The notes under the pieces are model-generated. The model made no database searches. It was not told where the DNA came from and saw only the letters and a program-made list of their open reading frames with translations. The position numbers were made by a program, and so were the translations under genes. 35,707 bases of DNA from a bacterium (GTDB lineage: Bacteria; Bacteroidota; Ignavibacteria; Kapaibacteriales; UBA2268): positions 1 to 35,707 of the forward strand of contig JAUIIX010000032.1 in assembly GCA_030431515.1 (NCBI GenBank), in the 5' to 3' direction. Position 1 is the stretch's first letter. Every line of letters begins with the position of its first letter. Positions 1-35,707 of the stretch are shown in pieces.

Positions 1-679
1 CTAAAATATCTTGTTCTTTATCTTTAATACTACCTGTTGGAAAGTTTAAGTTTGACGAAGATATTGCTTTTGATACTTGAAGTATTGAAATATCATAATG
101 TTTTAATTTATTCCCATCAACATTAATACTAATTTCCCTATCAGCTCCACCAATTAAATTTACTTGTGCAACACCTTCAATTCTTGCTATTTCAGGTCTT
201 ATTTTATCTTCAAATAGTTTAGTAAACTTAACATCTTCCATTGTTGAAGTTGCACCTAATCGCATAATAGGCATTTCATCAAGTGAAAATTTTCCTATAC
301 TTGGTTCAATTATATCATCAGGTAATTGTGATGCTATTGCATCTAATTTTCGAGTAGCATCTAATACTGTTTTATCAATATCTGCTCCATATTTTAATTC
401 AACAATTACAGTTGAAAAACTCTCGAAAGATATGGTTTTAGTTCCTTCTAAATTCTCTAAAGAAGAAAGAGCATTTTCGATTGGTTTAGTAACCGAAAGT
501 TCAACTTCAGAAGGTGGTGCCCTAGGGTATCCTGTAGAAATAGTGATTACAGGTGAGGAAATATCTGGTAATAATTCATAAGTTAAATTAGTGTAACCAT
601 ATATCCCAAAGAAAACTAAGATACTAAATATCACCACAATTAATGTAGGTCTTTTTACTGCTATTTCTGTTATATTCAT
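1..679 (-). CDS. RND efflux pump inner-membrane subunit (AcrB/MexB type), N-terminal part only
   Basis: The reading frame is open from an ATG at 677-679 down to the left edge of the window, giving 226 residues of a protein normally around 1000-1050 aa. It begins MNITEIAVKRPTLIVVIFS, the typical first transmembrane helix of hydrophobe/amphiphile-type RND pumps, followed by the conserved periplasmic start (LLPDISSPVITIS, YPRAPPSEVE, KPIENALSSLENL). A later stretch (EGVAQVNLIGGADREI) matches the porter subdomain. In this family the pump exports drugs, detergents or other amphiphiles using the proton gradient, working with a fusion protein and a TolC channel. Both partners lie directly upstream, 29 bases away, so this is the third structural gene of a tripartite operon. 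The substrate cannot be told, because the transmembrane proton-relay residues lie outside the window. Confidence 0.93.
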   Translation of the reverse strand, partial: MNITEIAVKRPTLIVVIFSILVFFGIYGYTNLTYELLPDISSPVITISTGYPRAPPSEVELSVTKPIENALSSLENLEGTKTISFESFSTVIVELKYGADIDKTVLDATRKLDAIASQLPDDIIEPSIGKFSLDEMPIMRLGATSTMEDVKFTKLFEDKIRPEIARIEGVAQVNLIGGADREISINVDGNKLKHYDISILQVSKAISSSNLNFPTGSIKDKEQDIL

Positions 680-708
680 TTTGATTTCGTTTTATTAATT
701 CTAAATTA

Positions 709-1785
709 TTAATTATTGATTATTTCGATTGCTCTTCCATTGTCTAAATTTAGTTGTCCAGTTGCAATTACTTTGTCCTCTAATTTTAACCCATCAAGTA
801 CAACAACTCTATCTTTAAGACTTCTTCCTACTTTTACTTTTATTAACTTTGCTTTACCATCTTTAGCAATGTATACCATAGGTTGTTTTAAGCTTCCAAT
901 TAAACTTTTTCGAGGTATTGTTAAAGCGGGTTCTTTATAACTATTTGATGTATTAGGGATATAAACCACTCCGTACATTCCTGCCTTCAATGGATATTCT
1001 TTGCTATTAGGAAGTTCAACAGATATTTTATACTTTCTTGCTTCATCAGCTTGTACACCTATTTGATTAACTATTCCTTCAAATTTGACAGAAGGATAAA
1101 CTTCAGTAATTATGTTAACTTTCTGATTTACTTTTAACTTAACAATGTCTTTTTCATCTACTTTTACAATTATTTTCATATTATTAATGTCTACAACGTT
1201 TAATATTGCTGTACCTAAATTTGCAAAACTTCCATCTTCTAAAAATACTTCTTTAACTACTCCGCTCATCGGAGAATTGATTGTAGAATATTTTAATTGT
1301 TGTTTTATCGATGTAACATTTGTTTCTTGTCTTTTTAGTCCTAGGCTTATTTCTTCGAATTGAGTTAAACTTATAGCACCAACACCAAGTAAATTTTCAT
1401 ATCTTTCCATATCTTTTTTAGCTTTCTCTAAATTAGCTATTGCTGTTGCCAATTGTGAGCTTATACTAGCATCATCAATAGTTGCTAACTTTTGACCTTT
1501 TGAAATACTTTGACCTTCATTTACTAATATACTACTTAATCTTCCTTGCATTTCAGCTATTAAATTTATTTCTTTTCTTGCTTCAAATGTACCGATTAAC
1601 TCTAAATCACTATCAATTAATTCAGACTTCACATCAGCTATTGAAACAGGTATTTTTGCAATAATAGTTTCAGTTTGTTTTGCTTTCTTATCTATTGCTT
1701 CTTTATTACTTGAAAGAGTTGTTATACCCCATACAATTATAATAACTAATATTGATACTGGTATTATAACTTTCATTTTTTTCAT
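709..1785 (-). CDS. RND efflux periplasmic adaptor (membrane fusion protein, HlyD/AcrA family)
   Basis: This 358-aa protein has an N-terminal membrane anchor (about residues 5-24), so it is tethered in the inner membrane with its body in the periplasm. The two halves of the lipoyl/barrel-sandwich domain are visible at about residues 71-105 (EMQGRLSSILVNEGQSISKG) and 168-200 (SPMSGVVKEVFLEDGS). They are separated by an alpha-helical hairpin at 106-167 that would contact the TolC channel. The remainder is the beta-barrel and membrane-proximal part. There are two closely spaced ATGs (1785 and, three codons on, MK); the first is used here. It starts 10 bases after the tolC stop, so the genes are almost certainly co-transcribed. 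Family and role are secure; the substrate is unknown. Confidence 0.93.
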   Translation of the reverse strand: MKKMKVIIPVSILVIIIVWGITTLSSNKEAIDKKAKQTETIIAKIPVSIADVKSELIDSDLELIGTFEARKEINLIAEMQGRLSSILVNEGQSISKGQKLATIDDASISSQLATAIANLEKAKKDMERYENLLGVGAISLTQFEEISLGLKRQETNVTSIKQQLKYSTINSPMSGVVKEVFLEDGSFANLGTAILNVVDINNMKIIVKVDEKDIVKLKVNQKVNIITEVYPSVKFEGIVNQIGVQADEARKYKISVELPNSKEYPLKAGMYGVVYIPNTSNSYKEPALTIPRKSLIGSLKQPMVYIAKDGKAKLIKVKVGRSLKDRVVVLDGLKLEDKVIATGQLNLDNGRAIEIINN

Positions 1786-1795
1786 TTTGTTTTTC

Positions 1796-3151
1796 CTAAT
1801 TATTGTTTGAATTGATTAATTGAACTAACTTTCCACTTACTTTTAGATGCTCTAACTCTGCTAACTTATAATTAAGCAGAGCTGTTATATACATTGATTG
1901 CGCTTCATTTAGACTTGTTTCTGCATTTAATAGATCAGTTAATGGAGCTACACCTTCATGGTATGAAATTTTAGTAATTTCATACAATTCTTGTGCTAAT
2001 TTCATATTATCTTGTTGTGTTAAAATAGAAATTTCATATTGTTCCATTTTAATTTTTGCGTTTTCGTATTCTAGATTTGCTGCATTTTTTAAATTCTTTT
2101 TGCTTAATTCTAATTGTTCTAAAATTAATTTATTTTCTTGAAGTTGAATTTTTGTTCTAAAACCATCAAAAATCGGAATTGATAAATTCAGACCCCAAAC
2201 ACCTGATTTAAAGTCACTATATTTATCATTAGTAAAGTTAAACTCGTTAGATTGACCTGTATAATTATATCTTGCAAATGCTGATAATGTAGGTAAAAAA
2301 TCAGACTTTATTACATTCCTATCTTTTTTGTTTAATTCTATTTGTTGTTTTAACAATCTATAATCTAAATTTTCTTCTAGTAAAATTGTATTTGATAATG
2401 GGAACTTATCAGAATCATTTAACTTTTCAGTTAATGATATTGGTTGATCATTTTCTAAATCTAAATAAAATCTAAACACATTAATTTGCTGAGCAGAAGC
2501 TATATTTATATTAGTAAGTTCCGAACCTACATTTGTTCTATTTACTTTTAATTGATCTACATCTAACTTTTTAAGAATTCCATTATCATATTGAGCTTGA
2601 GCAATTTTTACTAAATATTCAATTTTTTCATAGTTAGATAAAACAATTTCACGTTGCTCTATTGTTATTTGATGTTGAATATATAATTGAATTACATTAT
2701 ATACTAAATCTTCAATTTTAGATAATGTCTGTAAATTATAAATATCTTCTGATATTCCTAACTTACTTACTATTGCTATACTTTTGCCATTAAATAAAGT
2801 CTGATTAACTTCAATTCCAGCACTTGTACCATGCCTAACACCAAATTTTACAGGTATTTGTCCTTCTTGACCAAACATAGCACCTGGTAATAATTGCACA
2901 GGTAGAGAAAAGTTGTCGGTATATCCTAAAGTTCCACTTATTTTTGGATAAAAAGCACTATAAGCAGCATCAATTTGAGTCTTTAATATTTTTTCATTCA
3001 TTTTTACCCTTTTAAGATCAGGGTTGTTCTTTAGAGTAAGTTCGACAGCTTTTCGTAAATCAAGATAGAGAGTATCTCGATTATTATTTTGTCCTGATAA
3101 ATTTATTACGCATATTAGCATAACAATTAATATCTGCAGTGAATATCTCAT
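1796..3151 (-). CDS. TolC-family outer-membrane efflux channel
   Basis: This 451-aa protein has a cleavable signal peptide (MRYSLQILIVMLICVINLSG). Two outer-membrane efflux protein repeats follow, each built of long amphipathic helices plus short beta-strands (first at about residues 25-215, second at about 250-440). The start of the mature protein (LDLRKAVELTLKNNPDLK) and the segment GLNLSIPIFDGFRTKIQLQ are characteristic of TolC/OprM-type channels, which form a trimeric exit duct through the outer membrane. It is the first structural gene of the operon. The regulator gene lies 77 bases upstream, and the gap holds an inverted repeat identical in layout to one in front of the regulator. That suggests direct control of the pump operon by the regulator. 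Confidence 0.93.
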   Translation of the reverse strand: MRYSLQILIVMLICVINLSGQNNNRDTLYLDLRKAVELTLKNNPDLKRVKMNEKILKTQIDAAYSAFYPKISGTLGYTDNFSLPVQLLPGAMFGQEGQIPVKFGVRHGTSAGIEVNQTLFNGKSIAIVSKLGISEDIYNLQTLSKIEDLVYNVIQLYIQHQITIEQREIVLSNYEKIEYLVKIAQAQYDNGILKKLDVDQLKVNRTNVGSELTNINIASAQQINVFRFYLDLENDQPISLTEKLNDSDKFPLSNTILLEENLDYRLLKQQIELNKKDRNVIKSDFLPTLSAFARYNYTGQSNEFNFTNDKYSDFKSGVWGLNLSIPIFDGFRTKIQLQENKLILEQLELSKKNLKNAANLEYENAKIKMEQYEISILTQQDNMKLAQELYEITKISYHEGVAPLTDLLNAETSLNEAQSMYITALLNYKLAELEHLKVSGKLVQLINSNNN

Positions 3152-3187
3152 GATTATAAAATTCCTTATTGTTTTGTATTTAATATG

Positions 3188-3209
3188 TTGTTCGGAAAAA
3201 ACCGAACTA
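3188..3209. promoter_or_regulatory. Candidate operator for the efflux regulator, copy 1 (upstream of tolC)
   Basis: Half-sites TTGTTCGG (3188-3195) and CCGAACTA (3202-3209) are separated by six bases and match 7 of 8 positions as a dyad; the inner GTTCGG/CCGAAC is perfect. It lies 37-58 bases upstream of the tolC ATG. Layout, spacing and half-site are the same as the site at 3732-3753. No clear TTTG/TAnnTTTG core promoter was found beside this copy. Confidence 0.7.
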
Positions 3210-3228
3210 TAATTGCAAATAAAAAATG

Positions 3229-3678
3229 CTATTTTTTAAGCCATTTTTTAATAGCAATATCAATTTCTTTTGTCAAGTATTCTTGAAATTCAAGTACCTC
3301 ATTAATTCCATCATTAAATTCTTTAAACTTACTATTTTTTCTATAAACTAAAGCATTTTTTAAAAGTACATTAAATGCAGATAGATTTTTAGCCCCATCT
3401 ATTAACTTCTGCTCCCAATCTTTAGTATTAATCATAAAGTAACGTTTTCTATCTCCACTAAAAGTCCTATAGCTTACAGACCCATCTTTTTGAAGAACAC
3501 TAAGTGAATTACTGATTGAGCTTTTGCTAGCCTTTAAAAATTCTTTTATTTCATCAAAAGATGCATAAGGTGGTTCAGCTAATAATAAATAGCTAAAAAC
3601 TCTACTTTCCATAGGTGATCTACCTAATTTTTCTATTAGGACACCAAATTCTTCAACTGATTCTTTTATGTCTTTCAT
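3229..3678 (-). CDS. GbsR/MarR-type transcriptional regulator of the efflux operon
   Basis: This 149-aa protein has the layout of the GbsR branch of MarR-like winged-helix regulators. A conserved N-terminal helix contains EKLGRSPMESRVFSYLLLAE. The recognition helix region sits at about residues 42-65 (DEIKEFLKASKSSISNSLSVL), and the wing carries the GDRKRYF motif at about 75-81. A helical dimerisation tail completes the protein. It heads the minus-strand efflux cluster and is followed by tolC. The same inverted repeat occurs in front of this gene, overlapping its -33 element, and in front of tolC, so autorepression plus control of the pump is the simplest reading. The inducing ligand is not predictable. 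Family assignment is from visible motifs, not a search. Confidence 0.85.
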   Translation of the reverse strand: MKDIKESVEEFGVLIEKLGRSPMESRVFSYLLLAEPPYASFDEIKEFLKASKSSISNSLSVLQKDGSVSYRTFSGDRKRYFMINTKDWEQKLIDGAKNLSAFNVLLKNALVYRKNSKFKEFNDGINEVLEFQEYLTKEIDIAIKKWLKK

Positions 3679-3711
3679 TATTCTTTTTCTTAATTCGTGA
3701 TTTAAACTTTA

Positions 3712-3743
3712 CAAACTTACGAAATATTATTTAGTTCTGCAAA
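3712..3743 (-). promoter_or_regulatory. Promoter of the efflux regulator gene
   Basis: Read on the minus strand, TTTG (3743-3740) is followed by a 20-base spacer and then TAAGTTTG (3719-3712). This is an exact fit to the Bacteroidota TTTG-N19/20-TAnnTTTG promoter. The -7 element lies 33 bases before the regulator ATG. The -33 element falls inside the dyad at 3732-3753, so a bound repressor would block it. Confidence 0.7.
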
Positions 3744-3753
3744 TACCGAACTA
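3732..3753. promoter_or_regulatory. Candidate operator for the efflux regulator, copy 2 (upstream of the regulator)
   Basis: Half-sites TAGTTCTG (3732-3739) and CCGAACTA (3746-3753) are separated by six bases and match 7 of 8 positions. The symmetry extends outward into AT-rich sequence with one inserted base. It has the same half-site and the same 6-base spacing as 3188-3209, and it covers the -33 element of the regulator's own promoter. Confidence 0.75.
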
Positions 3754-3874
3754 ATAATATTTAATCTTTTTTTTGATTACAAAGGGAATCATTATGTTAA
3801 CATATTGGATAATATGTTTTTATAAAAACATTACAATTATCAAAATATTTTAATTTATTTTTATGAGTTTTAAT

Positions 3875-3993
3875 AAACCTTCAACAAATTCTTATGGCTT
3901 TACATTTAGTAGCTTTGAAAATGGGAAAGTAAATCTCAAGATGATCATATTGAGGATATTTTAATACTTTTAACAGAAATGAATTCAGAATAA
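3875..3993 (+). pseudogene. Frameshifted 3'-end fragment of a second copy of the 4158-5438 gene
   Basis: Bases 3875-3968 align with 5322-5416, the 3' end of the intact gene downstream, with only five substitutions and one missing A (an A4 run at 3918-3921 against A5 at 5365-5369). The lost A shifts the frame. If it is restored, the fragment reads on to a TAA at 3991-3993 with its own short C-terminus. Upstream of 3874 and after about 3970 the similarity stops. An in-frame ATG at 3863 precedes the peptide KPSTNSYGFTFSSFE, but the resulting 33-codon frame is not a credible gene. It is best read as the leftover of a recently deleted tandem paralogue or a partial duplication. Confidence 0.8.
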
Positions 3994-4157
3994 ATAATAA
4001 ATTTTTATTTTTAAACTTTTTCTTATCGCTTTATATTATATCCCTAGATATTAAATTATTTTTATACTTGCATGTGTTTAATAATTTTGTTATACCTACC
4101 CTTTTCAATTAGATTATCCAAAATAATTTTATTAAATTTGAAAAATGAAAAATATTT

Positions 4158-5438
4158 ATGACACATATAACAATTATAATACTTATGCTATTTGGACTAC
4201 TGAAAGGAAACAATGACAAAAAGTTCTCAATAATTACTGAAGAACTAAAGAATCAAAATGATTCGATTAGATTTAATGCACTTGACAAATTAGAAAAATT
4301 AAGACTTACTCAAGATCAACAGATTTTTTCATTAAATATAGCTAAAGAAAAATTTCCAAGTGCTAAGTATGATTGGGAAACAATTCCAAGTTTAATTATT
4401 CAGACTGCTACAAAGAATATTGATGCTAAATTAGTTGAAGTAATAAAAGCAAATTTTAAAGATTATGATACTTATGCGAAAAATACATCTTTATCATCAC
4501 TTTCGAATTTTGACAATATTGAATCAATTAGAACATTTAAAGAATTAATAATTAAGTATCCAACTGAAATTAGTAGTTTATCCTTTGGAATATTAAATAA
4601 TAATTATTCATATAAACATATTATTTTTCCTGACTTGTTAAATGTATTAGATAATGAACATATAGATTCTGAAATCTTATTACTTTTTCTTAATTATTTA
4701 AACAATAATCAAATTATTACATCAGATTATAACTCACATATTGATAATTTATTGGAATTAAGCAAAAAGTATAGAAATATTGTTGAATATAGAGGTACTT
4801 TAAATGTTGATTTATGGAGTGATGATACATATCAAGATGCTCGCTTTAAATCTGGAATTATTGCAGACATATTAGGCAATTTTATCGATAAAAAAGTATT
4901 TTTAGAATTAACGAAATACTTAGAAACTAAAGATAATAAGCTTAAGATGTTTTCAGTTATTTCGCTTTTAAAATTAAAACAAGAAGTTAAACAAAATATT
5001 ATAAATGAAATTGCATCAGATTCTGAAACAAGAAACTGGTTTTATGATAATCTAAAATCATTAAATAAAGAAAACTTATTCCCAATTAATTTTAAAACAC
5101 AAGCAGCATTTGCTGAAAGTGATTTTGCAAATTGGTTATTATATCCTACTGAATTAGGAAGAATTCCAGATTCATTAGAATTAATGAAAGTAATTCAAGA
5201 AAATACTAATTCTGAAGTAGGAATAGTTGAATTTTATTTATTTAGATTTAAAAGTAATCATGAAGATTGGATAGAAAATGGTTGGATGGCTGGAGTATCA
5301 GGATATTTTCCATTAAAGGAAAAACCTTCAACGAATTCTTATGGTTTTACATTCAGTAGCTTTGAAAAATGGGAAAGTAAATCACAAGATGAACATATTG
5401 AGGATATTTTAATACTAATAAATAGTACAATTTCTTGA
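4158..5438 (+). CDS. Uncharacterised exported helical-repeat protein
   Basis: This 426-aa protein has a hydrophobic N-terminus (MTHITIIILMLFGLLKG) that looks like an export signal. Beyond it the sequence is almost entirely alpha-helical, with successive helix pairs of about 30-40 residues such as NDSIRFNALDKLEKL and DNKLKMFSVISLLKL. This resembles HEAT/ARM-like repeats, but no repeat is clear enough to assign. The C-terminal 120 residues are different, rich in aromatic residues and glycine (YFPLKEKPSTNSYGFTF). An ATG at 4145 in another frame would join this frame if one A of the A5 run at 4148-4152 were absent, giving a more conventional MKIFMTHIT signal peptide. The true start, or an indel there, is therefore uncertain. 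I do not recognise a function. A broken copy of the 3' end lies just upstream. Confidence 0.75.
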   Translation: MTHITIIILMLFGLLKGNNDKKFSIITEELKNQNDSIRFNALDKLEKLRLTQDQQIFSLNIAKEKFPSAKYDWETIPSLIIQTATKNIDAKLVEVIKANFKDYDTYAKNTSLSSLSNFDNIESIRTFKELIIKYPTEISSLSFGILNNNYSYKHIIFPDLLNVLDNEHIDSEILLLFLNYLNNNQIITSDYNSHIDNLLELSKKYRNIVEYRGTLNVDLWSDDTYQDARFKSGIIADILGNFIDKKVFLELTKYLETKDNKLKMFSVISLLKLKQEVKQNIINEIASDSETRNWFYDNLKSLNKENLFPINFKTQAAFAESDFANWLLYPTELGRIPDSLELMKVIQENTNSEVGIVEFYLFRFKSNHEDWIENGWMAGVSGYFPLKEKPSTNSYGFTFSSFEKWESKSQDEHIEDILILINSTIS

Positions 5439-5485
5439 GAATTTTGTGACTAAATTTATAATTAACAAGTAATATATAAAAATAA

Positions 5486-5517
5486 TTTGGAATTGTTAGT
5501 TATCCTAACTAATTTTG
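5486..5517 (+). promoter_or_regulatory. Promoter of the CxxC protein / globin cassette
   Basis: TTTG (5486-5489), a 20-base spacer and TAATTTTG (5510-5517) match the Bacteroidota TTTG-N19/20-TAnnTTTG consensus exactly. Transcription would start at about 5521-5525, some 35 bases before the ATG at 5560. The -7 element overlaps the right arm of one dyad (5496-5512), and the start point falls inside a second (5519-5536), so this promoter looks heavily regulated. Confidence 0.75.
5496..5512. promoter_or_regulatory. Perfect dyad in the promoter spacer (candidate operator A)
   Basis: TTAGTTATCCTAACTAA has perfect 7-base arms around TCC. It lies between the -33 and -7 elements and overlaps the first bases of the -7 box. 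It is a plausible binding site for the MarR-type regulator encoded at 6500-7108 or another dimeric factor; which one is unknown. Confidence 0.6.
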
Positions 5518-5518
5518 C

Positions 5519-5536
5519 ATTGACAATTTTGTCAAT
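5519..5536. promoter_or_regulatory. Perfect dyad at the transcription start (candidate operator B)
   Basis: ATTGACAATTTTGTCAAT has perfect 8-base arms around TT. It begins one base after the -7 element and covers the likely transcription start. The TTGAC-N6-GTCAA core is reminiscent of CRP/FNR-superfamily sites, but the spacing is CRP-like rather than FNR-like. The binding protein cannot be named. As RNA it could also form a small 5'-leader hairpin. Confidence 0.6.
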
Positions 5537-5559
5537 TTAAAAATTTTAGGGAATTTATT

Positions 5560-5793
5560 ATGACTAAACCAGTATTTTACCACGCAGGTTGCACTGTTTG
5601 CGTTAGTGCAGAAAATGATATCATCAATTTAATTGGTGCAGATAATTTAGATATCGTTCATTTTGGTATTGATAACTCTAGATTAGATGAAGCTGAAAAA
5701 GCAGGTGTTAAATCTGTTCCAGCATTAGTAACTCCAAATGGAAATGTACTACATATTAACTTTGGTGCATCAATGGCGGATTTACGCAATTAA
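5560..5793 (+). CDS. Small thioredoxin-fold protein with CTVC active site
   Basis: This 77-aa cytoplasmic protein has no signal peptide. It begins MTKPVFYHAGCTVCVSAE, a beta-strand leading into a CxxC redox pair (C11, C14) at the start of a helix as in thioredoxins and glutaredoxins. Residues 52-54 (SVP) followed by ALVTPNG fit the cis-proline loop, with P54 facing the cysteines. It is shorter than thioredoxin (about 105 aa) and near glutaredoxin size. A dithiol-disulfide exchange role, or use as a thiol sensor, is inferred. An AGGGAA ribosome site (5548-5553) precedes the ATG. It is first in line from a promoter flanked by two dyads, with a hairpin terminator after it and the globin fusion gene 74 bases downstream. 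Partial read-through would make it the leading gene of the globin cassette. Confidence 0.8.
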   Translation: MTKPVFYHAGCTVCVSAENDIINLIGADNLDIVHFGIDNSRLDEAEKAGVKSVPALVTPNGNVLHINFGASMADLRN

Positions 5794-5797
5794 TTAT

Positions 5798-5838
5798 AAA
5801 TTGCCTTGTAAATAGAAAGATTTGCAAGGCAATTTTTT
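5798..5838 (+). terminator. Hairpin terminator, possibly an attenuator before the globin gene
   Basis: A 12-bp stem with one wobble pair (TTGCCTTGTAAA at 5801-5812 against TTTGCAAGGCAA at 5821-5832) has an 8-base loop and is followed by a T-run at 5833-5838. It sits just after the small thioredoxin gene and 30 bases before the globin fusion ATG, so it would favour the first gene and reduce read-through into the rest. Confidence 0.8.
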
Positions 5839-5867
5839 AAATTTATTCTAATAAAAGAAAGAAAAAT

Positions 5868-6500
5868 ATGAAATTAGCAGTTTGGGATACTTACGTTCAG
5901 AAAGAAGATGGTGTTATTATGCACTTTGATATTTTAGTACCAGAAAATATAACAGATACTAAAATAATTTATGAATATGGAGAGAAATATTTAAAATCAA
6001 AGGGCTTAGATTTGAAAATTACTTCATCTGATAGCAACTATTGTCATTTAGAAGAGATGAATTCAGAGCAGGAAAAAGAAATAATTGAAAATAATTATAT
6101 AATTTTGGAAATGGAAAACTGCAAAGATTTAAAAAGAATAGAGAATAGAGAAGATATCGAACTTTTAGTAAATACATTTTACGATGAAGTGAGGAAAAAT
6201 GATATATTAGGATTTATATTTGATGATGTTGCCAAAGTTAATTGGGATAGTCATTTACCAAAATTATATTCATTCTGGTCGAGTATATTATTAGGTGAAA
6301 ATAGCTTCAGAGGTAACCCTATGATTGTTCATATTGGACTTAGTAAAATGACTGATATGACAGAAGTGCAATTCAATGAATGGGTTAAATTATTTACTAA
6401 AACTGTAGATTCACTATTTGAAGGTTCTAAAGCAGAAGAAGCAAAAATCAGAGCCAGCAATATTGCACAAGTTATGTTATTAAGAATAGAATCATTCTAA
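5868..6500 (+). CDS. DUF2024 domain fused to a group III truncated hemoglobin
   Basis: The 210 residues contain two domains. Residues 1-85 match the complete DUF2024 family (start MKLAVWDTYVQKEDG, then IMHFDILVPE, YGEKYLKSKG, a YCHLEE motif with C59/H60, and YIILEMENC at the end). DUF2024 is a small cytoplasmic fold of unknown function. Residues 94-210 are a group III truncated globin. Tyr105 (FYDEVR) fits B10, Phe118 the CD1 region, His129 (NWDSH) distal E7, His155 (MIVHIGL) the haem-binding proximal F8, and Trp172 (NEWVKLF) the G8 Trp typical of this group; FWSSILLG follows the E helix. All haem-pocket residues are present, so a haem protein is expected. Group III globins have been linked to O2 or NO chemistry and peroxidase-like activity, but the role here is inferred. 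The stop overlaps the next ATG by one base (TAATG), coupling it to the regulator. Confidence 0.85.
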   Translation: MKLAVWDTYVQKEDGVIMHFDILVPENITDTKIIYEYGEKYLKSKGLDLKITSSDSNYCHLEEMNSEQEKEIIENNYIILEMENCKDLKRIENREDIELLVNTFYDEVRKNDILGFIFDDVAKVNWDSHLPKLYSFWSSILLGENSFRGNPMIVHIGLSKMTDMTEVQFNEWVKLFTKTVDSLFEGSKAEEAKIRASNIAQVMLLRIESF

Positions 6501-7108
6501 TGGTAGAATCACAATTTAACTTATTGCATCAAAATAGCAACATCGAAAGTAAAATTGTTGTTTCACTTGAGAGAATATCTCAGGCATTTAAAGTATTATT
6601 GTGGTCAGAAAGTAAAGAAAATTCATTAAGTCCAATCCAAACCCAAATATTAATATTTTTATTATTTCATTCCCCAGAAAAAGGGAAAGTAAGTTACTTA
6701 GCTAATGAGTTTAATCTGACAAAAGCAACAATAAGCGATACAATTAAAACATTAGAATCAAAAGAATTAATAAGAAAAGTATTTGAAGAAAAAGATGCGA
6801 GGTCATACACAATAGAACTAACAGAAAGTGGAAAAAAGACAGCCGAGTTAAGTGCATCATTTGCAAAAGTTATTCAAAACCCTATCGACGAATTACCTGA
6901 AATTGAAAAAGAAAAGTTATTAGAAAATCTATTAAAAATTATTTATGATTTAAACCAAAAGGGAATAATTACAATACAAAGAATGTGTTTTAATTGCCAA
7001 TATTATCAAATCAAAGAAGATAATCATTATTGTAATTTATTAAATAAAACAATAGTAAGTAAAGAACTCCGAGTAGATTGTCCAGAACATAATCTAATAG
7101 AAGAATAA
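6500..7108 (+). CDS. MarR-family regulator with a four-cysteine C-terminal tail
   Basis: This 202-aa protein has a MarR winged helix at about residues 45-120. The segments SPIQTQILIFLLFHSP and VSYLANEFNLTKATISDTI give the helix-turn-helix, and DARSYTIELTESGKK the wing. After the dimerisation helices a roughly 45-residue tail carries C163, C166, C178 and C194 (MCFNCQYY, HYCNLL, RVDCPEH), a CxxC-x11-C-x15-C pattern that could hold an iron-sulfur cluster or zinc. MarR proteins are usually about 150 aa, so the tail is an addition and a likely sensor. It is translationally coupled to the globin gene through TAATG. Control of the cassette promoter (dyads at 5496-5536) in response to NO, oxygen or redox state is my inference. 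The fold assignment is firm, the cofactor is not known. Confidence 0.85.
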   Translation: MVESQFNLLHQNSNIESKIVVSLERISQAFKVLLWSESKENSLSPIQTQILIFLLFHSPEKGKVSYLANEFNLTKATISDTIKTLESKELIRKVFEEKDARSYTIELTESGKKTAELSASFAKVIQNPIDELPEIEKEKLLENLLKIIYDLNQKGIITIQRMCFNCQYYQIKEDNHYCNLLNKTIVSKELRVDCPEHNLIEE

Positions 7109-7223
7109 AACTATTATATTATAATTACTAACAACTATTAAGTTAAAATTTAAATTGAAATGATGGGCAAAGTCGAAATATCCCTTAAATCTCAGCAGCA
7201 TCTAAATTTATTATTATATATAT

Positions 7224-8153
7224 TTAATCTACCCTCTTTAGAATCCAACTAATTAAGTAATCTTCATCAACAATACTCCAAGAGTGACAATTTCGCTCTC
7301 CTTTTCTATTAAATCCCTTACCTGATGAAGTAATTAATTCAACATCTTTATGACCATTTTTCATTAGAAAAACATATAAACCTGCTATATCATAAGAATT
7401 TATATCAAAATAACTTGCTCCACGTTCATTAGACCACCAATCTATATCTGGTTCATGAAAAAATATTATTGGAGTATTTAGCAAATACTTAGCATTGGCT
7501 CCTGTAGAATCTAAATATGAAAATGGAGAATATTCTCTATAATTTTTAGCATTTTTTTCTGCACTTCCTCCATAATATTTCTCAAATATTTCAGGTAAAA
7601 TATTTGCTTCCCATAACAATCCATCTGTTAAATATTTTTTATGATGAACAGTCGAATTATAAAATCTTTCAAAATCCAATGGTGAATCTACTGCAAATAC
7701 TCCTTTTATTTTTATTCCAAATTCTGAAAGTCCTTTTTCGCAATATTGAACATATCGAATTGCTCTTGTACCACTGGAAGACATTCCCCCAATAAATATA
7801 TTATCTATTGGAAAATTGTACTTAGTAATTGCATTATTTATAACTCTATCTAAAACTTTAACTTTATTATCATCATAGAATAGCTCTGGGAAAAAATTTG
7901 AACTAACTACATATACAATAGCTAATCCATTACTAAGAGCTAAGTCTCTCCATTTATAAGGGTAAGGTGCTTTAGACTCAGCGTCTGGAAGAGAACTGTA
8001 ATCTCGTATAATTACTCCTTTAACTTCCTTATTGTTCGGAAATATAGTTAAATAGCAATTTGATGTAGAATCTTTGTCTAAATAAGTATATTCATATTTC
8101 TGACTTAAAATAATAGTTGAATTAAATATTAATAGCAGTATAATAATTCTCAT
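7224..8153 (-). CDS. Exported alpha/beta-hydrolase (esterase-like), unknown substrate
   Basis: This 309-aa protein has a short signal peptide (MRIIILLLIFNSTIILSQ), so it is exported. Central features fit an alpha/beta hydrolase: IFIGGMSSSGTRAI at about residues 119-132 is a nucleophile elbow with S125 probably catalytic. It is followed by GVFAVDSPLD after the next strand, PIIFFHEPDID near the acid residue, and NCHSWS with H290 as the likely catalytic histidine. The elbow reads G-M-S-S-S rather than GxSxG. The gene stands alone, converging on the MarR gene across a 115-bp gap and lying in tandem after another exported hydrolase. The specific family and substrate are not recognised. Confidence 0.75.
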   Translation of the reverse strand: MRIIILLLIFNSTIILSQKYEYTYLDKDSTSNCYLTIFPNNKEVKGVIIRDYSSLPDAESKAPYPYKWRDLALSNGLAIVYVVSSNFFPELFYDDNKVKVLDRVINNAITKYNFPIDNIFIGGMSSSGTRAIRYVQYCEKGLSEFGIKIKGVFAVDSPLDFERFYNSTVHHKKYLTDGLLWEANILPEIFEKYYGGSAEKNAKNYREYSPFSYLDSTGANAKYLLNTPIIFFHEPDIDWWSNERGASYFDINSYDIAGLYVFLMKNGHKDVELITSSGKGFNRKGERNCHSWSIVDEDYLISWILKRVD

Positions 8154-8338
8154 ATTTATCCATTTTAAACTAAAATTACTAATTACGAGATTAATAAAAT
8201 ATATGTTACCATTTCTTCTTTTTCAGATCAATAGACTAAATAAAAAAATAAATACATAAAGTATATATTTAATAAGTAAAAGTTGATTTTTGATGATTAA
8301 TATTATGGACAAATAGGTTGTTTCCCATTTCAATAAAT

Positions 8339-9334
8339 TTACTTTGAATATGTTCTATTTAGAATTTCAATAATAATTTCTTGTAACTTAATTGGTTCTG
8401 TATTGTAAATAGTATGACCTGAGAATTCCATCCAATATAATCCTTTTGATGGAGAATCTAAATAATTATAATATTCCTCTACTAAATTATGACTTTTATA
8501 GCCATCATAATTTCCTTCTATAAAGTATATTGGACATTTATAATTTTTATTAATTTCAAAAATAGATTTTTTAACTGATTGTAACCATATATCAAACCAA
8601 ATATCCATCCAGATATAATATTTTTCTTTAAATTTTTTTTCATCCTCTAAATTTAATCCATTCTTAATGAATAACCATTTCTGTTGAAAATATAAGTCTT
8701 TCTTGTCATTGATAGGTATATTAACTTTTGATAATTCAGATAATGCCTTTATATTATTATTTTCTTTTGCCCAATTAGTTAGGTCATTAATAGTTAGTTC
8801 TGTTGATTTTTTTTGATCTATTATAGGACTAATTCCAATGTAGGCAGAAATATTATCAGGAAGTTTTATTATATAATTAAAAGCTAGTACTGAACCCCAA
8901 GAATGTGAAGCTAAATAGATTTTTTTCCTATTGAATTTTTCCATAATAAACTTGATAACTTCTTCGGTATCTTCATGAAGTATATTTAAATTGAACTTAT
9001 TAGAGTTATCGATTTTAGTTTTTCCAGTATTTCGTTGATCCCAATTAATAATAATAAAATTCTTTAAAAGCAAACTATCGAAAGATTTACTCTCATTGAC
9101 AAGTGACGAGCCAGGTCCACCATGAATAAATAATATTATAGGGAAGTTTAAATCATTATATCTGATATTGAGATATTGTTCAACTTTATTTATATTTACA
9201 AATATTTCTTCCTCATTAGTTTTTCCGTAACAGATCTGTAAAACCGAAAAAACAGTTATAAATATTATAATTATATAAGAAATATGCTTTGTAATAATAG
9301 TAAACCAATTTGAAATTTTAAATGTTTGTCTCAC
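8339..9334 (-). CDS. Membrane-anchored or exported alpha/beta-hydrolase, proline iminopeptidase-like
   Basis: This 331-aa protein has an N-terminal hydrophobic segment (about residues 18-36) acting as a signal or anchor. Motifs of the proline iminopeptidase/epoxide hydrolase branch are clear: HGGPGSS (71-77, oxyanion hole), INWDQRNTGKT (97-106), LASHSWGS with S145 as nucleophile, ISPIIDQ, FIEGNYDG near the acid, and EFSGHTIY with H307 completing the triad. The HGGPG plus WDQR pair favours an aminopeptidase or amide/ester hydrolase over a lipase. The frame starts with GTG (9332-9334) and no in-frame ATG occurs before residue 131, so GTG is the only reasonable start. It is unrelated in sequence to the neighbouring hydrolase. 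Confidence 0.82.
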   Translation of the reverse strand: MRQTFKISNWFTIITKHISYIIIIFITVFSVLQICYGKTNEEEIFVNINKVEQYLNIRYNDLNFPIILFIHGGPGSSLVNESKSFDSLLLKNFIIINWDQRNTGKTKIDNSNKFNLNILHEDTEEVIKFIMEKFNRKKIYLASHSWGSVLAFNYIIKLPDNISAYIGISPIIDQKKSTELTINDLTNWAKENNNIKALSELSKVNIPINDKKDLYFQQKWLFIKNGLNLEDEKKFKEKYYIWMDIWFDIWLQSVKKSIFEINKNYKCPIYFIEGNYDGYKSHNLVEEYYNYLDSPSKGLYWMEFSGHTIYNTEPIKLQEIIIEILNRTYSK

Positions 9335-9349
9335 AAAAATATGAAAAAT

Positions 9350-9371
9350 ATTCTAATAAGAGAATTAGAAT
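9350..9371. promoter_or_regulatory. Dyad upstream of the HGGPG hydrolase gene
   Basis: ATTCTAAT (9350-9357) and ATTAGAAT (9364-9371) form perfect 8-base arms with a 6-base spacer, 16-37 bases before the GTG start. It could be an operator or a leader hairpin. In such AT-rich DNA, chance cannot be excluded. Confidence 0.35.
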
Positions 9372-9541
9372 AAAAAATAAATTAAACATATACTATTGTG
9401 CGTTCTTTGTTATAATTCTTTTCGAAATATTATTTATTTGACTTAAACTATTCATTAAGGAAAAAATTTATTAATTTTGCAATCTAATTTTTTCTTTGTT
9501 AAAATAAAGTTTTATCAAAGACTTATATAATATTCTGTAAT

Positions 9542-10996
9542 TTGATTTTATTAATATTCATATTGTCTGTAAGTAGTTTGCATTCTTTTGAGTTTGAGAA
9601 CAAGCTAAATATAGGTGTAGATAGATCTTACCAATGGCATAGTAGCGATTTTAGATCTATTGACTCTATTCCTACATGTTGCTTTAATATTGAAGAAGGG
9701 CTTTCTAATTCTTTAGCATTTTACTTGAATTATAAAGTGAAAGTATTTGATAATTTGAGTGTTGGATTGGGCTTTAACTATATGAATATGAAAGGCAAAG
9801 TTAATTCTTTTAAAAATGAAGCTATTAGTATTGATGGTGTGGATTATGATGGAAAATTTGAATATGCTGTTGAGCAAAATAGTACTTTGATGAATTATTC
9901 AATCATTTTTGATTACAAAGTTTATAAAGAATTATATTTTAATTTGAATTTTGCTCTAAGTAATTTGAATAATATGGAATATTATCAATATGAAAAGTTA
10001 GTGAATCCAAGTAATAGAGGATATTTTATTCAAGCTGATAGCAGTAAATCACGTTTAAATAATGAATTTAGAGGCGACATCGGCGGGTCAAGTATTAATT
10101 ATTTAATTGGTGCTTCGCTTATCTATGAATTTCCTTTGAATGAAAAAGGAAGTATAAACCTTACCCCAAGTTTAGGGTATTCTGTTTATCTTGGCGAGTT
10201 AGTTGAGAATACTGATTGGTCATTTAGTAATTTGAATTTAGGACTTGGTATTAATTACTATTTTCATAAAGATACAATTAAAGCTACAAATGAGTTAAAT
10301 ATAGATAAGACATTGCTATTAGCTCCGATTGTTCTTAGTAAAGGGAAAGAAGTATTAAGAAATGAATTAGAGTATTCTACTTACGATGTTGAACTTGATT
10401 TGATTACTATTGGCTTGACTGCAAAAGATAAAAGAGTAAATTTCAGAAGAAAGATTGGTGTTGATGATAGCTTGCGATTATATTATAAGTTTGGTAAATT
10501 CAATGAGATTATAAATTTAGAATTGATAAGTCAAGAGAATGAGGATAAAGAATCAAAGAATTTAGCTTTGAACAAAGAAAGAATTGATTTTTTAGTGAAT
10601 GATTTGATAAATAAATTTCAAGAGAAAGTTAGTTTTAATTTGAGAATAAAAGATAAGCAGAGAATATATTCTAAAAATGCTTACTCTTATGTAGATAAGT
10701 TCTATTATTCTGAGCCAATCTCTATAAAATTTAATGAAATTGATAAAAAAGAATTGAAACTTACTTTAATAAACTGGAAAGGAAGTTTAGATGAAGGTGC
10801 TTTGTTTGAAACAATTAAGAGTAAATTAATATCTAAAGAAAATATAAAATCAGTTTATTCTAATAGTGAGTTAGGATTAAAAACTTTGCAATATTTAGAT
10901 AATGCAAGAATAAATTATAATCCAGATGAAGTAATCCCTAAAGTATTAAATGAGTTAATTAAAGAAAGCAACTATATAATTATCAATGAAAATTAA
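9542..10996 (+). CDS. Outer-membrane beta-barrel protein with a degenerate OmpA-like C-terminus (putative)
   Basis: The frame has no ATG between the upstream stop (9500-9502) and the signal peptide, so the start is a TTG at 9542 (reading ILLIFILSVSSLHS after the initiator). A TAATTTTG -7-like box lies at 9472-9479. Residues 20-242 show alternating hydrophobic and aromatic strands ending YFH, as in outer-membrane barrels (NLSVGLGFNYM, LGLGINYYF). Residues 260-484 are soluble. Within them NLALNKERIDFLVNDLI (340-356) resembles the N-x2-LS-x2-RA-x2-V-x2-YL helix of OmpA peptidoglycan-binding domains, but the acidic binding motif is not evident. The total is 484 aa. Its last 11 bases overlap the CLC transporter start, implying translational coupling. 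Outer-membrane location is fairly likely; function is unknown. Confidence 0.65.
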   Translation: MILLIFILSVSSLHSFEFENKLNIGVDRSYQWHSSDFRSIDSIPTCCFNIEEGLSNSLAFYLNYKVKVFDNLSVGLGFNYMNMKGKVNSFKNEAISIDGVDYDGKFEYAVEQNSTLMNYSIIFDYKVYKELYFNLNFALSNLNNMEYYQYEKLVNPSNRGYFIQADSSKSRLNNEFRGDIGGSSINYLIGASLIYEFPLNEKGSINLTPSLGYSVYLGELVENTDWSFSNLNLGLGINYYFHKDTIKATNELNIDKTLLLAPIVLSKGKEVLRNELEYSTYDVELDLITIGLTAKDKRVNFRRKIGVDDSLRLYYKFGKFNEIINLELISQENEDKESKNLALNKERIDFLVNDLINKFQEKVSFNLRIKDKQRIYSKNAYSYVDKFYYSEPISIKFNEIDKKELKLTLINWKGSLDEGALFETIKSKLISKENIKSVYSNSELGLKTLQYLDNARINYNPDEVIPKVLNELIKESNYIIINEN

Positions 10997-13148
10997 ATTA
11001 ATAAAATATAAAATCTTTAAATATTATGTTCTATCAGCAAATGTAGTGCAGGGCTTTGTTCAGCGTTTGCAAATGACGGAGCATTTATATATGATGATTA
11101 TTGCGGCAATTATCGGTATAGTTGGTGGTTTTGGAGCAGTTGCTGTGAAAGCTGGAATACATTTTATTTCAGATTTAACATTCTTTGGTGGAGTTAATTT
11201 AATAGATAGTGTAGTGAAAACTCCATGGTATTGGGTTATATTAATTCCAGCTATTGGTGGTGCTATTGTTGGACCTTTGGTGCATTTTCTTGGTCCTGAA
11301 ACAAGAGGACATGGAGTTCCAGAAGTAATGCACTCTGTACTAACTAAAGGTGGAATAATTCGCCCGAGAGTAGCTGTTATCAAAGCAATTGCCTCGGCGG
11401 TAACTATTGGAACAGGTGGTAGTGTTGGTAAAGAGGGACCAATAGTACAAATAGGCTCTTCGCTTGGCTCTATGATTGGGCAGTTTCTAAGAGTGCCAAG
11501 TTCAAGATTAAAAATATTAGTAGGGTGTGGAGCTGCAGCAGGTATTGCAGGGGCATTCAATGCACCAGTTGCTGGAGCTTTATTTGCTATTGAAATTATT
11601 TTATTAGATTTTGCAGTTAGTTCATTTTCTCCAATTGTTATTTCTGCAGTAATTGCTACAGTTGTTTCGCATGGATTTGAAGGAAATTTTGCAGCATTTA
11701 TAGTGAGCAACTTTGAGTGGGTAAGTCCTTGGGAAGTATTATTCTATATTGTCTTAGGTGGATTGGCTGGAATAGTTTCTTACATTTTCATTAAAATACT
11801 TTACTCATTTGAGGACTTTTGGGATAATAAAATCAAGATTCAACCGTATATTAAGCCGATTATTGGTGGAGCTATTGTTGGTCTAACCGCTTTAATTTTT
11901 CCTGAAATAATTGGTGTCGGCTATGATGCAATTAATTCAGCAATTAATAATCAGGGCTTGAGTTATAATGGTTTAGGAAATGAGAGTTTAGCAAGTATGA
12001 ACTCTAACTTCTTAAATGATTCACTTTGGTATATGGCATTAGTTTTAATATTTGTAAAAATGTTTGCATCTTCAATTACACTTGCCTCTGGTTTATCGGG
12101 TGGTATTTTTGCACCGAGTTTGTTTGTTGGTGCTATGTTAGGTGCATTCTTTGGTTATGTGGTCAATATGTTTTTCCCTGAGTATGCGGCTCACCCTGGA
12201 GCATATTCTTTAGTAGCAATGGGTGGTTTGGTAGCTGGAACAACAAGAGCACCAATAACAGCAATTTTGATTGTTTTTGAATTGACAAAAGAAAATGATA
12301 TTATTTTACCACTTATGTTAACTTGTATTGGCTCGGTAATCGTCTCTACCAAATTATCAAGAGAATCGATTTATACGCTTAAATTATTACAAAAAAATAT
12401 AAATTTTAAAGATAGAGCTGAAAGTAACGTATTAAAGACTATTTTTGTAAATGATATTATTAATAAAAGCTACAAAGTTATTTCTGAAGTAACAAAATTT
12501 AGCGATGTTGTAAGTAAACTATTAAGTCATAAAGTTCCTATTTTATTTGTACATAATTCTAAACAGCAATTAATTGGGATTATTACCTTAAATGATATTA
12601 AGGATTTCCTGTTTGAAAGAGATGAACTTAATGAAATATTAATAGCAGGTGATATTGCAAATTCGCAATATGCTTACTTACATTCAGAGTTAACTTGTAA
12701 AGAAGCATTGGCAGTCTTAAATAAAACTGGACAAGAATGTTTGCCTGTTCTTAAAAATGATGGCTCTCTAAAACAACTTGGTGTAGTTTGGCGTAAAGAT
12801 ATTGACTTCGCTCATCAAAAAGAGTTAGAAAGATTAGAAATAACATCTGATTTGGCAACTAAAATAATGTTGAACAATGACGAAAAGCAAGTTCACTTTT
12901 TAGATGGATATTTAGTATCAGAAGTTAAAGTTCCTAAAGGACTTATAGGTAAATCATTGATTGAAGCAAGAATCAGAAATAATTATGGGATTGATGTTTT
13001 GTCAATCAAACAAATTGTTTTTGATGGACTTAATTCTAAAAATGTAATAAAAGCAATACCAGATGCTACTCAAATATTAAAAGAAAATGATATTTTAGTA
13101 GTTGCTGGAGAAACAGAAAAAATAAATAAATTCAAATCACTATCATAG
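10986..13148 (+). CDS. CLC-family chloride transporter/channel with CBS pair and RCK_C (TrkA_C) domain
   Basis: This 720-aa inner-membrane protein has the CLC core at residues 35-460 with all signature loops: GHGVP (108-112), GKEGP with gating Glu150 (148-152), the GCGAAAGIAGAFNAPVAGALF helix, GGIFAPS (372-378) and TTRAPITAILIVFELT. In the segment FAIEII the first Glu (E203) is kept. The next position, which carries the internal proton glutamate in the E. coli exchanger (EE there), is Ile204, as in channel-type or uncoupled members. Two CBS motifs follow (about 485-610), then an RCK_C/TrkA_C domain (about 640-720, EVKVPKGLIGKSLIEA), both able to bind nucleotides or ions as regulatory modules. 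The start overlaps the preceding gene by 11 bases; Met30 is an alternative start. Chloride or other anion transport is secure at family level. Confidence 0.92.
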   Translation: MKIKLIKYKIFKYYVLSANVVQGFVQRLQMTEHLYMMIIAAIIGIVGGFGAVAVKAGIHFISDLTFFGGVNLIDSVVKTPWYWVILIPAIGGAIVGPLVHFLGPETRGHGVPEVMHSVLTKGGIIRPRVAVIKAIASAVTIGTGGSVGKEGPIVQIGSSLGSMIGQFLRVPSSRLKILVGCGAAAGIAGAFNAPVAGALFAIEIILLDFAVSSFSPIVISAVIATVVSHGFEGNFAAFIVSNFEWVSPWEVLFYIVLGGLAGIVSYIFIKILYSFEDFWDNKIKIQPYIKPIIGGAIVGLTALIFPEIIGVGYDAINSAINNQGLSYNGLGNESLASMNSNFLNDSLWYMALVLIFVKMFASSITLASGLSGGIFAPSLFVGAMLGAFFGYVVNMFFPEYAAHPGAYSLVAMGGLVAGTTRAPITAILIVFELTKENDIILPLMLTCIGSVIVSTKLSRESIYTLKLLQKNINFKDRAESNVLKTIFVNDIINKSYKVISEVTKFSDVVSKLLSHKVPILFVHNSKQQLIGIITLNDIKDFLFERDELNEILIAGDIANSQYAYLHSELTCKEALAVLNKTGQECLPVLKNDGSLKQLGVVWRKDIDFAHQKELERLEITSDLATKIMLNNDEKQVHFLDGYLVSEVKVPKGLIGKSLIEARIRNNYGIDVLSIKQIVFDGLNSKNVIKAIPDATQILKENDILVVAGETEKINKFKSLS

Positions 13149-13151
13149 GAG
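13147..13151 (+). promoter_or_regulatory. Shine-Dalgarno site of the S9 peptidase
   Basis: AGGAG overlaps the TAG stop of the CLC gene and lies seven bases before the ATG at 13159. It fixes that start and implies coupled translation with the transporter gene. Confidence 0.75.
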
Positions 13152-13158
13152 TTTAAAT

Positions 13159-15900
13159 ATGATAAAAATTATTATACTTTTATTAGTTATAAATATTTCT
13201 ATTACTTTTTCTAAAGAAGGTAAGAAACTCAAAGCATTTGGCTTAGAAGAAACAATGAAATTTGAAAATTTCACTTATAAAATGATAAGTGATAATGGGG
13301 ATTGGTTAGTTTATGGGATTAAGCCAGATAGAGGCGACGGAAAAACTGTAGTATTAAGCACTCGAAATGATAAAAAGTATGAAATCGTTAGAGCTGAAAA
13401 TGCTAAAATGTCTGAATCTGCTAATTATATTGCTTTAACAGTAACTCCAGATGTTATTCAAACAGAAAATTTAAAGAAAAACCAACAATTTGATACTTTA
13501 TATATTTTGAATACTGGGAATGGTGATATTTCTAAAGTTGATGAAGTTGAAAGATATGATATTTCTAATGATGGTAAATGGCTTTATTATTCTAAGAAAA
13601 TTGAAAAGGAAAACAAGAAAAATGGTAGAGATTATTTTTTAAGACATCTTGAATCTAACTCTGATATTGCTTTAAATAATATTAATAATATTGAATTTGA
13701 CTCAACTTCTTCTTTTCTTTTGTACTCAAAAATAAGTGAAGATAATAGAGCTAATGGAATATATTATAGAGATTTGGCAAAAGATTTTGCCCCTGAATTA
13801 ATTATTCAAAAAGATACGAATTATGTTTTTGATTCATTTTCACATAATTTAGATTTTGGTCATTTGGTATTCAAATTAGCTAAAATAGATAGTAATAAAG
13901 TAGCAGATAGATTTGAATTAAGTTTGTATAATTTCCAAGAGAAAAGTCTTAAAAATATTACTAAAGCAGATGAATTTAAGGGCTGGTATATTCCGAAATT
14001 TAGTGCTTTAAGATGGACGGATAATGGAGAAAGACTTTTTTATGGAGTTAAACCAAATTCTGAATATATTAACGAAGATGATAAAGACAAAGATAAAAAG
14101 ATTAAATTAGAAGATTATTATGATTATAATAAAATATTAGAAGAAGCTGACTTGTATCTTTGGCATCAAGATGATGATAGAATAATGACTCATAAAAGAA
14201 CTCAATGGAGTCGAGATAAAAATAAAACTTATGATGCAATTTTTCACTTGAAAGGTAATTTGAATGTTAGATTAGGAGATACAAATCTTCCTGATGTAAG
14301 TTATACTGAAAATAAAATTTATACAATTGCGTATGACCAAACTCCTTATGAAAGAAGGATTACTTACGATGGATGGTACTTTGATTTATATGTAGTTGAT
14401 TTGTATTCTGGTGAAAGAGTTTTGATTGAGAAAGAACTTTATAGCAGAGCATATATTTCTGATTTTAATCCTCATGTTGTATATTATAAAGATAAACATT
14501 GGCATTTTTATGATGTAATCCAAAGATTAACTACTAATATTACTGATAAATTAAAGCAAACAAAATTTTATGATGAACTGCACGATACTCCTAATAAAGC
14601 TGAGAGTTATGGAGTTGCAGGTTGGGGTGAAGAATGTAAATCTATTTTACTTTATGACCGATATGATATTTGGGAAGTTATGTTGCCTAACTGTTCTTTG
14701 ATTAACTTAAATCAAGGTGCAGGTAGAATGAGTAATAAAACTTATAGAATTGTGAATCTTGACCCTCGTCAAAAATATGTTGATCATACTAAATCTGTTT
14801 ATTTGAAGATAACTAACAATGAAGATAAAAGTTGTGAGTTATTACATTTAAGAGATAGAATGGACTTTCATGTTTTAAAAGATTCTATTTATTGGGCTTA
14901 TGAATTAAAAGCAAAATATTCAAATGATATTGTAGTTTCGAGACGTTCTTATGATGTCTTTCCTGATTTGTATTTAACTAATGATAAGTTTGAAAACCCA
15001 AAAAAAATGACGAATATACATCCAGAAATCCCTGAATATAACTGGGGTTATACTGAGATGGTTAAATATACTAATGCAGAAGGTGATACTTTACAGGGCT
15101 ATGTAATTAAGCCAAATAACTTTGACCCTAACAAAAAATATCCTTTATTAATTTATTTTTATGAAAGATTTTCTGATAGAAGACACCAATTTACATCGCC
15201 AAGAATATTACATAGACCAATTTACCCTTGGTATATAAGTGAAGGATATTGTATGTTCTTCCCAGATATTAAGTTTTACGAAGGTAAGCCAGGTGATTCT
15301 GGTATGGATGCAGTAATTGCTGGCTGTGATAAATTAATAAGTGAGAGATATATAGATAAATCTAAAATTGCTTTACATGGTCACTCTTGGAGTGGTTATC
15401 AATCAGCTTATTTTGTAACTCAAACTGACTATTTTGCGGCTTGTGTCTCTGGTGCACCTGTATCTAATATGACTTCGGCATACTCTGGAATTAGATTAGG
15501 AAGTGGATTAGCAAGACAATTTCAGTATGAGAAGCAACAAAGTAGAATTGGCGGTAATTTAATTGATTCATTAGATGCTTATATTAAAAATTCGCCTGTG
15601 TTTTTTGCTGACAAGATGAACACACCTACATTAGTAATGTTTGGTGACAAAGATGACGCTGTTCCTTGGGAGCAAGGTATAGAGTTCTATTTAGCATGTA
15701 GAAGATTTGATAAACCATGTTTTATGCTACAATACGAAAACGAGCCACATCATTTGAAAAAGTACCCTAATAAATTGGATTATACAATTAAGATGAAACA
15801 GTTTTTTGATCATTATGTACTTGGAAAAGAGCCGGCAGATTGGATAATAAAAAGTCCTTCATTCAAAGGCAAACATCAAACAATGAAATACAAAGAATAA
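13159..15900 (+). CDS. Exported S9-family (prolyl oligopeptidase-type) serine peptidase
   Basis: This 913-aa protein has a signal peptide (MIKIIILLLVINISITFS), so it acts in the periplasm or outside. Residues about 40-650 form the N-terminal beta-propeller, with repeated blades such as DISNDGKWLYYSKK. The C-terminal alpha/beta-hydrolase domain starts near 665. The triad is visible: Ser743 in GHSWSG, Asp832 in FGDKDDAVPW and His864 in NEPHHL. The stretch APVSNMTSAYSGIR and the QSRIGG motif identify a subfamily common in Bacteroidota. Other members usually have GHSWGG, so G-to-S at 745 is a small deviation. These enzymes cleave peptides, often after proline, and support peptide feeding. It follows the CLC gene by 10 bases and ends at a strong terminator, so it closes this operon. 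Confidence 0.92.
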   Translation: MIKIIILLLVINISITFSKEGKKLKAFGLEETMKFENFTYKMISDNGDWLVYGIKPDRGDGKTVVLSTRNDKKYEIVRAENAKMSESANYIALTVTPDVIQTENLKKNQQFDTLYILNTGNGDISKVDEVERYDISNDGKWLYYSKKIEKENKKNGRDYFLRHLESNSDIALNNINNIEFDSTSSFLLYSKISEDNRANGIYYRDLAKDFAPELIIQKDTNYVFDSFSHNLDFGHLVFKLAKIDSNKVADRFELSLYNFQEKSLKNITKADEFKGWYIPKFSALRWTDNGERLFYGVKPNSEYINEDDKDKDKKIKLEDYYDYNKILEEADLYLWHQDDDRIMTHKRTQWSRDKNKTYDAIFHLKGNLNVRLGDTNLPDVSYTENKIYTIAYDQTPYERRITYDGWYFDLYVVDLYSGERVLIEKELYSRAYISDFNPHVVYYKDKHWHFYDVIQRLTTNITDKLKQTKFYDELHDTPNKAESYGVAGWGEECKSILLYDRYDIWEVMLPNCSLINLNQGAGRMSNKTYRIVNLDPRQKYVDHTKSVYLKITNNEDKSCELLHLRDRMDFHVLKDSIYWAYELKAKYSNDIVVSRRSYDVFPDLYLTNDKFENPKKMTNIHPEIPEYNWGYTEMVKYTNAEGDTLQGYVIKPNNFDPNKKYPLLIYFYERFSDRRHQFTSPRILHRPIYPWYISEGYCMFFPDIKFYEGKPGDSGMDAVIAGCDKLISERYIDKSKIALHGHSWSGYQSAYFVTQTDYFAACVSGAPVSNMTSAYSGIRLGSGLARQFQYEKQQSRIGGNLIDSLDAYIKNSPVFFADKMNTPTLVMFGDKDDAVPWEQGIEFYLACRRFDKPCFMLQYENEPHHLKKYPNKLDYTIKMKQFFDHYVLGKEPADWIIKSPSFKGKHQTMKYKE

Positions 15901-15912
15901 TTTTAATCAAAT

Positions 15913-15943
15913 AAACTCCCTAATTATTAGGGAGTTTTTTTTT
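15913..15943 (+). terminator. Rho-independent terminator of the CLC-S9 operon
   Basis: A perfect 11-bp stem (AAACTCCCTAA at 15913-15923 and TTAGGGAGTTT at 15927-15937) with a TTA loop and a T-run follows the peptidase stop by 12 bases. Confidence 0.92.
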
Positions 15944-15986
15944 AGAAAAAATGTAGAAATTATTAGGTCATTCAAAACAAAACTAT

Positions 15987-16011
15987 ATGCAAATCCAAAA
16001 CCTTCCGAAGG
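15987..16011 (+). repeat. 25-bp direct repeat, copy 1 of 2
   Basis: The 25 bases here, ending CCAAAACCTTCCGAAGG, recur exactly at 16255-16279. The end of the unit is self-complementary around TTCCGAA. Copies are 268 bases apart in a gene-free region. A related TTTCGAAGG follows this copy at 16021. Confidence 0.8.
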
Positions 16012-16077
16012 GTTAAATCTTTCGAAGGATAAATTTTAAATAACTCATTTAAAGCGAAGAGAAATATCCAGTAAAAA

Positions 16078-16105
16078 GTAGTGAACGCAAATTTGCGTTC
16101 ACTAC
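16078..16105. repeat. 28-bp perfect palindrome
   Basis: The two 14-base arms are exact reverse complements, with ends GTAGTGAACG and CGTTCACTAC and centre AAATTT. The long GC-containing perfect symmetry is far above chance in this AT-rich DNA. It resembles a repeated extragenic palindrome. A second 28-bp palindrome with the same GTA...TAC ends lies at 16408-16435. Confidence 0.75.
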
Positions 16106-16254
16106 AGATTGTGGCTTCTATAAAAACTCAACTTTATACACAGCGAAACTATGAATCCATTTTCTCTCAAAATTCCCCTCGGTCATTGAGCGTAGTCGAA
16201 ATGTAAAAATGGGTGTCGCAGTAGCGACTGGGTATTTCTTTTGTTTTCAACTCC

Positions 16255-16279
16255 ATGCAAATCCAAAACCTTCCGAAGG
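16255..16279 (+). repeat. 25-bp direct repeat, copy 2 of 2
   Basis: Exact copy of 15987-16011. Here it is followed directly by TTTTTT, so the AACCTTCCGAAGGTT part would make a small terminator-like hairpin. The MITE-like element begins immediately after it. Confidence 0.8.
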
Positions 16280-16281
16280 TT

Positions 16282-16489
16282 TTTTAGAGGCTATCTAAAA
16301 AGTCCAAATTATTAATATTTTTGTTTAGAAATTCATATTTTTCTTCAATTTTCGATAATTTCTATTAATTAATAATTATCTCATATCCATAAAAATAACA
16401 AATAGTTGTAATGGCAATTCATGAATTGCTACTACACCTTTTAAAATTAATTTTTCAATAAATTTAACCTTTTTAGACAGCCTCTAAAA
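16282..16489. mobile_element. MITE-like element with 21-bp terminal inverted repeats
   Basis: The left end (16282-16302) contains GAGGCTATCTAAAAAG, and the right end (16469-16489) is its reverse complement with 20 of 21 positions matching. If the element proper is taken as GAGGC...GCCTC (16287-16484, 198 bp), it is flanked on both sides by TA, as expected for TA-targeting transposases. The interior is AT-rich with no open frame, and it carries an imperfect 28-bp palindrome at 16408-16435. The ends look like those of an insertion sequence, so this is probably a non-autonomous or collapsed IS. The parent transposase is not in the window. Confidence 0.7.
16408..16435. repeat. Imperfect 28-bp palindrome inside the MITE-like element
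   Basis: The inner 16 bases GCAATTCATGAATTGC are a perfect palindrome, and the outer six pairs have two mismatches. Ends GTA and TAC and total length match the palindrome at 16078-16105, although the inner sequence differs. Confidence 0.65.
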
Positions 16490-16490
16490 C

Positions 16491-16515
16491 AAAAAAAAAG
16501 AGGCGATTGCCTCTT
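16491..16515 (-). terminator. Terminator of the OmpA/TSP3 gene
   Basis: On the minus strand AAGAGGC (16515-16509), a 4-base loop and GCCTCTT (16504-16498) are followed by a run of nine T. The stem begins inside the stop codon of the gene at 16514-18133. Confidence 0.88.
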
Positions 16516-18133
16516 ATTTTTCAGTAAATTCATCAGTTAATACAAATTCTATCCTTCGATTACGTGCTTTAGCTTTTCGACTTTCACCTATATCTATCGG
16601 GTTATATTCACCGAAACCTCTGGCACTTACTCTTTTTGGGTCAACTCCCTGAGCAATAAGATATTCTTTAACACTTAGAGCTCTCTCAAAAGAAAGTTGC
16701 AAATTAAATGTTTCATCTCCGTCAGAGTCAGTATGTCCGTGTACTTCAATTTGTTTTTGATTAGTCATTATCCATTTAGCAATATCATCTAATATTAATT
16801 CAGATTCAATTAAAATTTCAGCACTATTTTTCATAAAATTAATACCAAATGGTTTTATAATTTGACGAGCAATTGTATCACTCTTAGAATTAGGAGAAAC
16901 TTCCTTCACTATATAAATAGTATCCATTGGAATAATAAGTGTATCTTTTATATATTTAGTTTCAATAATTGGCTCATTTTGCGGACAACCTTTGAATAGT
17001 GCAATACCATAAGAATTTGGACATTCATCTTCCTTATCAAAGATTCCATCTCCATCACTATCATTATTTAAGGGATTAGTATTTTTTCTGATTTCACTAT
17101 AATCACTCAAACCATCAAAATCACTATCAGGTAAATGAGCAAAAGTTTTATAAATTCTTATTTCTTCAAAGTCAGTTAATCCATCTTCATCAGTATCAGA
17201 TTTGTTTGGATTGATGTTCAAAGTTAACTCTTCAAAATCACTAAGACCATCACCATCAGAGTCTGCTAAAACTGGACTTGTTTTATGTGTGTAGATTTCT
17301 TCATAGTCTGACAGTCCATCATCATCACTATCGGCTTTATATGGATTAGTACCATAAGCAATTTCTTCTTCGTTAGACAAACCATCACCATCTGAATCAG
17401 TGCTTTCAAACATATAATAGGATAACTTAATTCCATAATCAAAATAATGATCTGTTGCAGTTGCTTCCCCATTTGGCTTAAATTCAAAAGCGTCTAACAT
17501 GTCTGTTTTAAAGTATCTAAATGAACTTTGTAAACCAATTGAGAAATTTCTATTCAGATAATAATCTATACCAATACCACCAACTAAAGTAGCTTTAAAT
17601 TGATCTTCATCTCCAAAATCTTTCCAAAGGATATTTGTTCCAAAATCAGTTTGTGGAGCTTCTGTAATCTCTTGTGGTTGAAATCTCATTATTCCAAATC
17701 CTGCAAAAGCATAATAATTAAGACGTTCTCTTGGGAACAAATTAAGGTATGCCATTAATTCAAAAGAAGATATATCTGTTCTTCTTTCTACTCTTTGATT
17801 GATAGCATCAGGGAAATATTCTTCTGGGAATTGCTCTTCAAAATATTTAGTGAAATTATCTTTGTAAAGTCTTAAATATGACAAGTTTCCTTGACTATAT
17901 CTAGCACCGATAGATAATTCTGGTAAGTAGGGCATAGTATATTTAGTCTCAATTGCCATAGAATTACCAGTATTGTTGTCAAACTCACCAAAATAGTGTG
18001 TAAAATTTCCAATACCACCTATTGACAGTCTTCCATCTGAATAAGGAATCAAGTTCCTATCAAAGATTGGATTTTCTCTTGATATACTTATACTTATATT
18101 GATAAGTATTAGGATTAATGTTAAAGTCTTCAT
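16514..18133 (-). CDS. OmpA-family outer-membrane protein with thrombospondin type 3 repeats
   Basis: This 539-aa protein has a signal peptide (MKTLTLILILINISISIS). Residues about 30-242 form an outer-membrane beta-barrel (GIGIDYYLNRNFSIGLQSSF). Residues 246-372 hold six calcium-binding TSP3-type repeats (DSDGDGLSNEEE, DSDDDGLSDYEE, DSDGDGLSDFEE, DTDEDGLTDFEE, DSDFDGLSDYSE, DSDGDGIFDKED) closed by a Cys pair (C371, C383). Residues 425-535 are an OmpA peptidoglycan-binding domain, with HGHTDSDGDETFN (D469 in the diaminopimelate contact), SFERALSVKEYL and NRRIEF. It would tether the outer membrane to peptidoglycan through a stiff, calcium-stabilised linker. It is a single-gene unit with its own terminator. 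Confidence 0.95.
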   Translation of the reverse strand: MKTLTLILILINISISISRENPIFDRNLIPYSDGRLSIGGIGNFTHYFGEFDNNTGNSMAIETKYTMPYLPELSIGARYSQGNLSYLRLYKDNFTKYFEEQFPEEYFPDAINQRVERRTDISSFELMAYLNLFPRERLNYYAFAGFGIMRFQPQEITEAPQTDFGTNILWKDFGDEDQFKATLVGGIGIDYYLNRNFSIGLQSSFRYFKTDMLDAFEFKPNGEATATDHYFDYGIKLSYYMFESTDSDGDGLSNEEEIAYGTNPYKADSDDDGLSDYEEIYTHKTSPVLADSDGDGLSDFEELTLNINPNKSDTDEDGLTDFEEIRIYKTFAHLPDSDFDGLSDYSEIRKNTNPLNNDSDGDGIFDKEDECPNSYGIALFKGCPQNEPIIETKYIKDTLIIPMDTIYIVKEVSPNSKSDTIARQIIKPFGINFMKNSAEILIESELILDDIAKWIMTNQKQIEVHGHTDSDGDETFNLQLSFERALSVKEYLIAQGVDPKRVSARGFGEYNPIDIGESRKAKARNRRIEFVLTDEFTEK

Positions 18134-18262
18134 AATTTTTATGTAAAATAATTTACAAATATTTTTTATTTAACTATCATCAATTACTATACCAAATTTT
18201 ATACCATTGTTGATTATACACTTACAATGATATTAAAATTTATTATGAATTTATTTTAATTT

Positions 18263-19889
<1,627 letters not shown>

Positions 19890-19893
<4 letters not shown>

Positions 19894-20801
19894 TTTGCTG
19901 TTTCGATTTTTTTATTTCTTTCATTATACCAAATCACAAATGAACTTGCGATATAAATAGAAGAGTAAGTACCAACTATAAACCCGATTAACATTGTTAA
20001 TGCAAATGCTTCTAATACAGGTCCACCGAATAATACAATAATTAGTAATACTAATGAAGTTGTTAATGTAGTGTTTACTGTTCTACTTAAAGTTTCGTTA
20101 ATACTTAAATTAACAATATCTCTAAAACTTTTACCTTTGATTCTTTCTAAATTCTCTCTGATTCTATCAAAAATAATCACGGTATCGTTAATTGAGTAAC
20201 CTAATACAGTAAGTAATGCGGCTAAAGTTGTTTGATTTATCTCTAAGTTAAATAGACCTGTTGTATTGATAACTACAATTAATGTAAAAGTTAACACAAC
20301 GTCATGGACTAAGGCAACAATCGCACCTAAACCAAAAATAAACTCAAATCTAAAACCAATATATAATAATATTGCTATTGTTGCAAGAAATATGGCAATC
20401 ATACCATTAGTTCTCATTTCATTCCCAATCTTAGGACCAATTTTATCTACTTTTAAAGTAGTGTGAGGGTTATTTGCAAAATTAGTATTTAATGCATTTT
20501 GAACTAAAGTTGGAGCATCATCAGAGTCTTTAACTCTTATTAAGTATGAATTAGCTGTTCCAAAAGATTTAATCTCAGCACCATCAAGTCCAGCAGATTC
20601 AATTGCGTTTCTTATTTCTTGTGCTTCAATATTATTTTGGAATTTTACACCAACTTCTGTACCACCAGCAAAGTCAATTCCCATTACAGGGCCAAGTATA
20701 ATTGTACCAAGTGTAGTTAGTGAAATAGTAATTACTGATACCATAAAGAAAAGTTTTCTCTTTCCTATGAAATCTATATTAGTGTTATGAAAAAATCTCA
20801 T
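19890..20801 (-). CDS. secF: Protein translocase subunit SecF
   Basis: This 303-aa inner-membrane protein has six transmembrane helices arranged 1+5 around a periplasmic loop. Signature segments are IDFAGGTEVGVKF after helix 1 and, in the conserved helix-4 region, LGYSINDTVIIFDRIRENL with the Asp-Thr motif of SecF. In complex with SecD it uses the proton or ion gradient to pull exported proteins out of the SecYEG channel on the periplasmic side. It lies 27 bases downstream of secD and overlaps the STAS gene. Length is typical (about 300-320). Confidence 0.97.
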
Positions 20802-20828
20802 TTTTTTAATTTCCTTTTTCTAATTTAT

Positions 20829-22931
20829 TTATAAAGATGATTCTTTAGGTTGACCAAAACTAAATTCGCTACCTTTCATTTGTATCTCGATTAATGCTCT
20901 AGATACCATAATAGCAGTAAATAAAGTAGATAAAATACCAACCATTAATGTAAGTGCAAAACCTTGTATCATACCAGTACCAAAGTAAAATAATATCATA
21001 CCAGTAATGAATGAAGTTATATTTGAGTCAATAATAGCACTCATTGCTTTCTTAAACCCTTCATCAATTGCACTTTTCAAAGTACGACCTTTATATAATT
21101 CTTCTCTAATTCTTTCAAATATTAATATATTCGCATCAACAGCCATACCCATTGTCAATATAATACCAGCAATACCAGGTAAAGTAAGTGTTCCACCTAA
21201 TGAACCAAGTACAGTGAAAATTAAAGCAACGTTGATAAGTAATGCTAAATCTGCTACCATTCCACCACGAGCGTAGTAGAATATCATAAATGCTATAATT
21301 AAAGCAAATGCAAATAAAGAAGAGTTCACACCTTTAGAGATTGAATCTTCTCCTAATGATGCACCAACTACTCTTTCTTCTATAATCTTAACAGGAGCTT
21401 TTAAAGCACCAGCTTTTAATACGATTTCAAGTAAGTTTGCTTCAGTTGCATTAGCCATTCCAGTTATTTGTGAGTTACCACCTGAAATTTTACTAATTAC
21501 ATTCGGAGCAGAATAAATTCTATCATCTAATAAGATTGCAATTTGATTTCCTACATTAGCACCTGTGATTTTTGACCACTTTTCTGCACCTTCTGTATTC
21601 ATTTGCATATTTACTACCCAAGAATTAGTAGTAGGGTCAATATTCTTAGCAGCATTTGTAATTACATCACCAACTAACTCAGGTTCTTTTTCAAATGCGT
21701 GAAATCTATAAACAAAGTTTTTAGTTTCAGTGTTATTTCTAACTGGTTTAGCTTCAATTCCAACTTTCAAATTAAATGGTAATAATTTATTTAATTCAGG
21801 AATTCTTAAATAAGCATTAAATTTATCAATGTCGTCTTCTGAAATCATGAAGTAATATTCACCAGCAGGAGCTGCAACTTCATAATCATATTGAACAGCA
21901 TCTTGATTTTCACCAGGTATAAAGAAAGTTGCGAATAAAGAAGTGAACTTGTGACGTGATTTATATAAGTTTCTTGCATCTTCTTCTTCTAATCCTTCAT
22001 AAGGATTGTCAGGAGAAGTAGAACTTGCAGGAGTTTGGTCAGCACTTAATGTTCCAGATTCATCTGCTGCAAGATCATCAGTAGATGTAGAAGAAGATTC
22101 AGTAGTAGTAGTAGAAGCAACTTCAGCAACTTTAGCAGGCATTTCTGGAGCTATTTCTTCACCAAATAGACCTTCTCTTTTAGAAAGATATTCATCTATT
22201 GCTTTAAATCCTCTAACAATTTTCTCATTATTTCTAACGATATTAAACTCTAAACGAGCAGTAGTAGAGATAAGTTGTCTTACTTCTTCTTCATTAGAAA
22301 CACCAGGTAACTCAACTAAAATTCTTCTAGTACCTTGTTGTTGAATATTAGGTTCAGAAACACCATACTTATCAATTCTTTGTCTGATTACTTCTTGTGC
22401 TTGTTGAACAGCAGAAAGTGCATCATTCTCTAAATTTTCAATAATAGCTTCTTCTGAAGCATTTCTAATATCACCAATATCAAAATAAGAAATTAAGGAT
22501 TTACCTTCTTTTCTTGCTATTTCATCAAAATATTTTAAGAAAACAGGAATAGCTTCTTCATCAGAAGTAATTAACTCTTCTTTAGTAGCTGCAATTACTT
22601 TTTCAAAAGTATCATCGACAGCATCTTTTTGAGCAGATTCTTCGATTAATTTAATTACATCTACTTCAAGAGTAACATACATCCCACCACGTAGGTCAAG
22701 ACCTAACTTAATTCTTTTTTGCTTTGCAGCTTCAAAATCTTCGCCATAGTTATCTTTAAATTTTTCGATAACTGCAATAGAATCAGCAGGGTTTGATTTC
22801 TGCCTAGCATCAAACTTTGCAGTTTCCCATAATTTTTCGTAATCATTAGCTTGCCATGTTGGATACAAGACATATACAGCGGCAATAACGGGTAAAATTA
22901 TTAGTATTAATTTTCGCCAATTTTGTTTCAA
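20829..22931 (-). CDS. secD: Protein translocase subunit SecD
   Basis: This 700-aa inner-membrane protein is the partner of SecF in driving late translocation. Visible features are helix 1 (LILIILPVIAAVYVLYP), the D1 motif LGLDLRGG (76-83), the paired P1 subdomain region (RQRIDKYGVSEPNIQQQG), NVGNQIAILLDDRIYSAP, VGASLGEDSI before helix 2, and GMAVDANILIFERIREEL in helix 4 with the functional Asp. A Ser/Thr/Asp-rich segment near residues 267-320 (VASTTTTESSSTSTDDL and on) is inserted in the periplasmic part and makes the protein longer than compact SecDs. The start is TTG (22929-22931), preceded at six bases by AGGAG, with no in-frame ATG nearby. Confidence 0.97.
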   Translation of the reverse strand: MKQNWRKLILIILPVIAAVYVLYPTWQANDYEKLWETAKFDARQKSNPADSIAVIEKFKDNYGEDFEAAKQKRIKLGLDLRGGMYVTLEVDVIKLIEESAQKDAVDDTFEKVIAATKEELITSDEEAIPVFLKYFDEIARKEGKSLISYFDIGDIRNASEEAIIENLENDALSAVQQAQEVIRQRIDKYGVSEPNIQQQGTRRILVELPGVSNEEEVRQLISTTARLEFNIVRNNEKIVRGFKAIDEYLSKREGLFGEEIAPEMPAKVAEVASTTTTESSSTSTDDLAADESGTLSADQTPASSTSPDNPYEGLEEEDARNLYKSRHKFTSLFATFFIPGENQDAVQYDYEVAAPAGEYYFMISEDDIDKFNAYLRIPELNKLLPFNLKVGIEAKPVRNNTETKNFVYRFHAFEKEPELVGDVITNAAKNIDPTTNSWVVNMQMNTEGAEKWSKITGANVGNQIAILLDDRIYSAPNVISKISGGNSQITGMANATEANLLEIVLKAGALKAPVKIIEERVVGASLGEDSISKGVNSSLFAFALIIAFMIFYYARGGMVADLALLINVALIFTVLGSLGGTLTLPGIAGIILTMGMAVDANILIFERIREELYKGRTLKSAIDEGFKKAMSAIIDSNITSFITGMILFYFGTGMIQGFALTLMVGILSTLFTAIMVSRALIEIQMKGSEFSFGQPKESSL

Positions 22932-22937
22932 TTTTAA

Positions 22938-22942
22938 CTCCT
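22938..22942 (-). promoter_or_regulatory. Shine-Dalgarno site deciding the TTG start of secD
   Basis: AGGAG on the minus strand lies six bases upstream of TTG (22931-22929), and no ATG alternative precedes the conserved KQNWRKL start. Confidence 0.75.
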
Positions 22943-23004
22943 AAAAAAGTCATTATACAAGTTTTAAAAAAATAGTTTTTTCAAAAATTGGAATTTTCAA
23001 AACA

Positions 23005-23035
23005 CGAATATAAAGGGAATTATGAAAATAAACAA
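23005..23035 (-). promoter_or_regulatory. Probable promoter of secD-secF-STAS-purA
   Basis: On the minus strand TTG (23035-23033), a 20-base spacer and TATATTCG (23012-23005) fit the Bacteroidota promoter with one mismatch in the -7 box. It lies about 75 bases before the secD start. Confidence 0.45.
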
Positions 23036-23057
23036 TTTTTTTTAACAAAAAACAAAA

Positions 23058-23091
23058 AAACTCACTTAAAAAATTACATTTAAGTGAGTTT
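23058..23091 (-). terminator. Terminator of the rsmG-kinase operon
   Basis: A perfect 13-bp stem (23058-23070 with 23079-23091; arm AAACTCACTTAAA) has an 8-base loop. On the minus strand it is followed by a T-run, 20 bases after the stop of the 197-aa gene. Confidence 0.92.
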
Positions 23092-23110
23092 GAATAAGTA
23101 TTAGATTTAT

Positions 23111-23704
23111 TTAAGCACTTTTTTTTCTAATGTCATCATCAATCAAATTAATAATGTATTTGTAATTTTCCCAATAATTGTCAAGGTGAACTTTCATATC
23201 ACGAGACCAAAATATCGGGTCAAAATATATAAATTTATATAAATTTTGTAAATCTTTTTTACAAATAAATCCAAGTGCTGGGCGATCATAATATTTAGGT
23301 ATAAACTCATATTTATTAAGAACTTCACCTAAAGTTCCTATAAGCATTCTAAAATTATCATCAATCAAATTATCAATTGATTTATAGTAGTCATGACCTT
23401 TTCTTTCTTTATCATCAATATTCCACCATAAATCAGGATTACTAAAATAAGCTCTAACAGCAATTTTAGTTTCGTTCATCTTCTCATCTACATCAGCAGC
23501 TAAGTTATTTTTCTGTTCCTCATCTAACTGCTCATATCTAACTGCTAACATATCAATATATTTATTGAATTGAGTACTGAACCACTTTTTCACAAAAGTT
23601 TCAGAACTATTCAAAAACTCTAATTTTAAATCTTCCATCACAGATGTGATTTTAGAAATTTCTTCATCTAAGTTAAATTCTTTTTTAATTTTAGCAAGTC
23701 TCAT
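23111..23704 (-). CDS. Hypothetical protein, mostly helical
   Basis: This 197-aa cytoplasmic protein has no signal peptide or membrane segment. It is rich in Lys, Asp, Glu and aromatic residues. The sequence suggests long amphipathic helices (MKLEFLN-like and YEQLDEEQKNNLAADVDEK) followed by an aromatic-rich C-terminal half (NPDLWWNID, KYYDRPALGF, FDPIFWSRDMKVHLDNYWENY). I do not recognise a family. It is the last gene of the rsmG-lipoprotein-kinase unit, 53 bases after the kinase, and ends at a strong terminator. It might be functionally tied to the kinase, but no receiver or HPt motif is visible. Confidence 0.75.
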   Translation of the reverse strand: MRLAKIKKEFNLDEEISKITSVMEDLKLEFLNSSETFVKKWFSTQFNKYIDMLAVRYEQLDEEQKNNLAADVDEKMNETKIAVRAYFSNPDLWWNIDDKERKGHDYYKSIDNLIDDNFRMLIGTLGEVLNKYEFIPKYYDRPALGFICKKDLQNLYKFIYFDPIFWSRDMKVHLDNYWENYKYIINLIDDDIRKKSA

Positions 23705-23757
23705 TTCATTTCCTAAAAATAATATTTACAAATTTATGAAAATTTTATTAAAAAAAA

Positions 23758-26058
23758 TCAATTTACAAATGGAAAAGTAAAATAAAAAGTTGAGCCCTCG
23801 CCTAATTTTGATTCAACCCAAATTTTTCCACCATTTTTTTCTACAAACTCTTTGCATAATATCAACCCAATCCCAGTACCTTTTTCCTTGTTAGTACCTA
23901 ATTCTGTTACATTTTCATCAATTCTAAATAATTTATTTTTAATTTTATCAGACATCCCTACCCCAGTATCCTTTACATATACTTTACCCATATCACCATC
24001 TTTTACTAAGCCAATATAGATATCTCCATCTTGAGTAAATTTTAAAGAATTAGATACAAGATTTCGTAATATTGTAGTAAACATATTTGCATCACCGTAT
24101 AAGTAGTCCTTATTATCAAACTCATTATGAATCTTAATATTCTTATTTTTAGCTACTTCAGTAAATAAACTTAACAATGCCATAGCTATAATATTAGGAT
24201 TCATATTATCCTTATTAACTTCCTTTCTGCCAGTAACTGTTCTCGACCATTCAAGTAAATTTTCCAATAAACTAAATATATTCTTTGCTGATTCATTCAT
24301 TGCTTTAGCTAAATTCTTAATTTCATCTGTAGTCAAATTATCAACTTGTCTTGATAAATCGTGTGACACACCAATCAATCCAGATAAAGGAGATTTTAAG
24401 TCATGCGCTATAATTGAGAAAAATTTATCCTTACTATTATTTAATTCTTTTAGTTCTTTTTCAGAATTTTCTAATTTCTTTTGATTTTTAATTTTATCGG
24501 TAATATCTCTAACAATTACAACAATTCCTTCAATAATATTATCTTTATAAATAATTGGACTATAAGTATTCTCAAAAAACATATCATCAGGTTTGAATTT
24601 TTCAATTAACGTAAATTCTTCCCCTAAAAAAGTCCTGTCAAAATTATCTTTTAATTTTTCACTTGCATTATCACTATCAATATAAGTAAATATATTTTCG
24701 CCCACTTTAATATCAGCATTCCAAATCATTTTCATTTTAGTTTGATGTTGCCAATTGAATGTAGTATATCTATATTCTTTATCTAAAGTAAATATATTTA
24801 ACTCAGTAGAACTATCAAATATTGCTCTTAAATAAGCTTTTGACTCCATCAGAAGAGTCTCAGCATTTTTTCTTTCGCTGATATCAATAACAGAATAAGC
24901 CACACCAAATATCTCATTATCTTCATCCTTTGCAGGATAATACCTTTCCTCAACCCAAACAGTTTTATCACCTGAAATTGACAATTTTCTTTCATTTAGA
25001 ACACCAACGCCATTCATCGCCTTATCAAATTCCTTACGGAATCTTAATTGTTCAAATTCATTCAAGTAATTGTCATAATAAGCTCTCTTCATTAGATGTA
25101 ACGATGTTAAGTTTTCAATTAACCTATTTGCAGCAAGATTGAAATCAATAATTTGGAAATTGCGATTTAACAAAATAAAAGCATAATCAGTATTATTAAG
25201 TAATGCAAAAAGATTTTTTCTACTTGCCACAACAGTTTCTTGTGCTTTTTTAAGTTTCGTAATGTCATTTAATGAAATTAACACACAATTCATATCATTA
25301 TATTGGATTCTATTTGCTTTAAAATCTACCCAATACTCTAATCCTTCTTGATTTTTAATTTTAAATTCAAAATGTTTAGTACAATTTTCATTAGATAGTA
25401 TTTCTTTACAACATTCAATAAGTTTATCATAAGACTCTTCATTAATATGTTTTAAAACATTCTGACTAAAAACTTCAGAACTCGTTAAACATAATAAATT
25501 AATTAAATATCTATTGGCATAAAGTGTTTCAAATTTATGATTTACTATAAGTATTCCAGAAGGGCTGGTTTCCATTATTTGGATAAGATTTTCGGTAGTC
25601 TCTCTTAATTTATATTCGGCAACTTGTTTATCAGTAATAAACTGGCTAAGTCCAGTGATTAATGTAATCTCGCCATTTTCATCTTTAATGGGATAAGCTC
25701 TATCCCTAATCCATTCAATTTTACCATTTTTTATTATTCTAAATTCTTCATCGTAGTTATCTTGAAGTATTTTTTTGTTAAACGCTTCTCTTATTCTTTG
25801 CCTATCATCTGGATGGATATTATCTTCCCATGAAGTGGGATCCTCAAACAAACTTTCAATTGACTTGCCAAACATCTTTTCATAAGAAGGAGAAACATAT
25901 ATTAACTTTTTATTTTTATAATCACTTAACCAGAAAGTTTCTTTAATTGTATTAGTCATTAAAGTAAGATTATCTACAGTTTGACGTAACTGTTGATTCT
26001 CTGACTTTAGTTTTTCTAATTCAACTTTCAGTGATTTTATTTCTTCCTTTTCATCCAA
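23758..26058 (-). CDS. Cytoplasmic multi-PAS sensor histidine kinase
   Basis: The 766 aa contain no transmembrane segment. A coiled coil (about residues 3-38) leads into four PAS/PAC units, at about 39-145 (with HPDDRQRIREAF), 155-270, 281-397 (ending IDISERKNAE) and 403-525 (ending VRDITDKIKNQ). HisKA follows at 540-605 with the phospho-acceptor His552 in FFSIIAHDLKSPLSG. The HATPase_c domain has its N box NLVSNSLKF (666-674), G1 DTGVGMS and G2 GTGIGL (727-732). All catalytic motifs are intact. The stimulus must be intracellular, and no response regulator is adjacent. The start is TTG at 26056-26058, with GAGGGG six bases upstream; the nearby ATG at 26054 is out of frame. The lipoprotein gene ends 14 bases before it. 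Confidence 0.93.
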   Translation of the reverse strand: MDEKEEIKSLKVELEKLKSENQQLRQTVDNLTLMTNTIKETFWLSDYKNKKLIYVSPSYEKMFGKSIESLFEDPTSWEDNIHPDDRQRIREAFNKKILQDNYDEEFRIIKNGKIEWIRDRAYPIKDENGEITLITGLSQFITDKQVAEYKLRETTENLIQIMETSPSGILIVNHKFETLYANRYLINLLCLTSSEVFSQNVLKHINEESYDKLIECCKEILSNENCTKHFEFKIKNQEGLEYWVDFKANRIQYNDMNCVLISLNDITKLKKAQETVVASRKNLFALLNNTDYAFILLNRNFQIIDFNLAANRLIENLTSLHLMKRAYYDNYLNEFEQLRFRKEFDKAMNGVGVLNERKLSISGDKTVWVEERYYPAKDEDNEIFGVAYSVIDISERKNAETLLMESKAYLRAIFDSSTELNIFTLDKEYRYTTFNWQHQTKMKMIWNADIKVGENIFTYIDSDNASEKLKDNFDRTFLGEEFTLIEKFKPDDMFFENTYSPIIYKDNIIEGIVVIVRDITDKIKNQKKLENSEKELKELNNSKDKFFSIIAHDLKSPLSGLIGVSHDLSRQVDNLTTDEIKNLAKAMNESAKNIFSLLENLLEWSRTVTGRKEVNKDNMNPNIIAMALLSLFTEVAKNKNIKIHNEFDNKDYLYGDANMFTTILRNLVSNSLKFTQDGDIYIGLVKDGDMGKVYVKDTGVGMSDKIKNKLFRIDENVTELGTNKEKGTGIGLILCKEFVEKNGGKIWVESKLGEGSTFYFTFPFVN

Positions 26059-26064
26059 AGGATG

Positions 26065-26070
26065 CCCCTC
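26065..26070 (-). promoter_or_regulatory. Shine-Dalgarno site deciding the TTG start of the histidine kinase
   Basis: GAGGGG on the minus strand is six bases upstream of TTG (26058-26056). The frame has no earlier or nearby ATG, while the ATG four bases further on reads a different frame. Confidence 0.6.
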
Positions 26071-26072
26071 AT

Positions 26073-26441
26073 TTATTGAGTTTTATTTTTAATAAATACT
26101 TCAAAATCTTCAGGATTAGTATAATCCCAATATCTATAACTTTTCATTTTATTCGAGCTTGTGTCAAATAGAATTTGCAAATTTCTTTTACCAAACCAAT
26201 CTACAGAATCTAAAGGCGTGTAAGGTGGTGCAGTCATTCTAACCATTTTTCCATTTAGATTATCCCAAATCATTACCTTCCCATCTCTGACCATCAAAGA
26301 ATCATCAACTTCACCGAATTTATTAATTGCTTCTTCTAAGCTTAATTCCTTGTTTTTTTCAAGGAAGTTTTTTTCATTTTCTATAATACTTACATTAATA
26401 CAAGAAGTAATAAATGCAAAAATAATAAAAAATATTCTCAT
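26073..26441 (-). CDS. Small predicted lipoprotein
   Basis: This 122-aa protein has a type II signal sequence. The hydrophobic MRIFFIIFAFITSC ends in a lipobox-like ITSC with C14 as the lipidated residue, so it should be membrane-anchored. The rest is soluble (LEEAINKFGEVDDSLMVRDG and an aromatic stretch SYRYWDYTNPEDFEVF) and not recognised. The segment KFGEVDDSLMVRDGKVMIWD loosely recalls small SmpA/OmlA-like lipoproteins, which is only a guess. Its ATG overlaps the rsmG stop by one base (TAATG), so it is coupled to rsmG; the kinase follows 14 bases later. Confidence 0.75.
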   Translation of the reverse strand: MRIFFIIFAFITSCINVSIIENEKNFLEKNKELSLEEAINKFGEVDDSLMVRDGKVMIWDNLNGKMVRMTAPPYTPLDSVDWFGKRNLQILFDTSSNKMKSYRYWDYTNPEDFEVFIKNKTQ

Positions 26442-27094
26442 TAGAAACCTTTTATAATTATTAATTTCTTTTCTTGCTCTTTAAAATAATCAAAACCTAA
26501 AAAATCAATGTCAATTACTTCTACTTTAATTCGAGGATATTTATCCTTAGCATCTTCAATCTCTTCCCTCAAGTCACCACCTTTTAGTAGCAAAAACACA
26601 CAATCTTTTTTAGTATGTCCTTCGCACCAATCCAAAATATTTATTGTTCTTGTTACAGCTCTCGCTACTACCACATTATATTTAATATTAGTAGAATCTA
26701 AATAATTTTCAACTCTATCGTTATGCACCCAAATATTCTTTAAGCCAGTATGTTGTGCAAACATAGTAGTCATTTTAGATTTTTTACCAATTGAGTCAAT
26801 CAAATCAATGTTAATTTCAGGGTTAACTATTTTAATCGGAATACCTGGCAAACCGCCTCCAGTACCAATATCTAACACCCTATCTTTAGGTAAAAAATCA
26901 TGGTACTTACAAATAGCAAGTGAATGTAAAATATGTCTTTCCAAGATATTCTCTTCATCTTTTCTCGAAATTAAGTTAATCTTTTCGTTCCAATACTTCA
27001 ATTCATTAGCGTATCTTTGAAGAGTATCTATCGTATCTTTAGTTAAATTAATATTATTAGTCGAACATATTGTCCAGAAATGCACTATATCCAT
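26441..27094 (-). CDS. rsmG: 16S rRNA (guanine-527-N7) methyltransferase
   Basis: This 217-aa enzyme is of normal RsmG/GidB length. The start with YANELKYWNEKINLISRKDEEN and ERHILHSLAI is characteristic, followed by the SAM-binding motif VLDIGTGGGLPGIPIKI (about 75-92). DLIDSIGKKSKMTTMFA binds the ribose side, and VVVARAVT and FLLLKGGDLREEI are the remaining family motifs. It methylates N7 of G527 in 16S rRNA; loss in other bacteria gives low-level streptomycin resistance. It is first in a minus-strand unit with the lipoprotein and histidine kinase genes and lies divergent from ispH across 171 bases. Confidence 0.96.
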   Translation of the reverse strand: MDIVHFWTICSTNNINLTKDTIDTLQRYANELKYWNEKINLISRKDEENILERHILHSLAICKYHDFLPKDRVLDIGTGGGLPGIPIKIVNPEINIDLIDSIGKKSKMTTMFAQHTGLKNIWVHNDRVENYLDSTNIKYNVVVARAVTRTINILDWCEGHTKKDCVFLLLKGGDLREEIEDAKDKYPRIKVEVIDIDFLGFDYFKEQEKKLIIIKGF

Positions 27095-27265
27095 AAAATG
27101 AGCTTACTTTTGTGTGTGTAAAATATTTCTTTTTAAAAAATTTTTACATTAATTATGATATAACGAATAAAAGTTAATAATATTTAATAAAATAATTTCA
27201 AGGATATATTCAATTTTTAAAAATTAAATTAAAATATTTTCGTCAATAGCATCAAAGAAAGGAAA

Positions 27266-28171
27266 ATGATGAATATTACAATAGATGATAGTGCTGGTTT
27301 TTGTTGGGGAGTTGTCCGTACAGTTAATATAGCTGAAGACACTTTATCCAAAAACCAAACAAAGAAAAAAACCTATGTATTAGGTTCTATAATTCATAAC
27401 CCAAAAGAAATTGATAGATTAGCTGAAAAAGGGCTTGAAACAATATCAATAAATGACTTTGAAAAAATTGCAGATGAAAAACCAGATGTAATAATCAGAG
27501 CTCATGGTGAACCGCCATCAACTTACGACAAAGCTGAAGAACTTGGTTTAAACATAGTAGATGCTACTTGTCCATTAGTAACTGGTTTACAAAATAGAGT
27601 AAAGCGTTACCACGACAAAGGTTTCCAAATCGTAATTTATGGAAAAGTTAACCATCCAGAAGTAATTGGTATTCGTGGAGTAATCAATGATGATTGTGTA
27701 ATAGTAAAAACAGTAGAAGAAGCTATGCAAAAAGTTGATTTTACTAAAAAAACTGTTCTCTTCTCACAAACAACAATGGAAAAACCAGTTTACCAAAAAA
27801 TCAAAGAAGCAATTATCGAAAGAGTAGATAACTTTATTGAAGGTGGCGAAACAAAAGATTACTTCCAATCAAAAAATACACTTTGCAAAGAAGTTTGGGG
27901 ACGAGAGAAAAAAGTACTTGATTTTGCAGAAGATAACGACATAGTAATCTTTGTAGCAGGTCGAAACAGTTCAAACGGAATAAGTTTATTCAAGCACATG
28001 TTAGTCAAAAATCCAAATATGTATTACATAGAAGACCTAAACGAGTTAAAACAAGAGTGGTTTGAAAATGTAAAAAACGTAGGAATATCAGGAGCGACTT
28101 CCACACCACAATGGTATATGGAAAAAGTAAAAGAAGAAATAGAAAAAATGACAGAATTAGAATTAGCATAA
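27266..28171 (+). CDS. ispH: 4-hydroxy-3-methylbut-2-enyl diphosphate reductase
   Basis: This 301-aa enzyme carries out the last step of the MEP isoprenoid pathway, making IPP and DMAPP with a [4Fe-4S] cluster. The three cluster cysteines are C13 (AGFCWGV), C102 (DATCPLV) and C207 (KNTLCKE). Substrate-binding histidines are H44, H80 (RAHGEPP) and H130, with the proton-relay Glu132 in NHPEVIGIRG. The GRNSSNG serine loop follows. Two in-frame ATGs are adjacent (27266 and 27269), with AGGA upstream. It forms a single-gene unit with its own terminator. The C-terminal half keeps the essential residues, but SKNTLCKEVWGREKK diverges from the usual NTICDATQ-type sequence. Confidence 0.96.
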   Translation: MMNITIDDSAGFCWGVVRTVNIAEDTLSKNQTKKKTYVLGSIIHNPKEIDRLAEKGLETISINDFEKIADEKPDVIIRAHGEPPSTYDKAEELGLNIVDATCPLVTGLQNRVKRYHDKGFQIVIYGKVNHPEVIGIRGVINDDCVIVKTVEEAMQKVDFTKKTVLFSQTTMEKPVYQKIKEAIIERVDNFIEGGETKDYFQSKNTLCKEVWGREKKVLDFAEDNDIVIFVAGRNSSNGISLFKHMLVKNPNMYYIEDLNELKQEWFENVKNVGISGATSTPQWYMEKVKEEIEKMTELELA

Positions 28172-28175
28172 AATC

Positions 28176-28200
28176 AGCCCTCAACAGAGGGCTTTTTCTT
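28176..28200 (+). terminator. Terminator of ispH
   Basis: AGCCCTC (28176-28182), loop AACA, GAGGGCT (28187-28193) and a T-rich tail follow the ispH stop by four bases. Confidence 0.92.
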
Positions 28201-28569
28201 TCAAGCCCAAAACTTATTCTGAACTTGTATCAGAATCTATCTTATCACACTTCAGGCAATGCGATGAATACAGTAGAATACTCAATCACATTCAGAGGCA
28301 TAGTCTAAGAATCCCCCAGAAATTGTGAACCTCTTTCTAAAAGAAAGGAAACTTGCACTTTTAGGTATAATATATCTGTAAATAGATAAACATCAATAAC
28401 AGAAAAGCTTTGTAGGTGCAAAAAGTTAAAAGCCACAAAATCCTTGATTTTGATATATTCTCTTTCTACCACCCCCAATCTCACTAAAAAAAACCTTAAA
28501 AATATTAATTTTAATCTTTTATCCTTAATTTTGTAAATATTAATTTAATCAAAATCAGAAAACGAAAAT
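28201..28569. other. Gene-free interval between ispH and pgi, with a dispersed repeat
   Basis: No credible frame was found. Bases 28216-28237 are the reverse complement, with one mismatch in 22, of the start of the 248-bp tandem unit at 35409. The motif is itself a hairpin (ATTCTGA...TCAGAAT). A TAATTTTG -7 box at 28526-28533, 37 bases before the pgi ATG, is a likely promoter element for pgi, but no TTTG is found at the right distance. Confidence 0.6.
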
Positions 28570-30195
28570 ATGAGTAAACTTACAGAATCAAGAGTTTGGA
28601 AAGATCTTAACGAACATTACTTTAATATCAAGCATTTACAAATGAAAGAAATCTTCCATTATGATGAAGATAGATTTGAAAAATTTAGCATCAAATGGAA
28701 TAACTTTGTCTATGATTACTCTAAAAATAGAGTTAATTGGGATACTATTGCTTACTTCTTAGAATTGTCTAAATTTCAACGTCTTAGATTTAAAATTTCT
28801 GATATGTTTGCTGGTAAAGTAATTAATGTTACTGAAAATAGACCTGCTTTACATACTGCACTTCGTGACCCAAATCCTGTAGAAAATTATTCTGGAATTG
28901 GCTTTAAGCAAAATATTGTTGATACTCGAATCAAAATGGAAAAAGTGGTTAAAAGCATAATCAAAGGTGAGTGGAAAGGACATAGAAATGGTCAAATCAA
29001 AAACATTGTAAATATTGGAATTGGTGGGTCTGACTTAGGACCAAAATTTATTTGCGAAGCTCTTAAAGATTATCACACTGAACTAAAAGTTTATTTTGTA
29101 TCTAATATTGATAGACGTGATATTAATAGAGTTATGTTGGAGTTAAACCCAGAAGAAACATTATTTATTATAACAAGCAAGAGTTTCAAAACTCAAGAAA
29201 CTTTACAAAACGCTTTTACTGCTAAGAACTGGATGCAAAGAAGTGGTGTTTCTCTCGAAGATATGCCTAAGCACTTTATTGCAGTTTCTACTAATATAAA
29301 TGAATGTATGAATTTTGGAATTCCAAAAGAAAATATATTTGAAATGTGGGACGCAATTGGTGGTAGATATTCACTATGGGGAGCAGTTGGTCTGCCGATT
29401 GCATTGCAGATTGGCTGGTCGAATTTTACAAAATTACTTGATGGTGCTTACCAGATGGATATGCACTTCAAAGACACAAGTTATGAAAGTAATATTCCTG
29501 TGATTATGGCTTATTTAGATATTTGGTATGCTAATTTTTATAATTCACCAGGTAAAGCAATTATTCCTTATAATAATGATATGGCTTCTTTTGCTGATTA
29601 CTTGCAACAGCTTGAAATGGAAAGTAATGGAAAAAGTGTTAGTGCAAAAGGTGAAAAATTAGATTATAAAACTAAAAATATTATTTTTGGTGGAATTGGT
29701 ACAAATGCACAACATTCTTTCTTTCAGTTAATTCATCAAGGTTCGCATATTATACCTGTTGATTTTATAGTATTTAGCGATTATGATGCAAATGATAATC
29801 ACAATCAAAAATTACTTGCAAATGTACTTGCTCAATCAAGAGCATTGATGCAAGGTAAAGACAAACAACAAGTAAGAGAAGAATTAATTTCCAAAGGTTT
29901 AGAAGAAAAAGAGATAGAAACATTAATACCTCATAAAGTATTTGAAGGAAATAAACCAAGTTCGACTATATTAATTAATGATTTAACTCCTAAGAATTTG
30001 GGTAGTTTAATAGCAATGTACGAACATAAAACATTTGTAGAAAGTGTTTTACTTGGCATAAATGCTTTTGACCAATGGGGAGTAGAACTCGGTAAAGAAA
30101 TGGCTGACGACGTATTAGAAGAATTATATAACAAAGAAAATACAGTTCAATTTGATTCTTCTACTAATTCTTTAATTAATTTGATAAAAAAATAA
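28570..30195 (+). CDS. pgi: Glucose-6-phosphate isomerase
   Basis: This 541-aa enzyme interconverts glucose-6-phosphate and fructose-6-phosphate in glycolysis and gluconeogenesis. Both family signatures are present, DAIGGRYSLWGAVGLPIAL and INAFDQWGVELGKE. Conserved sugar-phosphate loops are also there (NIGIGGSDLGPKFICEAL, ITSKSFKTQETLQN) with the catalytic-histidine segment GGIGTNAQHSFFQLIHQG. Length fits the long bacterial type (about 549 in E. coli). It appears to be a single-gene unit, with a -7 box at 28526-28533 and no clear terminator before the next promoter at 30203. Confidence 0.97.
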   Translation: MSKLTESRVWKDLNEHYFNIKHLQMKEIFHYDEDRFEKFSIKWNNFVYDYSKNRVNWDTIAYFLELSKFQRLRFKISDMFAGKVINVTENRPALHTALRDPNPVENYSGIGFKQNIVDTRIKMEKVVKSIIKGEWKGHRNGQIKNIVNIGIGGSDLGPKFICEALKDYHTELKVYFVSNIDRRDINRVMLELNPEETLFIITSKSFKTQETLQNAFTAKNWMQRSGVSLEDMPKHFIAVSTNINECMNFGIPKENIFEMWDAIGGRYSLWGAVGLPIALQIGWSNFTKLLDGAYQMDMHFKDTSYESNIPVIMAYLDIWYANFYNSPGKAIIPYNNDMASFADYLQQLEMESNGKSVSAKGEKLDYKTKNIIFGGIGTNAQHSFFQLIHQGSHIIPVDFIVFSDYDANDNHNQKLLANVLAQSRALMQGKDKQQVREELISKGLEEKEIETLIPHKVFEGNKPSSTILINDLTPKNLGSLIAMYEHKTFVESVLLGINAFDQWGVELGKEMADDVLEELYNKENTVQFDSSTNSLINLIKK

Positions 30196-30202
30196 TTCTT
30201 AA

Positions 30203-30233
30203 TTTGGATTTATTATAAATTTTCATATTTTTG
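30203..30233 (+). promoter_or_regulatory. Promoter of the 30255 envelope gene
   Basis: TTTG (30203-30206), a 19-base spacer and TATTTTTG (30226-30233) match the Bacteroidota consensus exactly and lie 21 bases before ATG 30255. It shows that an in-frame TTG at 30231 cannot be the start codon. Confidence 0.75.
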
Positions 30234-30254
30234 AAAAACGAAGGATTCAAAATT

Positions 30255-30914
30255 ATGAAATATTTAATCTATATATTATTTACGAATATATTTGTTTTAC
30301 AATTATATACAAAAGAATATAATAATGATTCGACAAATAATAAAAAAGTAGTTTATTATGCTGGAGCTTCAAACTTATATTCTTTTAATAAATTATTGAT
30401 AGATCCAAATAAAGTTAATAATCAATCAAATCTTGGAAGTGGCTTTAATTTATTTTTTGAAAAGCCTTATGATTCAACAATGAATAACAATTTCATTCTT
30501 AGTTTTGGACTTTACAAAAAAAATTTGATATATGATGACTATATAGAAGACAACAAAAATTATAAAAATCAAGAAGAGAATGATTATTTTACAATACAAT
30601 TTATCTATAAAAGAAAATTATTAGAATATAATAATAACCGTATTTTTATTAGTGGTGGATCTTTCATTGGCATATTATTAAAGTCGGAAAGTAGTTTAAA
30701 CAAGAATTATAGACAGTTTGATGTTGATAAATATGAAGATTTAGATTTTGGTTTAAGTCTTGGTTTGGCTTATGAGTATTCATTTAGTTTAGCAAAAGTA
30801 GGTATAATGTATGAATTCCAACAAGGTTTTATAAATAAATTAGATAATTATAATATGTTTTGGAATCAGACTAATTCAATTTGTTTTTATATAGCTATTG
30901 AAATATTCAAGTAA
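30255..30914 (+). CDS. Putative outer-membrane beta-barrel protein
   Basis: This 219-aa protein starts at ATG 30255; an upstream in-frame TTG at 30231 lies inside the promoter. The signal peptide is MKYLIYILFTNIFVLQLYT. The remainder alternates hydrophobic and aromatic residues in strand-like blocks, for example NFILSFGLYKKNLIYDDY, RIFISGGSFIGILLKSE, YEDLDFGLSLGLAYEYSF and a final ICFYIAIEIFK. This is as expected for a small porin-like barrel of about eight strands. It is rich in Asn, Tyr and Lys with no catalytic motif, and I recognise no family. It has its own promoter and a terminator after it, so it is monocistronic. Confidence 0.7.
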   Translation: MKYLIYILFTNIFVLQLYTKEYNNDSTNNKKVVYYAGASNLYSFNKLLIDPNKVNNQSNLGSGFNLFFEKPYDSTMNNNFILSFGLYKKNLIYDDYIEDNKNYKNQEENDYFTIQFIYKRKLLEYNNNRIFISGGSFIGILLKSESSLNKNYRQFDVDKYEDLDFGLSLGLAYEYSFSLAKVGIMYEFQQGFINKLDNYNMFWNQTNSICFYIAIEIFK

Positions 30915-30991
30915 AGAATATAATCTTTTTATAGAAGTAAAAAATTATTATATCATACATCAAATACTTATTTCTCAAAATTTTAAATATG

Positions 30992-31030
30992 GACCATTTT
31001 CTTACTTTTAAGAAATTGGTCTTTTTCTTT
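30992..31030 (+). terminator. Terminator after the 30255 gene
   Basis: A 13-bp stem with one mismatch (GACCATTTTCTTA at 30992-31004 against TAAGAAATTGGTC at 31009-31021), a CTTT loop and a T-run to 31030. Confidence 0.85.
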
Positions 31031-31089
31031 AAATAATCTGGCACTAAAATTGCAATCATACTTTTAGTAAAATATCTAAGGTGTGAAAT

Positions 31090-32166
31090 ATGAAATACTT
31101 ATTAATATTATTATTTGCAATTAATCTGAATGCTCTTGAGCCAGAAGCAAAAGTTGCTGATTTGCCAACTATGGAAGTGCTAGAGGCGTACGAAGATAGT
31201 GAAGAGCTTTTTAGTATGAAAGTTATGGAATACTATCAAACTGCTATCGTGCTTTCAACGCAATTAAAATCATTAGGATTTACTCCAGATGAAAAGGTAA
31301 GTTCTCCTTCCTTAGAACAGTTAACTGATATGGAACTTGATTTAATTATCAGATATTATAATCTTGCCAAATCATTGGAAGGTCAAATTGAAAGTATTAC
31401 TGGGTTTGAAAAATCTAATAATTTCAATAATTTAAAAAGTAGAATCACAGAATTAGAATCTCAATATACTGATTCTCTTTGGGAAATAAAAAACTCATAT
31501 TTACTTCGTGAACTAGAATTGAAAAAAGAAATTGAAGAAAAGTGTAATGATAAAATCACTAAAATTGAAAATGCAATTAAAGATAATTGTGTAGATTGTA
31601 TCAATTTCTTATCTCTATCTTTATCAGAAAATATCTTCCTCGGTAATTTTGACGGGCAACTTGAAAGCAAACCAAATATAGGAATGAAAGTTTATCTAAA
31701 TGCTTTAAAGCCATTCGGATTTGGACGTTCATTCGAGTTTTGGTATGAATATCAAGAGCCAAGATTTACATCTAATTATGATAATGGAACTGAAACTATT
31801 TCAGAATCATGGAATTCAAATATAAATGCATTAGGAGTTAGCACACAGTTTTATCCTGTAATTACTGGTAAAGATATTAACGGTGGATTAAAACTTGGTG
31901 GAGGTTATTTCTGGACTTCAGGAAAGGTATATAATCGAGATGAAGCTACTTACAGTTGGGAAGGTATGAAATTTGAAATTGAATTTTTTGGTGGAGTTAA
32001 TAATCCAAGATATCCAATCGATTTATTTTTAAATCTGGGCTTATATCAGTCATTTACCAATGATTTAATTTTAGATCTTGCAGACGATAATTCAATAAAT
32101 TTAGACAAAACAATGTTTAATTTCAGTATTGGTCTTAGATATAACTTTTGGTCATCATTATATTAG
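31090..32166 (+). CDS. Envelope protein: coiled coil followed by a beta-barrel-like domain
   Basis: This 358-aa protein has a signal peptide (MKYLLILLFAINLNA). Residues about 25-105 are helical, and 110-165 look like a coiled coil (SRITELESQYTDSLWEIK, LLRELELKKEIEEK). A CVDC pair (C167, C170) marks the junction. From residue 172 on, the sequence has barrel-like strands (GMKVYLNALKPFGFG, SFEFWYEYQEPRF, GGLKLGGGYFWTS) and ends YNFWSSLY with aromatic residues, as outer-membrane proteins often do. The helical part may reach into the periplasm. The ATG follows AAGGTG. The LRR gene starts 8 bases after its stop, so the two are probably made together. Function unknown. Confidence 0.72.
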   Translation: MKYLLILLFAINLNALEPEAKVADLPTMEVLEAYEDSEELFSMKVMEYYQTAIVLSTQLKSLGFTPDEKVSSPSLEQLTDMELDLIIRYYNLAKSLEGQIESITGFEKSNNFNNLKSRITELESQYTDSLWEIKNSYLLRELELKKEIEEKCNDKITKIENAIKDNCVDCINFLSLSLSENIFLGNFDGQLESKPNIGMKVYLNALKPFGFGRSFEFWYEYQEPRFTSNYDNGTETISESWNSNINALGVSTQFYPVITGKDINGGLKLGGGYFWTSGKVYNRDEATYSWEGMKFEIEFFGGVNNPRYPIDLFLNLGLYQSFTNDLILDLADDNSINLDKTMFNFSIGLRYNFWSSLY

Positions 32167-32174
32167 GAATAAAA

Positions 32175-33098
32175 ATGAAATTATTAATTTTAATATTAAT
32201 CGCTTATAGTACTACTTTTGCAAATCTTGATTTAGGAGTTAGATACCTAAAATTAGCAAACACTTACAGAGAAGCAAATGAGTTCAATAAAGCTGAAGAA
32301 TTTCTAGATAAAGGGAAAAAATTAGTTAATGTTGGCTACAAATGGGAAAATAAATATTGGACTGCTGTTGCTGACGAATACTTTGCTTATTTGTATAATG
32401 ATTTGAGCCAAATCCAAAATAATGAAAGCAATAGGAATTATTTTAAGCAACTATCAATCGAGCATTTTAATAAAGCGAAAAATGAATATAGCAAGTTAGT
32501 TAAAATGGAAGATGGAAGCCAAGAAGCACTTTCTGAGATATTAGAAAATGTAAAAAGCTTAGATAAGAAATTTGCAAATTCTGGTAAAGGAAACAAGAAC
32601 TCATATAATAATCTTGAAAATGTATTAAATTATGATAGATTAAAATTGCGTGAATTACCAGTTGGAATAAGTGATAAAGCTGAAAATTTAAGTTTATCTG
32701 AAAACAAATTTAGAGAGTTCCCCCCAGGTCTATCTCGATTTACTAATCTACAATATCTGAATTTAAGCGATAATAATATCAAAAGTATAAGCCCAGATAT
32801 TGAGCAATTACGCAATTTAAAATGGCTTGATTTGAGTGATAATAAACTAAAAGACTTACCAATCAACTTATGTAATTTGCAGAATTTGGAAGAACTTGAC
32901 TTAATGAATAATAAGTTGAAATCACTCCCTGCTTGTTTATGTCAGATGCAAAATTTGAAGATATTAAACTTGAAGAATAATGATTTACCATATCAAGAAA
33001 TAGTTAATATTATCAAATGTTTACCTAACACAAACATATTCTTAGATGAATATAAATTAGTAGATAAAAATAAAACACAGGCAGTTCCTGCTGAATAA
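32175..33098 (+). CDS. Exported leucine-rich-repeat protein
   Basis: This 307-aa protein uses ATG 32175, which gives a clean signal peptide (MKLLILILIAYSTTFA) and has AGGAAT before it; an in-frame ATG at 32148 inside the previous gene would spoil it. Residues 20-130 form helix pairs resembling TPRs (LKLANTYREANEFNKAEEFL). Residues about 154-290 contain five leucine-rich repeats of 23 residues (LQYLNLSDNNIKSI, LKWLDLSDNKLKDLP, LEELDLMNNKLKSLP, LKILNLKNNDLPY). LRRs normally bind proteins, so a surface or periplasmic interaction role is likely. It lies 8 bases downstream of the coiled-coil/barrel gene, suggesting a functional pair. Confidence 0.88.
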   Translation: MKLLILILIAYSTTFANLDLGVRYLKLANTYREANEFNKAEEFLDKGKKLVNVGYKWENKYWTAVADEYFAYLYNDLSQIQNNESNRNYFKQLSIEHFNKAKNEYSKLVKMEDGSQEALSEILENVKSLDKKFANSGKGNKNSYNNLENVLNYDRLKLRELPVGISDKAENLSLSENKFREFPPGLSRFTNLQYLNLSDNNIKSISPDIEQLRNLKWLDLSDNKLKDLPINLCNLQNLEELDLMNNKLKSLPACLCQMQNLKILNLKNNDLPYQEIVNIIKCLPNTNIFLDEYKLVDKNKTQAVPAE

Positions 33099-33127
33099 CG
33101 TAAATATTATTCTAATTATACTGCCAT

Positions 33128-34981
33128 TTAATAAATTAAACATTTTAAAATTTTCTTTTCATTTATAATAACAAAATAAACACCTAATGAATATTTTGTT
33201 TTATCTATTTCAATTTTATTTGTAATATACTTCTCTTGAAATAGTTGTCTTCCATTCAAGTCATATAATTTTATATTATTAATTGAATCTTTTGAATTTA
33301 TAATTAGTTTGTCATTTTCTAGATAGTAAAAATAATCATAAATAACTTTAGTTGTATCTATTCCAGATGTATCTTCATAGTTAAATACATTTTTCATATC
33401 TAAAATTATTGCAAATCCAGATTCTATATTCCTGTCTTTTGTATCTGACTGGAAGGCATTTTTTATTCGTTGTAATCTATTACAACCAGAAACTAGTAAT
33501 TGTTCTTTAAATACTTCAATAGAAAAACTATTGTTTAATCCTAAATCAATATAACTTGACCAATGTCTATAATTAACTAAATCTAAAACAAAAATAAAAC
33601 CAGACCCTCCATCGGGTCCCCATTTTGAAGGAAAAGCATTTATACTTTGTTCTAAATCATTACAACTAGTTACTCCTGCCGTCCACAAAACATTATTTTC
33701 ATCAATATCAAAATCATAAGTTTCAAGTCCTCTGTCTAAGCAACCAAATCCGAAGTCCCATTCTAATTCATTTTTTTTATTATATTTTACAAATACTAAA
33801 TGCCCTGTGCTTTTAAAGACGGAATCCTTTTTTGGTATATCTCTTAATGTTGCTACATGTAAAATTAAATTCCCATCTTTGTCATATTTAATATTTCTAC
33901 TTATACAATCATCTCCACTATAAAAAGTTCCATATTTAAGAGTTGTACCAGCCGTATCCATTTTAAAAACTTGTGTTTGCCAGCCAGTATTTTTGACTCC
34001 TTCCTTTTGTTCTGCATCATCTGTAACTATTAAAAATTCAGGTAATGGTAAAGTGTCATCACCTCTTACAAAGTATTGTTCTAAATCCCATGAAAAAGCT
34101 ATTTCATCTTTATATACATCTATTCCAGTTAATATTTCTGTTAAACTTAAACTCATCTTCGCTTCTAATGGATCAGGTCTTCTATATGTTCCAGTGGCAA
34201 AATATGTTCCCCAATTATATTTTCCTTCATTGGTGAACTTTGCTAAATATACTCCTGATTTAGTTTGCCATTCATTATTTAAAACATATTCTTTGTCCAT
34301 TGATCTTTGATAAGCATCTTCTCTTGTTGTCATTGTTTCACTTGTAGTATTACCACCTAAATAAATATTTCCAACTTCATCAATTACCATTCTACATTGC
34401 ATTTCTTCTTTATCCCCACCCCAATATGTTGACCAAACATAATCTCCATCATTTGTAAACTTAGCAATATAAAAATCACTTCCACCATTATTTTTCAATT
34501 GTGGTGCATTATCTGAAACTATTATATCAGTAGATTCTGTTCTACCTGCTACTATTATATCATCATTTTTGTCTATTGCTACGGAATATAAAACATCAGA
34601 ACCAGAGCCACCAAGAAAAGTTGACCAAATTACATCTCCATCAGGATTCCACTTTACAATAAACATATCGTGATTTAGATTCTTTTCTTTTTGAAAAGCA
34701 TCACCTACGATAGGCAAATCAGGGCTACCAGTATATCCTACTTGAATGAAATTACCTTTACTGTCAAAAGCTCCGTCATTAATACAATCATATCCAGAGC
34801 CACCAAAGTATGTAGAAAACAATATTCTGTCATCATCCCAATATTCATCTCCTAATAATTGAGGTTGCTCATTCTTTTTAAGATGTTCAATTACTTCTTG
34901 ATTATTAATAGGCAATTTTTCAGGATATTTAATAATATCTTGAGAATTGAGAAAAGAAAATATGAAAAGTATTAATATCAT
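33128..34981 (-). CDS. Secreted SBBP-repeat beta-propeller protein with a T9SS C-terminal sorting domain
   Basis: The 617 residues begin with a signal peptide (MILILFIFSFLNSQ). Residues 50-545 consist of SBBP-type blades built around FSTYFGGSGYDCINDGAFD, VIWSTFLGGSGSDVLYSVAI, YVWSTYWGG and similar WSTYxGG motifs with D/N-rich loops. This seven-bladed-propeller repeat family is found in cell-surface proteins of Bacteroidota and relatives. Residues about 545-617 form the type A sorting domain of the type IX secretion system (NIKLYDLNGRQLFQEK, SLGVYFVIINEKKILK). The protein should therefore cross the outer membrane and be released or attached to the surface. T9SS genes themselves are not in this window. 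It converges with the LRR gene, and the gap of 29 bases holds no clear terminator. Confidence 0.9.
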   Translation of the reverse strand: MILILFIFSFLNSQDIIKYPEKLPINNQEVIEHLKKNEQPQLLGDEYWDDDRILFSTYFGGSGYDCINDGAFDSKGNFIQVGYTGSPDLPIVGDAFQKEKNLNHDMFIVKWNPDGDVIWSTFLGGSGSDVLYSVAIDKNDDIIVAGRTESTDIIVSDNAPQLKNNGGSDFYIAKFTNDGDYVWSTYWGGDKEEMQCRMVIDEVGNIYLGGNTTSETMTTREDAYQRSMDKEYVLNNEWQTKSGVYLAKFTNEGKYNWGTYFATGTYRRPDPLEAKMSLSLTEILTGIDVYKDEIAFSWDLEQYFVRGDDTLPLPEFLIVTDDAEQKEGVKNTGWQTQVFKMDTAGTTLKYGTFYSGDDCISRNIKYDKDGNLILHVATLRDIPKKDSVFKSTGHLVFVKYNKKNELEWDFGFGCLDRGLETYDFDIDENNVLWTAGVTSCNDLEQSINAFPSKWGPDGGSGFIFVLDLVNYRHWSSYIDLGLNNSFSIEVFKEQLLVSGCNRLQRIKNAFQSDTKDRNIESGFAIILDMKNVFNYEDTSGIDTTKVIYDYFYYLENDKLIINSKDSINNIKLYDLNGRQLFQEKYITNKIEIDKTKYSLGVYFVIINEKKILKCLIY

Positions 34982-35160
34982 AATCCTAAATTAATAAATA
35001 TATTTGAAAAAAGTAAATTATTCTATTTAATTGACACATGAAAAGGGAAAAAGTTACAGATGATATAATTTAATTCAGAATCACAGATTTTATGGATTAC
35101 TCAGATTTGACGGATGAAGAAAGATGGATTCCACGCTTCGCTCTGAATGACAATACAAAA
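34982..35160. other. Gene-free leader to the tandem repeats
   Basis: No open frame of note. The last 35 bases (GGATTCCACGCTTCGCTC and on) resemble the end of the downstream 248-bp unit, but less exactly, as a diverged edge of the array. Confidence 0.5.
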
Positions 35161-35707
35161 GATTCTGAAACAAGTTCTGAATGACAAGAGAATTTTTGCA
35201 GTTTTTGCAGTAAAATGGGTGTTTTTTTATTTTTTCAAAGAACTGTGTTAAGAATTACGTAAGTAATGTATAGGAGATTCTTCACTTCGTTCAGAATGAC
35301 ATCGGGAAATTAGCTTCGCTGAAATTTTAAATTAATTATTGAATAAAATTTTCGTAAATTTCCCTTACGAATACACTGGATTCTTCGCTTCGCTTTGAAT
35401 GACGAAAAGATTCTGAAACAAGTTCAGAATGACAAGAGAATTTTTGCAGTATTTGCAGTAAAATGGGTGTTTTTTTATTTTTTCAAAGAACTGTGTTAAG
35501 AATTACGTAAGTAATGTATAGGAGATTCTTCACTTCGTTCAGAATGACATCAGGAAATTAGCTTCGCTGAAATTTTAAATTAATTATTGAATAAAATTTT
35601 CGTAAATTTCCCTTACGAATACAATGGATTCTTCGCTTCGCTCTGAATGACGAAAAGATTCTGAAACAAGTTCTGAATGACAAGAGAATTTTTGCAGTTT
35701 TTGCAGT
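35161..35707. repeat. Tandem array of a 248-bp unit, running off the right edge
   Basis: Unit 1 is 35161-35408, unit 2 is 35409-35656 and unit 3 starts at 35657 (51 bases visible). Units 1 and 2 differ at five of 248 positions. The visible part of unit 3 is identical to unit 1 and differs from unit 2 at two positions. Each unit contains short inverted motifs (ATTCTGAAACAAGTTCAGAAT, CGTAAATTTCCCTTACG) and no long open frame. It is a dispersed-repeat-derived, recently amplified array. Confidence 0.92.

Follow-up and report, generated by a model that had tools for sequence, protein, structure and literature searches.

The window, a stretch of 35,707 nucleotides of bacterial DNA, contains a gene in which a DUF2024 domain is joined in frame to a group III truncated globin. 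Judged from gene content and order in relatives, the fusion is one private joining of adjacent genes, and the conserved system is the operon around it, not the fused protein. That operon, consisting of a thioredoxin-like protein, DUF2024, a haem protein and a MarR regulator with a C-terminal four-cysteine motif, is of a type widely shared on the same comparative evidence.

The fused gene and its domains

The fusion comprises three nested features:

5868 to 6500, forward strand: DUF2024::group III truncated globin fusion gene, 210 aa (open reading frame, Pfam and PDB matches)
5868 to 6122, forward strand: DUF2024 domain, residues 1-85, with H19, S56, C59, H60 and C85 (Pfam 87.3 bits; 2hfq Z 13.4; alignment A1)
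6144 to 6497, forward strand: group III truncated globin domain, residues 93-210, with Y105, H129, H155 and W172 (2ig3 E=1.9e-12; TM 0.86)

A sequence-only reading of this DNA had claimed a single uninterrupted frame carrying both domains, and the frame is indeed intact: it begins with ATG at 5868, ends with TAA at 6500 and has no internal stop, and the opposite strand is rich in stops. The protein matches Pfam PF09630 with 87.3 bits (cut-off 27, E=6e-25) over residues 1-82, covering positions 1-81 of the 81 in the profile, and its globin half scores 20.3 bits against Bac_globin (residues 94-195), slightly below the cut-off of 21. When phmmer was used to search the solved structures of the PDB, residues 1-86 matched the DUF2024 protein NE1680 of N. 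europaea (2hfq, E=6.5e-12) and residues 93-189 the group III truncated haemoglobin of C. jejuni (2ig3, E=1.9e-12). Some 7 residues link the two halves. The same reading had proposed structural modelling. Joint alignments of DUF2024 and globin (A2, A3) misaligned both families and were therefore split, one alignment and model set for the globin relatives and another for the DUF2024 relatives; AlphaFold and Foldseek then recovered both expected folds, one per set. The DUF2024 model superimposes on 2hfq with Z 13.4 over 84 residues at 1.8 A, and the globin model has a 2/2 globin fold with 2ig3 (2ig3_B) as its top Foldseek match (TM 0.86 by target length). The VIA-align match list consisted mostly of the globin half and was uninformative on further DUF2024 relatives.

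The four globin residues named at the outset, Tyr105, His129, His155 and Trp172, were correctly identified and are unchanged in all 27 aligned group III globins; by the alignment to 2ig3 and the customary helix numbering, they correspond to TyrB10, HisE7, HisF8 and TrpG8. Gly-Gly motifs mark globin groups I and II, not group III, and the 210-residue sequence has no GG pair. The window globin thus shares its fold and the equivalents of these four residues with C. jejuni Ctb (2ig3), of group III (P), but differs in carrying an N-terminal DUF2024 domain and in having no start codon of its own. Intact pocket residues, and the known principle of globin-coupled sensors, would suit a ligand sensor in which O2 or NO bound by the globin half would switch its DUF2024 partner. 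We consider this very improbable, since DUF2024 has to our knowledge no output activity and is elsewhere an 85-residue stand-alone protein, and since the operon has its own regulator and the relatives use separate proteins.

The fusion gene holds the only DUF2024 copy in its 3.55-Mb genome. Conservation of H19, C56, C59, H60 and C85 across the family suggests a metal or redox site. C56, C59 and H60 belong to a CxxCH motif, typical of the family although outside the Pfam definition, which is incomplete in the fusion (S56-N-Y-C59-H60); residue 56 is Cys in nearly all DUF2024 relatives (alignment A1) and Ser here, and the site of the window copy may therefore be altered. An interpretation of CxxCH as a c-type haem site was dropped, because the sequence shows no signal peptide and the first Cys is Ser here. 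Relative to NE1680 (2hfq), the DUF2024 half is an entire domain above cut-off with the fold in common, but it is joined to a globin and has lost that first Cys to Ser. In another genome (G172, loci L027/L069), a DUF2024 frame of 133 aa (L027 1501-1902) is extended at its C terminus by about 45 aa, which occupy the position of the window globin and contain no recognisable globin.

Origin of the fusion

In the closest relative (G192, loci L017/L067), DUF2024 and globin are separate genes with an ATGA overlap; DUF2024 ends in MENCQ and its stop, and the globin start lies inside that stop codon. The sequence count from the Cys85 codon to a conserved GATAT is 30 nt in the window rather than 29, and it is this difference that places DUF2024 and globin in one frame. 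The window globin's own start codon has been lost. Whether the fusion recurs, or whether the genes stand separately side by side, had been posed as a check, and the outcome is one fusion and separate neighbours in relatives such as G192: of 24 Bacteroidota DUF2024 loci, that of the window is the sole fusion to a globin, and no second DUF2024-globin fusion was found in a pattern scan of genome contigs or among plasmids, phages and viral contigs. Plasmid matches extending past the globin, at about 30% identity or less, were not counted as fusions.

A fusion known from one genome in 160 contigs, with an AT-rich junction that includes an A5 run, could be a sequencing or assembly artefact joining two genes. 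We simulated edits of the junction, covering single-base deletions and the insertion of one A at every third position, and none gave two genes with an ATG, GTG or TTG start for the globin. The fusion is therefore beyond a one-base error of the kinds tested, and as more than one error would separate the junction from a normal gene pair, an artefact is hardly credible. The junction could also yield two products, the fused protein plus a globin on its own initiated at Met82, an in-frame ATG at position 244 of the frame just ahead of the globin; but Met82 is a conserved DUF2024 residue (the EMENC motif) and needs no other reason to be there, which makes a second product improbable.

The decay of the same globin in other genomes bears on how much the joining matters. 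Between DUF2024 and marR, G222 (L026/L068) keeps the ATGA overlap but has a broken globin gene, and G510 (L063/L066) has a globin remnant; both appear to reflect recent globin loss in one lineage. It is conceivable that the joining was near-neutral, produced by an indel at the ATGA overlap, and that the two domains work independently with no added mechanism. This would fit a fusion restricted to a single genome, a gene pair already ATGA-coupled in relatives, the loss of conserved Cys56, and a globin that is decaying in G222 and G510. Nevertheless, nearly all other invariant residues are kept in both domains and the recurrent association with haem proteins argues that proximity matters, and for these reasons we regard near-neutrality as a serious possibility but rather unlikely.

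The operon and its regulator

The fusion gene is the second gene of the operon, between:

5560 to 5793, forward strand: thioredoxin-like protein (grx/trx), 77 aa, GCTVC active site (2k8s E=2.4e-22)
6500 to 7108, forward strand: MarR-type regulator, 202 aa, C-terminal C-x2-C-x11-C-x15-C-P-E-H (HTH_27, MarR_2)

The order is thioredoxin-like, DUF2024::globin, marR, with the marR start overlapping the fusion-gene stop by one base at 6500. The sequence-only reading had passed over the thioredoxin-like gene, this overlap and Ser56 of the DUF2024 half. G192 has the same four genes unfused in identical order (75/54/65/58% identity). The thioredoxin-like protein, with its CxxC and a relative of thioredoxin fold in 2k8s, shares 64-80% identity with its relatives from DUF2024 loci. 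The regulator scores 35 bits against HTH_27 (cut-off 22.2) and 32.7 against MarR_2 (cut-off 27), and its family is common to the operons of relatives, where the C-terminal C-x2-C-x(n)-C-x(n)-C motif ends in CPE or CPD in Bacteroidota and in CREH in gammaproteobacterial versions. At 709-3678 on the reverse strand, the window also has an ordinary-looking efflux locus with, by eye, a periplasmic adaptor, a TolC-like outer-membrane protein and a small GbsR/MarR-like regulator.

Gene content varies around this arrangement. Other Bacteroidota have thioredoxin-like protein, optionally a secreted protein some 241 aa long, DUF2024 and MarR, and one locus (L002) has thioredoxin-like protein, globin and MarR without DUF2024. 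The secreted protein is often present in the operon (L025:774-1499, L130, L135, L139, L076, L077) and has no relatives in Pfam, NCBIfam or the PDB, making it a second orphan family of the system. Among Gammaproteobacteria (plasmids of Enterobacter, L078, and P. aeruginosa, L079) the order is marR-trx-DUF2024-Rof with marR divergent. These loci have the thioredoxin-like and DUF2024 families and the MarR C-terminal Cys motif in common with the window, but differ in the divergent marR, in a TATCGA-type palindrome and in having a Rho-binding antiterminator in place of the haem protein; the TATCGA palindromes sit between marR and trx. L134 also has a weak Rof match, located between protoglobin and MarR.

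A slot for interchangeable haem proteins

DUF2024 loci were gathered irrespective of globins, giving 24 from Bacteroidota (22 genomes and 2 plasmids). The genomes scanned numbered 395 at the level of phylum, 391 of class, 123 of order and 92 of one family, in overlapping sets; other phyla were covered through plasmids and one pattern scan. A globin adjoins DUF2024, or is one small gene off, in 9 of the 24 loci, and these globins belong to two families. Group III accounts for five (the window, G192, G343 and the remnants in G222 and G510) and protoglobin for four (G199, where it is present twice, G473, G629 and a Hymenobacter plasmid, the operon of which also encodes HTHP and has a catalase gene alongside). 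From the matches listed, group III globins are estimated at about 190 in 395 genomes, which, with gene numbers assumed, puts chance adjacency well under 1% per locus. Further loci, reached through MarR, carry protoglobin (G111, G066, G049, G158) or, with no DUF2024 present, cytochrome P460 (G280, G063).

Haem proteins are thus, on this comparative evidence, interchangeable within the operon. The MarR tree requires 11 changes of haem-protein label, a label that is weakly clustered on a tree in which several branches are long, and this implies that the haem-protein cargo has been gained, lost or swapped; MarR grouping departs from the kinship labels, which fits horizontal transfer. Since most DUF2024 loci have no haem protein adjacent, and L002 has its globin without DUF2024, neither partner strictly needs the other.

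Probable operator and promoter element, and hairpins

Four features lie in non-coding DNA of the operon:

5496 to 5512, no strand: palindrome TTAGTTA-TCC-TAACTAA, probable MarR operator (position and core conserved before grx in relatives)
5510 to 5517, forward strand: TAATTTTG, probably a -7 promoter element of Bacteroidota type that overlaps the operator (sequence; relatives show TATATTTG there)
5519 to 5536, no strand: second inverted repeat ATTGACAA-TT-TTGTCAAT (comparison of upstream DNA)
5798 to 5835, forward strand: hairpin and T run downstream of grx and ahead of the fusion gene, probably an intrinsic terminator or an attenuator (-20.3 kcal/mol, z = -5.8)

Around a dozen of the loci compared share the motif (A)TAGTTAGGAnTCCTnACTATATTTG in the DNA ahead of grx; in the window it reads TTAGTTATCCTAACTAATTTTG at 5496-5517. 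The -7 consensus of Bacteroidota promoters is TAnnTTTG, and we take the 3' part of 5496-5517 to be a match to it. With at most two mismatches, the strict pattern occurs exactly once, at the operon, in 10 of 11 operon-bearing genomes, and control matches number 0; in the window's own genome its copy is the sole exact match, with weaker matches at control level. The TTAGGAnTCCTnA palindrome also precedes most protoglobin and P460 operons with this regulator family; it lies ahead of the haem-protein operons of L126, L128, L133, L136, L137 and L074, and of that of L065 with one mismatch, and was not found ahead of that of L134. The palindrome at 5496-5512 is probably the operator of the MarR protein. 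The second inverted repeat is absent from the relatives compared. Hairpins like that at 5798-5835 are also present in L067, L002 and L064. A second, operator-like TTAGGA-TCCT palindrome is found right after the grx stop in L067, L002, L066, L068, L069, L025, L028 and L139; in L067 and L002 it lies within a terminator-like hairpin, a possible operator-attenuator coupling.

These results divide the original proposal that the fusion ties DUF2024 to haem chemistry. The tie extends beyond the fusion, through the globins of two families beside DUF2024 and the common operator ahead of most haem-protein operons; the physical joining is private, and the conserved unit is the operon.

A model for the operon

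In proposing a mechanism, we favour, with a probability of about 0.5, a fusion of co-regulated neighbours in a MarR-autoregulated stress operon, with DUF2024 acting as a thiol or metal helper of the haem protein. The operon would be laid out as operator, thioredoxin-like gene, (attenuator), DUF2024::globin and marR. MarR would repress from the TTAGGAnTCCTnA-type palindrome lying over the promoter, and would let go when reactive nitrogen or oxygen species modify its C-terminal Cys motif. The haem protein would then clear the stressor, for which NO, or a species related to it, is the likeliest candidate. With its conserved Cys and His, DUF2024 may join the thioredoxin-like protein in assisting the haem protein through thiol or metal chemistry, for instance by re-reducing or repairing it, and the fusion would tether this small helper to its own globin through the short linker. 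The stress is taken to be nitrosative or oxidative because of known P460, truncated-globin and HTHP chemistries: P460-superfamily proteins act on NH2OH and NO (PMC11928373), H. pullorum has a truncated globin that reacts with NO (PMC5577044) and HTHP has been employed as a peroxide electrocatalyst (PMC4813847). By this analogy NO is favoured as the stressor, but it is not secure. We think unlikely a more general and hitherto unrecognised role, in which DUF2024 and the thioredoxin-like protein would reduce or repair several stress haem proteins of unrelated families, namely group III globins, protoglobins and HTHP, under a MarR that senses redox state or NO through its C-terminal four-Cys motif; the window protein would then be the fused form.

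Relation to known systems and significance

The claim that the architecture is unreported appears to be right, at least in the open literature, where the sole paper found to name DUF2024 does so only in listing metal-binding proteins from Thaumarchaeota (PMC6393860). Searches of the open literature turned up neither the fusion nor a MarR-haem-protein operator (most subscription papers lay outside this scope). They gave nothing relevant on PA0939-PA0942, 2k8s, 2hfq, or MarR in combination with protoglobin or cytochrome P460; in a review of P460, the one MarR match displayed was the author name Marritt. Truncated globins fused to antibiotic monooxygenase, kinase and nitrate reductase are already known (PMC7082302), and like these and the flavohaemoglobins the window protein ties a globin to a possible partner domain; however, DUF2024 is an orphan family, and not a flavin reductase, monooxygenase or kinase.

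At this locus a globin is connected, physically and through regulation, with a conserved family that has a solved structure but no assigned function. For most single-domain globins no reductase is known. Cognate reductases have been argued to be more important than extra ligand-binding work for testing NO-scavenging roles (PMC2323109). The locus also exposes a cross-phylum operon of MarR, thioredoxin-like protein and DUF2024, the Bacteroidota form of which has a defined operator and an exchangeable haem-protein cargo. This operon is a more valuable discovery than the fused protein, and together with its operator and cargo it makes the function of DUF2024 directly testable, offering the family a first testable role.
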